DNA of 64,000 nt, taken from the NCBI GenBank assembly GCA_021773565.1, contig JAJFJZ010000025.1, positions 1 through 64,000 of the forward strand. The letters are read 5' to 3'. The notes under the pieces are model-generated. The model saw only the letters and a list, made by a program, of their open reading frames with translations, did not search any database and was not told where the DNA came from. The translations under genes and the position numbers were made by a program. This document shows positions 1-64,000 of this stretch, one piece after another (position 1 is the first letter of the stretch; the number at the start of each line of letters is the position of its first letter). This stretch comes from Gammaproteobacteria bacterium (GTDB taxonomy: Bacteria > Pseudomonadota > Gammaproteobacteria > Pseudomonadales > Azotimanducaceae).

Positions 1-45
1 CTCCTAAGGGGCAGGTCCCAGGTTCGAATCCTGGTCGGGGCGCCA
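1..45 (+). tRNA. tRNA-Arg (anticodon CCT), 3' part only
   Basis: The window opens inside the anticodon loop. The seven bases at 1-7 (CTCCTAA) read as a loop with anticodon CCT at 3-5. They are followed by the 3' strand of the anticodon stem (8-12), a five-base variable region (13-17), a T arm with 5-bp stem CCAGG/CCTGG and loop TTCGAAT (18-34), the acceptor 3' strand (35-41), discriminator G at 42 and an encoded CCA at 43-45. The 5' half lies outside the window, so the cloverleaf cannot be checked in full. Confidence 0.88.
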
Positions 46-61
46 ATTGAATCAAGGTATG

Positions 62-101
62 TACCGGGCACATCGTTTACAGTTTATACCGGAGACATGG
101 T
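62..101. mobile_element. Terminal sequence of an IS481-family element (remnant)
   Basis: Just beyond the stop of the decayed transposase lie two copies of GTTTACA (75-81 and 99-105, the second running into the stop codon) around a CCGGAGACATG block. From memory, this resembles the ends of IS481-type elements, where the transposase stop lies close to the tip. The exact tip, the partner inverted repeat and a target-site duplication are not recognisable. The element starts about 17 bases after the tRNA CCA. Confidence 0.5.
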
Positions 102-355
102 TTACACTTTTGCCGTAAACGGATTCGTGGTTGGCTCCACACGAATCTCATTCTCGTCAAAGAATCCTAGATCATAATTCATAAAGCTGACAAGCCAAAT
201 TTTGTCATCGGCTTCCCTGATACCGACGGATTAACCTGCAAAATTGTAAACCTCTACAAATTCATCGAAGCGTCCCTATTGCTGCAAATAGTTGAATGAG
301 GCAGGACGGGTAGCTTCCTTTTTTAGTGTCCTGCGCATGCCTTTGGTGCGGCCGA
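102..355 (-). pseudogene. Decayed C-terminus of an IS481-family transposase
   Basis: Reading the minus strand from about 355 to 102 gives one frame resembling the end of IS481 transposases: RRTLKKEATRPASFNYLQQ, a stop (TAG), GRFDEFVEVYNFAG, a stop (TAA), then SVGIREADDKIWLV followed by SFMNYDLGFFDEN and the natural stop at 102-104. Both internal stops sit where I would expect Gln codons, as if CAG and CAA had mutated. About 55-60 residues normally found between the YN and the GQ..VGIRE parts are missing, so there is also an internal deletion. The catalytic DDE core and N-terminus are absent. This explains most of the 470-base gene-free stretch 46-515; bases 356-515 show nothing recognisable except the ribosome site of the next gene. 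Recognition is from family memory, without alignment. Confidence 0.75.
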
Positions 356-515
356 TTACTGCCTCTAACTGGCGATCCCGGCTACGTCAGCTAATCAGGT
401 TTTTGCACAACAAGTAGTTTCAATAAAGTTGTCTGTTTAAATCCAGCGTAGTCACTTTCCAATGACCATGAAAGGCGTATGATCAGAAAACACGCAATCT
501 GAATCTGGAGACCTC

Positions 516-911
516 ATGAATTCTGTCGGTATGGTCTGCATCCTCATCGGATCAATCATTGTGCTTAGTCGCGCAATGATTGTGGTGGCTCCCGTAGCTT
601 CGCTACGATGGTTTAATGAATTGATTGCAAAGGAAGCCCGGGTAAGGATGATGGGGATCTGTTCGTTGTTTATGCCCGCGTTGTTGATCTGGGCTGGTAC
701 CTCTGAAGACACCACCCTTGCAGGTGTGTTGCTGATCTTCGGCCTGTTCTTCCTGATTGTTGCCATTCCCTGGTTGGTATTTTTTCCCCGCTCCTACATC
801 GAGTTCAGCCGTTCACTTCTACCTACTAATCTTCTAGCGTGGCGCCTCCTAGGGGTGCTGGGCGTAATAGTGGGCCTGGTGCTGGTCAATATTGGAATGG
901 ATGCACTCTGA
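516..911 (+). CDS. Small four-helix membrane protein of unknown function
   Basis: 131 residues, very hydrophobic, with about four predicted membrane segments (near residues 5-25, 46-63, 68-90 and 107-128). The loop between helices 1 and 2 holds a basic stretch (around KEARVRMMG) that should face the cytoplasm. A GGAG ribosome site a few bases before the ATG at 516 supports the start. I recognise no family, cofactor motif or catalytic residue. It is the first intact gene after the IS remnant and points the same way as the following genes, but with 120 bases between it and the next there is no sign of coupling. Confidence 0.7.
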   Translation: MNSVGMVCILIGSIIVLSRAMIVVAPVASLRWFNELIAKEARVRMMGICSLFMPALLIWAGTSEDTTLAGVLLIFGLFFLIVAIPWLVFFPRSYIEFSRSLLPTNLLAWRLLGVLGVIVGLVLVNIGMDAL

Positions 912-1031
912 AGTGCTCGGCAGAATGCCTGTTACTCGAATTGCCCGCCACGAAATTCTTGTGCATGCCCACCATCGACACCTAACAAACTAAGATGTAG
1001 CATCAAACCTATCTAACAAAGGCAGGCAGCG

Positions 1032-1577
1032 ATGATGCGCATATTTCTTCAGGTTATTGGAATTCTTATATTAATTCCGGCGGTCTCATACGTAACCCTC
1101 AGGATGGATCACAAGGACGCAGATGGTCCGTCTATTCTCTTTCCGGGTGGTGAATTGGTCTCAGGCGAATTGCATTCAGGCGCTGAGCCGGATTGGAGCT
1201 TTACCGATGACGTCTCAACCATTGAGCTTCAGCTGGTAAACCCCTTGAGCTCACGCACCATCTGGATCATGGAAAGTGGTGGCAAGGTCTACATTCCCTC
1301 GGGTTACATGCGCTCCTTTCTGGGCCGTATCTGGAAAGAGTGGGCATTTCAAGCTGATGAGGGTGACGGCCTGGCAGTAGCGCGCATAGATGGCGTGCGT
1401 TATGAGCGTCAACTGTTACGTATAAAAGACCCCGCAATTATTCAGGGTGTGGCTTCCAAACTTGCAGGCAAATATGCAGGCGGTGCTTCCCCCGAAACTG
1501 TTGCAGCTATCGCAAAATCAGTCGCGGATGGTGATACCTATATATTCGAGATGGCCCCCAGAGGAGGAGCACGCTAA
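1032..1577 (+). CDS. Membrane-anchored protein of the 'DWSF' family, paralogue of 47238-47765
   Basis: 181 residues. One N-terminal hydrophobic segment (about residues 4-21) looks like a signal anchor, leaving a periplasmic domain. Near residues 37-56 it has a Gly-Glu-Leu-Val-Ser pattern followed by Pro-Asp-Trp-Ser-Phe. The same layout (membrane anchor, G-E-x-V, D-W-S-F, a G-K-[LV]-Y-[IL] strand, then a V-Y-x2-x-[IL]-x-R-x-[EK]-D strand) recurs in the gene at 47238-47765, so the two are paralogues. The fold may be a small beta barrel; the function is unknown. The start could be ATG 1032 or ATG 1035. Its stop overlaps the ATG of a 43-residue peptide (TAATG), so the two are probably cotranslated. 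Confidence 0.72.
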   Translation: MMRIFLQVIGILILIPAVSYVTLRMDHKDADGPSILFPGGELVSGELHSGAEPDWSFTDDVSTIELQLVNPLSSRTIWIMESGGKVYIPSGYMRSFLGRIWKEWAFQADEGDGLAVARIDGVRYERQLLRIKDPAIIQGVASKLAGKYAGGASPETVAAIAKSVADGDTYIFEMAPRGGAR

Positions 1578-1708
1578 TGAAAACTAATAACTACCTCAAG
1601 CTTTGCGCGGTTATCACCGTAGTCCTGGTTGTCAGCTTGCTCTATATTCCCGCGGTCTCCAATACGGTAGAGGGCATAGTACTGCTCTACCTGTCTACCT
1701 CCGCGTAA
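1577..1708 (+). CDS. 43-residue single-pass membrane peptide
   Basis: A short ORF (ATG 1577-1579, stop TAA 1706-1708). It begins MKTNNYLKL, followed by one long hydrophobic segment from about residue 10 to 26 and a second weaker one at 34-40. The ATG shares its A with the stop codon of the preceding gene, and a GAGGAGGAG purine run at 1561-1569 is a strong ribosome site at the right distance. These two points argue it is translated. No family is recognised. The next frame (GST-like) begins just after its stop, so all three may form one transcript. Confidence 0.45.
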   Translation: MKTNNYLKLCAVITVVLVVSLLYIPAVSNTVEGIVLLYLSTSA

Positions 1709-1710
1709 GA

Positions 1711-2319
1711 TTGGCCGAGCAAACCCTCACTTTTTACCACGCCATTCCTTCGCGTGGTTTTATCGTTCACTGGATGCTGGAAGAGCTGGGCGTGCCTTAT
1801 GATGTGGTAATACTGGATATTGCAGCTGAAGAACACAAAAAGCCTGAATATCTGGCCATAAATCCGATGGGTAAAATCCCAAGCCTGATGCATGGTGATA
1901 AGCTGGTAACCGAGTCTACCGCCATTGTCATGTACCTGGCCGAGACCTTTCCGGAGGCGGGTCTGGAGGTGAGTTCCAGCGCTCCGCTTAGAAATGAATA
2001 TCTGCGATGGTCCTATTTTTCGCCCGGCACCATGGAACCCGCAATAATATCAAAAGCCATGGGTTTTGATGCCCAGGAGTACAAGCCATTCGCTGATATT
2101 GAGAGCGTGGTAACTACCCTCGTCTCAGCACTGGATGGACACGAATTTCTCGTTGGCGATACATTCACGGCAGCCGATGTGATCATTGGCAGCAGCATAA
2201 ACTGGGGTTTAAACCTGATGCCTGTTCTACCAAAACACCCGGTACTCACGCAGTATTGGGCCCAGCTCGAACAACGCCCGGCCTGGCAAAAGGTTGCTGA
2301 TACTATGCCTGGGAATTAG
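1711..2319 (+). CDS. Glutathione S-transferase family protein
   Basis: About 202 residues from a TTG at 1711. The thioredoxin-fold N-terminal domain (about residues 1-78) starts with the strand TLTFYHAIPSRG, where Ser/Arg sit at the glutathione-activating position, and contains NPMGKIPSL with the cis-proline and TESTAIVMYL with the Glu-Ser that binds the gamma-glutamyl group. An all-helical C-terminal domain follows, with FTAADVIIG as the N-capping motif. The frame is open back to 1603, but that upstream part overlaps the 43-residue peptide and does not resemble a GST; no ATG suits, and TTG 1711 puts the first strand at residue 5 as usual. Detoxifying conjugation or glutathione-dependent reduction is the family role; the substrate is unknown. 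Confidence 0.8.
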   Translation: MAEQTLTFYHAIPSRGFIVHWMLEELGVPYDVVILDIAAEEHKKPEYLAINPMGKIPSLMHGDKLVTESTAIVMYLAETFPEAGLEVSSSAPLRNEYLRWSYFSPGTMEPAIISKAMGFDAQEYKPFADIESVVTTLVSALDGHEFLVGDTFTAADVIIGSSINWGLNLMPVLPKHPVLTQYWAQLEQRPAWQKVADTMPGN

Positions 2320-2405
2320 GCACACGGCTTCCTTTATTCCTTCGTGCCACCATGATTACCCAGCTATAATTCCCCGAACCTGCACAAACTACCGGTGGCA
2401 TTAAC

Positions 2406-2828
2406 ATGGCTGAGCTCAAAACCAAACAAAACAATGCAAGTGTCCGTGATTTTCTAAATACCGTAGACGACAAGCAAAAACGCGCTGATTGCAAAACCAT
2501 CGCAAAAATGATGCGAGAGGCAACAGGTAAACGTGCCAAAATGTGGGGCACAGCCATTGTTGGATATGATGTTTACGACTACAAATACGAAAGCGGGCGC
2601 TCTGGCTCCTTCATGATTACGGGATTTTCTCCCCGTGCTCAAAATATCAGCGTTTATATCATGCCCGGGTTCAAAAAGTTTGGCCCGCTGATGGACAAAC
2701 TTGGCAAATACAAAACGGGCAAGTCCTGTTTGTACATCAAACGTCTTGAAGACGTTGACCAGAAAGTACTTGCATGCCTGATAAGTGCATCGGTGAAGGA
2801 AATGCGCCGAATCTACAAAAATACCTGA
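2406..2828 (+). CDS. DUF1801 (YdhG-like) domain protein
   Basis: 140 residues. It shows the features of the YdhG/DUF1801 fold: an N-terminal helix after SVRDFLNTV, then KRADCKTIAKMM, a WGTAIVGY turn, the strand FMITGFSPRAQNISVYIM and the ending GKSCLYIKRLEDVD. Members are small cytosolic proteins of poorly known function, sometimes linked to iron or small-ligand binding; I infer nothing more. The start ATG 2406 follows a GGTGGCATTAAC sequence with only a weak ribosome site. It lies 29 bases upstream of putA on the same strand. Confidence 0.8.
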   Translation: MAELKTKQNNASVRDFLNTVDDKQKRADCKTIAKMMREATGKRAKMWGTAIVGYDVYDYKYESGRSGSFMITGFSPRAQNISVYIMPGFKKFGPLMDKLGKYKTGKSCLYIKRLEDVDQKVLACLISASVKEMRRIYKNT

Positions 2829-2857
2829 ACGATATAACAAGCCGTCGGAGTAGTCAG

Positions 2858-5830
2858 ATGCAACAGATAAGCGCGGCAAAATTTCGCGACGAAGCGGATC
2901 TGGTATCCAGCATGCTGGCAGAACTGGCGCTGAACGCCCCCCAATGTAAGGCCATAGAATCCAAAGCCGTGGCTCTGGTTGAAACTGTACGCAAGCAAAA
3001 AAACGAACACAGCATGCTGGACTTGTTCCTGAACGAGTTCGGGCTGGACAATGATGAAGGTGTTGCACTCATGTGTTTGTCCGAAGCGTTGCTGCGCGTA
3101 CCGGATCCACAAACAATCGATGCCCTTATAGCAGACAAGGTATTAGCCGGAGACTGGGAAGAGCACCTGGGCGGATCCGAATCCATGTTTGTAAACGCTT
3201 CTACCTGGGGCTTAATGTTGACCGGTAAAGTGATTGGTTTTAACTACCCACCCAAAGATACAGTTACAAAGCTGGTTGGACGACTGGGCGAACCGGTGAT
3301 TCGACAGGCGGTACGACGCTCAATGCATATTCTTGGTAATGAATTCGTGCTGGGGCGGACTATTAAAGAAGCCATGAACCGGGGTAAAAAACTGGCAGAA
3401 GAAAACTTTTCTTTTGACATGCTGGGAGAAGGTGCAAGAGATGATCAGGCTGCCCTCAGCTATCTTGAGGCTTACAAAAATGCGATATTGGCAATTGCCT
3501 CAGATTCAGCACACTCTGGTATTTCCGTTAAACTTTCAGCGCTGCATGCACGTTATCAAATGAGCCAGCATCAAAGGGTGCACAAGGAATTATATCCGCG
3601 CTTGTTGGAACTGGCAGAACTCGCAGCGCAAAATGGCGTTTCCTTATCCATAGACGCCGAAGAGGTCCACCGTTTAACACTCTCACTGGAGTTATTTGAA
3701 CGTTTAGCCAACGAACGCTCACTTGAACACTATGTGGGCCTGGGTTTGGTGGTTCAGGCTTACGGTAAAAGCGCGCTACCATTAATAGACTGGCTAAAGA
3801 ATCTGGCCCATACCCGCAAGCGAAAGTTTCCAGTACGCCTCGTTAAAGGTGCGTACTGGGATATGGAAATAAAACGCGCACAGGAGCAAGGCCTGGCAGA
3901 CTTCCCGGTGTTTACCCGAAAGGAGCACTCGGATTTATCCTACATTTTGTGCGTCGAGAAGCTCCTAAGCGCACCTGAAGCATTCGCACCCCAGTTTGCC
4001 ACCCACAATGCACACACCATTGCAGCGGTAATGCGCATTGCTGGTTCTAATCGCAATTTCGAGTTTCAGCGCCTGCATGGCATGGGTGTACTGTTGTACA
4101 AAACTGCCAAAGAGCAGTTTGATAATTTTCCCGACGTGCGCGTTTATGCACCTGTCGGCGGTCATAGGGAATTGTTAGCCTATCTGGTACGTCGCTTGTT
4201 GGAAAACGGTGCAAATTCGAGTTTCGTGAACCGGTTTCTGGACGCGGATGTACCGGCCAATGAAGTGGTCAACGATCCGGTGAAACAGATAAAAAACAGT
4301 ATCCATAAACACCATCCGCTCATTCGCCAACCCGCTCAGATGTTTGAGGGAAGAAGCAATAGCCACGGAGTAGATTATGGCGATCGCGATAAACTGGAAG
4401 AGCTCGAAGCGGCAGTACGTGATGCATCGAATGATCAAGCGGAAAAAATTCCAGACTTTGATGAAAGTGCCATTAACGCTGCATTTTCGAGCGCTGTAAT
4501 TGCACAAAAAGCGTGGAGTCAGCTTGGCGTTTCCGGGCGAGTTGAAGTAATCCACAGGGTAGCAGATTTGATTCAGCAAGATCGGGACAGTTTGCTCGGC
4601 TTATTGGTTGATGAAGCGAAAAAGACCCTCCCGGATGCCATAAGTGAATTGCGTGAGGCGGAGGACTTTTGTCGCTACTATGCCATCCTTGCGCGGCAAC
4701 AGTTTGCCATTCCTCAAGTATTGCCGGGGCCAACCGGCGAGTCCAATGTATTACATTATTCCGGCCGCGGAATTTTTGTGTGTATCAGCCCGTGGAATTT
4801 CCCGCTGGCTATTTACGTTGGACAGGTGGTAGCTGCTCTTGTCACAGGTAACGCCGTTATCGCGAAACCTGCCCAGCAAACCCCTCAAATCGCACTGGCG
4901 GTGAGCAAACTTTTCACAAAAGCCGGCATACCAGTTGACGTGTATCACTGCCTGCCTGGTGGACGGGAACTAGGCGCCACATTGGTAGCACACAAAGATG
5001 TGGCGGGCGTTGCCTTTACCGGTAGTACTCATGCAGCATGGCTTATAAACCAGACCCTGGCCATTAAACGTGGCGCCATCGTACCCTTAATTGCGGAAAC
5101 GGGTGGCCAGAATACCATGCTGGTGGACTCTACCGCCTTACCCGAACAAGTGACGGATGCGGTAATGGAGTCGGCTTTTTCATCTGCCGGACAACGTTGC
5201 TCTGCACTAAGAGTACTGTTCCTGCAGGAAGACATTGCAGATGCACAACTAAAGTTGATTCGCGGTGCAATGAGGGAGTTAAATGTGGGTGATCCCGCAT
5301 TAGCCTGCACAGATGTAGGCCCTATCATCGACGAAGAGGCGCTTTTGCGTCTGCAAACGCATATCGATGAAATGAACGCTGCCGGTCTGCGTATATTTCA
5401 GGTGCCACTCAACTCAAAACTTCAGGGAAATTATCTAAGCCCTACCCTCATAGAGCTTGACGATGTTTCCAGACTTGATGATGAGAAGTTTGGCCCGGTG
5501 TTGCATGTAATCCGATTTCCTGCAGATGGCTTTGAAGCTGCGCTCAAACAGATCGCACAGCTTGGTTACGGCCTAACGGTAGGGCTACATTCCAGAATAG
5601 ACTCCCGTATAAAGTTACTTCAGAAACATTTTCTGGCGGGCAATACCTATGTTAATCGTAACATCATAGGTGCTGTGGTGGGTACACAGCCATTTGGCGG
5701 TAACGGCCTGTCAGGCACGGGCCCCAAAGCTGGCGGCCCGAATTATCTGCACCCTTTTGTGCATGAACATACCCTGAGCATTAACACCATGGCCAGTGGG
5801 GGTAATGTTGATTTGCTTAGGCAGGGTTAA
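2858..5830 (+). CDS. putA: Bifunctional proline dehydrogenase / L-glutamate-gamma-semialdehyde dehydrogenase
   Basis: 990 residues. It oxidises proline to pyrroline-5-carboxylate with FAD, feeding electrons to quinone, then oxidises glutamate semialdehyde to glutamate with NAD+. The N-terminal half carries the FAD-binding (beta-alpha)8 barrel (VKLSALHARY, SIDAEEVHRL, RLVKGAYWD, FATHNAHT). The C-terminal half is an aldehyde dehydrogenase with ISPWNFPLAIY, catalytic Glu747 in ETGGQN and catalytic Cys781 in AGQRCSA, ending with the PFGGNGLSGTG loop. Start ATG 2858 has GGAG eight bases upstream; an open frame to 2774 would overlap the DUF1801 gene. There is no ribbon-helix-helix DNA-binding domain, and the length is short of the trifunctional E. 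coli type (about 1320), so self-repression is not expected. Confidence 0.95.
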   Translation: MQQISAAKFRDEADLVSSMLAELALNAPQCKAIESKAVALVETVRKQKNEHSMLDLFLNEFGLDNDEGVALMCLSEALLRVPDPQTIDALIADKVLAGDWEEHLGGSESMFVNASTWGLMLTGKVIGFNYPPKDTVTKLVGRLGEPVIRQAVRRSMHILGNEFVLGRTIKEAMNRGKKLAEENFSFDMLGEGARDDQAALSYLEAYKNAILAIASDSAHSGISVKLSALHARYQMSQHQRVHKELYPRLLELAELAAQNGVSLSIDAEEVHRLTLSLELFERLANERSLEHYVGLGLVVQAYGKSALPLIDWLKNLAHTRKRKFPVRLVKGAYWDMEIKRAQEQGLADFPVFTRKEHSDLSYILCVEKLLSAPEAFAPQFATHNAHTIAAVMRIAGSNRNFEFQRLHGMGVLLYKTAKEQFDNFPDVRVYAPVGGHRELLAYLVRRLLENGANSSFVNRFLDADVPANEVVNDPVKQIKNSIHKHHPLIRQPAQMFEGRSNSHGVDYGDRDKLEELEAAVRDASNDQAEKIPDFDESAINAAFSSAVIAQKAWSQLGVSGRVEVIHRVADLIQQDRDSLLGLLVDEAKKTLPDAISELREAEDFCRYYAILARQQFAIPQVLPGPTGESNVLHYSGRGIFVCISPWNFPLAIYVGQVVAALVTGNAVIAKPAQQTPQIALAVSKLFTKAGIPVDVYHCLPGGRELGATLVAHKDVAGVAFTGSTHAAWLINQTLAIKRGAIVPLIAETGGQNTMLVDSTALPEQVTDAVMESAFSSAGQRCSALRVLFLQEDIADAQLKLIRGAMRELNVGDPALACTDVGPIIDEEALLRLQTHIDEMNAAGLRIFQVPLNSKLQGNYLSPTLIELDDVSRLDDEKFGPVLHVIRFPADGFEAALKQIAQLGYGLTVGLHSRIDSRIKLLQKHFLAGNTYVNRNIIGAVVGTQPFGGNGLSGTGPKAGGPNYLHPFVHEHTLSINTMASGGNVDLLRQG

Positions 5831-5881
5831 CTCCTTCGCAATAAGTTTTCCCTTGTGCTACTCAGACTTTACAGGCACAAA

Positions 5882-6805
5882 TCAGCCATCCTGGCAGGTT
5901 CCATTAGCTAACCACTGATTCAAATCGGGTGTGAGCGTCCTGGCCGCATGCGCTTCGTAACGCTGCGACTGCTCCTCGGTAATAAGCCCCTTCCAGCGTT
6001 GGTTAGTGCCCTTGTGAAAAAATCGGCTATCATCTTTCCAAAGTCCCTGGGTGGATCCGGGTGCCATTTTCGCAGCATTGGCTTTCATTTCCTTAAAAGT
6101 AACGCCTTTAACCAGATCCGGCCAAATATCCTCATTCACGGGGATATCCAGGTAGGCGCTAAGCTTTCGCATTTCACCATCCAGGTCTTTCAACATATCG
6201 CTAAAATGCATGAAATGGATGTTGGGTAAATGTTTAAAGTCCCACCAGCTCTGCGCGTGATGCAAATGTGACCAGAAGGGGTAACCCTCGGGCTCCCAGG
6301 GAAAACTGGACTTTGACAACCATTCATCAAAAGCTTCCTCGGCAGATTCACCCGGAAGTGGGAGTATGGGTCCCTTGCGACCCGGTGCATTGTTCAGGCC
6401 TTCAATCATTGCTGGTTGCATGTTGTTCCAGTGGTTCCACATGGAGGCAAATACATCGCGCCCATCGCGCCCTACGAAAATATACTTTACCTCCTCAAAA
6501 TACTTGCATGCATCCAGTGGACTATGGGTTTTTACATAGCGGCGGTGCTCGAAGGATTCTATCTGATCAACCACCACATCCAGCGGTGCCAGGTTGGCAT
6601 CGAACCAGGGGCTGAGATCATCCTGCGGTTTGGGCGGTTGGGGTTGTTGAAAAACCAATGCCGAACAAATGCCCTGCATCCATGTCGTACCTGCCTTATA
6701 GGAGGTAGTAATAATTATGTCATCGTTTCGCGCCTGGTAACTGTCCCAGCGCTCCGAATCCATAATCGACGATTGATAGCTGCGCGTTCGCTCCGGTTTA
6801 TTCAT
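5882..6805 (-). CDS. Sulfotransferase family protein
   Basis: 307 residues, in the size range of cytosolic PAPS-dependent sulfotransferases. The 5'-phosphosulfate loop is visible as TTSYKAGTTWMQGI (about residues 30-45), with the Lys and Thr that contact the sulfate donor. The 3'-phosphate motif is FVGRDGRDVFASMWNH. Further on, KDLDGEMRKL, FKEMKANA and the late FFHKGTNQRWK segment match the family's cofactor-binding C-terminal part. The acceptor is unknown. ATG 6805 lies inside the end of the upstream TPR lipoprotein gene (8-base overlap), suggesting coupled translation; the frame stays open further upstream but reads out of frame through that gene. Confidence 0.88.
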   Translation of the reverse strand: MNKPERTRSYQSSIMDSERWDSYQARNDDIIITTSYKAGTTWMQGICSALVFQQPQPPKPQDDLSPWFDANLAPLDVVVDQIESFEHRRYVKTHSPLDACKYFEEVKYIFVGRDGRDVFASMWNHWNNMQPAMIEGLNNAPGRKGPILPLPGESAEEAFDEWLSKSSFPWEPEGYPFWSHLHHAQSWWDFKHLPNIHFMHFSDMLKDLDGEMRKLSAYLDIPVNEDIWPDLVKGVTFKEMKANAAKMAPGSTQGLWKDDSRFFHKGTNQRWKGLITEEQSQRYEAHAARTLTPDLNQWLANGTCQDG

Positions 6806-8015
6806 GCTGTGCTTCCTGTGTTTTATTATTTTGCTGGCCGCCAAGAGCCAATAATTTAGCTTGATACAACGAACGGGTTTCGGGTACATGCACGCGTTCA
6901 ATTGCGGCATGCAGTTCCTTCTCTGCCATTCTTTTATCGCCCAGTTGGTAATACGACAAACTCAGGCCCAGCCTTGCTTCGTGCAGATACGGTGCAAGTG
7001 CAATGGCCTTTTTGTACATTCTGATGGCTTCACGATAGTTCCTATTATTATAGAAGTTATGGGCTGCCCGATATAGATAAAATGGGCTCGGGTCATCAAG
7101 TGCTTCAATTTGCGCACTCAAGCCGCTAACTTCAGAATCCCGGTTTTCCTGAAATAACAGGTAGCGGTAGTTTTTCAACATACTCAATTTGTCGGCAAGG
7201 TTCGCAATTCCATATTGATATATTGCTTCGGCCATATCCGGTTGTCCGGCCCTGCGGTAAATAACCGCCAGTGTATTCAGGGCATCACTGCTTAAAGGTT
7301 CATTTTGCATCGACTCCACAGTTAACCAGTACGCCCTGGCGTAATTCTGTTGTGCCAACGCTCTGGCTGCGAGGTTACGATAGTAACGCGCAGCATATTG
7401 TTGGTCTGAAATACTGCTCAAAAACCGCTCCGAGCCACTGGGAAAATAGTCGATACGTACACTACCCGCCCGCAGACCGAGCCTGTTTTCCCCATGCTGC
7501 CAACCCTTGTCGTATAACACGGTGCGAATATGCACGCCTTTAACAATTATCCCGCCATCCAGGCCATATACGGGGCTGGAATCCGCCAATTGATAACCCA
7601 CCCGCACCCTGGCAAGTTTTGCAAGTGCCGTGGTTAGTATCGCCAGAGATAAACAATTTCCCTGGCCCCTGGCGAGGGTGTCCTGCGCAGTAAAGGTGGT
7701 ATCCTGATATTCAAAATCGGCCAGAACCAGACGCATGTAGTCCACCACTCTTTCATGGGCCGGGTTTTTTCGTTGGGTCCTGTTTTCGAAAAATTCGAAA
7801 AAAGCGCTTTCCTGCGCCGGTGAAAGTCGATGAATGTCATCAATGGATTCAATCTGTGGTGGAAGCCCAAAAAGAGCGTCATTGCGTAAGGAAAACTCCG
7901 GATGATGCAGGGGACCTGTCGGGCTTGAGGTGCATGCCGGTACAAACACCAAACTAACCAGCAGACAAAGAAGCTGTGCTGAAAGTCTAAATTCTTTAAC
8001 AGAAACCCTGGTCAT
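6798..8015 (-). CDS. Transglutaminase-like/TPR lipoprotein
   Basis: 405 residues. A hydrophobic leader ends in a lipobox VPAC (Cys28), so it is probably anchored in a membrane facing the periplasm. Residues about 85-200 resemble a bacterial transglutaminase-like cysteine peptidase fold: FTAQDTLARGQGNCLS with candidate nucleophile Cys121, then helix SLAILTTALA and a VKGVHIRTVL strand carrying a His. From about residue 215 onward there are TPR-type helical pairs (LAARALAQQNYARAYWL, ALNTLAVIYRRAGQPDMAE, REAIRMYKKAIALAPYL, LGLSLSYYQLGDKRMAE). The role is inferred only: a periplasmic protein-binding or peptide-processing factor. It overlaps the sulfotransferase start by 8 bases and lies 49 bases after the CBS gene. 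Confidence 0.8.
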   Translation of the reverse strand: MTRVSVKEFRLSAQLLCLLVSLVFVPACTSSPTGPLHHPEFSLRNDALFGLPPQIESIDDIHRLSPAQESAFFEFFENRTQRKNPAHERVVDYMRLVLADFEYQDTTFTAQDTLARGQGNCLSLAILTTALAKLARVRVGYQLADSSPVYGLDGGIIVKGVHIRTVLYDKGWQHGENRLGLRAGSVRIDYFPSGSERFLSSISDQQYAARYYRNLAARALAQQNYARAYWLTVESMQNEPLSSDALNTLAVIYRRAGQPDMAEAIYQYGIANLADKLSMLKNYRYLLFQENRDSEVSGLSAQIEALDDPSPFYLYRAAHNFYNNRNYREAIRMYKKAIALAPYLHEARLGLSLSYYQLGDKRMAEKELHAAIERVHVPETRSLYQAKLLALGGQQNNKTQEAQHE

Positions 8016-8064
8016 CTGTTCGCACCTTAAGATGTCTGTTGGTACTATTGCTTGCTCGGGTACC

Positions 8065-8493
8065 CTATGTTGGCTTATGATCAGGTATATCCATATCCCT
8101 TATCGCTTTAAGCAATGCCCGACAAGTAACCTGCCCGATGAGATGGCCGTTATCATCCACAACAGGCCTGCGACGGCGTTTATGGTCGAGCATCGATTGC
8201 GCAACATCAATTATATTTTCATCCACATGAATAGTCTCAACGGGCGATGTCATATATTCCTCTACCCGTATAACCCCCTGCTCTTCGCCATAATAGCTGC
8301 CCGACAATATTGCCCGCAAACAATCCAGCTCCGAGAGCACGCCTATCGGAGTTCTATGATCATCCACCACAATAACACCGGAAATACGGTGATTTATTAT
8401 CTGTTTAATGGCGTCAAAGATATCTGAGTCTGCGCGAACCAGCACAGGCCTGCGAATCATATAGTCACGTATTCTTACTGAGGTGCGAAACAT
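8065..8493 (-). CDS. Tandem CBS-domain protein
   Basis: 142 residues made of two CBS motifs. CBS1 runs from about IRDYMIRRPVLV through ISGVIVVDDHRTPIGVLSE; CBS2 from VEEYMTSPVETI through RRPVVDDNGHLIGQVTC. Such stand-alone pairs usually form a Bateman module binding adenine nucleotides and act as energy-state sensors of a partner. It lies 56 bases downstream of nuoN on the same strand, so it may be cotranscribed with complex I, which would fit an energy-sensing role; that link is an inference from position only. The last residues (DIPDHKPT) follow the second motif directly; no other domain is fused. Confidence 0.88.
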   Translation of the reverse strand: MFRTSVRIRDYMIRRPVLVRADSDIFDAIKQIINHRISGVIVVDDHRTPIGVLSELDCLRAILSGSYYGEEQGVIRVEEYMTSPVETIHVDENIIDVAQSMLDHKRRRRPVVDDNGHLIGQVTCRALLKAIRDMDIPDHKPT

Positions 8494-8549
8494 AGTCTGA
8501 TCCTTTTACGGTTTAATAATTATTGTTTTTATCGCTGAATCTATTTCAC

Positions 8550-10031
8550 TTACATACCCGCCAGTGCACTTTGTACCAGATTTATGAGTGGCATGGGAAA
8601 TACTCCGTAAACCAGTACCAATAGCGCGACCACTACAACTGTGACTATCGCGGGCGTCGATTGAGCGAAACCTTTTGCATCTGCACTTGTAGACAGGGTC
8701 GACATTTGATCCGGGTGCAGGGTCATCGCATAGATAATCCGCAGGTAATAGTATATTCCAATACTGCTGCCAATAATCAGCGCCCACAATAACATCCAAA
8801 GCTGTGCTTCTATTCCAGCTGCCAGCACATAAAATTTGGCAACAAATCCTATCGTTAACGGGATTCCGGCCAGAGAAAAAAAGCTGATACTCAGCACAGT
8901 AGCAAGTAATGGTTTACGCCAGAAAAGCCCCTCATATTCCTTGATGGATTGTACTTCCTCGTGTCGCTCAGAGGTGCTTCCCCGGCTTAATGCGGTAATA
9001 ACACCAAATGCAGCGAGTGTCATAAATACATATCCCGTTATATAAACCACACTCGCCTCAACAGCCAATAACATATTGGTGGATTGATACAGGGCCAGCA
9101 GCGCAATCAGCAAATAACCGATGTGGGCAATGGAAGAATAGGCCAACAAGCGTTTTATATTGTCCTGTAGCAAAGCCAATAGATTACCAATAACCATAGA
9201 GCCCGCCGCCAGAAAACTCAGCAACCGGAATATCGAGCTGTTAGAAAGTATATCGGTTGCTACAAAGTAGTTGAGCAGAACCGCGATAACGGCTGCTTTT
9301 GAAAGACTGGCGACCAGGCCGGTTACCGGAGCAGGGGCACCTTCGTACACGTCCGGTGTCCACATGTGAAAGGGTATCAATGACAATTTAAAAACCAGCC
9401 CTACCAATAACATACTATTGCCCGCAATGAGATAAAAGCCGGGAGCATTCACGCCGGTCATCGCAGTTCCAATAGCTGCAAAACTCATCTCGCCCACCGC
9501 TAGATACACCAGTGCCATACCAAATATCGCAGTGGTTGAAGCCACCCCGGAAAGCACCAGATATTTAAGTGCCGCTTCCAGTGGCGCGTGATGCTCCTCG
9601 GGATAGGCAATGAGTGTGTACAGTGAGATGGCAAGTATTTCAAGACCCAACAACATGCTGGCGAAATGCACTGCATGCGCCATGGTCGTAGCACCCAGCA
9701 CTGCGGTTACCAGCAGTATGTAGAACTCTTCCAGATCACCATGGCGATCGTGTAAATAGTGATAGGAAAAAAAGCAGGTACACACTGCGATAAAAATGAA
9801 CAGCATGGTGAACAGAACGGATAAATTATTCGCATGTAAAAGCGGTGTGATATCAAGCGGTAGTACCTGAGTGGAATACTGAAGCGCTGCCAGGGTCGCC
9901 AGCAATCCGGCAACCGTCATTAACATCATAAAAAGATGGTGTCGTTTTACGGCAATGGCAATCATTTGCAGCATTACCAGTACACCCAAAGTGATAACTG
10001 GCGACAATCCGACAAACTCGTTGAAAGTCAT
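8550..10031 (-). CDS. nuoN: NADH-quinone oxidoreductase subunit N
   Basis: 493 residues, an antiporter-like inner-membrane proton-pumping subunit of complex I with about 14 helices. The conserved charged residues of the family are in place: the Glu of LLGLEILAISLYTLIA (helix 5), the Lys of GLVFKLSLIPFHMWTPDVYEGAP (helix 7) and the Lys of VASLSKAAVIAV (helix 8). It is the last gene of the nuo operon; its ATG at 10031 overlaps the nuoM stop by four bases (ATGA), so translation is coupled. Length and order match gammaproteobacterial complex I. Confidence 0.96.
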   Translation of the reverse strand: MTFNEFVGLSPVITLGVLVMLQMIAIAVKRHHLFMMLMTVAGLLATLAALQYSTQVLPLDITPLLHANNLSVLFTMLFIFIAVCTCFFSYHYLHDRHGDLEEFYILLVTAVLGATTMAHAVHFASMLLGLEILAISLYTLIAYPEEHHAPLEAALKYLVLSGVASTTAIFGMALVYLAVGEMSFAAIGTAMTGVNAPGFYLIAGNSMLLVGLVFKLSLIPFHMWTPDVYEGAPAPVTGLVASLSKAAVIAVLLNYFVATDILSNSSIFRLLSFLAAGSMVIGNLLALLQDNIKRLLAYSSIAHIGYLLIALLALYQSTNMLLAVEASVVYITGYVFMTLAAFGVITALSRGSTSERHEEVQSIKEYEGLFWRKPLLATVLSISFFSLAGIPLTIGFVAKFYVLAAGIEAQLWMLLWALIIGSSIGIYYYLRIIYAMTLHPDQMSTLSTSADAKGFAQSTPAIVTVVVVALLVLVYGVFPMPLINLVQSALAGM

Positions 10032-11515
10032 AGCGCAGCCCCACCTAACAGATGCTGAACTACAGGTGCAGCCATATCAAAAAGTGGTTGTGGATATACC
10101 CCCAGGTAAACCAGTGCCAGCATCATAACAAGCATCACCGACAACTCCCGCGCACCGAAATCGGCTACATCGCCCTCAACCTTGCGTTGCCCCTGAAAAG
10201 CCCTTTGCATAAGTGAAAGTCCATAGACTGCTGCCACCACCAATCCCAGGGCTGCGGCAACTGTCAGCGGAACATCTACCGAAAATATTCCGATGAGCAC
10301 CATAAATTCCCCGACAAAATTTCCCAGCCCGGGCATTCCTAACGATGCGACTATAAAGAACAATGCAACTGCACCCATGCGCGGTGCCTGCATCCAGATG
10401 CCTCCCATCTGGTCAAGATCCCTTGTGTGCAAGCGCTCCTGCAACGCCCCTGCGAGCATGAATAGTGCAGCAGTGGAAAATCCATGGGCAACCATCTGCA
10501 TAACGGCACCCTGCAAAGCAATTGCATTCCAGGCAAATACGCCTAACAAAACAAAACCCATATGGCTGATGCTGCTGTACGCTACCAATCGTTTAAAATC
10601 AGTCTGTGCGTATGCAAGATACCCGCCATAGACAACGCTGATCGCACCGAGCAACATCGCCGGCCAGCGAAATTCCATCGCTGCTTCGGGAAACAGTGGT
10701 ACAACAAAACGTATCAGCCCGTACGCCCCGGTTTTTAACAAAATACCGGCAAGTATTACGCTGCCGGCAGTAGGCGCCTGGGTATGTGCATCCGGAAGCC
10801 AGGTGTGCAGTGGTACACCGGGCAATTTCACCACAAAGGCAACAAAAAAACCCAACATCAACCAGAATGCCAGATCGGAGGACATGCTGGTATTCAACAG
10901 GTCAAAGTAACTAAAACTTAACACGCCTGAGCTGTCATAGTGCACAAATGCCAGCACCAGAATCGAGACGAGCAGGAGCAAGCCGCTGACCTGTGTGAAC
11001 AAGAAGAACTTCATGGAAGCGTAGGCCCGATCTTCATGCCCCCAGATGGCAATCAGAAAGTACATCGGGATTAGCATTACTTCCCAGAAGACAAAAAACA
11101 GGAACAAATCCAGCGCCGAAAATACCCCAACCACCCCGGCCAGGGTCCACAATATGTTGAACTGAAAAAAACCATGCCGGTAGTCCACCTGGCTCCACGA
11201 AGACACCACCGCAACTATTCCCAGAAAGACAGTTAACGCTATTAACATCAAACTAAGACCATCTACGGCGAGTAGCAGGCTGATTCCAAACCGGGGTATC
11301 CAGGTAAGGTTTACGATGTTGTACCAGAGGCCCGCCTGGCCCTCTATCACGCCGTTGGGCAATAGCCCGCCCAACCAGATATCCGCTACCAGAAACCCGG
11401 CCAGGCTTAAAACGACAAGACTCACCCAGCGCGCCATATCGGGCTTGAACAAGCCCACCAGCCAGGCAATAAAACCCCCACATAGTAAACACAGGATGAG
11501 TGTCAGCAGCATCAC
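10028..11515 (-). CDS. nuoM: NADH-quinone oxidoreductase subunit M
   Basis: 495 residues, the second antiporter-like membrane subunit. Key residues are seen in FFVFWEVMLIPMYFLIAIWG (helix-5 Glu) and VVKLPGVPLHTWLPDAHTQAP (helix-7 Lys), with ILLKTGAYG following. About 14 membrane segments fit the family. The ATG at 11515 overlaps the nuoL stop by four bases, and the stop overlaps nuoN in the same manner, giving a tightly coupled L-M-N block. Confidence 0.96.
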   Translation of the reverse strand: MMLLTLILCLLCGGFIAWLVGLFKPDMARWVSLVVLSLAGFLVADIWLGGLLPNGVIEGQAGLWYNIVNLTWIPRFGISLLLAVDGLSLMLIALTVFLGIVAVVSSWSQVDYRHGFFQFNILWTLAGVVGVFSALDLFLFFVFWEVMLIPMYFLIAIWGHEDRAYASMKFFLFTQVSGLLLLVSILVLAFVHYDSSGVLSFSYFDLLNTSMSSDLAFWLMLGFFVAFVVKLPGVPLHTWLPDAHTQAPTAGSVILAGILLKTGAYGLIRFVVPLFPEAAMEFRWPAMLLGAISVVYGGYLAYAQTDFKRLVAYSSISHMGFVLLGVFAWNAIALQGAVMQMVAHGFSTAALFMLAGALQERLHTRDLDQMGGIWMQAPRMGAVALFFIVASLGMPGLGNFVGEFMVLIGIFSVDVPLTVAAALGLVVAAVYGLSLMQRAFQGQRKVEGDVADFGARELSVMLVMMLALVYLGVYPQPLFDMAAPVVQHLLGGAAL

Positions 11516-13356
11516 AACACGCCCACTATAAACAGCAGTACAAGTACCAGACCCGCCGCCATGTTCATTGCATACCAGCGCAGGCTCCCGTTTTCCCCAT
11601 TTGAAAGGTAACGGTTAAAGCCCCGCGCAACTATCACCACGGCATTATAGATGCCATCCACCAGTTCAGGTTTCAGAATTACAGATAGTTTTTTAAAAGG
11701 CGAGACGAGTACCAGATCATAAAGTGCATCAAAGCCCCAGCCAGTGGCAAAGTAACGTTTCAGCGAGAGGGCAAACCCGGACTCAAGCAGACTGGCAATC
11801 CCGGAGAGCCTGCCGCTAAAAAGCATATATCCAAAAATAATACCAACGAGCGGTATCGCGGTGGTTACCCAGAAGAGTGTGTTGTAATGATCACCACCGT
11901 CAATACCCCCGTCGGGTAAGACCGGGGCAACTGCAGCAAAGCCAAACATACCGCCCACCAGGGCAAGTGTGGCAAGGATGACAAGTGGTGCATTCATGGC
12001 GATGCCGGACTGGTCATGCGCTTCAGTTTTTGCATCACCAAAAAAAACAATGTAAATCATGCGTACGCTATACAGGGAGGTTAAAAACGCAGCGGCAGCG
12101 GCGATGCTCCAGAAGAACGGACCCTGGTGCGCATAGTCCCAGCTTTGCAAGAGAATAAGGTCTTTGCTAAACCAACCCGAGGTCAGTGGTAAGGCAGATA
12201 GTGCTGCACTGCCTATGAGCATACAGGCAAACGCCAGCGGCATGCGCTTGTATAAACCGCCCATTTTGAATATGTCCTGCTCATGATGCAGGGCTTTTAT
12301 CACGGTACCCGCAGTAAGGAATAACAGGGCTTTGAAAAAGGCATGTGTCATCAAATGAAAGATCGCCGCTGACCAGGCACCCACCCCCAGCGCCAGAAAC
12401 ATGTAGCCAATCTGGCTCATAGTGGAGTAGGCAAGAATTCTCTTCAGGTCGCTCTGGCACAAGGCAGCAAAGGAGGCAATAAACAGACTGATAACACCAA
12501 CCACCGCCACCGCAAACTGTGCAAAATCTGACAAGAGATACAGATCATGTAGTCGCGCTATAAGGTACACGCCTGCGGTTACCATAGTAGCTGCGTGAAT
12601 GAGCGCACTGACTGGTGTTGGGCCTGCCATCGCATCTGGCAACCAGGTTTGCAAAGGCAGTTGGGCCGACTTACCCACTGCACCCCCCAATATAAGTAAA
12701 GCTGCCAGAGTACATACCGGTGATCCACCAGCCCACGTGGCATTCGCATTTTGTAACAGGCTCTGGATTTCCAGCGTACCCAGCTCCCTGAACAACAGGA
12801 ACATACCCAGCGCCATGGCAGTATCACCAATCCGCGTTACAACAAATGCCTTACGCGCCGCATACCCGTTAGCAGGATCCTCATGAAAGTACCCGATCAG
12901 CAGATAGCTGCATAGACCAACGCCTTCCCAACCCAAATATAAAACCAGCAGGTTGTCACCCAGTACGAGCATCAACATGGCAAATACGAATAGGTTCATA
13001 TAGGCAAAAAAGCGACTGTAATCACTTTCATCAATCATATACCCGGCCGCATAAATGTGGATCAGCGCGCCAACACCTGTGATGACGCCAATCATCACCA
13101 GTGACAGGCCATCAAGGTATAAGATGATGGCGGGACTAAACCCGCCAACGTCAATCCAGGTCCACAGGTGCTGGGAATATGCGCTTTCACCACTTTGGGT
13201 GAACCCGAGACCCACCATAAATGTTAGCACTGCTGCAACAGTAACAGAGCCTGCTCCTACGACGGCAACCACAGGCTTGCTCAAGCGACCCTGGCTTAAA
13301 AACAGAATCAAAAAGCCAAGAAGTGGTGCAGCGGGAATAAGCCACAACAGATTCAC
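11512..13356 (-). CDS. nuoL: NADH-quinone oxidoreductase subunit L
   Basis: About 614 residues, the distal antiporter-like subunit with the long lateral C-terminal helix. LYLGWEGVGLCSYLLIGYF carries the helix-5 Glu, and GGAVGKSAQLPLQTWLPDAM the helix-7 Lys. The likely start is GTG 13356, which gives MNLLWLIPAAPLLGF, like the usual NuoL beginning, and has a GGGGGA ribosome site about seven bases upstream. An upstream in-frame GTG at 13371 would add five residues but lacks a ribosome site. The gene follows nuoK by some 46 bases. Confidence 0.95.
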   Translation of the reverse strand: MNLLWLIPAAPLLGFLILFLSQGRLSKPVVAVVGAGSVTVAAVLTFMVGLGFTQSGESAYSQHLWTWIDVGGFSPAIILYLDGLSLVMIGVITGVGALIHIYAAGYMIDESDYSRFFAYMNLFVFAMLMLVLGDNLLVLYLGWEGVGLCSYLLIGYFHEDPANGYAARKAFVVTRIGDTAMALGMFLLFRELGTLEIQSLLQNANATWAGGSPVCTLAALLILGGAVGKSAQLPLQTWLPDAMAGPTPVSALIHAATMVTAGVYLIARLHDLYLLSDFAQFAVAVVGVISLFIASFAALCQSDLKRILAYSTMSQIGYMFLALGVGAWSAAIFHLMTHAFFKALLFLTAGTVIKALHHEQDIFKMGGLYKRMPLAFACMLIGSAALSALPLTSGWFSKDLILLQSWDYAHQGPFFWSIAAAAAFLTSLYSVRMIYIVFFGDAKTEAHDQSGIAMNAPLVILATLALVGGMFGFAAVAPVLPDGGIDGGDHYNTLFWVTTAIPLVGIIFGYMLFSGRLSGIASLLESGFALSLKRYFATGWGFDALYDLVLVSPFKKLSVILKPELVDGIYNAVVIVARGFNRYLSNGENGSLRWYAMNMAAGLVLVLLFIVGVL

Positions 13357-13402
13357 AGCTGTATCCCCCACTGGCGTGTCGATGAATTTTTGTCAGGCAT
13401 AT

Positions 13403-13717
13403 TCATCCTTTCAGGCGACTCGCAACATCAATATCAAGACTTGAAAACCGGCGCTCCAGTTGTAGTACCAGCGCCAGCCCTACCGCCACCTCGGCACCGG
13501 CGATGGACAAAATCAACATGTACATTATCTGTCCGTCCGTCTCTCCCCATGCAGCACCCGCCACTACAAATGCAAGTCCGCAGGCATTCATCATAATTTC
13601 GAGCGACATAAGGGTGAAAATAATATTCCTGCGTACCAGCACACCGGTAAGCCCGAGCAAAAACAGGGCTGCTGCAAGCACCAGAATATGTTCAATTGGA
13701 ACGGCAATGGCAGTCAT
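13403..13717 (-). CDS. nuoK: NADH-quinone oxidoreductase subunit K
   Basis: 104 residues, three membrane helices. [19 protein letters not shown] and [14 protein letters not shown] hold the conserved Glu residues of the E-channel/proton path. The length equals the usual ~100 residues. Its ATG (13715-13717) begins directly after the nuoJ stop (13718-13720) with no spacer, so ribosomes probably reinitiate. Confidence 0.95.
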
Positions 13718-14233
13718 TTATTCAGTCTCCTCGCGACGGGAGCGCATATATCTACGGCCCAGGTGAAAGGAGCCTATCAGGGCTGCAAGTAACAAAATGG
13801 AAGCAAGCTCTACAGCAAGCAGGTAAGGCCCGAACAATGAAATACCGATAGCCTTGGGCGAGACAGGCACCCCGGAAGTAACAGCCGTTTGTGTTGTAAT
13901 CAGGTATACCAGCTCAAAAAACAGCGTAAGTGTCAGTGCTGCAGGCCCAATCCACATGCGCGGATGCATCCAGGCTATTTCCTGGGCAACCGAACCGGGA
14001 CCCAGGTTCAGCATCATTACCACAAACAAAAACAGCACCATAATCGCGCCAGCATAAATTACCACCTCAAGGGCAGCTGCAAATGGTGCGCCCAGCATAA
14101 AAAATATTACTGCAATAGATAGCAGCGAAATTATCAGGTACACCAGTGCGTGGGATGCATTGGTGCGGGTTACAACCAGAGTGGTTGCTATCAGTGAGAC
14201 AGACCCTGCTATATAGAATAGTACTATTTCCAT
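13718..14233 (-). CDS. nuoJ: NADH-quinone oxidoreductase subunit J
   Basis: 171 residues with five predicted helices. The helix-3 stretch VVIYAGAIMVLFLFVVMML is the typical NuoJ signature around the pi-bulge implicated in coupling quinone chemistry to pumping. An early HALVYLIISLLSIAVIFF segment also matches. It stands between nuoI (35 bases upstream) and nuoK (abutting). Confidence 0.95.
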   Translation of the reverse strand: MEIVLFYIAGSVSLIATTLVVTRTNASHALVYLIISLLSIAVIFFMLGAPFAAALEVVIYAGAIMVLFLFVVMMLNLGPGSVAQEIAWMHPRMWIGPAALTLTLFFELVYLITTQTAVTSGVPVSPKAIGISLFGPYLLAVELASILLLAALIGSFHLGRRYMRSRREETE

Positions 14234-14267
14234 AACGCTACTTTCTCCACGCTCTACTTAACGCCAC

Positions 14268-14783
14268 TTAAGGCAACAAACTGTGTACTTCTGTTGGCGG
14301 CAATTCATTGCGCGCATCACCCTTCCCTTTTCCTGCGATAGTTTTTCCCGCAACCCGCCAGAAACTGTAGTCCGGGTATTTACCAACCCCGTCGATCAGC
14401 AGATGCTCTTTTTCATACACCATGTTTGGCCGTTCATACTCGGCCAGTTCAAAGTCCGGGGTTAACTGAATAGCGTAGGTGGGGCATGCCTCTTCGCACA
14501 TTCCACACAGGATGCAACGGGAAAAATTGATGCGGAAAAATTCCGGGTACCAACGTCCATCCTCAGAGCTGGTTTTTTGTAAGGCAATGCAATCAACCGG
14601 ACAGGCAACAGCACACAGGTTGCAGGATACGCATCTTTCCTCACCATCCGGGTCCCGCGTCAATATAATACGACCACGATAACGTGGTGCCATGTACGGC
14701 ATTTCCTCCGGGTATTGCACCGTTTCATTGCGCTTGAACAGATGCAAGAAAACCAGCCAGGTAGTTTTAATATGACTCCACAT
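14268..14783 (-). CDS. nuoI: NADH-quinone oxidoreductase subunit I
   Basis: 171 residues, peripheral-arm ferredoxin-like subunit carrying clusters N6a and N6b. Two 4Fe-4S motifs are complete: [15 protein letters not shown] and [15 protein letters not shown], each C-x2-C-x2-C-x3-C. The N-terminal amphipathic segment ([15 protein letters not shown]) fits membrane association near the quinone site. It begins two bases after nuoH ends, at 14786 on the same strand. Confidence 0.96.
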
Positions 14784-14785
14784 GC

Positions 14786-15742
14786 CTAAGTCTCCATCCA
14801 GAGTGCAAGCGCACCGGTTACCATGAGGTTTAATAAGGTTAAAGGCAGCAGAATTTTCCAGCCCATAGACATCAACTGATCGTATCGGGGGCGCGGAATT
14901 GCTGCCCGCAGCAGAATAAAGAAATTGATCAGCAGTGCAGTTTTCAGACTAAACCATACCAGCGGTGGCAAAAAATCAGGTCCCAACCAGCCACCAAAAA
15001 ACAGCGTTACAGTCATTGCACAGGTTAATATGAGCGATAGGTATTCACCCAGCATAATCAGACCAAACTTCATACCTGAATATTCGGTATGAAAACCCGC
15101 GGTTAACTCATGTTCTGCCTCTGGCAGGTCGAACGGCAAGCGATGCATTTCTGCAAGACCGGCCATCAAAAATATAACCAGGCCAACAAACTGGGGAATA
15201 CAATTCCAGATATCGCGCTGCGCTTCAACAATCTGGCTCATGTTAAAGGAGCCGGTCAGCATCACCACGCCCATGAGCGACAGGCCCATAAATACCTCAT
15301 AACTTACCATTTGGGCTGCACTTCTTAAGCCTCCCAAAAGAGAATACTTATTGTTGGAGGCAAGCCCTGACAACAGCACGCCGTATACCGCAAGACTCGT
15401 CATCGCCAGAAAAAACAACAAACCAATATTCAAATCGATGATGTATAAACCAGGGCCATAGGGAACCACAGCAAAACCCATCAACATTCCAGCAACCACT
15501 GCCGTGGGCGCGAGGGTAAAGATCACGCGATCCGAAAACGGTGGTACCCAGTCGTGTTTGGTAAACAGTTTTACGATATCTGCTACCACCTGCAATACAC
15601 CAAATGGTCCAAGGCGGTTGGGTCCCAGGCGATCCTGCCACCATCCCAGTAGACGTCGTTCCCACCACACCAACAGTGCTGATGCGAGCATTGCACCGAG
15701 CAGCACCGGCAAAATCATGATGTATTCAAATTCGATGTTCAT
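14786..15742 (-). CDS. nuoH: NADH-quinone oxidoreductase subunit H
   Basis: 318 residues, the eight-helix membrane subunit that joins the hydrophilic arm and forms part of the quinone chamber. Signatures: [20 protein letters not shown] near the N-terminus and [20 protein letters not shown] followed by YSGMKFGL, containing the acidic loop between helices 5 and 6. The ATG at 15742 overlaps the nuoG stop by four bases. Confidence 0.96.
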
Positions 15743-18474
15743 CCGCGTGCAATTACCTCTGGTTGTCGAGCCCAGTTTTCATCGCGTACAAAACTTACCC
15801 AGGCACCAGCGGGTAGATAGGCAGCGCCCTGAACAAGCCCGACAAAACCCTGTTGCATGGAAGCACTTACAAGCACTTCATAACTTTGGCCAGGTGTTAT
15901 CTCCCCTGTTGAACAGTAAAGCCCGTCCCCTGTTTTGACATGCAAAGCCTTTGCATCCTGGGGGTTGAGACTTATTCGGGCACGCCCTGCCCGCGCCTGC
16001 ATTTCACTTGTGTGCGCGCTGAGTTCATCACTGCCGAATACACAATACACGGGCACTAAACATAGACCCGCCCCCCCCTCACGTACTTTCCCGGATGCTT
16101 TCCCGAAAATCGGGCCGGTTTTTTCGAGCGTTGTCGTGGACGCTGCGTGGCTGACAAAAACAGCATCTGCTGCCCCCCGCAAAGCCCCACCGGCATGTTC
16201 CTGGTACTGTGTGACAGACTGATTGGAATTCCAGCCAGGCGCCCACACGTAAGGTGCCAAATCACCCGGTTGCGCTGCAGAGTCGCCTTCCATGGAGAAC
16301 GAAAACGGAGAATTGACGTCTTCGGATGTGCGCGGTTCGTGCACGCTCACGTTTGCATTCATCGCTGTGCGACCACTGAATCTATGCGTTTGTCGCGGAA
16401 TTTTCGCGGCCGTGCGACCAGACTGCCCGGCCATGCGATTGAGGTGGGTGAGCCGAGATAAACAGGGCAATTCGATTGCACAATCGCTTATCAGTTTTTC
16501 GCGCACATCAGTTTCAGTACTTTCTTTGGAAATGCCTGCAACCCAGGCCCATGCAGCCATGATGTCACCCTGCGGTTCGTACACCTGATAAAACTGTTGC
16601 GCACGCCCTTCATAATTAATGCAACATCCTTCTGTCTCTGCAAAACTGGCTGCGGGAAGCACAAGCGTAGCCTGCTCAAGCGTTGCATTTTCCACTACAT
16701 CCAGACCTACCACCTGACTCGCCGCTGAAAGTGCTGCAGCCACTTTTTCGCTTTCCGCACGCCGGTACAAATCATTTTCAAGCACAATCGCTGTATCAAC
16801 GCTGCCATCGGTTAACTTTTTCAGCGCTGAATGCATGGACAGAGCCCCGGTAATTAATCCCGCTCCCACACTGTTTACTTCAGCAAAACACAGCAACAGG
16901 TCAGGCTCCTGAGCCAGGGCCTTGAGGGCCTCGGTGATTTGTGCTGCCGCGTGTAACACCGCTTCGTTCAACAGGCTCGTGCCACTTACTACGAGGGGAT
17001 TGCTCGCAGACTTAAGCGCCTGGGCCGCCCCGTTTACAAAGGCCATGTCTGCTTCATCAAGCTCCACGGACTTACCTTCAATCAGCTGTGTTATGCAATT
17101 GCCAAGATACGCAATGCGTTCTGGTGTAGTACATATACTGTCAGTGCAAATGTCCTCCAGACGAGTGGGCAATACCGACGCCGAATAAACCGGAGTTAGT
17201 GCAGACTGCGCATGCCCGCGTACGCCCGCGTCCTGCCACAAGGGTATGCTGGCAGGCCCTGCCATTTCTTTTGATACATTGCGCGAGGTCTGACGAAGGG
17301 ACAGAGCCAGCCGAGGCGCTGTATTGGATACATCCTCGCCCAACAATAATACTGCGTCTGCGGCTTCTACCCGCTTTAGCGTTGGCGCTCTTTTGCCGTG
17401 ACCCTGGGACAAATCAATAGCCAGATCCACCAGGGGCGCTTCAGCGTCAGAAAATCCGGCGCAATAATTTGCTTCGCCCACCAGTGCTCTCAAAGCATAG
17501 TTTGATTCAACTGAGGCCCTTGGTGAGCCAATGCCAATCAGTTTATTGTCCTTAACAATTGCTGCAAATCTGTTCAGGGCATCTGTTTTGTCAATAATCT
17601 CAAAACTGCCATCCTCACACCTAAGACCTGCATTGCGAATGCGTTTTTCGCTGTTCACATAACCGGAACCAAATCGTCCCCTGTCACACAGAAAGTAAGA
17701 ATTAATGTCCTCGTTGTAGCGGTTCTGGATACGCTTGAGATTCCCATAGCGCTCGCCAGGTGAAGTATTGCATCCAACCGCGCAGCCCATGCAAACCGAG
17801 GGCGCCGATTGCAGGTCCCATTTTCTGGTATAACTTTCGCTGAATGGCTTGTTGGTGAATACCCCGGTTGGGCACACCTCTACGAGATTGCCGCTGAATT
17901 CGCTTTCCAGCACACCTGGCTCTGTGCGACCAAAGTACATCCGGTTTCTGGACCCCAGTGCCTGTAAATCTGTACCACCCGCATAATCCTTGTAATAACG
18001 CACACAGCGATAACAGGTAATGCAGCGATTCATCTCATGGTTGATAAACGGCCCAAGGTACTGATTCTCAAAAGTGCGTTTTTTACCGGTATAACGTCTG
18101 GAGGTATGGCCTGTCATCACAGTCATGTCCTGTAAATGACACTCCCCGCCCTCTTCGCATACCGGACAATCATGGGGGTGATTTAGCATCAACCATTCAA
18201 TCACCGAAGCCCTGAAATTAACTGCATTATTGGCATCCACCGATATTCGCAGGCCTTCGCTTACCGGGGTCATACAACCCATAACAATTCGACCGCGCTC
18301 ATCGTTCTCATCCTGGTACTGAACAACGGCACATTGCCTGCAGGCTCCCACAGAACCCATCGCCGGATGCCAACAGAAATAGGGCAAATCAATGCCCCTG
18401 GACAGACATGCCTGCAACAGATTGTCTCCGTCGGCAACTTCATACTCTTTGTTATCAATGATAATTTTGGGCAT
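15739..18474 (-). CDS. nuoG: NADH-quinone oxidoreductase subunit G
   Basis: 911 residues, the largest peripheral subunit, close to the E. coli protein in length. N-terminal 2Fe-2S domain: FCWHPAMGSVGACRQC. The H-x3-C-x2-C ligand set of N5 lies in HDCPVCEEGGECHLQD. Next comes CITCYRCVRYY with a distal Cys in EVCPTG, and a further CMGCAVGC motif matches the extra cluster (N7) kept in gammaproteobacterial NuoG. The C-terminal two thirds is a molybdopterin-oxidoreductase-like domain lacking catalytic function in the family. It starts four bases after nuoF ends. Confidence 0.95.
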   Translation of the reverse strand: MPKIIIDNKEYEVADGDNLLQACLSRGIDLPYFCWHPAMGSVGACRQCAVVQYQDENDERGRIVMGCMTPVSEGLRISVDANNAVNFRASVIEWLMLNHPHDCPVCEEGGECHLQDMTVMTGHTSRRYTGKKRTFENQYLGPFINHEMNRCITCYRCVRYYKDYAGGTDLQALGSRNRMYFGRTEPGVLESEFSGNLVEVCPTGVFTNKPFSESYTRKWDLQSAPSVCMGCAVGCNTSPGERYGNLKRIQNRYNEDINSYFLCDRGRFGSGYVNSEKRIRNAGLRCEDGSFEIIDKTDALNRFAAIVKDNKLIGIGSPRASVESNYALRALVGEANYCAGFSDAEAPLVDLAIDLSQGHGKRAPTLKRVEAADAVLLLGEDVSNTAPRLALSLRQTSRNVSKEMAGPASIPLWQDAGVRGHAQSALTPVYSASVLPTRLEDICTDSICTTPERIAYLGNCITQLIEGKSVELDEADMAFVNGAAQALKSASNPLVVSGTSLLNEAVLHAAAQITEALKALAQEPDLLLCFAEVNSVGAGLITGALSMHSALKKLTDGSVDTAIVLENDLYRRAESEKVAAALSAASQVVGLDVVENATLEQATLVLPAASFAETEGCCINYEGRAQQFYQVYEPQGDIMAAWAWVAGISKESTETDVREKLISDCAIELPCLSRLTHLNRMAGQSGRTAAKIPRQTHRFSGRTAMNANVSVHEPRTSEDVNSPFSFSMEGDSAAQPGDLAPYVWAPGWNSNQSVTQYQEHAGGALRGAADAVFVSHAASTTTLEKTGPIFGKASGKVREGGAGLCLVPVYCVFGSDELSAHTSEMQARAGRARISLNPQDAKALHVKTGDGLYCSTGEITPGQSYEVLVSASMQQGFVGLVQGAAYLPAGAWVSFVRDENWARQPEVIARG

Positions 18475-18478
18475 GGTT

Positions 18479-19795
18479 CTAGGTGCCTGCTGCTTTTAAG
18501 GGCGCGGATGTTTGGTAGGTACAACATCCCTGTTCAATATGCTGTTCAAAATCTGCTCGAAAGTATTTAAGCGCACTTGTCAGGGGTTCAATTGCGCCGG
18601 TTGCGTGCAGGCAAAAGGTATTTCCCGGAGTGCCAATATAGTCGGCATTTTGTTCCAGTAATTCCAGGTCTCCGGTGCTGCCCCGCCCCTCTTCTATATC
18701 TTTTAGCAGCGCCTCAAGCCAGGGCAGTCCTTCCCTGCAAGGCGTACAAAACCCGCAGGACTCCTGGGCAAAAAAGTGTTGCAGGTTCATCGCCAGTGCA
18801 ACCGGACAAATACTGTCGTCCATGATAATCATGGTGCCCGTTCCCATTCTGCTACCCGCAGCCTGAATGCTTCCATAGTTCATGGGCAAATCGAGATGTT
18901 CCTCAACCAGAAAGTCGGTTGACGCCCCGCCAGGTAAAAAGCCCCTGAGTGCATAACCCTTTTGCATGCCGCCCGCGTGGGTTTCTATAATCTCACGCAC
19001 GGTGGTTCCCATTGGCAATTCCCACAGGCCCGGCTTGTTGACGCGACCGGACACGCCATAAATTTTTGTGCCTGCATCCTCCCCTATACCAAGCGCCTGA
19101 TACCACTCAGCACCCTCTTTGATAATACAGGGCACGTTGCAAATCGTTTCAACGTTATTAACAACAGTAGGCCTGCCCCATGCGCCACTAACAGGAGGAA
19201 ACGGGGGTTTGGTACGCGGCTGCGCACGTTTACCCTCCAGAGCATTCAGCAATGCGGTTTCTTCACCGCAGATATAACGCCCGCCGGATCGATGTACCAC
19301 CAGGTCAACACTAAAGGCACTGCCAAATACATTTTTCCCTACGAAGCCTTTTTCACGTGCTTCATCGATTGCAGATTCCAGGGCGCGTGCCGCCTTGTGA
19401 TACTCACCCCGAATAAAGATAAAGGCCTTGTCAGCCTGTACCGCGTACGCCGCAATGATCATTCCCTCCACCAGAAGGTGTGGGTCTTTTTCCATCAAAT
19501 ACCGGTCCTTAAACGTACCCGGTTCCATCTCATCTGCATTACACACCATATACTTATGGCCCGGGCCCGCGGCTTCTCCCATGGGCACAAAGCTCCACTT
19601 AAGGCCAGTTGGAAACCCTGCGCCGCCCCGACCCCGCAAATTGGCATCCTTAACCTGTTGTTGTACCTGTTCGGGCTGCATTTCGGTAAGCGCTTTTCTC
19701 GCTGAATCATAACCACCCGCGGCCTGATAGCTGGCAAAGCTCACCAGACCGCCATCCGCGCTCAAAATACGCTCTGTGAGTGGCTTTTTATTCAT
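18479..19795 (-). CDS. nuoF: NADH-quinone oxidoreductase subunit F
   Basis: 438 residues. It binds NADH and FMN and carries cluster N3. The glycine-rich nucleotide loop is LRGRGGAGFPTGLKWSF. YICGEETALLNALEG and the N3 ligands SCGFCTPCREG plus a distal Cys (NTFCLHA) are present. The ATG at 19795 lies eight bases inside the end of nuoE. On the opposite strand there is a 247-codon open frame across this gene, which I regard as a shadow. Confidence 0.96.
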   Translation of the reverse strand: MNKKPLTERILSADGGLVSFASYQAAGGYDSARKALTEMQPEQVQQQVKDANLRGRGGAGFPTGLKWSFVPMGEAAGPGHKYMVCNADEMEPGTFKDRYLMEKDPHLLVEGMIIAAYAVQADKAFIFIRGEYHKAARALESAIDEAREKGFVGKNVFGSAFSVDLVVHRSGGRYICGEETALLNALEGKRAQPRTKPPFPPVSGAWGRPTVVNNVETICNVPCIIKEGAEWYQALGIGEDAGTKIYGVSGRVNKPGLWELPMGTTVREIIETHAGGMQKGYALRGFLPGGASTDFLVEEHLDLPMNYGSIQAAGSRMGTGTMIIMDDSICPVALAMNLQHFFAQESCGFCTPCREGLPWLEALLKDIEEGRGSTGDLELLEQNADYIGTPGNTFCLHATGAIEPLTSALKYFRADFEQHIEQGCCTYQTSAPLKAAGT

Positions 19796-20285
19796 AACCC
19801 TTTAGCACCTCGTCCAGATTTTCGGCACTTACCTTATATATCAGGTCCTCATTTATCATAATGGCAGGCGCCCTGTCACATGCGCCAAGGCACACAATGG
19901 GCAGCAAGGTAAATCGGTCATCCTGGGTGGTTTGCCCAAGATCTACTCCAAGTTTGTCCATTAGCGCCTGTTTAACATCGTCAGCACCCATTATGAAACA
20001 ACTGACACTGTCGCAAACCATTATCACATTGCGGCCAACGGGTTTGCGAAAAATCAGGTTGTAGAATGTAGCTATACTGTCGATGGCAACTGGCGACATC
20101 CCAAGCAGGTCAGCAATTGCAGCAACACTTTCGTCTGACACCCAGCCGCGATATTTTTGCACTATGCGCAGTGCATCAATCGCTGCAGACTGACGATCTG
20201 GCAAGTGGGCTATTTCCGCCTCAATATCCCGGCGTTCTTCGTCTGAAAGCGTTGGTATTAGTTGCATTGTGCTTGATTCACTCAT
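19788..20285 (-). CDS. nuoE: NADH-quinone oxidoreductase subunit E
   Basis: 165 residues, thioredoxin-like 2Fe-2S protein carrying cluster N1a. Ligands are visible as CDSVSC (C-x4-C) and CLGAC (C-x3-C). The helical N-terminal domain includes YRGWVSDESVAAIADLLGMSP, and ATFYNLIFRKPVG follows as usual. It overlaps nuoF by eight bases and follows nuoCD by eight bases. Confidence 0.96.
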   Translation of the reverse strand: MSESSTMQLIPTLSDEERRDIEAEIAHLPDRQSAAIDALRIVQKYRGWVSDESVAAIADLLGMSPVAIDSIATFYNLIFRKPVGRNVIMVCDSVSCFIMGADDVKQALMDKLGVDLGQTTQDDRFTLLPIVCLGACDRAPAIMINEDLIYKVSAENLDEVLKGYE

Positions 20286-20293
20286 ACCAGTCC

Positions 20294-22069
20294 TTACCGA
20301 TCTACATCCGCCATGACAAAATCGATACTGGCAATGATGGCAATAAGATCTGCAATCATAAAACCCCGACTGATCATGGGAATCATTTGTAGATGAGGGA
20401 AAGAAGGTGTACGGATGCGGGTGCGATAAGCCATGGTGCCACCATCAGATACGCTGTAGTAACTGTTCCAGCCCTTGGTTGCTTCTATCATCGTGCAGGA
20501 CTCTCCTGCAGGTATAACCGGGCCCCAACTCACATTCAGAAAATGTTGAATAAGGGTTTCGATGTCCTGCATGGTATGTTCCTTGACAGGTGGGGTTGTC
20601 AATGCGTGTTGTGCCTTGTACGGACCGGCCGGCATATTATCCAGACACTGGCGAATAATGGAGAGGCTCTGGCGAATCTCCTCTACCCGCACTTCACAAC
20701 GCGCATAACAATCTCCTGCCTGTGCCAGGGGTACTTCAAAATCAAACTGGTCATATCCTCCGTAAGGGCGTTTTTTCCGTAAATCCCAATCCAGTCCTGT
20801 CGCCCTCAAGTTTGGCCCGGTAACACCCCATTCCAATGCTTCCTCGGTGGAGTAAGCACCGATATCCCGGGTTCGCTGCTTCAATATTCCGTTTTGCATC
20901 ACCATGGTGTCGTATTCTTTCAACCGGGCGGGCATATAGTCCAGAAAGTCGCGAACCATCGTGTCCCAGCCTTCCGGAAGATCCTGGGCTACTCCGCCAA
21001 TTCGAAACCAGGAAGGATGCATGCGTCCGCCGGTAATGGCCTCAATAATAGTCAGCAATCGTTCCCGGTCGATGAACATGTAAAACACCGGTGACATCTG
21101 GCCCACGTCCTGGGCGAAGGTGCCATAAAAAACCAGATGGCTGGAAATTCGGAATAACTCACAGAGCATCACCCGAATAACTCTGGCACGATCCGGCACC
21201 GTAATGCCCGCCATTTTTTCAACGTTCATGACGTAAGGCAGGTTGTTCATCACGCCACCCAGATAATCAATACGGTCGGTATACGGGATATAAGTATGCC
21301 AACTCTGGCGCTCCGCCATCTTCTCGGCACCACGATGGTGATAGCCAATTTCCGGAACCGCATCCACCAGAACTTCCCCATCCAGCTGTAGTGCTATTCG
21401 AAATACCCCATGCACACTGGGATGATTAGGGCCAAGGTTCAAAAACATATAGTCGGTGTGTTTGTTACCACGGGTCATGCCCCAATCTTCCGGTACAAAC
21501 CGCAGGTCTTCCTGCTGTGCATCCAGAAATTCAGGGCTCATACGAAAAGGCTCCAGCTCGGTTGCCCTGGCCGGATGATCCTTGCGCAAGGGGTGGCCTT
21601 CCCACAAGGGCGGCGTGAGAATGCGCCTGAGATTCGGATGCCCGGTAAAATGAATCCCGAACATGTCGAATACTTCCCGTTCATACCAGTTCGCAACCGG
21701 CCACACCGAAGTAACAGAATCCAGCGCAAGATCGTCCTGATTCAGGGCAACCTTTATTCGCACATCCTGATTACGTTCCAGGGAAATGAGGTGGTAAAAA
21801 ACGGTGTAGTCTGCAGCCGGCTGGCCAGCACGATTCTGTCGAGTGCGTTCATCGATTGCGGAAACATCAAAAAGCAACACACAGGGCTTTTGTATCCCCG
21901 ATTTGAGAAATTGCATTACGGCGAGTATCTGGCTGCGCTCTATCCAGGCGGTAGGAATACCGTCAACCGTCCTCTGGAGACGGAGACTCGACCCAAATCG
22001 AGCTTCAAGCTCACCCATGATCCCACCGCCGCTAGACGTAGAGACCTGTTCCAAGACCATATCTGTCAT
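20294..22069 (-). CDS. nuoC: NADH-quinone oxidoreductase fused subunit C/D
   Basis: 591 residues, a natural NuoC-NuoD fusion. The NuoC part (about residues 1-180) contains [20 protein letters not shown] and PLRKDHP. The NuoD part begins near [19 protein letters not shown], holding the HPSxHG quinone-site His, continues with [14 protein letters not shown] and [19 protein letters not shown], and ends with FVMADVDR. The fused form is typical of gammaproteobacteria and helps place the organism. The ATG at 22069 follows a 30-base gap from nuoB. Confidence 0.96.
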
Positions 22070-22099
22070 GTACTGCAGACCCGTTGTTTACTACTTAAG

Positions 22100-22873
22100 C
22101 TATTCCGATGTTTTATCCCCGCTGTGGGCACTTTCCCCGCTGTGGGCACTTTCTTTTTCGGTATTTTTCTTACCTTGCGACCTGTCCGCGAGGGATGACA
22201 ACAGATCCTTTGACAAGGGTGCGTCACCTACTGTATCGGGAGTAGCAAGGGTGGTAGCGCGCATTCTTGAAGGAGTGCGCAAATCCCGCTGACTGTCTTT
22301 CTTGGCAGCGGTACGTGAAGTATTGCCATTGGCATCAACCACCCAACTCAGGGGGCGCTGGTCTTTAGCCACGCTGGCCTGTAATAGATTTAGTCCCTGT
22401 AGTAGTGCTTCTGGTCGTGGCGGACAACCGGAAACATAAACGTCTACGGGTAAAAATTTGTCCACCCCCTGTACCACACTGTAAATGTCATACATCCCAC
22501 CGGAGTTGGCACAGGAACCCATGGAAATCACCCACTTTGGCTCAAGCATCTGGTCATACAAATGCTGCAATACGGGGCCCATTTTACGAAATACCGTACC
22601 CGAAACAACAATCAGGTCAGCTTGTCTTGGGGTGGCGCGGATAACCTCGGCGCCAAAGCGGGCCAGATCATGTCTTGAAGTAAACGCTGTAGCCATTTCA
22701 ACATAACAACAGGATAGGCCAAAATTAAAGGGCCAGAGTGAATTTGCACGACTCCAAGCCACAAGATCTTCCAGTTTGCTTACCAGAACATTTTTTGCCA
22801 GCTGTTCCTCATAGTCCGCATCCAGGGTTTCCAAAGTCTCACCTGGTTTCACCGGAACGGTGTGCCATCTCAT
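22100..22873 (-). CDS. nuoB: NADH-quinone oxidoreductase subunit B with long C-terminal tail
   Basis: 257 residues. The core carries the N2 cluster ligands: adjacent Cys-Cys in [11 protein letters not shown], Cys in [12 protein letters not shown] and Cys in [11 protein letters not shown]. The fold ends near residue 185 ([10 protein letters not shown]). The remaining ~70 residues are charged and low-complexity, rich in Ser, Lys, Glu and Asp, and include a duplicated six-residue unit [12 protein letters not shown] close to the end. Gammaproteobacterial NuoB is typically about 160-225 residues, so the tail is long. The ATG overlaps the nuoA stop by four bases (22870-22873). Confidence 0.94.
22117..22152. 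repeat. Two exact 18-bp tandem copies inside the nuoB tail
   Basis: Bases 22117-22134 and 22135-22152 are identical (CCCCGCTGTGGGCACTTT on the plus strand). On the coding strand they give the duplicated S-A-H-S-G-[ED] unit near the NuoB C-terminus. The 18-base period keeps the frame, so copy number could change without disrupting the gene; it may be a slippage site. Confidence 0.85.
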
Positions 22874-23307
22874 GATCGAATTCTCCCGCTTCGAACCTTG
22901 TGCCTTTTTCCCCAGTCCAGCGCGCCAGTGCTTAACTCATACACCAGCGCTACCAGCAAAATCAGGATAAAAACTGCAATACCCAGATATCCCGTCCATC
23001 CCAGCTCGTAAAACGAAACGGCCCAGGCGAAGACAAAGATAGTTTCAAGGTCAAATACAACGAAGAATAGTGCTATGAGGTAAAACTCGATGGAAAGTCT
23101 GGTCTGTTCGGCGCTGCCAACAGGAACAACCCCGGATTCATAGGGCATGTCAGTGGCTTTTTTCGCTTGTGTGCGGCTGCCCAGTAACCAGGAGCCAATT
23201 AACACAACAGCCAACAATGCAATTACGGACAGCGAGTAAATCAAGAAAGGTTCCAGATTCTGGGCCTCTCCTACTATCACCACAGCCGAACCGTCGTTTA
23301 TAACCAC
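22870..23307 (-). CDS. nuoA: NADH-quinone oxidoreductase subunit A
   Basis: About 145 residues, three membrane helices. Signatures: [20 protein letters not shown] and [20 protein letters not shown], with the conserved acidic residues of helix 2. The likely start is GTG 23307, which sits six bases after a strong GGGGAGG ribosome site; an in-frame TTG at 23340 would give 156 residues but has no comparable site. It is the first gene of the 13-gene operon A-B-CD-E-F-G-H-I-J-K-L-M-N. The promoter should lie in the ~190 bases shared with the divergent msrA; I see no convincing -35/-10 pair there. Confidence 0.93.
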
Positions 23308-23495
23308 CCTTCTCCTCCCCAGAAGTCCCAGGCAATGCAAATACGACTACTACGACAACAGTGCCACAATAACCTCCATTGAATAGGATATGCAATACCC
23401 TTTTTTGGGGAACACCAGCCGTTGCAGCTTGTCGAAATCATCGGTCACGGTTTAACATTCTGGCCCATGGGTACACAAACTAACGAGTGACAATA

Positions 23496-24083
23496 ATGAA
23501 ATATATCGTGCGTATTCTGCTTGGCGTAATTTTTCTCAATGCTCCTGCCATCAGGGCAGAGATTGCAGTTTTTGCAGGCGGGTGTTTCTGGTGTATGGAA
23601 TCAGATTTTGAAAAGCTTGCGGGTGTGAGTGATGTAATATCCGGATTTACCGGTGGTAATGCACCTAATCCAACTTACAACGGCAATCATAGGGGGCACT
23701 ATGAAGCTGTAAAGGTAAGTTATGATGCAGAGGTAGTAAGCTACCAGCAACTACTGGACTATTTCTGGGTAAACATAGACCCCTTCGACGCCACTGGCCA
23801 GTTTTGTGATAAAGGGCCCAGCTATTTGAGTGCCATATTTGTGGCCAGCGAAGAAGAAAAAGCGCTGGCGCTGGCGTCAAGAGCTCAAGTGGTTGAACAG
23901 TTTCCGGATCAAATCGTTGTTACCCCGGTTCTGGATGCGGCAAAATTTTACCCCATTCGCGGGGAGGAAAGTTACCATCAGGACTACTATATTAATTATG
24001 CCACCCGTTACAAATATTACCGATGGAGCTGTGGCCGGGATAAGCGTCTACGTGAGATCTGGGGTGATAGAGCTACGCATTAG
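23496..24083 (+). CDS. msrA: Peptide-methionine (S)-S-oxide reductase, exported
   Basis: 195 residues from ATG 23496 (an in-frame GTG at 23487 is possible). MsrA reduces methionine-S-sulfoxide in oxidised proteins. The active site GGCFWC holds the nucleophile Cys30, as cysteine and not selenocysteine. The family segments SGFTGG, HYEAVKVSYD and EESYHQDYY follow. A Cys in QFCDKGPSYLSAIF and a late WSCGRD Cys may act as resolving residues. The N-terminal ~21 residues (KYIVRILLGVIFLNAPAIRA) form a signal peptide, so this form works in the periplasm. It is divergent from nuoA. Confidence 0.93.
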   Translation: MKYIVRILLGVIFLNAPAIRAEIAVFAGGCFWCMESDFEKLAGVSDVISGFTGGNAPNPTYNGNHRGHYEAVKVSYDAEVVSYQQLLDYFWVNIDPFDATGQFCDKGPSYLSAIFVASEEEKALALASRAQVVEQFPDQIVVTPVLDAAKFYPIRGEESYHQDYYINYATRYKYYRWSCGRDKRLREIWGDRATH

Positions 24084-24135
24084 GTTGCCTCGCGCCATTC
24101 AATATCAGGTAACGTCGGGCACTCGTTTTCATGTA

Positions 24136-24618
24136 CTAAAGGCTGGTTTGCTCACATTCATCTACCGTAGTCCTGTTTACATGCTCCCGAAAACCAGGAC
24201 CATAGAACGTTTCGATCTCGCGCCATATACGATTAGATGAGTCGTCGCAAAACAGTGCACGATAACCAACGTCGTAGCCTATCCACATTGCACTGTCCAA
24301 AGTGCCATTGGCATGACTGTGAAAAGCATGTTCCCAGATGTTCAACTCACTGTTTACCCAACGCCGCCAACGCAGGTGTTCGGCCGCGGTAAGTAAATCG
24401 TAATCGGTCTGCGCACGTACAAACAAATCGGCCATTCCAGGGGTTAACGCCAACAATTGATTGGCGTCATTTGCCATTTCCAGCAAGCCCTGGCTGGTCT
24501 GGGATTGAATTGCACTGGTGTTGCGATTTACCTCTATGGTGAGGTATACGATAGAAACAACCACAGCCACCGCACCCACGATTTCAGCAACCAGGGACCA
24601 ACGTTGTAGATTTTTCAT
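24136..24618 (-). CDS. Single-pass membrane protein of unknown function
   Basis: 160 residues from ATG 24618, chosen because GAGGAA lies seven bases upstream; an in-frame start at 24663 lacks one. One membrane helix at about residues 8-28 (VAEIVGAVAVVVSIVYLTI) is followed by EVNRNTSAIQSQTSQ and a helical soluble domain rich in Trp, Asp and Glu (RWRRWVNSELNIWEHAF). Proteins with this helix-then-VNRNT layout are common in marine gammaproteobacteria as uncharacterised membrane proteins. It converges with msrA across 52 bases with no obvious terminator hairpin. Confidence 0.72.
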   Translation of the reverse strand: MKNLQRWSLVAEIVGAVAVVVSIVYLTIEVNRNTSAIQSQTSQGLLEMANDANQLLALTPGMADLFVRAQTDYDLLTAAEHLRWRRWVNSELNIWEHAFHSHANGTLDSAMWIGYDVGYRALFCDDSSNRIWREIETFYGPGFREHVNRTTVDECEQTSL

Positions 24619-24785
24619 CGAGCGTTTCCTCAACTGACGATGCGTAAAGAGTAGCTTGACCAAAGCGTGCCTGTCGAGTGTTGTGGGCGGTCCCTCAACT
24701 GGATCAATCTGCGAGAATAGACCGGCTATAAACAGTTACCGTCTATGCTGATAGGGTAGAGGTATCGAAAGCCAAGGATCAGGAT

Positions 24786-25892
24786 ATGGCACAAAGTTCT
24801 GGAAGCACGCCAGCAAGCGAAAAATTTTGGAGACAACTGTTGTCTATCCGCTCAAGCCATCCAGAAAATCTGATGGCACGCCACCTCACAAAAGATTATC
24901 TGGAAAGTCTCGATCAAGCTGCCCGGAACAGACTGTGGAAACTAATCAAAACCGGATACGAGAATCCCGACAGCTATATGGGCGTGTATGCCCAAAACAC
25001 CAGTGATTATGAAGAATTTAATACCTTGCTCGAACCAATGATCCGCGATCATCACGGCATTCCCTCCGAGCAGGAGATGGTCCAGCACCATGATTGGAGT
25101 TCGGTGCATTCGAAATGTGATTTGCAGGATATCGACCCGGCACTGGATGATGTTTCCATGCGAGTAAGGGTCGGGCGCAATCTTGCAGCATTGCCTCTGC
25201 CAGGGGCAATGTCAAAATCAGAGCGCGTAACTCTTGAAAGACAAACGGCTGAAGCCTTCAGCACGCTTGTGAAAGATCCAGGTTTTGGGGGGGCGTACCT
25301 GTCCTTAACACCAGGCTCAAGGCACACAATTAGCGCCGAACAATACCAGAACCGTGTCGAGCGCCATCAGATGTTCAAGGATATGCGCTTTGACCGCTAC
25401 CTGGTATCAGGTGGGTTATCTACCCACTGGCCTTACGGTCGGGGCATGTACATCTCGGGCTCGGGAGATTTTATGGTATGGGTAGGAGAAGAGGATCATC
25501 TGCGCATCATGTCCATGCGCAAGGGAGGAAACCTGTCTGGTTTGTATGCCAGGTTATACGAGGGGTTGGAGAAACTCAGCAAAGTACTTCCCGCGTTTGC
25601 CCACTCCGCACGATATGGTTATCTCACTTCCTGCCCGAGCAATCTTGGCACAGCAATGCGCGCCAGCATGCACCTTCCCATTTCTGTACGCGCACAGGAT
25701 GAAGCCACGCTAAAAGAATCCGGGCTTGCGGTTCGTGGTGTAGGTGGAGAACATACCGATGCGGGTCCCCAAGGCATTATTGATATCTCGCCGAGTGCTC
25801 GCCTGGGTGTTACAGAGAGCGAAATTATGCAGCGCTTGTTTAATGGCACCGCCGCACTTTGGGCATCGAGAAAAAAGACCTTGAATCATTAA
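24786..25892 (+). CDS. Phosphagen kinase (ATP:guanido phosphotransferase) family protein
   Basis: 368 residues, the normal length of a full two-domain arginine or creatine kinase. It is not the shorter bacterial McsB protein-arginine kinase type, since the small N-terminal substrate domain is present (YMGVYAQNTSDYEEF and LLEPMIRDHHG). Catalytic landmarks: Arg126/Arg128 in SMRVRVGRNL, GEEDHLRIMSM at 234-244 with Glu235/Arg240, reactive Cys283 in CPSNLGT, Arg292 in AMRASMHLP, and Arg317/Glu322 in RGVGGEHTD, followed by DISPSARLGVTE. Position 320 is Gly where animal arginine kinase has Arg. The family transfers phosphate between ATP and a guanidino compound as an energy buffer. The substrate is not certain. 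Bacterial members are known but scattered. Confidence 0.93.
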   Translation: MAQSSGSTPASEKFWRQLLSIRSSHPENLMARHLTKDYLESLDQAARNRLWKLIKTGYENPDSYMGVYAQNTSDYEEFNTLLEPMIRDHHGIPSEQEMVQHHDWSSVHSKCDLQDIDPALDDVSMRVRVGRNLAALPLPGAMSKSERVTLERQTAEAFSTLVKDPGFGGAYLSLTPGSRHTISAEQYQNRVERHQMFKDMRFDRYLVSGGLSTHWPYGRGMYISGSGDFMVWVGEEDHLRIMSMRKGGNLSGLYARLYEGLEKLSKVLPAFAHSARYGYLTSCPSNLGTAMRASMHLPISVRAQDEATLKESGLAVRGVGGEHTDAGPQGIIDISPSARLGVTESEIMQRLFNGTAALWASRKKTLNH

Positions 25893-25894
25893 GC

Positions 25895-27145
25895 TTATGC
25901 TCGAGCTCGATAGGGCGCTATTGTGACATCTGTAGATCGCCCCGCAATCAAATCGGCAATGAGATATGCGCTGCGCGGCCCCAGGGTCATGCCCAGGTGT
26001 TGATGCCCGAACGCATACAAGACCTTATCTGAACGCGAGGAAAACCCAATTACGGGTAGGGAGTCGGGCAACGAGGGCCTGCAGCCCATCCAAACCGATT
26101 GCTCATTCGTCTCAAGTTCCGGCAGTATCCGTTTTGCCGCCGGGACCAGGCTGCGAATGAAACGGTAGTCTGGTGGTGCATCCACTCCGGCAAACTCTAC
26201 CTGGGCTGTCATCCTTAATCCAGGTTCCATCGGATTTAGCACAAATGATCTTTCGCCATGTACTACGGCGCGGTTCAGCAAAGTATTGTTTACCGCCGGA
26301 AGCATAAGGTGATAGCCACGCTCCGTATCCAGTTGGATCACGTCACCCATCTGTTTTGCCAATGGTCTGGACCACGCACCACAAGCAATCACCACCTTGC
26401 TGGCATACAGGGCAGCGTGGGAGTTGTTCAACTCTACTGAATCCCCTCCCGATGCCGCCTCACAACTGACACTGCGTACGTCAAACTGTTGGTAGCTGCC
26501 TCCACGTGCCACAAACAGGTCCACCATACCTTGAACCATGCGCTGGGGATTGGAAATCCTGAGGCTGTCTTTCTGGTAAATTGCTCGACAAAAAATCGCC
26601 GCAAGGTGTGGTTCCATTTCCTGAATTTCCGCGGAATCCAATGTCGTATAGGGTGTGCCAACACTATCCATTAACTTTCGTGCAGGTTCAGTAGCATCAT
26701 ACCCCGACTTTGTTTCATAGACTTTAAGCCACCCCCCGGTCAGCAGGATATCTGCAAGCGCAGTACCTCCAACCAGACGCATCCAACTGGCTGCGGCATC
26801 CCGGGAAAGCGCGTGTAGCGCCTGCGTATTACGGGCAACGTTTGCACTTCGACTTTCCAGCACAAAGCGCATTAGCCACGGTAACAGTCTCGGTAAATGT
26901 TGAGTCCGGATGGACAGTGGTGAGTCGGAATCCACCAGCATACGCAATCCGCCCAGAGCGATGCCGGGCATGGCAGTGGGTGCACAGGATCCATTGACAA
27001 TTACGCCGGCATTTCCAAAGGACGCACCTGAGCAGGGCGCCTGTCGGTCTACCAGGGTAACCGCGTGACCGTCTTCCTGCAGAGCCAGAGCAGTGGAAGC
27101 ACCCACAATTCCTGCTCCGATCACTATTATGGGTAGGTTGCTCAT
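25895..27145 (-). CDS. FAD-dependent D-amino acid dehydrogenase family protein (DadA-like)
   Basis: 416 residues. It starts with an FAD dinucleotide fold IIVIGAGIVGASTALAL followed by LVDRQAP. DadA-type features include SGASFGNAGVIV, the long Pro/Leu helix QHLPRLLPWLMRFV, the strand ERGYHLMLP, RMTAQVEFAG and the C-terminal FAD loop GCRPSLPDSLPVIG with GHQHLGMTLGP. Members oxidise D-amino acids and pass electrons to the quinone pool. Its stop lies two bases from the stop of the convergent phosphagen kinase gene; whether the two share a metabolite is unknown. Confidence 0.87.
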   Translation of the reverse strand: MSNLPIIVIGAGIVGASTALALQEDGHAVTLVDRQAPCSGASFGNAGVIVNGSCAPTAMPGIALGGLRMLVDSDSPLSIRTQHLPRLLPWLMRFVLESRSANVARNTQALHALSRDAAASWMRLVGGTALADILLTGGWLKVYETKSGYDATEPARKLMDSVGTPYTTLDSAEIQEMEPHLAAIFCRAIYQKDSLRISNPQRMVQGMVDLFVARGGSYQQFDVRSVSCEAASGGDSVELNNSHAALYASKVVIACGAWSRPLAKQMGDVIQLDTERGYHLMLPAVNNTLLNRAVVHGERSFVLNPMEPGLRMTAQVEFAGVDAPPDYRFIRSLVPAAKRILPELETNEQSVWMGCRPSLPDSLPVIGFSSRSDKVLYAFGHQHLGMTLGPRSAYLIADLIAGRSTDVTIAPYRARA

Positions 27146-27180
27146 AACGCTATCTTAAATCAAAGCTGCCCCGGCTTCTC

Positions 27181-27186
27181 TATAAT
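27181..27186 (+). promoter_or_regulatory. Candidate -10 element (TATAAT) in the divergent DadA/lipoprotein gap
   Basis: A perfect TATAAT lies on the plus strand in the 115-base gap between two divergent genes, about 80-110 bases before the candidate starts of the lipoprotein gene. The matching -35 region about 17-18 bases upstream is poor, with no TTGACA-like hexamer. This is a weak prediction. Confidence 0.25.
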
Positions 27187-27260
27187 TGAGACCTGCATCA
27201 CACCTTAAGCATATTGATGCGCGATAGCATAGACATATAGCGACAGGATTTCGTTCGGTA

Positions 27261-28190
27261 ATGCTTAAACAATCAATTAGTTGGCAAATCATGGTGAAGC
27301 TGCGGGTTCTATTTACTCTGGCGATGCTTGCAACTGCTGGCTGCCAGTCGACAGGACCCGAGCAGGTGGACACTGCACCCATTATCCCTCCCGTGAAAGA
27401 GCAGCAGGTCAAACCGCAAAAACCACCGCCACCAATTCCACTTGCCATCGTTGTGAGCGCGAATGTACCTGTATACCTGGATGTAGAAAACGCGCTAACA
27501 AAACAACTCAGCCAACCCTTTGAAGTATTCAACCTGGATGAGAGTAGTGCCGAGGAGATTCTGGCCAGATTGCAAAGTGAAAAAGTTATTTCAATAGTGG
27601 CTATTGGAGACCCGGCACTCAAGCTTGCCTCCCGGCACCATCCTGAAACAAAAATAGTCTACAGCCAGATTTTTAACCCGCTTCCATCTGAATACCGTGG
27701 AGTGGCTGCAATACCACCCATGGCACTACAGCTAAAATACTGGCAATCGCTTAACTCAGATTTGCATCATGTGGGCGTCGTCTCAAGCAAGGATTTCGAA
27801 CCCGTGGTTCAGAAACTGGTTGAGGCGGGCAAATCGCTTGGTATACAGATTGTGAACCGCGAAGTATCTTCAGACAAAGCCGCACTACACGAATTCAGGC
27901 GACTCATACCGGTAGTAGAAGGTTTTATCATTCTGCCTGATGCAAGCATTCTCAGCCCGGGTGTACTACGCCGAATGGTACAGCACGCCAACGCCAATTC
28001 CGTAGAGCTACTGTCCTACAACCTGCCGATCTTTAATCTGGGCGCATATATGCACGTTACCAGTGCCTATGCGGATATTGCCGGCCGCATAATGGACCTG
28101 CTTGAAAATGAAAAGCTTGGTAATCAGGATCTGAAAATCGTTCGCATAAAAGTACGCGGAGCAGAGCTCTACGTCGACCTCCATGGATAA
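27261..28190 (+). CDS. Lipoprotein with ABC-transporter substrate-binding-like fold
   Basis: About 309 residues from ATG 27261, or 299 from ATG 27291 (MVKLRVLF), which gives a more standard leader. The signal ends in lipobox ATAGC, predicting a lipoprotein. After a Pro-rich linker the body resembles the ABC_sub_bind (PF04392) type of periplasmic binding protein: an IVAIGDPALKLAS strand-loop, KIVYSQIFNPL, HHVGVVSSKDFEPVV, IQIVNREVSS and GFIILPDASILSPGVLRRM. No permease or ATPase follows. Instead its stop overlaps by eight bases the start of a membrane GGDEF/EAL protein, so it is more likely the ligand-binding half of a signalling pair than a transporter part. Confidence 0.82.
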   Translation: MLKQSISWQIMVKLRVLFTLAMLATAGCQSTGPEQVDTAPIIPPVKEQQVKPQKPPPPIPLAIVVSANVPVYLDVENALTKQLSQPFEVFNLDESSAEEILARLQSEKVISIVAIGDPALKLASRHHPETKIVYSQIFNPLPSEYRGVAAIPPMALQLKYWQSLNSDLHHVGVVSSKDFEPVVQKLVEAGKSLGIQIVNREVSSDKAALHEFRRLIPVVEGFIILPDASILSPGVLRRMVQHANANSVELLSYNLPIFNLGAYMHVTSAYADIAGRIMDLLENEKLGNQDLKIVRIKVRGAELYVDLHG

Positions 28191-30321
28191 GAGTAATACA
28201 CCCCTGCCCTCCCGAACCCTCGTCAGCGAGGTACTGATCACTCAACTGGTATTTGCAGCAGTAGTAGGATTAATCGCTGTGACCTGTGTGTGGTGGATAG
28301 CTAATCGCGTGGTTCGGGATAACCTGGATGACTGGTCCTTACGATGGGTAGGAGAGCTTGAGGCGCTGGGGTCGGGCTTATACCTTGAGGACGGGGACGA
28401 CAGATTTTTAAATCTTGAAAACTATCTCCTGCGTTTCCCGGAAATTCTTTACGTGCGCTTTTACGATGAACAGGGTTCCGTAATCTATGTAGAGCAGAGT
28501 AACCAAACTTCTCCATTTGATGAACTGCATGTAACCCAGGTAGCAGATCTTCAAAAGCGGGTAGAGACAAACGATAGCCACGTTGTGGATGAATCAAAAC
28601 GCCCCTATGTTCGTATTAGCAAAGCAATAACCACAGAGTCCGTGACTGTTACCGATTTGTTTTCCATCAGCTCTTTTAAGGACATGACGACCCAAAGCGA
28701 TATTGCAGGTTATGTAGAACTGGGTCTTGATTACAGCAAGTATGATCGTTCCCTGGTGAGCAATGTGCTGGCGGGCAGCGTATTTATATTTGTAGCCTTT
28801 GTACTACTGATGGGATTCGGCTGGCTTATTCTGCGCCGGGCCGTGCGTCCACTTTCGGTTATGGAAGCACCCCTGCATAAACTGGCGAGTGGCAATTTTG
28901 ACATAGAGGTACCCGCGTCCAATCACCGGGAAATTGCTGCCATCGGAAACGCCCTGCAGACGGCTGCACAAAACGTGCAACAACGAGACAAGCACCTGCG
29001 CAAACTTGCGTCTTTTGATGCACTTACAGGCATGGCAAACCGGCATCATTTCCTGGAACAATTCGAGGAAAAATTGAGCAAATCCGGTGGCGCGGTACTA
29101 TTTATTGATCTGGACCAGTTCAAAAATGTAAACGACACTTACGGCCATGCCGCCGGTGATGAAATACTCACTCAGTGTGCGGAACGTATCCGTCAGGCGG
29201 TGCGCCCCGACGACCTGATTGCGCGTCTGGGCGGTGATGAATTCATCATGTTTGTCCCCGAGATTACCGCACACTCGGCAAAACGAATTGCCAACCAACT
29301 GCTATCAGACCTGGGTAAATATCCACTGAGCTACGCCGACAAGTCCTTTACCATTGGTTGCAGTGTTGGCGTGACCATTGCAAAAAATGACAGTATTTAC
29401 ACCACTGCTGAACTGGTTTCCCAAGCAGATGTTGCCTGTCGTTCTGCTAAAGCAGAAGGCCGGAATTGTGTGCACCTGTACAGGGAAAAAGCGGGCGATA
29501 TAGAAGCTATCCAGGGGCACGTTGATTGGCGCCAACGCATTCAACATGCGCTAATGGAAAACCTTTTTGAGCTGCATTACCAGCCTATAATGCATACCAA
29601 ATCGGGATCAATAAAACATTATGAAGCACTAATCAGATTGCGTGAAGACGGGGAACTCTATTACCCCAACAGCTTCCTGCCCGCAGCCGAACGATCTGGC
29701 CTTATGAAGGATATCGATCGCTGGGTGATCGAAAACGCGATGACGGAGCTGGCGGAGCAACGAAAAAACAATCCCGAACTGCAATTCAGCATAAACATCG
29801 CAGGAAATACTTTTATTGACGGCGCCTTTACACGTTTTGTCCGTTTTCAACTCAATCGACTAAAACTGCCTGCCTCCAGTATCATTTTCGAAATCACCGA
29901 ACAGGTGGCTATCGGTAGCCTGTCTGATGCAATTCCGCAGATTGAAGAGTTGGTAGAGCTCGGTTGTACGTTTGCCGTGGATGATTTTGGTACCGGCTAC
30001 AGCTCGCTTAATTACATCAAGCGCTTACCCGTTCAATACATAAAAATTGATGGTGCCTTCATCAATGGCTTGTGTGAGAGCACCATTGACCAAACCATTG
30101 TTCAGGCTATCGCTGACATTGCACATATAGTAGGCATGAAAACCATCGCTGAATTTGTGGGAGACGAAGCAACGCTACAGATGGTAAAAAAAATAGGCAT
30201 CGATTATGTGCAGGGCTTTCATATTGGTAAACCGTCCCCCACACTGCTGGATGCCCCGGACGAAGAAAATGTTGTGCCTCTAACAACCAAAAAAACCCGA
30301 AAAAAAGCGAATAAAAAATAA
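28183..30321 (+). CDS. Membrane diguanylate cyclase/phosphodiesterase (HAMP-GGDEF-EAL)
   Basis: 712 residues. Two membrane helices (about 16-42 and 190-215) bracket a periplasmic sensor region, followed by a HAMP linker (RRAVRPLSVMEAPLHKLASGN). The GGDEF domain has the canonical RLGGDEF at about residue 350, so c-di-GMP synthesis is possible. The EAL domain begins with a canonical Glu-Ala-Leu near residue 481 and contains FEITEQVA, FAVDDFGTGYSSL and VKYIKIDG-like strands, so hydrolysis is also possible. The tail is Lys-rich. The start overlaps the upstream lipoprotein gene by eight bases; the lipoprotein could present a ligand to the periplasmic region. Confidence 0.93.
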   Translation: MDKSNTPLPSRTLVSEVLITQLVFAAVVGLIAVTCVWWIANRVVRDNLDDWSLRWVGELEALGSGLYLEDGDDRFLNLENYLLRFPEILYVRFYDEQGSVIYVEQSNQTSPFDELHVTQVADLQKRVETNDSHVVDESKRPYVRISKAITTESVTVTDLFSISSFKDMTTQSDIAGYVELGLDYSKYDRSLVSNVLAGSVFIFVAFVLLMGFGWLILRRAVRPLSVMEAPLHKLASGNFDIEVPASNHREIAAIGNALQTAAQNVQQRDKHLRKLASFDALTGMANRHHFLEQFEEKLSKSGGAVLFIDLDQFKNVNDTYGHAAGDEILTQCAERIRQAVRPDDLIARLGGDEFIMFVPEITAHSAKRIANQLLSDLGKYPLSYADKSFTIGCSVGVTIAKNDSIYTTAELVSQADVACRSAKAEGRNCVHLYREKAGDIEAIQGHVDWRQRIQHALMENLFELHYQPIMHTKSGSIKHYEALIRLREDGELYYPNSFLPAAERSGLMKDIDRWVIENAMTELAEQRKNNPELQFSINIAGNTFIDGAFTRFVRFQLNRLKLPASSIIFEITEQVAIGSLSDAIPQIEELVELGCTFAVDDFGTGYSSLNYIKRLPVQYIKIDGAFINGLCESTIDQTIVQAIADIAHIVGMKTIAEFVGDEATLQMVKKIGIDYVQGFHIGKPSPTLLDAPDEENVVPLTTKKTRKKANKK

Positions 30322-30329
30322 CCAAAGGT

Positions 30330-31727
30330 TCAATGTCGCAACATACGCACCCGGCAAGATCGCCCTTTTAGTTTTCCTTCTGACAGTTTTTTAAAGGCGG
30401 CCTTTGCTACCGGGGCTTCTATCGCAACAAAGGACCAGTTATCAGCAACCTTGATCTTACCAACATTACGCGCCTCGATACCTTTTTCGCCTGTTAACGC
30501 ACCCAGAATATCACCGGCACGAACCTTTTGTTTTTTACCAAGGCCCACTTGCAGGGTGGTAAAACGGGGCCGCAATTTTTTTCGTTCCAGAACTTCCCTG
30601 GAGGGCAAACGCGCTCGTGAATTTAATCCGGTATCAACGTCAAGCAATTCGAGCTTGAATTCTTCACGATCACTGAAAAAAGTATAGGCAAAACCTTTAC
30701 TTCCAGCTCGTCCGGTGCGCCCTACCCTGTGAACATGCACTTCGGGATCCTGGGCGATGTGATAGTTAAAAACTGCATCCAACGCAGTTATATCCAGACC
30801 CCGTGCTGCTACATCTGTCGCCACCAACACCGATACACTGTTGTTGGAAAACCTGATCAGGGTCTGGTCCCTGTCTTTCTGATCCATATCACCATGCAAT
30901 GCCAGAGCGCTAAAACCATGTTCACTCAAGGCATCTGCCACTTCCCTTACTTCACGTTTGGTATTACAAAATACCAGGCTGGTTTCAGGCTGGTATTTTT
31001 GCAACAACAATCGTAAAGCCAATAAGCGCTCCTGGTTATCGGCAACCCTGTAAAAGGTTTGCTCAATGCTGTTGATATCATGGGTTTCATCGATGCTCAC
31101 CATGAGGGGCTTGTTCATGATCCGCCCGCTGGTGTGCTTGATTTGCTCCGGAAATGTAGCACTAAACAACAGGGTCTGGCGCCGGGTTGGCAGTTGTTCG
31201 ATGATCTGGTCCAGCACTTCCTGAAAGCCCATATCGAGCATTCTGTCGGCTTCATCCAGCACCAGGGTTTCAACGTTTGCCAAATCCAGGCGGCCTTTGC
31301 GCAGATGATCTTCAAGACGCCCAGGAGTTCCAACAACTATGTGGGCGCCATGTTCCAGAGACGTTATTTGTGGCCCAAAGGGCGTACCACCGCACAGGGT
31401 TAATACTTTAATGTTATGGATACTCCTGGCCAGGCGTCGAATCTCGCCCGCTACCTGGTCTGCCAGTTCACGGGTTGGACATATAACCAGGGCCTGAACC
31501 TGAAAACGCTTCACCTGAAGTTTTTGTAATACACCCAATGCAAAGGCCGCGGTTTTACCGGACCCGGTCTTACCCTGGCCAATAAGGTCCCTGCCCGCCA
31601 ATATGGGCGGCAGACTCTCTGCCTGGATCGGTGTCATTTCGGTGTACCCCAGAGTGACGAGATTTTCCAGCAGATCCGGATGCAGGGGCAGCATAGAAAA
31701 AGCACGTATTTCTGGTGAATCCGGCAT
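30330..31727 (-). CDS. dbpA: ATP-dependent RNA helicase DbpA
   Basis: 465 residues. DEAD-box core: Q motif region GYTEMTPIQAESLP, Walker A GQGKTGSGKTAA, PTRELADQV, GTPGRL, DEAD in LVLDEADRMLDMGF, SAT in LLFSATFPEQ, then the second RecA lobe with CNTKREV, VLVATDVAARGLD and HRVGRTGRAG. The C-terminal ~75 residues (KVRAGDILGALTGEKG through VRMLRH) form the RNA-recognition domain that in DbpA binds helix 92 of 23S rRNA. It acts in large-subunit ribosome assembly. It is convergent with the GGDEF/EAL gene with only 8 bases between stops. Confidence 0.94.
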   Translation of the reverse strand: MPDSPEIRAFSMLPLHPDLLENLVTLGYTEMTPIQAESLPPILAGRDLIGQGKTGSGKTAAFALGVLQKLQVKRFQVQALVICPTRELADQVAGEIRRLARSIHNIKVLTLCGGTPFGPQITSLEHGAHIVVGTPGRLEDHLRKGRLDLANVETLVLDEADRMLDMGFQEVLDQIIEQLPTRRQTLLFSATFPEQIKHTSGRIMNKPLMVSIDETHDINSIEQTFYRVADNQERLLALRLLLQKYQPETSLVFCNTKREVREVADALSEHGFSALALHGDMDQKDRDQTLIRFSNNSVSVLVATDVAARGLDITALDAVFNYHIAQDPEVHVHRVGRTGRAGSKGFAYTFFSDREEFKLELLDVDTGLNSRARLPSREVLERKKLRPRFTTLQVGLGKKQKVRAGDILGALTGEKGIEARNVGKIKVADNWSFVAIEAPVAKAAFKKLSEGKLKGRSCRVRMLRH

Positions 31728-31796
31728 ACTGGTTCCAAAGAGCGGGTGATCTTGTCAGAATACCACATCACCGACAGGCAATATCCCGGAAACAGT

Positions 31797-32759
31797 ATGA
31801 ACGTTCCCATTATTGATCAAGGCGCCGTCAATCGAATTCTCAACATGCGTGTTTGCATTGACCTGATCAAACAGGTTCAGATTGGTATCAGCGAAGGAGC
31901 GATAAAAAACCCACTGCGCAGTTTTAACGCACTTTCACAAAAACAGAATCTTTTTGGAGTAATGCCGGGAGAATTGCCCAAACAGAGTGTGTTTGGAGCA
32001 AAGCTGATCAGCGTATATCCGGAAAACCCAAAAATTAACAAACAGCCCGCGATACAGGGATTCGTGCTGTTATTTGATTCTGACACAGGAGCACCACTTG
32101 CGTTTGTGGATGCTGCCTCCCTCACTGCTATCCGCACCGCTGCCGCCAGTGCCGCTGCCACACATGCACTGGCGCGTGATAATGCAAAAGTATTAGCACT
32201 TTTGGGATACGGCGTTCAGGCCGCAAGCCACCTCCAGGCCATGCTGGAAGTGCGCGAAATCGATAAAGTTTATGTGTGGGGGCCGACACTTGCCAATGCC
32301 CTTGCGTTCGCGGAAAAATATTCACGACTATTTGAAATCGAAATACAAGCGGTTGATCAGGCAGAATATGCAGTTCGCCATGCAGACATACTTTGCGCTG
32401 TAAGTAACGCATCACAAGCCATTATAAAAGGTAACTGGCTGCAGAAAGGAGCGCATATTAACCTCGTTGGTGCGCATACACCGGATACGCGAGAGGCAGA
32501 TACCCTGACGATGTCACGCAGCCGAATTTTTACGGAAATTAGCGAAATTGCACTGAAAGAATCGGGAGACCTGATACTGCCTCTTGCTTCGGGAGACATA
32601 TCCATTAGCGATATTGTTAGTGAGATCGGTTTAGTTTATAAGGGGGTTATAAAAGGCCGCTTGAACAGCACAGACATTACGCTCTACAAAAGCCTGGGTA
32701 ATACTGCACAGGATCTGATTTGTGCTGATTACGTGTTCAGAAATTATAAGGCGGCTTAA
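31797..32759 (+). CDS. Ornithine cyclodeaminase / mu-crystallin family protein
   Basis: 320 residues from ATG 31797, preceded by a CCGGAAA ribosome site; the longer frame from 31746 lacks support. The N-terminal substrate domain includes FGVMPGELP and GAKLISVYPENP with the conserved Lys. The Rossmann part begins at LALLGYGVQAASHLQAM, followed by VYVWGPTLANALAFAEKY and INLVGAHTPDTREADTL. Family members cyclise ornithine to proline or reduce cyclic imines (pyrroline-2-carboxylate). Either would fit a genome with PutA, but the exact reaction cannot be told here. It is divergent from dbpA (69 bases apart). Confidence 0.87.
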   Translation: MNVPIIDQGAVNRILNMRVCIDLIKQVQIGISEGAIKNPLRSFNALSQKQNLFGVMPGELPKQSVFGAKLISVYPENPKINKQPAIQGFVLLFDSDTGAPLAFVDAASLTAIRTAAASAAATHALARDNAKVLALLGYGVQAASHLQAMLEVREIDKVYVWGPTLANALAFAEKYSRLFEIEIQAVDQAEYAVRHADILCAVSNASQAIIKGNWLQKGAHINLVGAHTPDTREADTLTMSRSRIFTEISEIALKESGDLILPLASGDISISDIVSEIGLVYKGVIKGRLNSTDITLYKSLGNTAQDLICADYVFRNYKAA

Positions 32760-32821
32760 ACGGGCCCCGACAAACCCACCGAACGCATTGCGTTTACGGT
32801 AATTAATCAGAGCTTCCCAAT

Positions 32822-35125
32822 ATGAATCGATTTTCCCTGTTACTGGCCATCTTACTCTCAGTCATTTTATTCGGGTTGGACACCTGGCTGGTGCGACTAC
32901 CGGATGTACGCCCTGAAAGTATCCCCGAAAACCAGTTTTCTTCGGAACGCGCTATTAATTTACTCAAACACCTTCTGGACGACAATACACCGCACCCGGT
33001 AGGTAGCAGTGCAAACAAGGCCGTTCGTATGCGTATCTCTCAATGGCTGAGCGAACAGCATATCGAATGGGAAGTACAATCAACGTGGGCTTGTGCATTT
33101 GAAACCAGCCGCTGCGCGTGGGTAGAAAATATCATTGCCACGCTTCCCGGTAAAAATACAGATATGGAACAAAATCCCTATGTCGCCCTGATGGCCCATT
33201 ATGACTCCGTGCCCATGGCGCCAGGTGCCGGAGACGACGGCGCTGGTGTTGTCACCACGCTGGAAGTGGCACGTATCCTTAAAATGGAAGGTCCTGCCAA
33301 TAATCCACTCATGTTGATAATCACTGATTCGGAAGAAGTGGGTTTAATGGGTGCAGAAGCATTTTTTAACCAGCACCCACTGGCAAAAAGTGTCGGAATG
33401 GTTGTGAACGTAGAAGGTGGAGGAAGCTCAGGACATAGCCAGGTATTGCGTACCGCCTTTGGCAGTCGAATGATACTTTCGTCCTATGTAGAAAGTGCAA
33501 AATACCCATTTGGCAACTCTATCGCCAACGAAATGTTTAAGCGGATGCCCAACGATACCGATTTTTCAGTTTCGATGCGCGCCAGTATCCCGGGGATTGA
33601 CTTCGCCTTTGCTTCTGAACTTAGCCACTACCACACCCCCAACGATAATACCGACAACCTGGATCCACGCAGTGTGCAGCATCACGGGGAAAACGTACTA
33701 CCCTTAACGCGTGTTTTGCTAGCGGCTGAGCTGGGGAATTTACCTGCAGATGAGCTTGCCTACAGCCAGAGTTACGCGTTCTGGCTGCAATGGCAGGACA
33801 CCACAAGTCTTTGGATCCTGGTTTTCGCGCTTGCCCTGCTATTTATCGCCTCTGTACGCTTCAAGGTTTACCAATACCCGGCCAGAGAATTGTCCTGGTC
33901 CCTGCTCGGAACTCCGGCTTTAGTAACTGCAGTTATAGCTGTCGCCTTTATGCTCTTTAAGGCTATTGCGCTGTTAAACGGCACAACCGTATCCTGGCCT
34001 GCAACCGACTGGCCGTTCAGGATGGTGTTATTTACGAGCCCGGTGCTTTGTGTTGCATGGACAGCCCTGTTCCTGAATAATCGTGTGCCTCAAACACTCA
34101 CCGTGTTTGCAACATGGTGGTGGTGGGCCGTATTTGCAGCTCTACTCACCTTTACTGTTCCGGGCGCCGCCGGTCCTTTGCTAATCCCACTACTGGCCAG
34201 CTCGGTATTGCTACTGGGCGCTTCATTTCTAAAGAACTCGAACTCAAGGACTACAAACTTAACTGAATACGAAACACCAGACGCGCTTTCCTGGACAGGT
34301 CTGGCAAGCCTGGTCTTTGTGATTCCCAACACACTCAGTCTGGTTTTGCCGCTCGAAACAACCCAGGGCTATGGCCTGATCATTGCAACCTTTCCCCTGC
34401 TGGCTCTTTTTGCCATGGCACTGGCGCCATTGGCCCGGGGCACCGGGCTCCGTATCACAGCCATCTCATCAAGCATTCTGATGGCAGTTGCCATAACCTT
34501 TGCCGCGTCAATGCCCCTTTACTCGCCGTGGCGACCGCAACATGTCAACATACACTACAGTGAAAACCTGGCAGATCAGACTGCACGCGTTCAGCTCAGC
34601 TCTCGAAATCCTGCTCCACAGCTTATGCTGGCAACGCAGAATTTTAGCTCGGGAACACTCAGCCTGTATCCCTGGGATGAAACAGGTACTGATGATATAG
34701 CGGAAGTTTCACCCAGTGGATGGGACGGACCAACATTAAGCGTAAATTCGGTGGAATCTCGGGGCAAACATCGCTTGATTGATCTGAATCTGCAAGCACA
34801 ACGACCGGTTTACGGCATGTTTTTATTATTCGACCAATCCGTGAATGTCGTAGAGTACGCTATTGATGGCAACAAGGTGAAAGCTCACAAGCTGACAAGG
34901 GGGCCAGGCAAGGGCGCACACAGGCTGTTTTTGTTTGGCATAAACCAGCGACCTGTGAATTTAAAAATACTGGTAGAGGATAAGGGCCCGGCAGATTTAT
35001 ATCTTGCTGATATTTCAACCACGTTACCTGCATCTATCGCGAATACTTACAAGGCTCGGCACCCGCTTGCAAGTCCGGTACACCAGGGAGATCTGGCAAC
35101 CCTGTACCGCAAGATACAATTGTAA
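32822..35125 (+). CDS. Membrane-bound M28-family metallopeptidase
   Basis: 767 residues. An N-terminal membrane anchor is followed by an M28 peptidase domain (about 40-300) with di-zinc ligands visible: His/Asp in LMAHYDSV, Asp in GAGDDGAGV, the Glu-Glu pair in DSEEVGLMGA, Glu in NVEGGG and His in ELSHYHTPND. The second half has about eight or nine membrane helices, then a C-terminal beta-rich soluble domain. This three-part layout resembles eukaryotic ER metallopeptidase ERMP1/Fxna and their bacterial homologues. The peptidase domain should face the periplasm. The Start ATG lies 62 bases after the cyclodeaminase gene; I see no ribosome site of note. Confidence 0.9.
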   Translation: MNRFSLLLAILLSVILFGLDTWLVRLPDVRPESIPENQFSSERAINLLKHLLDDNTPHPVGSSANKAVRMRISQWLSEQHIEWEVQSTWACAFETSRCAWVENIIATLPGKNTDMEQNPYVALMAHYDSVPMAPGAGDDGAGVVTTLEVARILKMEGPANNPLMLIITDSEEVGLMGAEAFFNQHPLAKSVGMVVNVEGGGSSGHSQVLRTAFGSRMILSSYVESAKYPFGNSIANEMFKRMPNDTDFSVSMRASIPGIDFAFASELSHYHTPNDNTDNLDPRSVQHHGENVLPLTRVLLAAELGNLPADELAYSQSYAFWLQWQDTTSLWILVFALALLFIASVRFKVYQYPARELSWSLLGTPALVTAVIAVAFMLFKAIALLNGTTVSWPATDWPFRMVLFTSPVLCVAWTALFLNNRVPQTLTVFATWWWWAVFAALLTFTVPGAAGPLLIPLLASSVLLLGASFLKNSNSRTTNLTEYETPDALSWTGLASLVFVIPNTLSLVLPLETTQGYGLIIATFPLLALFAMALAPLARGTGLRITAISSSILMAVAITFAASMPLYSPWRPQHVNIHYSENLADQTARVQLSSRNPAPQLMLATQNFSSGTLSLYPWDETGTDDIAEVSPSGWDGPTLSVNSVESRGKHRLIDLNLQAQRPVYGMFLLFDQSVNVVEYAIDGNKVKAHKLTRGPGKGAHRLFLFGINQRPVNLKILVEDKGPADLYLADISTTLPASIANTYKARHPLASPVHQGDLATLYRKIQL

Positions 35126-35149
35126 GCAGTACGATTGCTATTCTTGCGG

Positions 35150-35332
35150 CTATTCTTGCGTCTCGTCCCGCAAATCCTCTTCCCGCATGAGCCCTGCTTC
35201 TATTTCTGCCATTCGCTCCTGATGCTCGTAATGTCGATTGAGCATCTTGCTACCAATGCTCATCACAATTGCAACTACCGGAATGATGATCCATACCACT
35301 TCCGGATTCAGTAATTGCTTTATAAATTCCAT
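35150..35332 (-). CDS. 60-residue membrane protein with charged tail
   Basis: MEFIKQLLNP is followed by a single membrane helix (about residues 12-29, VVWIIIPVVAIVMSIGSKM) and a very charged helical tail (HYEHQERMAEIEAGLMREED). The layout recalls PspB-like small proteins, but I do not claim that identity. The ATG at 35332 has a good AGGGAG site seven bases upstream, which supports translation. It stands alone, convergent with the M28 gene. Confidence 0.68.
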   Translation of the reverse strand: MEFIKQLLNPEVVWIIIPVVAIVMSIGSKMLNRHYEHQERMAEIEAGLMREEDLRDETQE

Positions 35333-35471
35333 ATGTAAACTCCCTGACCGTCATGTGCAGACTACCGCAATACCCCTCGCGCGCCAATGCCTTGCCAGAT
35401 TGTGAACCAGTACGCAGTTGCCGAGCGATTCTGGATGTAATGTGCCTCTAGTGAAGCCAAGGGCAGCCAGT

Positions 35472-35744
35472 ATGCCAACACGACGCCTGGACCCAAAAGA
35501 CCTGTTGCACATGCAAACCGAGCGGGTATTTCGCTCGGACAACGAGTGGTTTTTTTGTACCAGGGAAGGAATTGGTGTTGGCCCCTACGCCAGCGAGGAA
35601 ATGGCCCGTTTTCGTGGCAAGGAACTTGCCAGGCGCTTATCTGCCCTGAGTGACAAGCAAGAAATCACGGCATGCATCCGCAACTTCGTTTTTGAGACCT
35701 CCGGTCTCGTTGAAATTTCTACTCTTAAACGCCAGTCCATCTAG
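35472..35744 (+). CDS. DUF6316-like small protein
   Basis: About 90 residues from ATG 35472; ATG 35511 and TTG 35418 are alternatives and none has a good ribosome site. The central pattern VFRSDNEWFFCTREGIGVGPY followed by ASEEMARFRGKELARRL resembles the short DUF6316-type proteins of gammaproteobacteria, in which an aromatic strand pair ends in a GP[YF] turn. It is predicted cytosolic and of unknown function. Confidence 0.65.
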   Translation: MPTRRLDPKDLLHMQTERVFRSDNEWFFCTREGIGVGPYASEEMARFRGKELARRLSALSDKQEITACIRNFVFETSGLVEISTLKRQSI

Positions 35745-35838
35745 GTAGTAATACCCTCGTTTTTGGAAACGTGCGTTCCACCAGGAAATCGCTTACAGTC
35801 CCTAAACAAGGAACAAGAAGACATTTCAGGGGATAGCT

Positions 35839-37143
35839 TTGAGCGAAACTTCCGGGACTGGTAGTCCGTTGGTTGAAGAACATTTCAGTGATCAGGAAAA
35901 GTACTACACGCTGGTAATTCTCACCTTTGTTTACATCTTCAACTTCGTTGACCGGCAAGTACTCTCCATTCTCCAGGAAGGCATCAAGGCCGACCTCGGC
36001 CTGTCAGACACTCAGCTAGGATTGCTTTCCGGATTGAGCTTTGCCCTGTTTTACGTGTCCTTTGGAATTCCGATAGCGCGTTTTGCCGATAAAAGCTCGC
36101 GTCGCAACATCGTCGCAGCCGCGATTGGCACCTGGAGCTTTATGACCGCCATGTGCGGATTGGCCCAGAACTTCTGGCATTTGCTGGGTGCCCGAATTGG
36201 CGTTGGCATTGGTGAAGCAGGTGGTAGCCCACCAGCCCACTCCATGATTTCAGATTTATTCCCTCCGGAACAGCGCGCCACCGCATTGGCATTCTACTCT
36301 ACCGGTATTAATTTTGGCGTGCTGCTGGGTTTTGTCATTGGTGGGATAGTGAACGACATCTATGGCTGGCGCCTGGTGTTTTTTATCGTCGGCATTCCCG
36401 GAATAGTAATGGCACTACTGGTACGATTTACCCTGCGTGAGCCGCCACGGGGCATGTCCGAAAACAAAGTGGTAAATGCAGAGGCTCCTCCCTTCAGGGA
36501 TGTATTTCGCCTGCTACGCTCACGAAAATCTTTTCGCCACATGTCGGTTGCCGCCGGCCTGCATGCATTTGTAGGCTATGGTGTAACCACCTGGATAGCA
36601 TCATTTCTAATTCGCACCTACGATTTGCAGGGAACTTCCGAAATTGGCATTTGGCTGGGACTGATATCAGGCACCGCCGGTGCAACCGGTACATTTTTTG
36701 GGGGTTATCTGGCCGACAAACTGGGTAAAAAGGACAAGCGCTGGTACATGTGGGTTTCCGCATGGGCAACTATCATCTCGGTGCCATTATTATTGGTAGT
36801 TTTTCTGCTCAACAACTACTACCTTGCACTGTCTATCTATCTGATACCGGCATTTTTCAGTTCAATGTATCTCGGGCCGACGCTCGCTATGACGCATGGC
36901 ATTGTCAGTTTACGCATGCGCGCATTGGCATCTGCCATTTTGTTTTTTGTACTCAACCTGATCGGGCTGGGAATGGGGCCCTTTATGACCGGATTTTTGA
37001 GTGACCAGTTAATTCCACAATTCGGGGCTGAATCACTGCGTTATGCCCTGGTGTGCCTGGTATTTGTTTATCTGTGGAGTGGCGTGCATTATCTGATAGC
37101 AGCAAAAACTCTGCGAGAAGATCTGGCCAATGCGCCAGCCTGA
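35839..37143 (+). CDS. Major facilitator superfamily transporter (Spinster-like)
   Basis: 434 residues, 12 predicted helices. The MFS loop 2-3 signature reads PIARFADKSSRRN, and after helix 4 GARIGVGIGEAGGSPPAHSMI is typical of the spinster/hexuronate-like marine MFS group. The C-terminal half repeats the motif at GGYLADKLGKKDKRW. The likely start is TTG 35839 with AGGGGA about eight bases upstream; there is no suitable ATG. It is the first gene of a same-strand run with the thioredoxin-fold protein, the UGSC selenoprotein and the PQQ dehydrogenase (gap of 66 bases to the next), so it may carry the pathway's organic substrate. The substrate is unknown. Confidence 0.88.
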   Translation: MSETSGTGSPLVEEHFSDQEKYYTLVILTFVYIFNFVDRQVLSILQEGIKADLGLSDTQLGLLSGLSFALFYVSFGIPIARFADKSSRRNIVAAAIGTWSFMTAMCGLAQNFWHLLGARIGVGIGEAGGSPPAHSMISDLFPPEQRATALAFYSTGINFGVLLGFVIGGIVNDIYGWRLVFFIVGIPGIVMALLVRFTLREPPRGMSENKVVNAEAPPFRDVFRLLRSRKSFRHMSVAAGLHAFVGYGVTTWIASFLIRTYDLQGTSEIGIWLGLISGTAGATGTFFGGYLADKLGKKDKRWYMWVSAWATIISVPLLLVVFLLNNYYLALSIYLIPAFFSSMYLGPTLAMTHGIVSLRMRALASAILFFVLNLIGLGMGPFMTGFLSDQLIPQFGAESLRYALVCLVFVYLWSGVHYLIAAKTLREDLANAPA

Positions 37144-37209
37144 GTTATACATTTAATACCGTAGGGCTTAACCGCTAACCTCAACAACCTTGGATGGACA
37201 CCGCTGTAT

Positions 37210-38793
37210 ATGAGCCAGGAATTTTTACCAGCCTTCTCGCTTGAAAATACCGCAGGCGAGCAGGTCAAATTTCCCACCAGTCGTTATACGCTTATCTGCT
37301 TTGTTAAAGAAGACTGTCCCACGTGTAAAACCGTTACGCCTATTCTGAATGCCTGTTACCTGGCTATGGCTGGTAAGGTAGACATCCATCTGATAGGCCA
37401 GACCCTGGACGGCAATCAACGCTTAATCGAGGAATTTGAGCTGGATATCCCACTGCTGGATGACAGTGCCCTGATGGTTTCCTACGCCTACGATCTGGAA
37501 ATTGTGCCTACGCTCTATTGGGTAGACAAAAAAGGCAACCAACTGCAGCGACATGAAGGCTTTTTGAAACAGGACTGGAGAAGCCTGCTCAACGAGGTAT
37601 GTGATTTTTCAGATTGTCGAATCGAAGTGCCCTGGAGCAAACTGCCTGAATGGCGTCCCGGCTGCGGATCGTTATCTGTAGACCCGCTGATTGCTGAGCG
37701 CCTGCATGCAGAGTCTGAAAACAGTCCCATGCGCGCAAGAAAGATAGAAATCGGCAGTTCGGATGATACCTTTGAATTTATGTACGATCAGGGTTTCTCG
37801 GATGGTTTGCCCCTGGTACCTCCTACACCGGAACGGGTGCTGCGCATGCTGGATGGAACACGCCGTGATCCTCAGGAAGTGATAGCAGAGGTAGCACCAA
37901 ACATGGGTAGTGCAACGATTGAAAAAATTGCCATCAATGCGGTAATGGCTGGAGCAAAACCGGAGTATCTGCCGGTAATAATTGCCGCACTGGAAGCTGC
38001 ATGCACCGATGAATTCAATATTCACGGAGTAATGGCAACTACCATGGGCGCATCTCCCGTTATGGTGGTAAATGGTCCCATCCGGGAACGCATAGGCATG
38101 AACATGAAACTTTCGGCACTGGGTCAGGGCAATCGTGCCAATGCAACCATCGGGCGTGCCTTGCGCCTTGCCGTGCGTAACATTGGTGGTGCCAGGCCGG
38201 GTGGAACCGAGCGCCCCACTCTGGGCAACCCCATGAAATACACCATGTGTTTTGCGGAATGGGAGGAGCGCAGTACCTGGGAGCCCCTGCACGTAGAGCG
38301 TGGGTATTCTCGTGATGAAAGTGTTGTGACCCTGTTCTGCATGACCAGCGGACCTGTACTGATAGTGGACCAAACCTCACGCAGTGCCGCACAATTGGCC
38401 GGTAGTATGGGCATGTGCCTGGAACATGTTTTTCATCCCAAAGCCTACATGGCCAGCGATACCTTGATAGTAGTGTGTCCCGAACATCTGGATACTCTGG
38501 CACGCGACGGGTACAGCAAAGAAGATTTACGCAACCGCATTCAGGAAATCACGCAAAAGCCCATGTCTGAACTGGTGGAAGATGAACGTTCAGGTGTAGG
38601 CATACCAGCGGAAAAATTCAGTGCTATGTCAATCGAAACACAAAATAGCAGTTTACCCAAATTCAAATCAAACAAGGATATTCACCTGGTAGTAGCGGGG
38701 TCGGACGCAGGAAAATTTTCTGGTGCCTTCCACGGTTGGGTTACAGGCCCAATGGGTTCAATATCTGTTTCAAAATTAATAGAAGAGGCCTAA
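37210..38793 (+). CDS. Thioredoxin-fold protein fused to a UGSC-partner domain
   Basis: 527 residues. Residues 1-125 form a peroxiredoxin/thioredoxin-like domain with CPTC at 36-39 (VKEDCPTCKTVTPIL) and the cis-Pro strand EIVPTLYWVD. A long second domain (about 185-520) begins FMYDQGFSDGLPLVPPTPERV and contains EKIAINAVMAGAKPEYLPVI, VMATTMGASPVMVVNGP, ARPGGTERPTLG and the ending LVVAGSDAGKFSGAF. From memory this domain occurs next to UGSC-family proteins; its reaction is not known to me. Its stop lies four bases before the UGSC selenoprotein ATG, so the two are almost certainly cotranslated. A CxxC reductant fused to this domain suggests it recycles the selenoprotein's redox centre; that is inference. 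Confidence 0.8.
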   Translation: MSQEFLPAFSLENTAGEQVKFPTSRYTLICFVKEDCPTCKTVTPILNACYLAMAGKVDIHLIGQTLDGNQRLIEEFELDIPLLDDSALMVSYAYDLEIVPTLYWVDKKGNQLQRHEGFLKQDWRSLLNEVCDFSDCRIEVPWSKLPEWRPGCGSLSVDPLIAERLHAESENSPMRARKIEIGSSDDTFEFMYDQGFSDGLPLVPPTPERVLRMLDGTRRDPQEVIAEVAPNMGSATIEKIAINAVMAGAKPEYLPVIIAALEAACTDEFNIHGVMATTMGASPVMVVNGPIRERIGMNMKLSALGQGNRANATIGRALRLAVRNIGGARPGGTERPTLGNPMKYTMCFAEWEERSTWEPLHVERGYSRDESVVTLFCMTSGPVLIVDQTSRSAAQLAGSMGMCLEHVFHPKAYMASDTLIVVCPEHLDTLARDGYSKEDLRNRIQEITQKPMSELVEDERSGVGIPAEKFSAMSIETQNSSLPKFKSNKDIHLVVAGSDAGKFSGAFHGWVTGPMGSISVSKLIEEA

Positions 38794-38797
38794 AAGC

Positions 38798-39331
38798 ATG
38801 AATATCATAATGGATCCAACCAACGAGCAAGTTCCGGTAGAGCGCAGCCTTGCCAGGCGCAATGGTAAAATTGTTGGCAAACTGGCTTTGCTGAATATTT
38901 CCAAACCCCGGGGTGAGGTATTGCTTGACAGGTTTGAAACCTTATTAGGAGAACGTCTCCCGGGCATTGAAATAAACTCCTACACAAAGCCGACCTTTGC
39001 AAAACCGGCTCCGGAGGAGCTTCGTCGTGAGATTCTCGAGAACAACGATTTTCTGATTGAAGCACTGGCCGACTGAGGCTCATGTACCACGTGCAGTTTG
39101 CATGATACGGTATGGTTTGAAATTCAGGGTATGCCTTCGGTTACCGTGGCATCAGAAGAATTTGAAGAAGCTGCAAACATACAGGCGCAGGCACTGGGGC
39201 TAAAAACCGCACGATGCGTTTACGTTAAACATCCGATACAGGATGCAAGCGATAAAGAAATGCAGGAAAAGGCAGAGAGCGTTATCGATGCTGTTGTTTC
39301 TGCATTAACCGAAAAAGAAGCAAGTACCTAA
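38798..39331 (+). CDS. UGSC-family selenoprotein (selenocysteine at in-frame TGA)
   Basis: Read as one 177-residue protein. The first 92 codons (38798-39073) end in EALAD, then TGA at 39074-39076, then GSCTTCSLHDTVWFEIQG continues in the same frame to the TAA at 39329-39331. The TGA falls exactly at the U of the U-G-S-C-x-x-C-S-x-H-D family motif, so it should encode selenocysteine 93, with Cys96 and Cys99 as partners. Both halves match the family: a LALLNISKPRGEVLLD start and IPTVT-like strand MPSVTVASEEFEEAANIQAQ with an ending KHPI. A SECIS-like hairpin lies 19 bases after the TGA. Without readthrough the first part would stop before the redox motif. A TTG at 39098 would be the only start of the second ORF, with no ribosome site. 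Selenocysteine machinery is not in this window. Confidence 0.88.
39074..39110 (+). promoter_or_regulatory. Selenocysteine codon and bacterial SECIS-like hairpin
   Basis: UGA at 39074-39076 is followed after 19 bases by a hairpin: CGTGCA (39090-39095), loop GTT (39096-39098), TGCATG (39099-39104), six pairs including one G-U. The E. coli fdhF SECIS has a very similar top (UGCA stem around a loop starting GG, about 18 bases after UGA). Bacterial SelB recognises loops beginning GG or GU, so GTT fits. Bases 39086-39088 and 39109-39111 might extend the stem. The structure lies inside the coding region, as bacterial SECIS elements must. Confidence 0.75.
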
Positions 39332-39346
39332 TTGGGGGGAACATCC

Positions 39347-41527
39347 ATGTCAAGAATACTCGCAATCGTGCTGGCCGTAGCAATTGCTGTTGGCCTGTAC
39401 ATAATATCTCAGTCACCTGAACAGGCGCCAGCATCGCAAGAGAGTCCAGCCACCTCTACCGGTGCAAATACCTCTGTCGACGGTATTGGCCTGATTGACG
39501 AGGCACGCATAAATAATGCTGACAGCGAACCAGGCAACTGGCTGGCGCATGGCCGTACCTACGAAGAACAGCGTTTTTCTCCCCTCACTCAAGTGAATCA
39601 GGAAACCGTCGCCCGTCTGGGTCTGGCCTGGTACAAGGATATGGGCACCAACCGCGCGCTGGAATCTACACCTATCGTGGTAGACGGTATCATGTTTTTC
39701 TCCAGCGCCTGGAGCCGGGTATATGCAGTTGACGCCGTAAGCGGTGAGGAGTTGTGGAACTACGATCCCGAAGTACCAGGAGCGTGGGCCCGAAAAGCCT
39801 GTTGTGATGTAGTAAACAGAGGGGTTGCCGTTTACAAGGGCAAAGTATATGTGGCGAGTCTGGATGGTCGCCTTATAGCCCTCGAGGCCGCTACGGGTAA
39901 GGAAGTATGGCAAGTTAACACCCTCATTGACCGGGAACGGCCATACACCATCACTGCGGCTCCCAGAATTGCCAATGGCAAGGTTTTTATCGGCAATGGC
40001 GGCGCCGAGTTTGGTGTACGTGGATATGTCACAGCTTACGACGCAGAATCCGGCAAGCAGGTATGGCGTTTTTATACCGTACCGGGTGATCCATCACAGC
40101 CCTTTGAACACCCTGAAATGGAGCAGGCGGCAAAAACCTGGAAAGGCGGTGAATGGTGGAAAATTGGCGGCGGCGGCACTGTATGGAACTCCATTGTTTA
40201 TGACCCGGATTTTAATCAGGTATATCTGGGTGTAGGAAACGGTTCCCCGTGGACGCGGGTGATTCGCTCACCCGGTGGCGGTGATAATCTGTTTCTTTCC
40301 TCGATTATTGCCCTGGATGCTGACACTGGCGTCATGAAGTGGTACTACCAGACCACCCCTGGGGATAACTGGGACTACACGGCTGTGCAAGACATGACGC
40401 TCGCTGATATGACTGTGGATGGCGTCGAGCGAAAAGTTTTGCTACAGGCGCCAAAAAATGGTTTCTTTTATGTGCTGGACCGTTCGGATGGCAAACTGTT
40501 GCGAGCGCACAAGTATGTCGCGGCGAACTGGGCTACCCATGTTGATATGGAAACCGGGCGCCCCGTGGAAGACCCTGCACTGGAATATGTGGATAGTCCC
40601 AAATTCGTATTGCCCGGCCCTATTGGTGGGCACAATTGGCAAGCCATGGCCTTTGATGAATCCACCGGCATCGTGTACATACCTGCCCAGGAAGCACCCT
40701 TTATTTATGGCATGAACAAGGAATGGCAAAAAACCGGCTTGTACAAACATGTGCCCGGTGCCTGGAACCTTGGCCTGGATCTGGGCGGCATCGGCCAGAC
40801 GCTTCTCGCAAATATTGATGATTCTCCGCCAGCCGGTGGCATACTAAAAGCATTCAATCCACTCACCGGGGAAGACATCTGGAGTGTAAAACATGCGCAC
40901 TACTGGAATGGCGGCGTGTTGGCTACCGCAGGCGGTCTGGTGTTTCAGGGTGACGCCCTGGGTAACGTCAGCGCATACAACTCGGCCACAGGGGATGTGT
41001 TGTGGCAGTTTAATGCCTATAGCTCAATTCTTGCTCCGCCAATTACCTATCAGATCGATGGGGTACAGTATCTGTCTATTCTAACCGGCTCAGGTGGGGG
41101 CGAATTGTTCACAGGTTATGTCGACGTAATGGCGAGCACAAAATACGGCAACTATGGCAAAATGCTGGTTTTTAAACTGGATGGAAACACGGCTCTTCCT
41201 GAACCCAGCCTGCTGGATCGCAGTATTCCGGAGCAACCCGTATTAACGGCCAGCGCTGAAGACATAACACGCGGCGAGATAATCTACAACGAAACCTGTG
41301 CGGTATGCCATGGCCTGTTTGTAAACTCCAGCGCCACCATACCCGACTTACGTCTTATGAGTGAAGGCTCACACGCAGCGTTCAAAGAAATTGTCCTGGG
41401 CGGCATAAAGTCATCAGGTGGTATGGCAAGCTTTGCAGATCTGTTAGCAGAACCCGACGTAGACCGTGTGCACGCCTACATTGTAAGCGTAGCCAATGCA
41501 GATAGAGCAGCAGCGCAACAGCCTTGA
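39347..41527 (+). CDS. PQQ-dependent alcohol dehydrogenase with C-terminal cytochrome c
   Basis: 726 residues from ATG 39347, which has a GGGGGGA site eight bases upstream. A signal peptide or anchor (about 3-20, LAIVLAVAIAVGLYIIS) directs it to the periplasm. The eight-bladed propeller of quinohaemoprotein dehydrogenases begins NWLAHGRTYEEQRFSPL and contains the vicinal Cys-Cys (RKACCDVVNRG), a TTPGDNWDYTAVQD segment with the Asp/Asn near PQQ and Ca, and the tryptophan-docking repeats. A C-terminal cytochrome domain carries haem motif CAVCH and a GGMASF Met ligand. It oxidises an alcohol to an aldehyde. It lies 15 bases after the selenoprotein gene, as the last member of the operon. Confidence 0.92.
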   Translation: MSRILAIVLAVAIAVGLYIISQSPEQAPASQESPATSTGANTSVDGIGLIDEARINNADSEPGNWLAHGRTYEEQRFSPLTQVNQETVARLGLAWYKDMGTNRALESTPIVVDGIMFFSSAWSRVYAVDAVSGEELWNYDPEVPGAWARKACCDVVNRGVAVYKGKVYVASLDGRLIALEAATGKEVWQVNTLIDRERPYTITAAPRIANGKVFIGNGGAEFGVRGYVTAYDAESGKQVWRFYTVPGDPSQPFEHPEMEQAAKTWKGGEWWKIGGGGTVWNSIVYDPDFNQVYLGVGNGSPWTRVIRSPGGGDNLFLSSIIALDADTGVMKWYYQTTPGDNWDYTAVQDMTLADMTVDGVERKVLLQAPKNGFFYVLDRSDGKLLRAHKYVAANWATHVDMETGRPVEDPALEYVDSPKFVLPGPIGGHNWQAMAFDESTGIVYIPAQEAPFIYGMNKEWQKTGLYKHVPGAWNLGLDLGGIGQTLLANIDDSPPAGGILKAFNPLTGEDIWSVKHAHYWNGGVLATAGGLVFQGDALGNVSAYNSATGDVLWQFNAYSSILAPPITYQIDGVQYLSILTGSGGGELFTGYVDVMASTKYGNYGKMLVFKLDGNTALPEPSLLDRSIPEQPVLTASAEDITRGEIIYNETCAVCHGLFVNSSATIPDLRLMSEGSHAAFKEIVLGGIKSSGGMASFADLLAEPDVDRVHAYIVSVANADRAAAQQP

Positions 41528-41609
41528 GCGGCTCTTGTAAACAGCCCTGAGCGGTTTTTGTAAACAGCCTTGAGCGGTTTTGGTTAACAGCCTTAAAGAG
41601 CGGCTTTGG
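41518..41609. repeat. 23-bp tandem repeat, about 3.5 copies, between convergent genes
   Basis: Units begin at 41518, 41541, 41564 and 41587 (ACAGCCTTGAGCGG then a T-rich end and TAA). Copies 1-3 differ at a few bases and copy 4 is altered (ACAGCCTTAAAGAGCGG). Copy 1 contains the stop of the PQQ dehydrogenase; copy 4 contains the stop of the opposite gene. There are no spacers, so it is not a CRISPR. The units might have arisen by duplication of the gene end; T-rich runs may help end transcription. Confidence 0.8.
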
Positions 41610-42150
41610 GTGGAAGATCAGGTGGCGGAACTTCACGAAAAACGATACTAAAATCGTTTCCAACCGAAGTTTCCGAACCTGATTCGCCAGTGATTGCTGC
41701 CCGCTGCTGCTCTTCTGTTATTTCCTGTTCCACAATTTGTTGTCGGCTGCGCTTGCCGTTCAGGCGTTTACCTTCCTGCAGTTGAGTGAGCGCCGCTTCA
41801 ACATTCTCTGCCAGTGCTTCACTGTAGGGCAAACGGTAAGCACGCGGCACACCTGTTGTAACCTGGACGTCGTTTTGTAACGCACGCAACCAGATGTAGA
41901 TCGCACCTTCGCCCCCTGTGCGCTTGTCCGGCTCATCAATACTGACAAACAAGAGTCTAAAGTTCCGGGGTATCTCTTCGCTGCTGGGTAAACCCGACAG
42001 GGAGCGCAAACCCTGGTAACTTGCAAAATAGAAAAGGCTAACCAATACGATGGCTGCAGCTTTTAGCCAGACACTCCATCTGCTGGCCAAATTCAGGCTG
42101 AGCAATAATGCCCCAATGGCTACGTAGGCGAGCGTGAGCAAAATTATCAC
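41593..42150 (-). CDS. Membrane protein of the acylase/proton-channel operon, unknown
   Basis: 185 residues. Two N-terminal membrane helices (about 2-17 and 28-45) are followed by a soluble domain including NFRLLFVSIDEPDKRTGGEGAIYIWLR, which has a strand-turn feel, and a charged helix (QLQEGKRLNGKRSRQQIVEQEI). The C-terminus (VPPPDLPPKAAL) is Pro-rich. No family is recognised. It begins three bases after the ExbD-like gene ends, the last gene of a four-gene minus-strand operon, so it is likely a component of the same membrane assembly. Confidence 0.7.
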   Translation of the reverse strand: MIILLTLAYVAIGALLLSLNLASRWSVWLKAAAIVLVSLFYFASYQGLRSLSGLPSSEEIPRNFRLLFVSIDEPDKRTGGEGAIYIWLRALQNDVQVTTGVPRAYRLPYSEALAENVEAALTQLQEGKRLNGKRSRQQIVEQEITEEQQRAAITGESGSETSVGNDFSIVFREVPPPDLPPKAAL

Positions 42151-42153
42151 AAC

Positions 42154-42777
42154 TTAACCTGCGGCTTTTTTGGCAAGCCGCGTTAACAGCGGTTTTTGCA
42201 AATTGTTAATGCCGGTGGATTCCCCATTGGCATCCAGAGTAAAACGCACAGCGGTACGTTCTTCGCCAGTACCATTTAATTCATGCTGGCCATAGTAAAT
42301 AAGTTGTACCTGTGGATTCAGCTTCTCAACCTTTACAGCCACCGACAGGGGTTCTGCATAGTTCGCCTTATAATGCAGGATATTTACCACGTATTCGCCG
42401 GCCAGCAATGCACGAACGGATGCGGTTTCCTGGTTTATCGGATTGGCAATTTCTACGCCATCAATGTTTACCCTGTCCCCCATCAGTCCGCGATCATCTC
42501 TGTCCAGGTGCATCAAGCCGGTATCACGGTTTTGAAACCACAGCAAATTTCCACGTGGATCTTCCACAATAGTGTCCACATCATCCGGATGATTATCGGG
42601 CCATCGTATGGTGACCAGAAACTCGGCCTTGTTATCCACTTTACCAGCCTTGCTCGGCTCACTAATCAACAAAAATGCAATCGTGAACATCGAGGTGAAA
42701 CCGAGCAGTGCATTAAACAGCAGATCGGTAAAGGCATCCTGCCCATTGGTCATCCTGAAGAATTTTTTTGCGCGCAT
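42154..42777 (-). CDS. ExbD/MotB-like membrane-anchored protein
   Basis: 207 residues. A short basic cytoplasmic start (MRAKKFFR) precedes TNGQDAFTDLLFNALLG and FTSMFTIAFLLIS, a single membrane helix led by an Asp, as in the ExbD/TolR/MotB class where a membrane Asp carries protons. The periplasmic part (about 45-207) is beta-rich (FLVTIRWPDNHPDDVDTIV, AGEYVVNILHYKANYAEPLS) and has no OmpA-like peptidoglycan motif. With the ExbB/MotA-like gene in the same operon this makes a plausible proton-driven stator pair. Start ATG 42777 or 42753; neither has a good ribosome site. Confidence 0.62.
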   Translation of the reverse strand: MRAKKFFRMTNGQDAFTDLLFNALLGFTSMFTIAFLLISEPSKAGKVDNKAEFLVTIRWPDNHPDDVDTIVEDPRGNLLWFQNRDTGLMHLDRDDRGLMGDRVNIDGVEIANPINQETASVRALLAGEYVVNILHYKANYAEPLSVAVKVEKLNPQVQLIYYGQHELNGTGEERTAVRFTLDANGESTGINNLQKPLLTRLAKKAAG

Positions 42778-42809
42778 TTGCGTGGCTATCGCCCCGGGTT
42801 ATTCACCGC

Positions 42810-45065
42810 TTATTCAGTTAGATGCAAGCTTTTCAGATTTGGATCCGCCGCGATTTCTGCATCCCTAAATGGAAACTTCAACCATTGACCGGTGGAATAG
42901 AGTTCCGTCTGGTCCGAATAATGCGCAGACTCCGGCTCCTGTGATTGCGAATACGTGAGAATGCCTCTGGCATCCAGTTCTCCCTCCTCGTCCCAGGAAA
43001 CCACCTGCACAAAACTGTTACCATGCACAATAGGCGTATACCCCGCACCATTTTCCAGTGGCGCTATAATCATGCTGAACATGCCTGCCCAGCCTTGCCC
43101 TCCCGGAACAGGAAAACGTTTGCCATTAAGTTCTGTGTACTGAATATCACCCAGGCGCTGTTCCAGTGCGATACCCGCTTCATCAAGCTTATTTTGCGCA
43201 GCCAACAATGCATCAATTACTTCAACTTTAACTTCAGGTTTGTCAACAGCGATTCCGCGCGGCGTATTTACCGGGTCATTTTTATCAAAGGCCTGGGCAA
43301 AGATCCCTTCAATATTACGTGCTGTCATCCAAAATTCCGTCCATACCTGGCTACCCTTGCTATCTACGGTCATGGTTCGATCCCAGGCCTTTAACGCCTC
43401 ACAGGCACCTTGAATCGGTGCAATCGAATAGGAATTCGCTGAACATAAACTCAAGACATCATCCAACAATAATTCAGCGCCAAAATTGCGGTGTGCATAC
43501 AACATGTCCTGTAAATCCGATGGTTTAACCTTGCCTTCTTCCAACAATGCTTCTACCAGGCTAATACCCGCCCTTGTGCGCAATGATCGCGCCGTTTGTT
43601 CTGGACCAATGATGGGAGAGTATCCTTCAAGAGGTGCGTGTGGATTAGACAGCCAATAGCTGTCGTTTGAATTGGTTACGTAGTCGTCGCGCTTTAGCCG
43701 GGGCATCTCTTCTGCCGGTAAGATTCCGGGGATGCGCGCGCGCGTGTCCTGCTGCCATTCACAACTGGCCTTACTGCCGTCCAGAACGACAATATAAGCA
43801 GGTACTCCTTCTACACTAACCCGGCAGCGCTCAAGTAACGCTGCATCAACGTTGGGTGTGACAGATATATCTGCGTAAAATGCAGTGCCTTCCCGGTCAG
43901 CAGCAATGGTATTGGTAAACGCAACTCCCTGATGGCTGATTGCAGCTTCCACTTCATTTATATTACGAGCCTTACCCAGCGCATCATAAGTTTCCGAGCT
44001 GCGGTTGTTATATACATTGGCATCCTTGATTACATAGGCCTTCTTTGTGGTCCAGGGAAATTCACTGGTTGCAGCTATGGGTCCAAAATGGCTCGTATAT
44101 ACCTTTCGTGTTTCCTTAACTTCCGGGCCATCGACACTTTTGCTGACAAGCTGAATTTCCTGTTCCTCAATGTCTCTATAGCCGCCCTCATACAAATACT
44201 GCATGGCGTTATCCGGATTCAGACTCAATTCATAGACAGTTGCGCGTAAGGCAGTAGACACTGTATGAGTCCACGCGATATCCCTGTTAAAACCGATGGA
44301 AACCCTTGAGGTGGTCATCAGGCTCACACCCATCACATCCAGTTCACCCGGAATGGTCGTGTGGATGAGATGAAATCTGGATGGACCCTTCCATGGATAG
44401 TGGGGATTACCAAACAACATTCCCCTGCCTGAATCGGTAACGTTTCGACCCAGGGCAACTGCATTACTGCCTATGCCGTCAAATCCTGAAAAATCTGCAG
44501 CAGCGTAGGACACAACATCAGCACCAGGGGGTTGCGCATCAGCAATACCCTGTTTGAAACGACCCACACCATAACGAATGCCAACACCAACATTCATGCG
44601 GATAACATCAGAAAGATTGATTTCGCGTACCCATGGCTTGTTTACACATGCGGCAGGCAATGTCTGTTTATTGTCCCGCAGGTAGCGATTATACCCCTTT
44701 ACATAACCGTTATTAAAAGCAGCGCTGTTTGAACTCAGCGCCGCGGAAAAGTGTTCCAGAACCGGATCATCCAATAGGGCCTTGTGAAATACGTCGCTTT
44801 CCAGCCGCCCGTCACCATAACCCTGATAACGGGACTGCTCACCCGCAACCAGCATTACCTCGTGGGCAATCACACAAAAAGCATCTGTTGCAGTAGCATA
44901 GGCAAAACCATACCCCAAGCCACCCCAATCCTTTGCCTTAACGTGGGGAATGCCATAGCTGGTCCAGCGTATATCTACTTCATATTCGGCTGCCTGCTCC
45001 GGCTTTTCCGGCTGCTGGCACGCTGTAAGCAAAATAAAACAAAATACCACACCAATCAGTTTCAT
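42810..45065 (-). CDS. Penicillin acylase family (AHL-acylase-like) Ntn hydrolase, lipoprotein
   Basis: 751 residues from ATG 45065 (AGGAAAA ribosome site). A leader ending LLTACQQ gives a lipobox Cys16. After an alpha-subunit-like region (VDIRWTSYGIPHVKAKDWGGL and YGFAYATATDAFCV, typical of PvdQ/QuiP), the autocatalytic site is G/SNAVALG with nucleophile Ser200, followed by GMLFGNPHYPWKGPSRFHLI, WTHTVSTALRATVYEL and the Asn of YVTNSNDSYWLSNPH. The family cleaves amide bonds of beta-lactams or acyl-homoserine lactones; the long hydrophobic-acyl types resemble this one. Here the substrate is unknown. The gene overlaps the ExbB-like gene by four bases, so it is embedded in a membrane-complex operon. 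Confidence 0.87.
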   Translation of the reverse strand: MKLIGVVFCFILLTACQQPEKPEQAAEYEVDIRWTSYGIPHVKAKDWGGLGYGFAYATATDAFCVIAHEVMLVAGEQSRYQGYGDGRLESDVFHKALLDDPVLEHFSAALSSNSAAFNNGYVKGYNRYLRDNKQTLPAACVNKPWVREINLSDVIRMNVGVGIRYGVGRFKQGIADAQPPGADVVSYAAADFSGFDGIGSNAVALGRNVTDSGRGMLFGNPHYPWKGPSRFHLIHTTIPGELDVMGVSLMTTSRVSIGFNRDIAWTHTVSTALRATVYELSLNPDNAMQYLYEGGYRDIEEQEIQLVSKSVDGPEVKETRKVYTSHFGPIAATSEFPWTTKKAYVIKDANVYNNRSSETYDALGKARNINEVEAAISHQGVAFTNTIAADREGTAFYADISVTPNVDAALLERCRVSVEGVPAYIVVLDGSKASCEWQQDTRARIPGILPAEEMPRLKRDDYVTNSNDSYWLSNPHAPLEGYSPIIGPEQTARSLRTRAGISLVEALLEEGKVKPSDLQDMLYAHRNFGAELLLDDVLSLCSANSYSIAPIQGACEALKAWDRTMTVDSKGSQVWTEFWMTARNIEGIFAQAFDKNDPVNTPRGIAVDKPEVKVEVIDALLAAQNKLDEAGIALEQRLGDIQYTELNGKRFPVPGGQGWAGMFSMIIAPLENGAGYTPIVHGNSFVQVVSWDEEGELDARGILTYSQSQEPESAHYSDQTELYSTGQWLKFPFRDAEIAADPNLKSLHLTE

Positions 45066-45799
45066 AGTTTTTCCTGTTGCTGCACTCCACACAGTTTTGA
45101 ACCGTGGAGGTTGGTTATAAGGGTAACGCGATTTAAAAAATCCACAGCAGAAGATTCAAGTATTTGATACTGGAAATTTAGCAGGGTGCTGCCAATCAAA
45201 CCCAGAAGCGTTGTAATAAGGGCAACCGCCATTCCACCACTCATTGCAGCGAGCAGCTGTTGTAGAATGGCGGGCTCAAACTCCTTTATCTCTGATACCG
45301 GGGCCAGCATAAGTATAAAACCCAGAATAGTGCCCAACAGTCCCAGCTTTAACAGCGCATCTGCGGCAAAATGTCCGGGAGCATTACGACGCAGCATTTC
45401 ATCTTCAAGCACGCCCAACAAAATTGTCTGGTCTTCCTCACAGGGTCTGCTGTCAAACTTGTTCAGCAGATTATGTAAAAAGTAGCTAAGCATACCCTGG
45501 CGAATGCGAATACCTTGCATGGTCACTCTAGCACCTTCAATCCCGAGATCAGCTATCTGCCCTGCATGAACACGGCGTTCCAGCTGCTGAAGCGCTACAC
45601 GGTCTGCCGACAGATTTACTACCAGTACCCCCCAGTGCATGGTCATAGCAAGGTACACTGTAATAATAACGTAGGACAAATAACTGCGATCACTCTCCAG
45701 TGCCAGCGCCAGCAATCCTCGGTCTACCGCAAGGTAAAAAGCAAAAACAAGCACACCACAAATTATCAGCGAGCGAAATCTCAGGGAATGTTCCATCAT
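45062..45799 (-). CDS. MotA/TolQ/ExbB proton-channel family protein
   Basis: About 245 residues from ATG 45799 (ATG 45796 also possible). Helices at about 10-25 and 35-55 are followed by a cytoplasmic region, then LLKLGLLGTILGFILMLAPV and ALITTLLGLIGSTLLNF, the two helices of the PF01618 domain, with the small-residue packing (GLLGTILG, MSGGMAVALITT) characteristic of MotA/TolQ/ExbB. Such proteins form pentamers around an ExbD/MotB partner to use proton flow. That partner appears to be encoded two genes on. It shares an ATGA overlap with the acylase gene. Confidence 0.82.
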   Translation of the reverse strand: MMEHSLRFRSLIICGVLVFAFYLAVDRGLLALALESDRSYLSYVIITVYLAMTMHWGVLVVNLSADRVALQQLERRVHAGQIADLGIEGARVTMQGIRIRQGMLSYFLHNLLNKFDSRPCEEDQTILLGVLEDEMLRRNAPGHFAADALLKLGLLGTILGFILMLAPVSEIKEFEPAILQQLLAAMSGGMAVALITTLLGLIGSTLLNFQYQILESSAVDFLNRVTLITNLHGSKLCGVQQQEKL

Positions 45800-45815
45800 A
45801 ATACGGCTCTCGAAT

Positions 45816-45849
45816 GCACTTTTAGTGTACAAATGCCACTGAAAAGTGC
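45816..45849. promoter_or_regulatory. Near-perfect inverted repeat before the proton-channel/acylase operon
   Basis: GCACTTTTAGTG (45816-45827), nine-base spacer, CACTGAAAAGTGC (45837-45849); the arms pair over 12 positions with one bulged base. It ends 17 bases from the ExbB-like start codon, in the 160-base gap between two divergent genes. It could be an operator for a dimeric regulator or a 5'-leader hairpin affecting translation of the minus-strand operon; there is no T run to suggest a terminator. Confidence 0.5.
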
Positions 45850-45961
45850 AATTCACATTACTTTAACACCCACTGTATATACGTCCATTTGCGTAGCGCG
45901 GGTTTAAGCATGATTATTAGGTTTTACAAAGAACACGTCCTCACGGGTCCGGTGGAGGCTT

Positions 45962-47212
45962 ATGAACAATTATGACGTATTGATACTGGGCGGTGGGATA
46001 ATCGGTTTATCAACCGCATATCAAATTGCCCGGCGCAGTAAACTTAAAGTTTGCCTGATCGAAAAAGGAGCCGGTGTGGGCGAAGGTTCTACCGGCGCAT
46101 CTTCTGCAATTTTGCGCCATCGCTATTCCATGGACAATATGGTGTATCTGGCACGCGATGGGATTAATTGTTATCGACAATGGAGCGCCTTCACCCGCAT
46201 GTCCAAACCCCGCATGCAATTTATGCCGCATGGCGTACTTTGGATGCCGGGAGAGGATCTGCAATGGTCAAAAACAGAAGACCAAAGACTTAAGCGCCTG
46301 GGCATTGCAAGCATGGTGCTGGACGATCAGAACCTGAAAGAAAAATTTCCGGCGATCAACCCCTGCGTGTTTACCCCAAACACTCTGACGGGTGCCGCAC
46401 ATCAGTGTAGCGCTGGCGGTTCACATTTACTGGAACCCGATGGGGGTTTTACCGACCCGGTTGCAGCCATGCAGGACTTGCTTGAAGCATGCCTGGCCGA
46501 AGGTGTAACCGTGAAAATGCAAACCCGTGCGCAATCCATAGACGTGGGAGCGGGCACAGTTTCAGGAATTACGCTTGTTAACGGAAAAACACTGCACGCA
46601 GGGGTCGTGGTCAATGCATTGGGTCCCTGGTGTGAGCCACTTAATGCTACCGCTGGGTTAACATCGCCCTTCAATCTTACGCCCACCAGAATTCAGGTGT
46701 TGTACCTTGACCTGCCCGCACAACCGGAGCCTCTTCTGCCTATGCCACTGCCCGTTTGTGCTGACCTGGGCGGTGTTTACTTTAGAACCCAGAATAACAA
46801 CCAGCAACTGGTAGCAGGATCTACCCTGGAAACAGATGAGAATGAAGTAATCGACAATCCGGATCATTTTGATCGATTCCCTGACGAAAACTTTAAGGTG
46901 CGCACTCTGCATGTTCTGCATCATCGCATTCCCGAATTACCCTACCGGGGAAAAGTTCACGGCTATTGCGGATTGTATACAATCAATCGCGCTGACGTTC
47001 ATCCGGTTGTAGGCGAGAGCGCTGTGAAAAATCTCTATGTTGCCAATGGTTTCAGCGGCCATGGATTTAAACTCGCGCCTGCCATCGGCAGTTTACTGGC
47101 ACAACAAATCACCGGTACCAAAGCTGATATGGATACCAGCGTACCGATTGAATTTTTATCCGCCAACAGAGCACCACTCACTACGACGGGCCAAAAATCC
47201 GCATTGGCCTGA
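45962..47212 (+). CDS. FAD-dependent oxidoreductase (sarcosine/glycine oxidase-like)
   Basis: 416 residues. The FAD fold VLILGGGIIGLSTAYQIA is followed by LIEKGAGVGEGSTGASSAILRH, where the Ser-Thr-Gly-Ala-Ser loop and nearby His are as in sarcosine oxidase beta subunits. Later features: FTDPVAAMQDLLEACL, VVNALGPWCEPL, and the C-terminal GLYTINRADVHPVVGE and VANGFSGHGFKLAPAIG. Such enzymes oxidise secondary amines or amino acids. GGTGGAGG five bases before ATG 45962 is a strong ribosome site. It heads a same-strand group with a small membrane protein, an amidohydrolase and a thiolase. Confidence 0.88.
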   Translation: MNNYDVLILGGGIIGLSTAYQIARRSKLKVCLIEKGAGVGEGSTGASSAILRHRYSMDNMVYLARDGINCYRQWSAFTRMSKPRMQFMPHGVLWMPGEDLQWSKTEDQRLKRLGIASMVLDDQNLKEKFPAINPCVFTPNTLTGAAHQCSAGGSHLLEPDGGFTDPVAAMQDLLEACLAEGVTVKMQTRAQSIDVGAGTVSGITLVNGKTLHAGVVVNALGPWCEPLNATAGLTSPFNLTPTRIQVLYLDLPAQPEPLLPMPLPVCADLGGVYFRTQNNNQQLVAGSTLETDENEVIDNPDHFDRFPDENFKVRTLHVLHHRIPELPYRGKVHGYCGLYTINRADVHPVVGESAVKNLYVANGFSGHGFKLAPAIGSLLAQQITGTKADMDTSVPIEFLSANRAPLTTTGQKSALA

Positions 47213-47237
47213 GCCTGAGAAACATGAGGACAAAAAC

Positions 47238-47765
47238 ATGAGTAAAAGCTTCAAATATTTTCCTTTCAACAATTATTCGGTCAGCAACATGGTAGGCGGA
47301 GTAAAGGCCACAATTTTAGTCATACTCAGTACAGGTGTATTACTCGCAGCACTTTACGTTTTGTTTAATTGCCCCTGCGAGCGCATTCCAGGTAGTTATC
47401 TGCTGGGCGAAGAAGTAACTGAACCGGTAGAAGACTGGTCCTTTGTAAACCAGACAGGGCTCTGCCAGATCCAGGTGAGTGCTGCATTACCACATTCAGT
47501 TAATCTTAATTGCATGGCTGCTGATGGAAAATTGTACTTAAGTTGTGCATCCTGTGAGGGCAAATACTGGTCGAATGCTGCGCTGAATAACTCAAAAGCG
47601 CGCATTCGCATCAACGGACGTGTCTATCCGGTACACATAAGTCGCGTAGAAGATGCAAAAACGCTCGATATCGCCTGGCAGGCACGGGCCACAAAACTTC
47701 AACGAGGGCTGGGTACTCCACCCGCTGACGGCTGGTGGAGTTTTAACGTGGTATCAAGAAGCTAG
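47238..47765 (+). CDS. Membrane-anchored 'DWSF' family protein, paralogue of 1032-1577
   Basis: 175 residues from ATG 47238, with GAGG about nine bases upstream. A membrane helix (about 24-42) precedes a periplasmic domain beginning CPCERIPGSYLLGEEVTEPV then EDWSFVNQ. Four Cys (two pairs, CPC and CASC) could form disulfides. GEEV..DWSF, DGKLYLS and VYPVHISRVED align by eye with GELV..DWSF, GGKVYIP and RYERQLLRIKD of the gene near the left edge. It starts 25 bases after the oxidoreductase and 35 before the amidohydrolase, so it is probably part of that operon. Function unknown. Confidence 0.75.
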   Translation: MSKSFKYFPFNNYSVSNMVGGVKATILVILSTGVLLAALYVLFNCPCERIPGSYLLGEEVTEPVEDWSFVNQTGLCQIQVSAALPHSVNLNCMAADGKLYLSCASCEGKYWSNAALNNSKARIRINGRVYPVHISRVEDAKTLDIAWQARATKLQRGLGTPPADGWWSFNVVSRS

Positions 47766-47800
47766 AACAGCAATACAACAAATTCAGGAGCGCGCAACAG

Positions 47801-48967
47801 ATGGCTTACATATCCGGACGCATAGTACATGATGCCGATGCCCATATTATGGAAACGGCGGATTATCTTGCAGAGTTTTCAAGCGAAAAAATCAGTAAAC
47901 ATCTCGAGGGTTTTGATGGTTCTGCCCGCGTAGTCACTCGTCAGGCAGACCTTGCAAAAATTCTGGCCAAGCAATCGGATGCTGACTATCGGGCCAAAGA
48001 CGCTGAACAGATAATGTTAAGAAAAAACTGGGACGCAACGGGTGCACTCTTCAAGGAAGACAGAGCCGCAGTGCTGGATCATCTGGGTGTAGCTTCACAA
48101 TTAATCTTCAATACTTTTTTGAACGGCCACCTTGCATATCTGGAAAAAACTTCCACCGATCTCGACCTGATTTATGGTGTGGCAGAAACACACAACCGCG
48201 CGATGCAGGACTTCTGCTCTGCAGATAAGCGTTTACTGGGCTCTGCCTACATTCCACTGGCAGATTTTGAGCGCAGCATTGCCATGGCAGAACAAGCCAT
48301 CAAAGACGGCTTTTCCGGGCTGCTCATTCCCTCCCAGTGCCCGCGCACCCACAGCCCATCGCATACCGGCTTGTTTCCAGTGTGGGCCATGGCTGAAGAA
48401 GCAAACTTGCCTGTTCTGTTTCATGTAGGCGGAGGTGGAAAATTGCTGGATGACATGTATTTTATGAACGGCTTGCCAATTCCACCCGACTTTCATGGTG
48501 GTGCAGAAAATTTTCGCTCGGTGGATTATATGGCCATTCCAACTCCGGTTATGCAAACTCTGGCCACGATGATATTTGATGGCATCTTTGAAAAACACCC
48601 ACAGTTAATGTTTGGTGTAATTGAACAGGGTGCCCTATGGGTACCCAGCTGGATGCGCTATCTGGACAGTGCTTACGCAGCATTTTCCCGCATGGAAGAG
48701 CGTTTGCAGAATCTCAGCATGCGACCGTCCGATTATGTGCGACGCCAAATTCGAGCAACACCCTATCCGGCCGAAGACGTGGGTTGGATAATGCGAGAAG
48801 GGGATCCATCCATTCCCCTGTTTTCATCAGACTACCCCCACGTAGAGGGCGGACGTAATCCGGTTAAGCGCTTTGAAAGCACAATTGCAGAAGATGACGA
48901 AGCGGGTCGAGACCGGTTTTACCAAACCAACTTTGAATCACTCATGGGGGCGGGGCTCAGGCTGTAA
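47801..48967 (+). CDS. Amidohydrolase-2 family metal-dependent hydrolase
   Basis: 388 residues. The N-terminal VHDADAHIMET contains the D-x-H pattern that binds metal in amidohydrolase-2 (PF04909) enzymes. SAYIPLADFERSIAMAEQAI, FSGLLIPS, the barrel strand LFHVGGGGKLL with its His, LMFGVIEQGALWVPSWMRYLD, and the C-terminal LFSSDYPHVEGGRNPVKRFE, whose Asp is the usual catalytic residue, all fit. The group includes decarboxylases and hydrolases of aromatic or amide compounds; the substrate cannot be told. AGGAGCGC precedes the ATG. Confidence 0.88.
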   Translation: MAYISGRIVHDADAHIMETADYLAEFSSEKISKHLEGFDGSARVVTRQADLAKILAKQSDADYRAKDAEQIMLRKNWDATGALFKEDRAAVLDHLGVASQLIFNTFLNGHLAYLEKTSTDLDLIYGVAETHNRAMQDFCSADKRLLGSAYIPLADFERSIAMAEQAIKDGFSGLLIPSQCPRTHSPSHTGLFPVWAMAEEANLPVLFHVGGGGKLLDDMYFMNGLPIPPDFHGGAENFRSVDYMAIPTPVMQTLATMIFDGIFEKHPQLMFGVIEQGALWVPSWMRYLDSAYAAFSRMEERLQNLSMRPSDYVRRQIRATPYPAEDVGWIMREGDPSIPLFSSDYPHVEGGRNPVKRFESTIAEDDEAGRDRFYQTNFESLMGAGLRL

Positions 48968-49066
48968 ACCATTTGATTTTAGAATGATGGCAAGCCTATG
49001 CTTATAGAGTGCCATAAAATAACAGCATAATTAAACCCGACAAATTGTTTTCAGGAGAACCCGACC

Positions 49067-50299
49067 ATGCCCGAAGCCTGGATTATTGACGCAGCCCGCA
49101 CCCCCCGCGCCATTGGAAAAATAGGCAAAGGTGCGCTGGCACAGGTGCATCCACAACGCATTTTATCCACCGTGCTCAAAGCACTGGGGGAGCGAAATGA
49201 TATTGCAACAGAAGATCTGGATGACGTAATAGCCGGTTGTGGAACCCAACAGGGCAAACAGGCTGCGTGTATAGCCCGAATGGCAGCGCTTGATGCCGGT
49301 TGGAGTACCAGGGCACCCGGATTGACCATTGAACGATTTTGCGGATCGGCCATGACGGCAGTTAATCTGGGCGCAATGGGAATCATGTCCGGCATGCAGA
49401 ACCTGGTGGTTTCCGGTGGCGTGGAATCCATGTCGCACAACTCTACGCTGGAAAATCGCGTACCCTTTATCGACTCCGGCAATAAACACCTGAGAGCGCA
49501 GTATGCACAACCACACCAGGGAATTTGCGCTGACCTGATAGCGACACTGGAAGGTTTTAGCCGAGCAGATACAGAAAAACTGGCCTTAAAAAGCCAGCAA
49601 CGGGCTGCACATGCCATAGAAAATGGCTATTTCGATAAAAGCCTTATACCTGTATTTCATGATGATGGCAGTCTGGCACTGGACCATGAAGAATTTCCCC
49701 GCCCGCAAACCACCCTGGAGGGGCTTGCCCAGTTACCCGCAGCATTTGCTGCAATGTACGATTTTCCACTGGATGAGGAAGGCACCACTTACAAATCACT
49801 CGTAGAGCAGGAATACCCGGACATCAACATCGAGCACATTCACCATGCGGGTAATTCTTCCGGAGTTGTGGATGGTGCAGCCGCGTTATTGTTGGCCTCA
49901 CCGGAATATGCCAAAGCACACGGACTGGTACCCCGGGCACGTATTATTAGCTGCACCACCGCAGGAGACTCGCCCGTGCTTATGCTCAATGCACCTGTAC
50001 CGGCTGCACAAAGGGCTCTTAAAGCCGCCGGCATGCAAATTGGTGATATCGATCTGTTTGAAGTTAATGAAGCATTCGCAGTCGTACCCATGCGTTTTAT
50101 GCGCCACCTGGAAGTGGATGAAAGCAAGGTAAACGTAAATGGTGGTGCGATGGCCCTGGGCCACCCTATTGGTGCTACTGGAGCAATTATTATTGGTACC
50201 CTGCTGGATGAAATGGAGCGTCGTGACCTGTCCACGGGACTTGCCACTATGTGTACGGGTGGCGGAATGGCACCGGCAATAATTATCGAGCGGGTATAG
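49067..50299 (+). CDS. Acetyl-CoA acyltransferase (thiolase) family protein
   Basis: 410 residues. Thiolase fold with nucleophile Cys92 in IERFCGSAMTAV, VSGGVESMSHNS, the NEAF motif (LFEVNEAFAVV), GGAMALGHPIGATGA with the catalytic His, and Cys in LATMCTGGGMAPA. Thus both catalytic Cys and the His are present and the enzyme should be active in beta-oxidation-type cleavage or condensation. The start ATG 49067 has AGGAGA ahead. It follows the amidohydrolase by 99 bases, so it might have its own promoter. Confidence 0.92.
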   Translation: MPEAWIIDAARTPRAIGKIGKGALAQVHPQRILSTVLKALGERNDIATEDLDDVIAGCGTQQGKQAACIARMAALDAGWSTRAPGLTIERFCGSAMTAVNLGAMGIMSGMQNLVVSGGVESMSHNSTLENRVPFIDSGNKHLRAQYAQPHQGICADLIATLEGFSRADTEKLALKSQQRAAHAIENGYFDKSLIPVFHDDGSLALDHEEFPRPQTTLEGLAQLPAAFAAMYDFPLDEEGTTYKSLVEQEYPDINIEHIHHAGNSSGVVDGAAALLLASPEYAKAHGLVPRARIISCTTAGDSPVLMLNAPVPAAQRALKAAGMQIGDIDLFEVNEAFAVVPMRFMRHLEVDESKVNVNGGAMALGHPIGATGAIIIGTLLDEMERRDLSTGLATMCTGGGMAPAIIIERV

Positions 50300-50302
50300 C
50301 GC

Positions 50303-50977
50303 CTAGGTCTTTTCGATATGGCTAATAAATTCTTTCGATCTGGAGATTGAGCTTTCCATTTCCCGAATCAGGCGGGATACATCAGATTCAATACTTACCA
50401 ACTCGCCTTTCAGGCTGGCTATAGCCTGGGCATTGAGGTTGTGTTTGAGATACAAAACCTGATCCCGGAACGCATCCAGTACAGGTTCCATACCTGATTC
50501 AGCAGTACGCATGGAGCGCATTAGCGATTTGTACCTTGATTGGGTTGCTTTTAGCTGTCTTTCGCTGGAACGCCTTAGCTTATCGCTGGAGTACTCATCC
50601 AGTTCAGCTCGCCATTCATCAAAGAGATCATCGGAAACATCTTCTACGGAATCGATTCTGTCGCGCACATCTGCAGCACGGCTTTCACTTTTCTCAAATT
50701 CCCCGCTCAGATTTTCATACATTTCCTTAAGGGGCGTGTCCTTTAACTCAACCACGCTGGCAAATGCCTCCAATGCAGAGGCAAACTGTTCCTTTGCTGC
50801 TTCCTGGGCATCCATCGCCGACTCGACGCGATCCACAAGAATATCTCTTTTGTGCAGACCCACCTTTTCCATAGCACCGTAGTAGGCTGATTCGCAGCCC
50901 ACAAACACAAACATGCAGCACATAACCACAAAAAGGCGGCCGGGCTGCATGCCTGTAGTGCTCAGCCTAAATCTCAC
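50303..50977 (-). CDS. DUF2959 family lipoprotein
   Basis: 224 residues from GTG 50977, which overlaps the stop of the OmpA gene (GTGA); ATG 50950 is an alternative. The leader ends in a lipobox-like FVGC. The start of the mature part, AYYGAMEKVGLHKRDILVDRVE, is the hallmark of DUF2959. The rest is almost entirely long coiled-coil helix (EAAKEQFASALEAFASVVEL, LISRLIREMESS-type heptads). It is exported and probably periplasmic or outer-membrane. Its function is unknown; coupling to an OmpA protein suggests an envelope role. Confidence 0.88.
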   Translation of the reverse strand: MRFRLSTTGMQPGRLFVVMCCMFVFVGCESAYYGAMEKVGLHKRDILVDRVESAMDAQEAAKEQFASALEAFASVVELKDTPLKEMYENLSGEFEKSESRAADVRDRIDSVEDVSDDLFDEWRAELDEYSSDKLRRSSERQLKATQSRYKSLMRSMRTAESGMEPVLDAFRDQVLYLKHNLNAQAIASLKGELVSIESDVSRLIREMESSISRSKEFISHIEKT

Positions 50978-52209
50978 TGACGCACGGTTCTGGTACCAGA
51001 GATTACTGCTGATACACGACGATTTTTCTGCATACCCTCGGCCGTATCATTGGACGCAACCGGTTTCAGCTCGCCATGTCCCACTGCCGTAAGACGATCG
51101 GCTGAAACGCCTGTGTTTTGCAGGTATGCACGCACAGATTCCGCACGCCGCTCAGATAAAGCCTGGTTATAAGGCGTTGTACCTGAACTGTCGGTATGAC
51201 CTTCGATGACTACATTGGACGTCGGATACAGTCGTAAAAAATCCACCACGCGTTGAATATCTGCTTCATGCGCGGCACGAATGCTGGAGGAATCGGTATC
51301 AAACTCAAGTGCTAGATCTATAGTGACCGTTTCTTCAAGCTCGACATAACAACCCTTGTCATCCACCTTTGCACCTGCTTCTGAATCAGGGCAATCATCA
51401 CGATAATCGGGTACGCCATCACCATCACTGTCCAGTGCACATCCACGCGAATCTACTGCAACACCGGCAGGCGTGTCGGGGCAGGCATCAGCACCGTCTT
51501 TCACTCCGTCATTATCGCTGTCATATTCACAACCCGTTGCATCCACAGTACGACCAAGAGGTGTGTTGGGGCACGCATCATCTTTGTCGCGCACACCGTC
51601 GCCATCCGCATCTGCCACATGTCTGGCTTTACCTGAACCCAGGAGTGCCGTTAATCCTAAACTCACGAATGGTCGATTGTCATTGATACCGCGTGTGTGA
51701 ACTACGCGTGCGTCTGCGCGAAGCATAACCTTCTCACCCAGATTGTAGAACATACCCAGTCCGGCATTGATTTCCTTACCTGTTTTATCGCCTCTTACAT
51801 TGTCATAGCTGTAGTCGCTGGCACCAATACCCAGAGTAATGTAGGGCTGCAATGCAGATTCCACCTGTGGAAAAAACAATCCGTTAAACCACTTGATATC
51901 TGCATCATCAGAGCCAGTAACTCCGCCAATGTTGTAGTTGGGTTTAACCCGAAAATATAACAGCTCCGCTGCCCACTGCTCTGAGAACATATAACCCAGG
52001 CCGACACCGGGGCCCACTTCATTGGAGGTTAGGTCCAACTCATTAGGCGTGTCTTCCCAGGCCAACAAACCCGAAATGAATACCTGACCTTCTTTGGGCC
52101 CGGATTCACCGTCTGCTGCAGCGATTGAAAAGGTGAAACTTGCTAAAAAACATATTGATAAGAGCACCAAATTTCCCGGATGTGGGAGGCGCGATTTGTG
52201 AATATTCAT
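50974..52209 (-). CDS. OmpA-family outer-membrane protein with calcium-type (TSP3) repeats
   Basis: 411 residues from ATG 52209 with a signal peptide (LLSICFLASFTFSIAAADG). Residues ~30-210 form an eight-stranded-type barrel region (GLGYMFSEQWAAELLYF, YITLGIGASDYSYDN, LSLGLTALLGSG-like ending). Three Asp-rich repeats follow (DADGDGVRDKDDACPNTP, DSDNDGVKDGADACPDTP, DSDGDGVPDYRDDCPDSE), each a thrombospondin-type-3 Ca-binding unit. The C-terminal OmpA domain (NVVIEGHTDSSGTTPYNQ and LSERRAESVRAYL) should bind peptidoglycan. It shares a GTGA overlap with the DUF2959 gene. Confidence 0.93.
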   Translation of the reverse strand: MNIHKSRLPHPGNLVLLSICFLASFTFSIAAADGESGPKEGQVFISGLLAWEDTPNELDLTSNEVGPGVGLGYMFSEQWAAELLYFRVKPNYNIGGVTGSDDADIKWFNGLFFPQVESALQPYITLGIGASDYSYDNVRGDKTGKEINAGLGMFYNLGEKVMLRADARVVHTRGINDNRPFVSLGLTALLGSGKARHVADADGDGVRDKDDACPNTPLGRTVDATGCEYDSDNDGVKDGADACPDTPAGVAVDSRGCALDSDGDGVPDYRDDCPDSEAGAKVDDKGCYVELEETVTIDLALEFDTDSSSIRAAHEADIQRVVDFLRLYPTSNVVIEGHTDSSGTTPYNQALSERRAESVRAYLQNTGVSADRLTAVGHGELKPVASNDTAEGMQKNRRVSAVISGTRTVRQ

Positions 52210-52380
52210 ACGTGTGAGAATTCCTGATAGAGTTTGAATGATTTGAACCAATTTTCTGCTTGCCAAGCGCGTAGAACACGGCAAACTGCATCCTTATGCC
52301 AAACAGCGCAAGGGTATGCTGAACTGTGATTTATGTACAGTAGACAACCTGAACACACAATTATACGGGGATCATAACAC

Positions 52381-53229
52381 ATGCAGGAATTACCATCAGA
52401 ACTCTCTACAGAGCAATTATCAGCCTACACTGACCACGCTGTTTCCATGGCCATGCAATTTGGACCTCCCCTGCTTCTGGCGATTGTAGTTCTGGTAGTT
52501 GGGCTGTGGATCATTAATCGTGCAGTAAAAATATTGAGCCACACCATGAAGTCCCGGAATATGGAGCCCGAGCTTTCAGGTTTTTTGACCAGTCTTCTTA
52601 ATTTGCTGTTAAAAGCGCTGCTGTTGATATCAGTGGCGGGAATGATTGGAATAGAAACTACCTCCTTCATCGCTATATTGGGAGCGGCGGGCTTAGCTAT
52701 CGGCCTGGCTTTGCAGGGTACGCTCGCGAATTTTGCGGGTGGGGTATTAATCCTAATGTTCAAGCCCTACAAGGTAGGCGATTTTATCGATGCCCAGGGG
52801 GTGAGCGGAACCGTATCCAGCATCCAGATATTTAACACCATCATCAAAACCGGTGACAACAAGGTGATCATTGTTCCCAATGGCTCAATCTCAAACGGCA
52901 TCATTACCAACTTCTCCAAAGAAGAAACCCGCCGCGTGGATTTCGTTTTTGGTATTGGTTATGACGATGACATTGCCAAAGCCAAAGACGTGCTCAATCG
53001 CCTTATTGAGGATGAATCTCGTATCCTGAGCGAACCTGCACCACTGGTTGTGGTTTCTGAGCTGGCAGACAGCTCGGTTAATTTCACTGTGCGCACGTGG
53101 GTAAAAGCATCGGATTATTGGGGGGTGTATTTTGCAATGACGGAGCGCGTGAAACTCACCTTTGATCAGGAAGGCCTTTCTATTCCTTACCCGCAATCGG
53201 ATGTGCATATGCATCAGGTAAGCGGTTAA
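52381..53229 (+). CDS. mscS: Small-conductance mechanosensitive channel (MscS)
   Basis: 282 residues, close to E. coli MscS (286). Three N-terminal helices, with pore helix TM3 as GAAGLAIGLALQGTLANFAGG (the Gly/Ala-rich packing surface) followed by VLILMFKPYKVGDFI, the beta domain ISGT-like SGTVSSIQIFNT and IIVPNGSISNGIITNFS, and the C-terminal VRTWVKASDYW. It releases solutes under hypo-osmotic shock. The ATG at 52381 comes shortly after a GGGGAT sequence and is divergent from the OmpA gene. Confidence 0.94.
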   Translation: MQELPSELSTEQLSAYTDHAVSMAMQFGPPLLLAIVVLVVGLWIINRAVKILSHTMKSRNMEPELSGFLTSLLNLLLKALLLISVAGMIGIETTSFIAILGAAGLAIGLALQGTLANFAGGVLILMFKPYKVGDFIDAQGVSGTVSSIQIFNTIIKTGDNKVIIVPNGSISNGIITNFSKEETRRVDFVFGIGYDDDIAKAKDVLNRLIEDESRILSEPAPLVVVSELADSSVNFTVRTWVKASDYWGVYFAMTERVKLTFDQEGLSIPYPQSDVHMHQVSG

Positions 53230-53255
53230 ATCCGGATTAGGCGAAAACGGGCGAG

Positions 53256-54911
53256 ATGAGCGTGGCTGATAAAACCGACCAGATTAGTCGCCGCTCGTTT
53301 CTGGAAGCACTGGGAGTAAGTGCAGGCAGCTCCATGATGTTGAGGGCCAGCGCTGCAATGGGGCTGGCTGCAGCCAGTACCAGCTGTGGCGGTGGTGGTG
53401 GGTCCGATGCCAATGCCTCACCTGCACCTCAAACACCACCTCCCCCACCTCCAGACGATGGCGGGAGTTTGGCGTCACCTATTCCTTCAGACTGGCCGTC
53501 AAACGCTGGCGCAAACAAAAGCGTTATCATTCTGGGCGCGGGAATCGCCGGAATGACCTGCGCCTTTGAAATGCTCAAGCTGGGTTATACCTGCACAATA
53601 CTTGAAGCAAGCAATCGCGCGGGAGGAAGAAACCGCACCATTCGTGCTGGTGATCAAATAGAGGAAGTTGACTCAAATCAGATTTGTAACTTCGATGCAG
53701 ACGACAACCTTTACTTTAATCCAGGGCCCGCACGTATACCCCACCACCATGAATTTATCCTGGGTTATTGCCGCGAGTTTGGTGTGGCTCTGGAAGTTTT
53801 TACCAATGATAATAAAGCTGCCTTGTTACATTCCACCTCGGCATTTGGAGGCCAGCCACAGATAGCGAGAAGCATGGTTGCAGATACTCGCGGGCGCATT
53901 TCAGAACTGTTGGCGAATGCGGTAAACCAAAATCAGCTGGACCAGCAATTCTCCGATGGCGATAAAACCAACATCATAGCCATGCTGAGGCAATACGGCG
54001 ATTTGGACTCGCAGTTAAATTACACCGGCAGCTCGCGTGCAGGATTTGAGGGACAGGAAAATACTGGCAACCCGGACCGGGAGAGCATGCTCAGCCCAAA
54101 ACAGTTAATCGCGATAGTCAACAGTAATTTCTGGCAATCCCAACAGGAGTTTTCGCAATCCATCGACCAACAAGGCACCCTGCTCCAACCCGTGGGCGGA
54201 ATGGATAATATTGCCAAAGCATTTGAAGCCCGGGTTGGCAGCACAATCACCTATGAAGCAGTGGTTACACAAATACGCAAAACCACGAACGGCGTAAACG
54301 TATTTTACCAGGAGGCTGGGGCTGCTGAAACCAGCATGAGTGCAGATTATTGTATTTGTACTATTCCCGCTCCCGTACTTGTAAATATCCCCAACGATTT
54401 TTCAAGTGCGCATCAAAGTGCGATTCAGGGTTTTCAATACTCACAATCCGGAAAAATGGCTTTTCAATCGAGGCGCTTTTGGGAACAAGACCATAATATT
54501 TATGGTGGCATTTCCTGGACCGACCAGGATATTACCCAGATATGGTACCCCAATAACGGTTTTGGACAGGACGAGGGCATTATCGTGGGTGCCTATACAT
54601 TTGGCACTACCGCAGGAAGCAATTTCGCCAGCCAGAGTCCCGAACAGCGTATCTCCTCAGGCACAAGCCAGGGAAGTCAGCTACATCCGGAATATGCCAA
54701 TGAAGTAAATCGTGGCATAAGTGTTAGTTGGCCCAAAGTACCTTTTCAACTGGGTGCCTGGGGTATTTCAGATCCCGGAATATTAGTGAATGCTGACGGC
54801 AACATATATTTTGCAGGAGAACACCTGAGCATTTTGCAAGGTTGGCAGGAAGGCGCAGTACTATCCGCATATCACGCTGTTAATGGCATAGTTATAAACG
54901 ATACGACATAA
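53256..54911 (+). CDS. Flavin monoamine oxidase family protein with Tat signal
   Basis: 551 residues. The N-terminus has a twin-arginine signal (QISRRSFLEALGVSAG), then a Gly-rich and Pro-rich linker (CGGGGGSD, TPPPPPPDDGG), so the protein is exported folded with its cofactor, perhaps lipid-linked at the Cys. The FAD fold is VIILGAGIAGMTCAFEML with ILEASNRAGGRNRTI, and the end, NIYFAGEHLSILQGWQEGA, has the FAD loop of amine oxidases. A GPARIPHHHE motif near residue 155 is as in L-amino-acid and tryptophan oxidases. The substrate is unknown. It follows mscS by 26 bases. Confidence 0.9.
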   Translation: MSVADKTDQISRRSFLEALGVSAGSSMMLRASAAMGLAAASTSCGGGGGSDANASPAPQTPPPPPPDDGGSLASPIPSDWPSNAGANKSVIILGAGIAGMTCAFEMLKLGYTCTILEASNRAGGRNRTIRAGDQIEEVDSNQICNFDADDNLYFNPGPARIPHHHEFILGYCREFGVALEVFTNDNKAALLHSTSAFGGQPQIARSMVADTRGRISELLANAVNQNQLDQQFSDGDKTNIIAMLRQYGDLDSQLNYTGSSRAGFEGQENTGNPDRESMLSPKQLIAIVNSNFWQSQQEFSQSIDQQGTLLQPVGGMDNIAKAFEARVGSTITYEAVVTQIRKTTNGVNVFYQEAGAAETSMSADYCICTIPAPVLVNIPNDFSSAHQSAIQGFQYSQSGKMAFQSRRFWEQDHNIYGGISWTDQDITQIWYPNNGFGQDEGIIVGAYTFGTTAGSNFASQSPEQRISSGTSQGSQLHPEYANEVNRGISVSWPKVPFQLGAWGISDPGILVNADGNIYFAGEHLSILQGWQEGAVLSAYHAVNGIVINDTT

Positions 54912-54948
54912 GCAACTAACAAACATGGGTAATGCCGCTTGGCTGCTT

Positions 54949-56457
54949 TTATGCCTGGGTTGCTGACACCCCGCCGCACCAAGCAAGCAACTCGTCCCGT
55001 TCAACAGTGTGTATTACGCCTTCTCTAAGCTCGGCCAAACCCGCCCGATATAGGCCAACCGCCAACAGGTCGACGAATTCCGGCACATCAAAATAGGAGG
55101 TATGAATCAATTCCTGCCACTTAAGGCTCTCGTTCAATTCGGATCGCAAGTCTGGTGTAGAGGTCGAATTGCGCGTCATACCCAAGACCTCTCGCACCTT
55201 GTGTAAAGTCAAGATTGCGTGCTTCTCACTGTGCCCGCGCAAGGGAAGCGCGACCGGGTCTGGAAGCGGGCCATACTTATCGTCAAATTCCGGGGGGTGC
55301 GAACTAATTTGATACACACCTTCCTTCAAAAGGTCATCACCCCAGGCGCGTTCGCGTACCGATGACCAGATAGCCTTGTTCAGAAGCCAGGACAACGGTC
55401 GACCAAATACCCACGCAAAAAACTTCACCAGGTAAGTGACAATCATAATAAAAATGAATATTTCGATAACCAGCGTAACAATAGAGCCAAAATATTTGGC
55501 CGTATTCACTATTCCCCAATCAGGGTCCGCATTCAGTGCTATCAGTGCTTTCGCGTCCTGGAACATGATGTCATAGACAAGGTAGCCTCCCAGTACTAAC
55601 ACAATCGACAACTGAGCCGCAGCAACGAGTGGCTTCAGGAAGGTACGGGGAATGACTGGTGCGTTCACCATTTTGATATTGGCCAGTGCACTAATCGCTT
55701 CATCTTCCAGGTGCCAGAGCCCAAGCCAGCTCCCGGCGTATAGCGCTGACGTGCGTTTTTTTTCGGAGCGTGTAAACCAGTGCCTGTGAAACCTTTCATA
55801 CAGATACAGGCCACCAACACAAATCACGCCAAAACCAATCAATGCAAACATCAGGGAATCCATATCGCCCATCGCCAGTGGTTCAAGTTTTTTTACCGAT
55901 TCTGAGAACAACAGTTTTATAGCGATACAGATACTCAGTACAAAAGCTACCATCCCTGCCGCGTAAGCAGTCAGGCCAAACCCGCTTAGCCGCTGCGGCA
56001 GGAACCGGTTAGGCCGATAATCCAGAAATGGCGTGCCAACCGTGCACCAGCATTTGAGTCGTTGCAGAGCTTTGCCCTTGTCGACCGACTGTAGCAATGC
56101 ACCGTACACAACCGAGCCGCCATGACTATGGCTAACCACGTAATAATCAGTACCGGCCTCGTCATACGCCATCAGCTCATCATATAAGCGCTTACCGGCC
56201 ACCCGCCGCTCCACTTCGCTGTTGGGACCCAGTTCCCACTGAAAGGGAACTATCTCGACACGAGATGGATCAAGGTCAAGACGCTTACCCAACTCTTCCA
56301 GGAAGGAGCTTCCCAATTGCCACCATCGGTCACCGGTAGCGGTTATATCGCCTGCGCCGGTCCCATGCACAGTGATCAACTTGATTTTTTTCACTGCCTC
56401 ATTTCCGCCATAAGCGAATTCTTCATTCACTTCGGCTTTGTCTATTTGTATTGTCAT
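54949..56457 (-). CDS. Multi-pass membrane protein with alpha/beta-hydrolase (lipase-like) domain
   Basis: 502 residues. Residues ~20-150 resemble an alpha/beta hydrolase: oxyanion strand KLITVHGTGAGD, then YYVVSHSHGGSVVYGAL, a G/S-x-S-x-G-type nucleophile elbow in which SHSHGGS carries Ser in the central position, and TVGTPFLDY. Residues ~165-380 contain about five membrane helices, and the last ~120 are soluble, with a Cys/Trp end. ATG 56457 or a little downstream. Proteins combining an intracellular hydrolase and membrane helices are known in bacterial toxin-immunity and lipid-remodelling contexts, but I cannot assign one here. It is convergent with the amine oxidase. Confidence 0.72.
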   Translation of the reverse strand: MTIQIDKAEVNEEFAYGGNEAVKKIKLITVHGTGAGDITATGDRWWQLGSSFLEELGKRLDLDPSRVEIVPFQWELGPNSEVERRVAGKRLYDELMAYDEAGTDYYVVSHSHGGSVVYGALLQSVDKGKALQRLKCWCTVGTPFLDYRPNRFLPQRLSGFGLTAYAAGMVAFVLSICIAIKLLFSESVKKLEPLAMGDMDSLMFALIGFGVICVGGLYLYERFHRHWFTRSEKKRTSALYAGSWLGLWHLEDEAISALANIKMVNAPVIPRTFLKPLVAAAQLSIVLVLGGYLVYDIMFQDAKALIALNADPDWGIVNTAKYFGSIVTLVIEIFIFIMIVTYLVKFFAWVFGRPLSWLLNKAIWSSVRERAWGDDLLKEGVYQISSHPPEFDDKYGPLPDPVALPLRGHSEKHAILTLHKVREVLGMTRNSTSTPDLRSELNESLKWQELIHTSYFDVPEFVDLLAVGLYRAGLAELREGVIHTVERDELLAWCGGVSATQA

Positions 56458-56690
56458 TCCTGTTTACTACCGTCCTGAATTAGGTGAAAAGTATATCCAG
56501 TGCCAGCATAGTGATAAATGCCTGGTTGGTATAGCGAGGTGTTATGCATAAATGTCCATGCGACTTCTACCCAGGCAAACGCTTGCTGCGAATTAATTTG
56601 GCTTGAACTAATATGCTTTCAATGTATCGTGACACTACCTGACATATAGTTGAAGATGCGCCCCCTTTCCTTTATAAATTTGAGGTAAGT

Positions 56691-57113
56691 ATGGAACAGT
56701 CCAGTATTTTTGAGCCCGTAATTGTAATGCTGGTACTTACGTTGTTGGTTTGGGTATATATGTACGCCCGAAGGATTCCATTCATCCGTAAAAACAACTT
56801 TGGCCCGGATGAATTAACCGCTCTGGAGCTTCAAAAACGCTCCCCACCCGAAGTAGCAAACCCATCCGACAATCTCAAAAATTTGTTTGAACTCCCTGTG
56901 ATATTTTATTTTCTGTCGATTTTTTTGTACCTTACTAACCAGGTGGACCAGGTCTATCTTATCGCATCATGGTCCTTCGTGGTTTTTCGAATTTTCCACA
57001 GCATTGTGCACTGTACTTTCAATCTCATTATGTTGCGGTTTTCACTATATCTGGTGTCGGCATTATCTCTTTGGTTTATTGTTTTGCGCATTGGTTTTGA
57101 AACTATAGCGTAA
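56691..57113 (+). CDS. MAPEG-family membrane protein
   Basis: 140 residues, four membrane helices. The layout and the motif segments (VYMYARRIPFIRKNNFGP in loop 1, NPSDNLKNLFELPVIFYFL, SWSFVVFRIFHSIVHCTFN) fit the MAPEG family of integral-membrane glutathione-binding proteins and their non-catalytic bacterial relatives. An Arg in FRIFHSIVH and Asn/Glu in NLFELP are the conserved glutathione-site residues. GAGGTAAGT precedes the ATG. The 233-base gap before it (56458-56690) holds no ORF I can support. Confidence 0.86.
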   Translation: MEQSSIFEPVIVMLVLTLLVWVYMYARRIPFIRKNNFGPDELTALELQKRSPPEVANPSDNLKNLFELPVIFYFLSIFLYLTNQVDQVYLIASWSFVVFRIFHSIVHCTFNLIMLRFSLYLVSALSLWFIVLRIGFETIA

Positions 57114-57215
57114 ACCACCTATAAACCTGATTCTCCGAGCCTTACAGATAGGAACAGACGAATTAGCTAGCAAGCATCAAATTTTTACAGTAACAAAGCC
57201 AGCCGGGAAAGAAGC

Positions 57216-57569
57216 ATGACTATATTGAGAGCGCTATTGGTAGTATTTTTGATTGTATTGAGTACGTACACAGCCGTCGTAATTTCAAATTACGGTTGGA
57301 ATCTATTCCCATACTTTTTTGCTGATATGCTAGTGATGAACTGGGCAGGCCAGTTCAATCTGGACTTTACAGGTTTTCTTGCAGTCTCTGCCGTCTGGAC
57401 TGCCTGGCGCAATGAATTTTCTATGCAGGGCTTACTGCTTGGAATTATCGCATTCTTTGGAGGAATGGTATTCCTTACCATTTATTTGCTGTATTTGAGT
57501 TTTGCAACTCGTGGCAATATTGAACTTATGCTTCTTGGGAAAAATAGTTCCAAGCGTAATGACGAATAG
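57216..57569 (+). CDS. Small three-helix membrane protein, unknown
   Basis: 117 residues with three predicted helices (about 4-27, 48-66, 73-98). The second, LDFTGFLAVSAVWTAWRNEFS, carries Asp and Trp/Arg at its ends, and the third is GIIAFFGGMVFLTIYLLYL. The pattern WNLFPYFFADM...W..FNLDF is typical of an uncharacterised bacterial membrane family. A GGGAAAGAAGC site lies just before ATG 57216. Its C-terminal 11 bases overlap the next gene (GFA), which suggests cotranslation. Confidence 0.75.
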   Translation: MTILRALLVVFLIVLSTYTAVVISNYGWNLFPYFFADMLVMNWAGQFNLDFTGFLAVSAVWTAWRNEFSMQGLLLGIIAFFGGMVFLTIYLLYLSFATRGNIELMLLGKNSSKRNDE

Positions 57570-57987
57570 CATAAAACGAAAAGCATCGTGCCACTGTGGT
57601 CAATTCGTTGTAGCGGCTATGGGAGATCCATTGCGTGTGGTTATCTGTTATTGTGAGGATTGCCAACGCAGAACGGGTTCTTCTTACAATCTTGGCGTTG
57701 TGTTCGACGAATCTCAACTGAGGCTAAAGGGAGAGTTCAATTGTTATCATCGCAGTGGTGATCTTGGATTGGAAATCGAGTACCACTTCTGTCCCGAGTG
57801 TGGCTCCAATGTACATTGGATTTACGATGGCGCACATGTAGTAGCGGGAGGATGCTTTGCCAATTCGGATTTCCCGAAACCCACGATGGCACTGTATGGA
57901 AAGCGAAAACATAATTGGCTACATCCCCTTACAGAAATACCGAACTACCCCGGCTCAAGGAATAGTAAGCCTGAGTATGATGCCTAA
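57559..57987 (+). CDS. GFA / CENP-V family zinc protein
   Basis: 142 residues from ATG 57559. Zinc-binding Cys sites are visible: SCHCGQ (C-x-C), ICYCEDCQRRTGSSY (C-x-C-x2-C) and FCPECGSNVHW (C-x2-C), as in glutathione-dependent formaldehyde-activating enzyme (Gfa) and CENP-V-like proteins. The strand AGGCFANSDFPKP follows. Most such bacterial proteins have no proven reaction; S-hydroxymethylglutathione chemistry is possible but not shown. Overlaps both neighbours by about 11 bases, so three genes are translationally linked. Confidence 0.88.
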   Translation: MTNSIKRKASCHCGQFVVAAMGDPLRVVICYCEDCQRRTGSSYNLGVVFDESQLRLKGEFNCYHRSGDLGLEIEYHFCPECGSNVHWIYDGAHVVAGGCFANSDFPKPTMALYGKRKHNWLHPLTEIPNYPGSRNSKPEYDA

Positions 57988-58642
57988 CAGTGCAACCAAA
58001 TCTGCCGCGTTCACCGCATTATGGATCGTGATACTGCTCTTTGGTGTTGCACCAAAAACGGTTAATGCCGCCGATTGGAATGGTAATCCGGAAGCCTATT
58101 CTGTTGACATTAGTGGCACCCGACTCATCAATCTCACAAACCATTCGGGCCAAGATTTTAATCCTGCATGGTCACCCGGTGGCGACATGATCGCCTTTAA
58201 TCGCGGAGATCATAGCGCTGCAATTAGTATCCACACCGTGTATGTAGATGGGTCAAACTCCAGATTTGTGATTGATGCTTTACGGGACAATTCCTCAAAA
58301 CAGAGTTCGTTTCGAAATGATGAACGCCCTGCCTTTGCTAAAAGTATTACGGTTAAAGAGCTCTCGGAAAAAGTAGAGGCAAATCAGGTACTGCTTCTGG
58401 ATGTCAGGCTAAAGGAAGACTTCGAGCGTGATACTCAATTGATTCCGGGAGCTACCTATCTGGATCCCGAAAAGCTAGCCACCTGGTCTGCCACCCTGCC
58501 ACGGGATGCTGAGATTGTCGTCTATTGTGTGGCCGGAAAATGGGTCAGCCAGAAAGTTGCTGCTTTGCTTCATGCACAGGGATTGCGGGTTTCGAGTTTA
58601 GCGGGTGGTATTGAAGCCTGGAAAAAATCACACGAATACTAG
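57977..58642 (+). CDS. Exported PD40-repeat / rhodanese protein
   Basis: 221 residues from ATG 57977 (or 57980). A signal peptide (AAFTALWIVILLFGVAPKTVNA) is followed by a single WD40-like PD40 beta-propeller unit (NLTNHSGQDFNPAWSPGGDM then IAFNR). After ~40 residues comes a rhodanese domain (about 123-219: ITVKELSEKVEANQVLLLDVR, AGATYL-like step) with the catalytic loop beginning Cys184, CVAGKWV, and ending LAGGIEAWK. A lone PD40 repeat cannot form a propeller by itself, so this may be a truncated or rearranged TolB-like protein joined to a sulfurtransferase. Overlaps GFA by 11 bases. Confidence 0.82.
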   Translation: MMPNSATKSAAFTALWIVILLFGVAPKTVNAADWNGNPEAYSVDISGTRLINLTNHSGQDFNPAWSPGGDMIAFNRGDHSAAISIHTVYVDGSNSRFVIDALRDNSSKQSSFRNDERPAFAKSITVKELSEKVEANQVLLLDVRLKEDFERDTQLIPGATYLDPEKLATWSATLPRDAEIVVYCVAGKWVSQKVAALLHAQGLRVSSLAGGIEAWKKSHEY

Positions 58643-58739
58643 CAAGGCTGAAGTTAACCAGGGGTACAAATTATGAGCAGACTCATGCTTTAACTCGGGC
58701 CGCACCACAATGTCGACGCTACGGCATGGAGACAAACAG

Positions 58740-59204
58740 ATGCCAACTTTTCTTTCACGCAAAAACCCAGCGCTCAAATTACTCATTACTCTGAGTGTAT
58801 TGTTACATCTTCTCGGAAATTTCTGGCATGGAGATGCGCATACCATCCTTGAAATAAATTTACCCGATACAAAGATGCTATTTGTAGTGTTGGTAATTCT
58901 TGTTTCGCCCGTTGTGGGGGCGTTGCTGACGTGGACACATCATCAGGTCCTGGGGTGTTGGGTAGCAGGAATATCCCTGGCCGCCTCTGTTGTGTTCAGC
59001 GTGTTTCATCACTACGTAATGATATCCATCGACAATGTAGAACACCTTCCTCCGGGCACCCCGGAAGCACACGACCACTTTAGCAACAGTGCAGAATTTA
59101 TAGCGCTCATCGCCCTTTTAGGGGCATTCCTGTCTTTTTATGCAGCGGGTAAATTTTCTGCACCTGATTTAGTAAGCCATGATGAACCTGATCAACCGCA
59201 CTGA
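58740..59204 (+). CDS. Small multi-pass membrane protein, unknown
   Basis: 154 residues from ATG 58740, with GGAG and about eight bases of spacing. Four helices: LKLLITLSVLLHLLGN, MLFVVLVILVSPVVGALLTW, LGCWVAGISLAASVVFSVFHH and FIALIALLGAFLSFYAAG. Several His residues (LLHLLGNFWHGDAH, HHQVLG, FHHYV) line helix ends and a loop HLPPGTPEAHDHF lies between helices 3 and 4, so metal or haem binding is conceivable. No family is recognised. It overlaps the HAD gene by 26 bases. Confidence 0.7.
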   Translation: MPTFLSRKNPALKLLITLSVLLHLLGNFWHGDAHTILEINLPDTKMLFVVLVILVSPVVGALLTWTHHQVLGCWVAGISLAASVVFSVFHHYVMISIDNVEHLPPGTPEAHDHFSNSAEFIALIALLGAFLSFYAAGKFSAPDLVSHDEPDQPH

Positions 59205-59802
59205 GGAACTAAATGCGGTAATATTTGATCTCGGGAACGTCATACTTAACTGGGATGTTGATCAGATTCTGGAATCCCTTACTGTAGATAATGAAGAAAA
59301 ACACTTACTTCGAGAAGAATTGTTTTACCATCAGGACTGGCTCGACCTGGATCACGGTATTCAATCGGAAACCCGGGTTGCATCAAATATCAGCCATCGG
59401 TGCGCCCTGAATCAGCACACCGTTGAATTTGCCTTGCATACAGCAAAGTGTTCATTGACCCCCATAGTCGAAAGTCTCTCCCTGATGCAGGAAATTTCAG
59501 ACGCCAATATCGAAATGTACTGTCTTTCCAATATGTCACGCGAAACCTACCAACACATCAGGAATCAAGCCTTCTTTCGAATGTTTAACGGCATTGTTAT
59601 TTCTGGAATTGAAAGATGTATGAAGCCAAACGAGGACATTTTTCGGCTTCTGGTGCATCGATACGAACTAAAGCTCCAAAACCTGCTGTTTATCGACGAC
59701 AGTTTACCCAATGTCGACACGGCAATTCGTTTGGGAATCAATGGTTTTCACTTTAAGCGCAGCAACCGTTGTTATGCCAAACTTCGGGAACTGTTGTTGT
59801 AA
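59179..59802 (+). CDS. HAD-superfamily hydrolase (YihX-like)
   Basis: 207 residues from ATG 59179 or 59182. Motif I VIFDLGNVI has the nucleophile Asp, with Asn in place of the second Asp, as in YihX-type phosphatases (FDxGNV). Motif II is YCLSNMS, motif III carries Lys in RCMKPNEDIF, and motif IV is LLFIDDSLPNV with the acidic pair. A helical cap lies between motifs I and II. It is probably a soluble sugar- or nucleotide-phosphate phosphatase. It begins inside the preceding membrane-protein gene. Confidence 0.88.
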   Translation: MMNLINRTEELNAVIFDLGNVILNWDVDQILESLTVDNEEKHLLREELFYHQDWLDLDHGIQSETRVASNISHRCALNQHTVEFALHTAKCSLTPIVESLSLMQEISDANIEMYCLSNMSRETYQHIRNQAFFRMFNGIVISGIERCMKPNEDIFRLLVHRYELKLQNLLFIDDSLPNVDTAIRLGINGFHFKRSNRCYAKLRELLL

Positions 59803-59831
59803 GGTTAACGGATACCAAACTGAGAACAATC

Positions 59832-60203
59832 ATGCGCCACTTATTAACAGCAGTCATACTGGTAGTCAGTCTAGCAGTTGAGGCCCAAACTCCAAATCAC
59901 GGTCAAGTCACCAGGACAGACAAGGGTTTATGGTCTGCACGGGATGCAACTACACAAACACATGTTGAACCGGAAACGTTCTGGCTGATGTACGCAGAAC
60001 GAAGAGGCGGATTAACGTGGGGACGCAGCAACACCTTTCCAAACTACAAAGACGTTAAGGAACATGACACCCTGCTAATAGAACTGGATCAGGGAACCTG
60101 TCTTATGGAATTTTTTCACACCCGATGGCGGCGCGCCAATGATGTACGGCGATGGGATGACGCCTTTAACGAATATGGTGCATGCCCTTATGTCTTCGAC
60201 TAG
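59832..60203 (+). CDS. Small exported protein, unknown
   Basis: 123 residues from ATG 59832 (an open frame back to 59769 overlaps the HAD gene). A signal peptide (LTAVILVVSLAVEAQ) precedes a compact soluble domain rich in Trp, Arg and Thr (ETFWLMYAERRGGLTWGRS, LMEFFHTRWRRANDVRRWDD) with two Cys (GTCLMEF, GACPYV) that may form a disulfide. No family is recognised. Confidence 0.68.
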   Translation: MRHLLTAVILVVSLAVEAQTPNHGQVTRTDKGLWSARDATTQTHVEPETFWLMYAERRGGLTWGRSNTFPNYKDVKEHDTLLIELDQGTCLMEFFHTRWRRANDVRRWDDAFNEYGACPYVFD

Positions 60204-60319
60204 ATGGATTTGGGTGAACAACCAGAATCGGATGGAATTGCGGTTTACCTGCGGTTAGATTAACCAATTCGTATCACGTAGCGGGTTACCCCGAATTGAC
60301 GTCAACTATTAATACTTCC

Positions 60320-61219
60320 ATGGGATCTTCTGAATGGGCAGTGCTTATTGTGCTGTCCGCATTGTGGGGTGGTTCATTTTTCTTTGTAGGTGTTGCGGTT
60401 ACAGAATTTCCACCGCTAACTATCGTCACCTTGAGAGTCGGCATTGCTGCCATCGTCTTATGGTGTGTTGTATTGATTATGGGACATCGTCCTCCAGTAG
60501 ACGTACGTATCTGGACTGTGATTCTGGGAATGGGTGTACTTAATAATGTACTTCCATTTGTTCTCATAGTCTGGGGGCAGACTCAAATAGCATCCGGGCT
60601 CGCATCAATATTGAACGCAACCGCACCCCTCTTTACAGTTATTGTGGCAGGGTTGCTCTTACCAGATGAACGAGCTACGCCATTAAAACTTACAGGGGTG
60701 GTAACAGGTTTCTTGGGGGTCGTTATAATGATCGGACTTCCAGCATCAGGTGAAGAAGTTCACTTACTCGCGCAAGGTGCGATAATTGTGGCTGCACTTT
60801 CTTATGCTTTTGCGGGTGTTTATGGAAGACAGTTCAAAAACATGGCAGTTCACCCTATTGTGATAGCCGCAGGACAGGTGACTGTATCTACCTTGTTGAT
60901 AGCACCTATTGCGTATGTAGTAGATGGACCATTAAAAATTGCTGATACCAGTTCAGAAACATGGGGGGCGATATTTGGGCTTGCTGTACTTTCCACTGCG
61001 TTCGCCTATGTGCTTTACTTCAGGCTACTGGAATCAGCTGGAGCAACTAATTTGCTTCTGGTTGCCTTGTTAATACCTGTCTCGGCAATTCTGCTAGGGG
61101 TGCTCTTCCTTAACGAAACAGTGCAACTTGTTCATATCGCAGGAATGCTGTTAATTGCTCTTGGTTTGTCCATTATCGATGGACGACCATGGCGAAGAAT
61201 GTCGTCTTCAAAACCCTAA
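60320..61219 (+). CDS. EamA/DMT-superfamily transporter
   Basis: About 299 residues from ATG 60320 (an in-frame TTG at 60296 is also possible). Ten helices in two repeated EamA units: WAVLIVLSALWGGSFFFVGVA starts the first, and VVAALSYAFAGVYGRQF the second; the typical ending IPVSAILLGVLFLNETVQ then IAGMLLIALGL is present. Substrates of this family are metabolites such as amino acids or nucleotides; none can be assigned. Its end overlaps a longer reading of the next gene. Confidence 0.9.
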   Translation: MGSSEWAVLIVLSALWGGSFFFVGVAVTEFPPLTIVTLRVGIAAIVLWCVVLIMGHRPPVDVRIWTVILGMGVLNNVLPFVLIVWGQTQIASGLASILNATAPLFTVIVAGLLLPDERATPLKLTGVVTGFLGVVIMIGLPASGEEVHLLAQGAIIVAALSYAFAGVYGRQFKNMAVHPIVIAAGQVTVSTLLIAPIAYVVDGPLKIADTSSETWGAIFGLAVLSTAFAYVLYFRLLESAGATNLLLVALLIPVSAILLGVLFLNETVQLVHIAGMLLIALGLSIIDGRPWRRMSSSKP

Positions 61220-61275
61220 CCGCTGCCGCCTTCCCACTCATCCAGGGCAGAGCATATGTGTTAGGATTCCAACTT

Positions 61276-61929
61276 ATGCCAGAACAAATGAATGAAGAAA
61301 TACCGGACCTTAACCTTTTCATGGTGTGTGAGCAGCTGCAACATGGTTCTGTGAGCACCCTACCAGACACATTCCACTTCAGAAAATGTCGAGAAGATGA
61401 GCTGGATATCTGGAAATCAATGCCTTTCGACAACCCCGGGGAAGCAATAGAATATCAAGGGTTTATGACGGATTACTTTAACACCGTCTACGCGGACAAA
61501 AAGGATCTCTTCTATGAAACATGCTTTTTTGTCTGTAACGCAAAAGACGAACCAATTGCTACCGCATTTATATGGAAGGCATATGATAAATTTAATTCCA
61601 TTCACTGGCTAAAGGTGCGAAAAAGCTACGAAGACCAGGGTATCGGCCGAGCATTACTTTCGTATTTGATGGCTCGGTTAAAGCCAGGGGATTATCCGGT
61701 TTATCTGCATACCCACCCATCCAGCTACCGGGCGATAAAACTCTATTCTGATTTTGGCTACGTTTTTCTATCGAATCCCATCATTGGCCACAGAAGCAAT
61801 GATTTGGAGGAATGCCTGCCAATTCTTGAAAGACACCTGCCAGAGGAAGATTTTCGCAAGCTAAATTATTCGAAGGCAGACAGCAAGTTCCTGAATCTTC
61901 TTAAACCGATTCGGCATGAAGAATTCTAG
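61276..61929 (+). CDS. GNAT-family N-acetyltransferase
   Basis: About 217 residues from ATG 61276 (MPEQMNEEIPDLNLFMVC); a longer frame opens at 61189 inside the EamA gene. The acetyl-CoA loop is RKSYEDQGIGRALLSYLMARL, where Q/R-x-x-G-x-G/A is seen as QGIGRA, preceded by the strand IHWLKV and followed by VYLHTHPSSYRAIKLYSDFGYVF, the standard beta5-alpha4 end. The acceptor is unknown. It lies four bases before the P-loop ATPase gene. Confidence 0.85.
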   Translation: MPEQMNEEIPDLNLFMVCEQLQHGSVSTLPDTFHFRKCREDELDIWKSMPFDNPGEAIEYQGFMTDYFNTVYADKKDLFYETCFFVCNAKDEPIATAFIWKAYDKFNSIHWLKVRKSYEDQGIGRALLSYLMARLKPGDYPVYLHTHPSSYRAIKLYSDFGYVFLSNPIIGHRSNDLEECLPILERHLPEEDFRKLNYSKADSKFLNLLKPIRHEEF

Positions 61930-61932
61930 CGC

Positions 61933-62490
61933 ATGACTCCCGAACTGGCTAACGGGAACTACATTATTACAGGAATGTCAGGTACCGGTAAAACGACCTT
62001 GTTGAGGGGTTTGAAGAATACCGGCTTTAATTGCTTTGATGAACCCGCACGCAAAATTCTGGAGTATCACAGTGAAACGGATGGTCCTGCCCTTCCTGCC
62101 AAAGATCCATATGCGTTTGTGAAAGAAATGCTTGATCAGAACGTTCGCGATATTCAGGAAGCGAGCGTATTGAAGAAACCTGCCTTCTTTGATCGTGGAA
62201 TTCCAGATACCGTGGCTTATGCCATACGATTTAATGTCGAGAGTGCAGAATTTGAAAAATTGGCAAAGCAGACACGATATAATCAACACGTATTTCTGAT
62301 GCCACCGTGGAAGGAGATTTTCAAAAGTGACCCGTTTCGCCAAGCCTCGTTTGAACAGTACATCGATTTTCACAAATTGATTAAACAGGTTTACCTAACG
62401 CTTGATTACACACTAATTGAGGTGCCATTGACATCTCTACAGCACAGAATAAAGTTTGTGCTAGCACATATTGAGAACAATCATGGATAG
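61933..62490 (+). CDS. P-loop ATPase/kinase-like protein (AAA_28-like)
   Basis: 185 residues. The Walker A motif is GMSGTGKTTLL at residues 14-24, followed by GFNCFDEPARKILEYH, the typical AAA_28 continuation, PAFFDRGIPDTVAYA as Walker-B-like, and MPPWKEIFKSDPFRQASFEQ with basic residues that may clamp nucleotide. The family includes small cytosolic ATPases or kinases of unclear substrate. It starts right after the GNAT stop and ends five bases before the next gene. Confidence 0.84.
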   Translation: MTPELANGNYIITGMSGTGKTTLLRGLKNTGFNCFDEPARKILEYHSETDGPALPAKDPYAFVKEMLDQNVRDIQEASVLKKPAFFDRGIPDTVAYAIRFNVESAEFEKLAKQTRYNQHVFLMPPWKEIFKSDPFRQASFEQYIDFHKLIKQVYLTLDYTLIEVPLTSLQHRIKFVLAHIENNHG

Positions 62491-62495
62491 AAAAC

Positions 62496-62912
62496 ATGAG
62501 TGAAAACAAACTCCATTGGAGCTTTTGGTTAATTTGCGCGCTGGCACTGGTTTGGAGCGCGCTTGGGTCGGTTAATTTTGTCGTACAGCTCAACCCGGAG
62601 ATGCACGAATCCTATCGGGAGACTGAACGCCTGATAATTGTGGGACGCCCTCTCTGGGCAACGCTTGGATTCGCACTAGCCGTTTTCGGAGGGCTTATCG
62701 GGAGCGTATTGCTGGTACTCAGAAAACCACTGGCACACTATCTATTCATTGCTTCTTTACTGGGTGTATTCCTGGCAATTGCACATGCAATGAGTGTGGG
62801 TATCACATTCGGTACCGGTGAAATAGTGGGCATAATTATTCTGCCAATATTGATGGCGATATTCTTAATCTGGTATGCAAAACTGGTTGAGAAAAAAGGC
62901 TGGTTGCGATAA
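62496..62912 (+). CDS. Small four-helix membrane protein, unknown
   Basis: 138 residues with four helices (about 9-29, 52-72, 78-100, 106-128) and a charged loop PEMHESYRETERLIIVGRP after the first. The last helix ends in WYAKLVEKKGWLR. It looks like a DoxX- or sugar-transporter-like bacterial small membrane protein, but no motif is decisive. It begins five bases after the ATPase gene. Confidence 0.72.
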   Translation: MSENKLHWSFWLICALALVWSALGSVNFVVQLNPEMHESYRETERLIIVGRPLWATLGFALAVFGGLIGSVLLVLRKPLAHYLFIASLLGVFLAIAHAMSVGITFGTGEIVGIIILPILMAIFLIWYAKLVEKKGWLR

Positions 62913-62953
62913 TTCTACTAGATTGATTTCAAAACAACTGGAAAATGACAGAT

Positions 62954-63808
62954 ATGAGCAAGCTATCAGTAAATCCACAGCCAGGAGCGGGGGCAGAAGT
63001 TACCGGCGTAAAACTCAATCAATTGAGTGACACAGATTTTCAGGAGATTCAGTCAGTTTTTGCGGAGTATGGACTAATATTTTTTCGTGATCAGGAGCTA
63101 ACTGAAGCGGATCATGTTGCGTTTGCCAGGCGCTGGGGCAACATCAACATTAACCGCTTTTTTGCTGCACACAAAGACTACCCGGAAATCGCGTTGGTAA
63201 CCAAGGAAGCAGGTCAGGCAGAAAACATTGGTGGCGACTGGCATACAGACCATTCCTATGATCACGAACCTGCGCTGGGGTCTATACTCCTTGCAAGGGA
63301 TTTACCACCATCTGGAGGTGATACCTGGTTTGTGAGCATGTACAAGGCTTTCGAGCAGTTATCCGATGGAATGAAAAATACCCTGCGCGGATTGCGAGCG
63401 GTGCATTCCGCAAAACATGTTTTTGGCGCCCAGCAGGGCTACGAGCTAGCAGGTGACGAGTTCGGCCAGCGGATCGGAAATGCACCTGCTACAGAAGAAA
63501 TGATTAACCCGGTGCACCCTGTGGTAATCAAACATCCGCTTTCAGGTAAGGAAGCGCTTTATGTGAATTCAGCCTTTACACTTCACTTTGAGGGCTGGAC
63601 GCCCGAGGAATCAGCCGTGCTACTGGAATTCCTGTACAAGGAAGCAGTGCGGGAAGATCACATAAGTCGTTTTAAGTGGCGGCCAGGATCAATTGCATTC
63701 TGGGACAACCGGGCCACATGGCACAATGCCCAGAATGACTACCCGGGTTACCGGCGTGAAATGCACCGAATTACCATCGACGGTTGTGCATTAGCTGCAT
63801 CAACCTAG
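62954..63808 (+). CDS. TauD/TfdA-family 2-oxoglutarate-dependent dioxygenase
   Basis: 284 residues from ATG 62954 (GGAAAA about nine bases upstream; ATG 62945 has no spacing for one). The Fe(II) site is His97 and Asp99 in GGDWHTDHSY, with distal His271 in REMHRITIDG and the 2-oxoglutarate Arg in that region (YRREMHR). FVSMYKAFEQLSDGMKNTL and WDNRATWHNAQNDYPGY are typical. The family oxidises taurine, aromatic ethers and similar compounds; the substrate here is unknown. Its stop overlaps the stop of the convergent VOC gene. Confidence 0.92.
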   Translation: MSKLSVNPQPGAGAEVTGVKLNQLSDTDFQEIQSVFAEYGLIFFRDQELTEADHVAFARRWGNININRFFAAHKDYPEIALVTKEAGQAENIGGDWHTDHSYDHEPALGSILLARDLPPSGGDTWFVSMYKAFEQLSDGMKNTLRGLRAVHSAKHVFGAQQGYELAGDEFGQRIGNAPATEEMINPVHPVVIKHPLSGKEALYVNSAFTLHFEGWTPEESAVLLEFLYKEAVREDHISRFKWRPGSIAFWDNRATWHNAQNDYPGYRREMHRITIDGCALAAST

Positions 63809-64000
63809 ATATCCAGGGGTGCCACCTTCGCTACCCTTTGTGGGTCTTTCTTCCACACGTCAGAAACATCCACATACACTTCCACACTGTTTCCATCGGG
63901 ATCATCAAAATAGAGTGATTGCGTAACGTCATGATCAATGGGCATTACAGTAATCCCTGCAGCGTCTATTTCGGTTTTGGCCTGTTTTAATTGTTCAATG
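63805..64000 (-). CDS. VOC-family (glyoxalase/dioxygenase-fold) protein, C-terminal part
   Basis: Only the last 65 residues are in the window. Read on the minus strand, they give IEQLKQAKTEIDAAGITVMP then IDHDVTQSLYFDDPDGNSVE and VYVD, the usual VOC end, where the Glu of the last strand binds metal. The stop at 63805-63807 overlaps the TauD stop by two bases. The start lies beyond the window. The substrate is unknown. Confidence 0.85.
   Translation of the reverse strand, partial: IEQLKQAKTEIDAAGITVMPIDHDVTQSLYFDDPDGNSVEVYVDVSDVWKKDPQRVAKVAPLDI

Follow-up and report, generated by a model that had tools for sequence, protein, structure and literature searches.

The window, by which we mean the whole stretch of 64,000 nucleotides that was analysed, carries on its plus strand a selenoprotein gene of the UGSC family together with a longer gene immediately upstream, here called the partner. 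The two are flanked by an MFS transporter and a PQQ-dependent dehydrogenase (Table 1).

Table 1. Coordinates of the UGSC gene, its partner and their neighbours in the window
Feature	Position	Strand	Remarks
MFS transporter	35839..37143	+	66 nt upstream of the partner
Partner gene	37210..38793	+	527 aa; the UGSC start lies 4 nt beyond the end of its stop
Partner, TlpA/ResA-like thioredoxin domain with CPTC motif	37210..37614	+	no signal peptide seen by eye
Partner, C-terminal domain	37768..38790	+	about 340 aa; one invariant Cys (residue 347)
GAAGAGG, ribosome-site-like	38782..38788	+	9 nt 5' of the UGSC ATG
UGSC-family selenoprotein gene	38798..39331	+	177 residues; one UGA read through, then terminal stop
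Sec codon TGA (residue 93, U of the UGSC motif)	39074..39076	+	
UGA and SECIS-type hairpin	39074..39118	+	upper stem of 6 bp with an apical GTT loop, 19 nt from the UGA; agrees with the published bSECIS model
Cys96 codon (C of UxxC)	39083..39085	+	invariant in a 21-row family alignment; presumed resolving Cys
PQQ-dependent alcohol-type dehydrogenase with cytochrome c domain	39347..41527	+	directly downstream of UGSC

A reading made from the sequence only had proposed a single frame across one in-frame TGA. Translation with TGA read as selenocysteine (Sec, U) bore this out: the sole TGA falls at residue 93, in the context ...EALADUGSCTTCSLHD.... As that reading had also stated, a standard ORF list splits the gene into ORFs of 92 and 77 aa, and it stays hidden from gene callers for which UGA is always a stop. 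Its further statement that a TTG is the only start after the TGA holds in part: a TTG does come first (39098), but the ATG at 39131, in the same frame, is a second possible start.

Profile searches confirmed that Sec sits on the U of the UGSC motif and that both halves belong to the same family. The read-through protein scores 159 bits against NF041046 (cut-off 125, model positions 4-147 of 147) and 154.6 bits against PF24696 (cut-off 25, positions 2-171 of 172), while the 92-aa half and the 84 codons 3' of the TGA reach 51.5 and 85.8 bits separately with NF041046. With a match over nearly the whole length and the same Sec motif, the protein is a member of this family, the UGSC-containing protein of PMC2398784; it is also the sole PF24696 match in the window's genome. 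Ratios of nonsynonymous to synonymous differences (pN/pS) against six distinct relatives were 0.20-0.29 before and 0.13-0.27 after the UGA; these ratios, from a comparison of nine rows of which three are repeats of the same gene, are crude because synonymous sites are near saturation (pS 0.58-1.04).

Selenocysteine insertion at the internal UGA

The window's genome is 98.4% complete in 32 contigs and holds all four genes of the selenium machinery. On one contig lie selA (546 bits), selB (391 bits) and, directly after them, tRNA-Sec (72.8 bits; called SeC(tca) by ARAGORN), while selD (365 bits) was found at another locus (L060, contig C12, 295182-296105). The sequence-only reading had named the absence of selB and tRNA-Sec as the finding that would speak against it; both are present and adjacent, so that objection falls. 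This SelD, too, is a selenoprotein: its frame crosses a TGA within the motif TAGUAAK.

The distribution of selB was surveyed in 57 genomes, namely 53 of a set of 58 (the window's genome and relatives) plus G193, G197, G331 and G365; the five of the set left out (G047, G052, G053, G054 and G057) are all without UGSC. A selB over the cut-off was found in 33 of the 35 genomes with a UGA-containing UGSC gene, in neither of the two with the Cys form only, and in three of the 20 without UGSC. The selB score of G365 lies near the cut-off (249 vs 242 bits). Fisher's test for 33/35 vs 3/22 gives p 4e-10, which is only indicative since the species are related. The two UGA-UGSC genomes without selB over the cut-off, G017 and G019, are each 91% complete.

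A scan of a species-genome collection yielded 418 relatives, the best 80 of which were made into named loci. All 80 are metagenome-assembled genomes, most of them Gammaproteobacteria or Pseudomonadales, with a few Alphaproteobacteria, Sphingomonadales or Proteobacteria and one Thermoanaerobaculia. TGA occupies the Sec codon in 80/80 of these best 80 of 418, which, being the most similar relatives, are no sample of the whole UGSC family. Among the 58 genomes, 33 hold the family, in 62 rows of which 57 contain one TGA and five none. At the DNA level the TGA is followed by GSC in 55 of the 57; of the two exceptions, G029:C350 is a fragment at the end of a contig and G005:C436 a broken copy. The five TGA-free rows comprise two full Ser copies, two partial ones ending before the site and one below the cut-off. 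Across 398 genomes of the phylum the family was present in five, the window's own counted. Two of these five, G197 and G331, carry TGC (Cys) at the Sec site, and the TGA counted in the G331 row lies elsewhere.

Two kinds of variant deserve mention. The two full Ser copies, L058 and L178, have a disturbed motif (GDSESC, GDSECS) and no partner gene; they may form a branch that has taken on another role, or be decaying. At L180 (4808-5080, minus strand), in a genome with no above-cut-off selB, a Cys-form UGSC gene has a TGA where relatives have Trp (EKF-TGA-PAG), which may be a mutation, a sequencing error or a UGA read otherwise.

According to excerpts of PMC13188914, the bacterial SECIS (bSECIS) model calls for a stem of 4-16 bp, a loop of 3-9 nt with G in the first two positions, a spacing of 16-37 nt and a minimum free energy of at most -7.5. 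With 14 codons after the UGA, the window's sequence fits it (6 bp, loop GTT, 19 nt, -10.3), and so do 45 of the 50 distinct sequences of the family, where synonymous recoding of the same protein with the family's codon usage leads one to expect 6.9; the 50 are related to each other and not independent. At other lengths the figures are 42 vs 6.2 (13 codons) and 44 vs 9.3 (16 codons), and a looser hairpin criterion gives 50/50 vs 17.2 expected. In this looser run the mean folding-energy z was -1.08 after the UGA vs -0.12 to -0.30 at six other places in the gene. For the window taken singly, 14 of 100 synonymous recodings also fit the model, the free energy of the hairpin is ordinary against dinucleotide shuffles (z -0.19), and an Rfam search returned no SECIS match.

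Were the TGA a true stop, the locus would hold a pseudogene or two separate small proteins. The start codons at 39098 and 39131 would allow the second of these. Against both stand the retention of the TGA in all of the best 80 of 418 relatives, purifying selection on both sides of it, the fit to the SECIS model, the presence of the Sec machinery, and the Cys that two genomes lacking an above-cut-off selB have in this column, so that we give a true stop practically no credence. It is well supported that 38798-39331 encodes a genuine selenoprotein of the known UGSC family, made by SelB-dependent reading of the internal UGA as Sec, and the 177-residue product is presumably cytoplasmic.

UGSC is listed among the commonest selenoprotein families of aquatic metagenomes, with 255 sequences in a table of PMC2398784. 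The sequence-only reading placed it in marine metagenomes, and it was indeed noted there, but the same paper, as excerpted, reports it as more abundant in nonmarine samples. The reading also called its reaction unknown, in agreement with the passages on UGSC in the 2026 review PMC13188914; the available parts of PMC2398784, PMC13188914, PMC9312934 and PMC7539508 give no reaction for it.

The partner gene and its neighbourhood

What goes beyond the earlier reading is a near-obligate partner gene and a similarity to GrdB. The partner's C-terminal domain adjoins UGSC in 19 of an initial 20 neighbourhoods, and in all 80 loci from the best 80 of 418 relatives the partner lies upstream on the same strand, within 300 nt in 79. 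A genome-wide search of the 58 genomes found 61 UGSC places and 59 partner places: the partner is at most 1.5 kb away at 57 of the 61, and UGSC stands beside 58 of the 59. The sole unpaired partner lies only 69 nt short of a contig end. The four partnerless UGSC places are the two Ser copies, a broken copy and a sub-threshold match, so the copies in which Sec was lost to Ser are also without partner. At one locus (L048) partner and UGSC are fused into a single 545-residue protein whose frame contains no further stop. A second apparent fusion, at L056, was ruled out: there two genes in different frames overlap by 4 nt.

Pairwise distances of UGSC and partner correlate with r 0.96 over 32 of 35 dereplicated loci, a value uncorrected for species descent. 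Genomes hold up to five UGSC and six partner places, the copies being diverged, and in part of the family the C-terminal domain occurs without fusion to a thioredoxin (Trx) domain. L182 (3614-4558 and 2625-3545) and G020:C141 show two tandem partner copies beside one UGSC gene, as if the partner formed a heterodimer there.

The C-terminal domain matched no known family significantly. With 25 members as queries, the best values were E 0.06 in Pfam and E 0.04 in NCBIfam, each in one of the 25, and the best PDB hit (E 0.04) was a designed protein. The predicted structure of the partner has a pLDDT of 85.5 and a pTM of 0.65, and the matches listed for it by Foldseek and VIA-align cover the Trx domain. 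Excerpts of PMC2398784 report a conserved domain, 'Unknown_1', fused to UGSC proteins, which is presumably the same as the C-terminal domain of the partner. Linkage and fusion strongly support the view that the UGSC protein and its partner are the halves of one two-component enzyme, in which they would interact physically.

The outer neighbours are less constant. A gene similar to the MFS transporter occurs near UGSC in one of the 80 named loci and one of 20 other relatives, and the PQQ dehydrogenase in the locus of a relative of the same genus and in one of the 80 (L092); not being widely conserved, both were set aside as clues. Of the 80 loci, 45 span at least 12 kb; over these, from which the families tested were themselves picked, TauD dioxygenases were found near UGSC in 16/45 vs 1/20 random loci, RraA-like proteins in 14/45 vs 0/20 and one type of MFS transporter in 14/45 vs 0/20, while acyl-CoA dehydrogenases (18/45 vs 6/20) and SDRs (9/45 vs 3/20) were not clearly enriched. 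A scan of 35600-41800 for promoters and terminators gave fewer sites than shuffled sequence. Elsewhere in the window, at 24786-25892, lies a gene for an ATP:guanido phosphotransferase of the arginine/creatine kinase family (PF00217, 153.8 bits), a family uncommon in bacteria.

Predicted fold and probable kinship with GrdB

The AlphaFold2 model of the UGSC protein (pLDDT 89.8, pTM 0.87) consists of alternating strands and helices, with Sec93, modelled as Cys, between strand 85-91 and helix 94-109. Its solved structural neighbours are flavodoxin-like reductases, lumazine synthases and receiver domains, among which no relative stands out: the best has Z 11.0 (rmsd 3.6, 134 aligned), a de novo protein follows at 10.8, and unrelated chains are close behind. 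A viral structure library returned common alpha/beta folds only, and a PDB sequence search with the UGSC profile gave four weak dehydrogenase matches (E 0.29 or worse). The predicted fold looks flavodoxin/CheY-like rather than thioredoxin-like.

In 2008 UGSC was thought likely to be Trx-like (PMC2398784, in excerpts), and a generic thioredoxin-like selenol oxidoreductase that reduces peroxides or disulfides, with the partner as a merely associated redox protein, would account for the UxxC motif and for the Trx domain in the partner as well as for that suggestion. We consider this unlikely: the predicted fold looks to be of another kind, no Trx is among the structural matches listed for the model (an absence that carries no weight on its own), and the UGSC protein itself has no thioredoxin-family match in Pfam or NCBIfam. 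Nor would such an oxidoreductase explain why UGSC and a large unnamed domain are linked almost one to one, the several diverged copies per genome or the match to GrdB.

The evidence for that match comes from a protein at L063, a 445-aa member of TIGR01918 (556 bits) whose frame crosses a TGA to give UGTCTRC and whose gene stands beside a GrdE-type gene (PF09338). Aligned with full-length, untrimmed L063, the UGSC profile gave an hhalign probability of 92-94% (E 1e-7 to 7e-7, a value that applies to one comparison) and placed Sec on Sec and UGSCTTC on UGTCTRC, with the UxxCxxC, GxP and HP(I/L) positions in register. The score of 49-51 compares with maxima of 25.1 for 150 shuffles of L063 and 26.4 for 298 other ORFs of the loci (a set of 300 minus two that were UGSC themselves). 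Independently of this, L063 matches NF041046 at E 6e-5 over residues 352-413, Sec included, with 23 bits (cut-off 125).

Against 29 mostly more diverged GRDB-like selenoproteins, trimmed to the Sec domain by our own choice, the probability was 72% and the score 35.6, the maximum of 60 column shuffles being 21.2; with the motif masked it was 53%. A first hhalign run against the long untrimmed GRDB-like sequences paired the wrong regions (1.7%), and a larger UGSC set against the untrimmed sequences gave 55%. The window's protein itself has no match to TIGR01917, TIGR01918 or TIGR04483 at E <= 10 and their curated cut-offs were not reached, and among 21 UGSC members one matches TIGR01917 (E 0.0011). 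As no GrdB model was reached, we do not file UGSC as GrdB. One large UGSC subgroup (HUGSCTTG) is missing the last Cys of UxxCxxC. Of the 398 phylum genomes eight matched PF07355, in each case over no more than the C-terminal part of the model, and a sequence search of GrdB against solved structures found no relative (best E 0.17).

The alignments support placing the UGSC protein as a stand-alone, distant relative of the Sec domain of GrdB, protein B of glycine, sarcosine and D-proline reductases. It shares with GrdB (TIGR01918, PF07355; PrdB, TIGR04483) a UxxCxxC motif with Sec first, GxP and HP(I/L), but the N-terminal part of GrdB, about 290 residues, is absent, and where GrdB has a GrdE/PrdA subunit alongside, UGSC stands beside another kind of partner. 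The genes up- and downstream of UGSC matched no GrdE/PrdA-type family, and the partner domain compared with a single GrdE-type protein gave a probability of 0.1%. The available parts of the literature that holds both UGSC and GrdB draw no connection between the two.

The window's genome also carries a second selenoprotein gene, GRDB-like (VPV-U-PVCHQ), at L059 (contig C8, 17670-18059 onwards). Its homologues continue in frame through a UGA at the same site in 30/30 loci (29 with UPx, and L063 with UGTC), and the Sec of these proteins lies immediately past the end of the Pfam GRDB model.

A proposed two-component selenol reductase and its known counterparts

UGSC is most likely one half of a two-component selenol reductase. 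By analogy with glycine reductase B, which binds the substrate and releases ammonia (PMC13188914, in excerpts), and with fluoroacetate reductase, in which Sec of a GrdB homologue was proposed to attack the C-F bond (excerpts of PMC10838667), a mechanism can be suggested. The C-terminal domain of the partner would bind a small organic substrate, Sec93 would attack an electron-poor carbon or heteroatom, and Cys96 would resolve the adduct as a selenenylsulfide with release of the reduced product. The Se-S bond might then be re-reduced by the CPTC thioredoxin domain of the partner, or by free thioredoxin in lineages without the fusion. The role would be a substrate-specific reductive step in catabolism; the diverged copies and some of the catabolic neighbours fit this, and several diverged copies per genome suggest different substrates.

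The roles could also be reversed, with UGSC as a GrdA-like selenol carrier of electrons or groups that feeds a partner holding the catalytic site. Its small size is in keeping with this, as are the invariant Cys and many further invariant residues of the partner, and GrdA works with thioredoxin in glycine reductase (excerpts of PMC13188914). The similarity found is nevertheless to GrdB, the substrate-binding subunit, and no match to the GrdA family was obtained, so that we rate a carrier role as rather unlikely. Returning to the selenol reductase, the account as a whole, that of a SelB-dependent selenoprotein related to the GrdB Sec domain that joins with its partner in a two-component enzyme of Sec-based reductive chemistry, seems to us slightly better than an even bet. 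With the partner and the GrdB-type Sec domain, UGSC would no longer be an orphan redox protein but part of a defined enzyme of two genes, open to expression and assay. Should the proposed chemistry hold, aquatic Pseudomonadota would share the Sec-dependent reductive cleavage for which anaerobic fermenters are known.

More tentatively, and with somewhat less than even confidence, UGSC and its partner may represent a two-component branch of the glycine/proline-reductase superfamily that has gone unrecognised, in aquatic Pseudomonadota that presumably do not live by Stickland fermentation. Such a branch would combine a Sec subunit of half the size with a new substrate-binding domain and, in the window's lineage, a built-in thioredoxin, and its several copies per genome would have diversified to cleave C-N, C-S, C-O or C-halogen bonds in different compounds.

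A close parallel is the fluoroacetate reductase FarB/FarE, as described in excerpts of PMC10838667, which likewise has a GrdB-type protein in a two-subunit complex, a proposed attack of Sec on an electron-poor carbon and an MFS transporter in the operon. FarB/FarE, however, pairs GrdB and GrdE homologues in a bacterium of the Synergistota, whereas the UGSC protein is less than half the size, stands beside a different partner and belongs to a gammaproteobacterial lineage.
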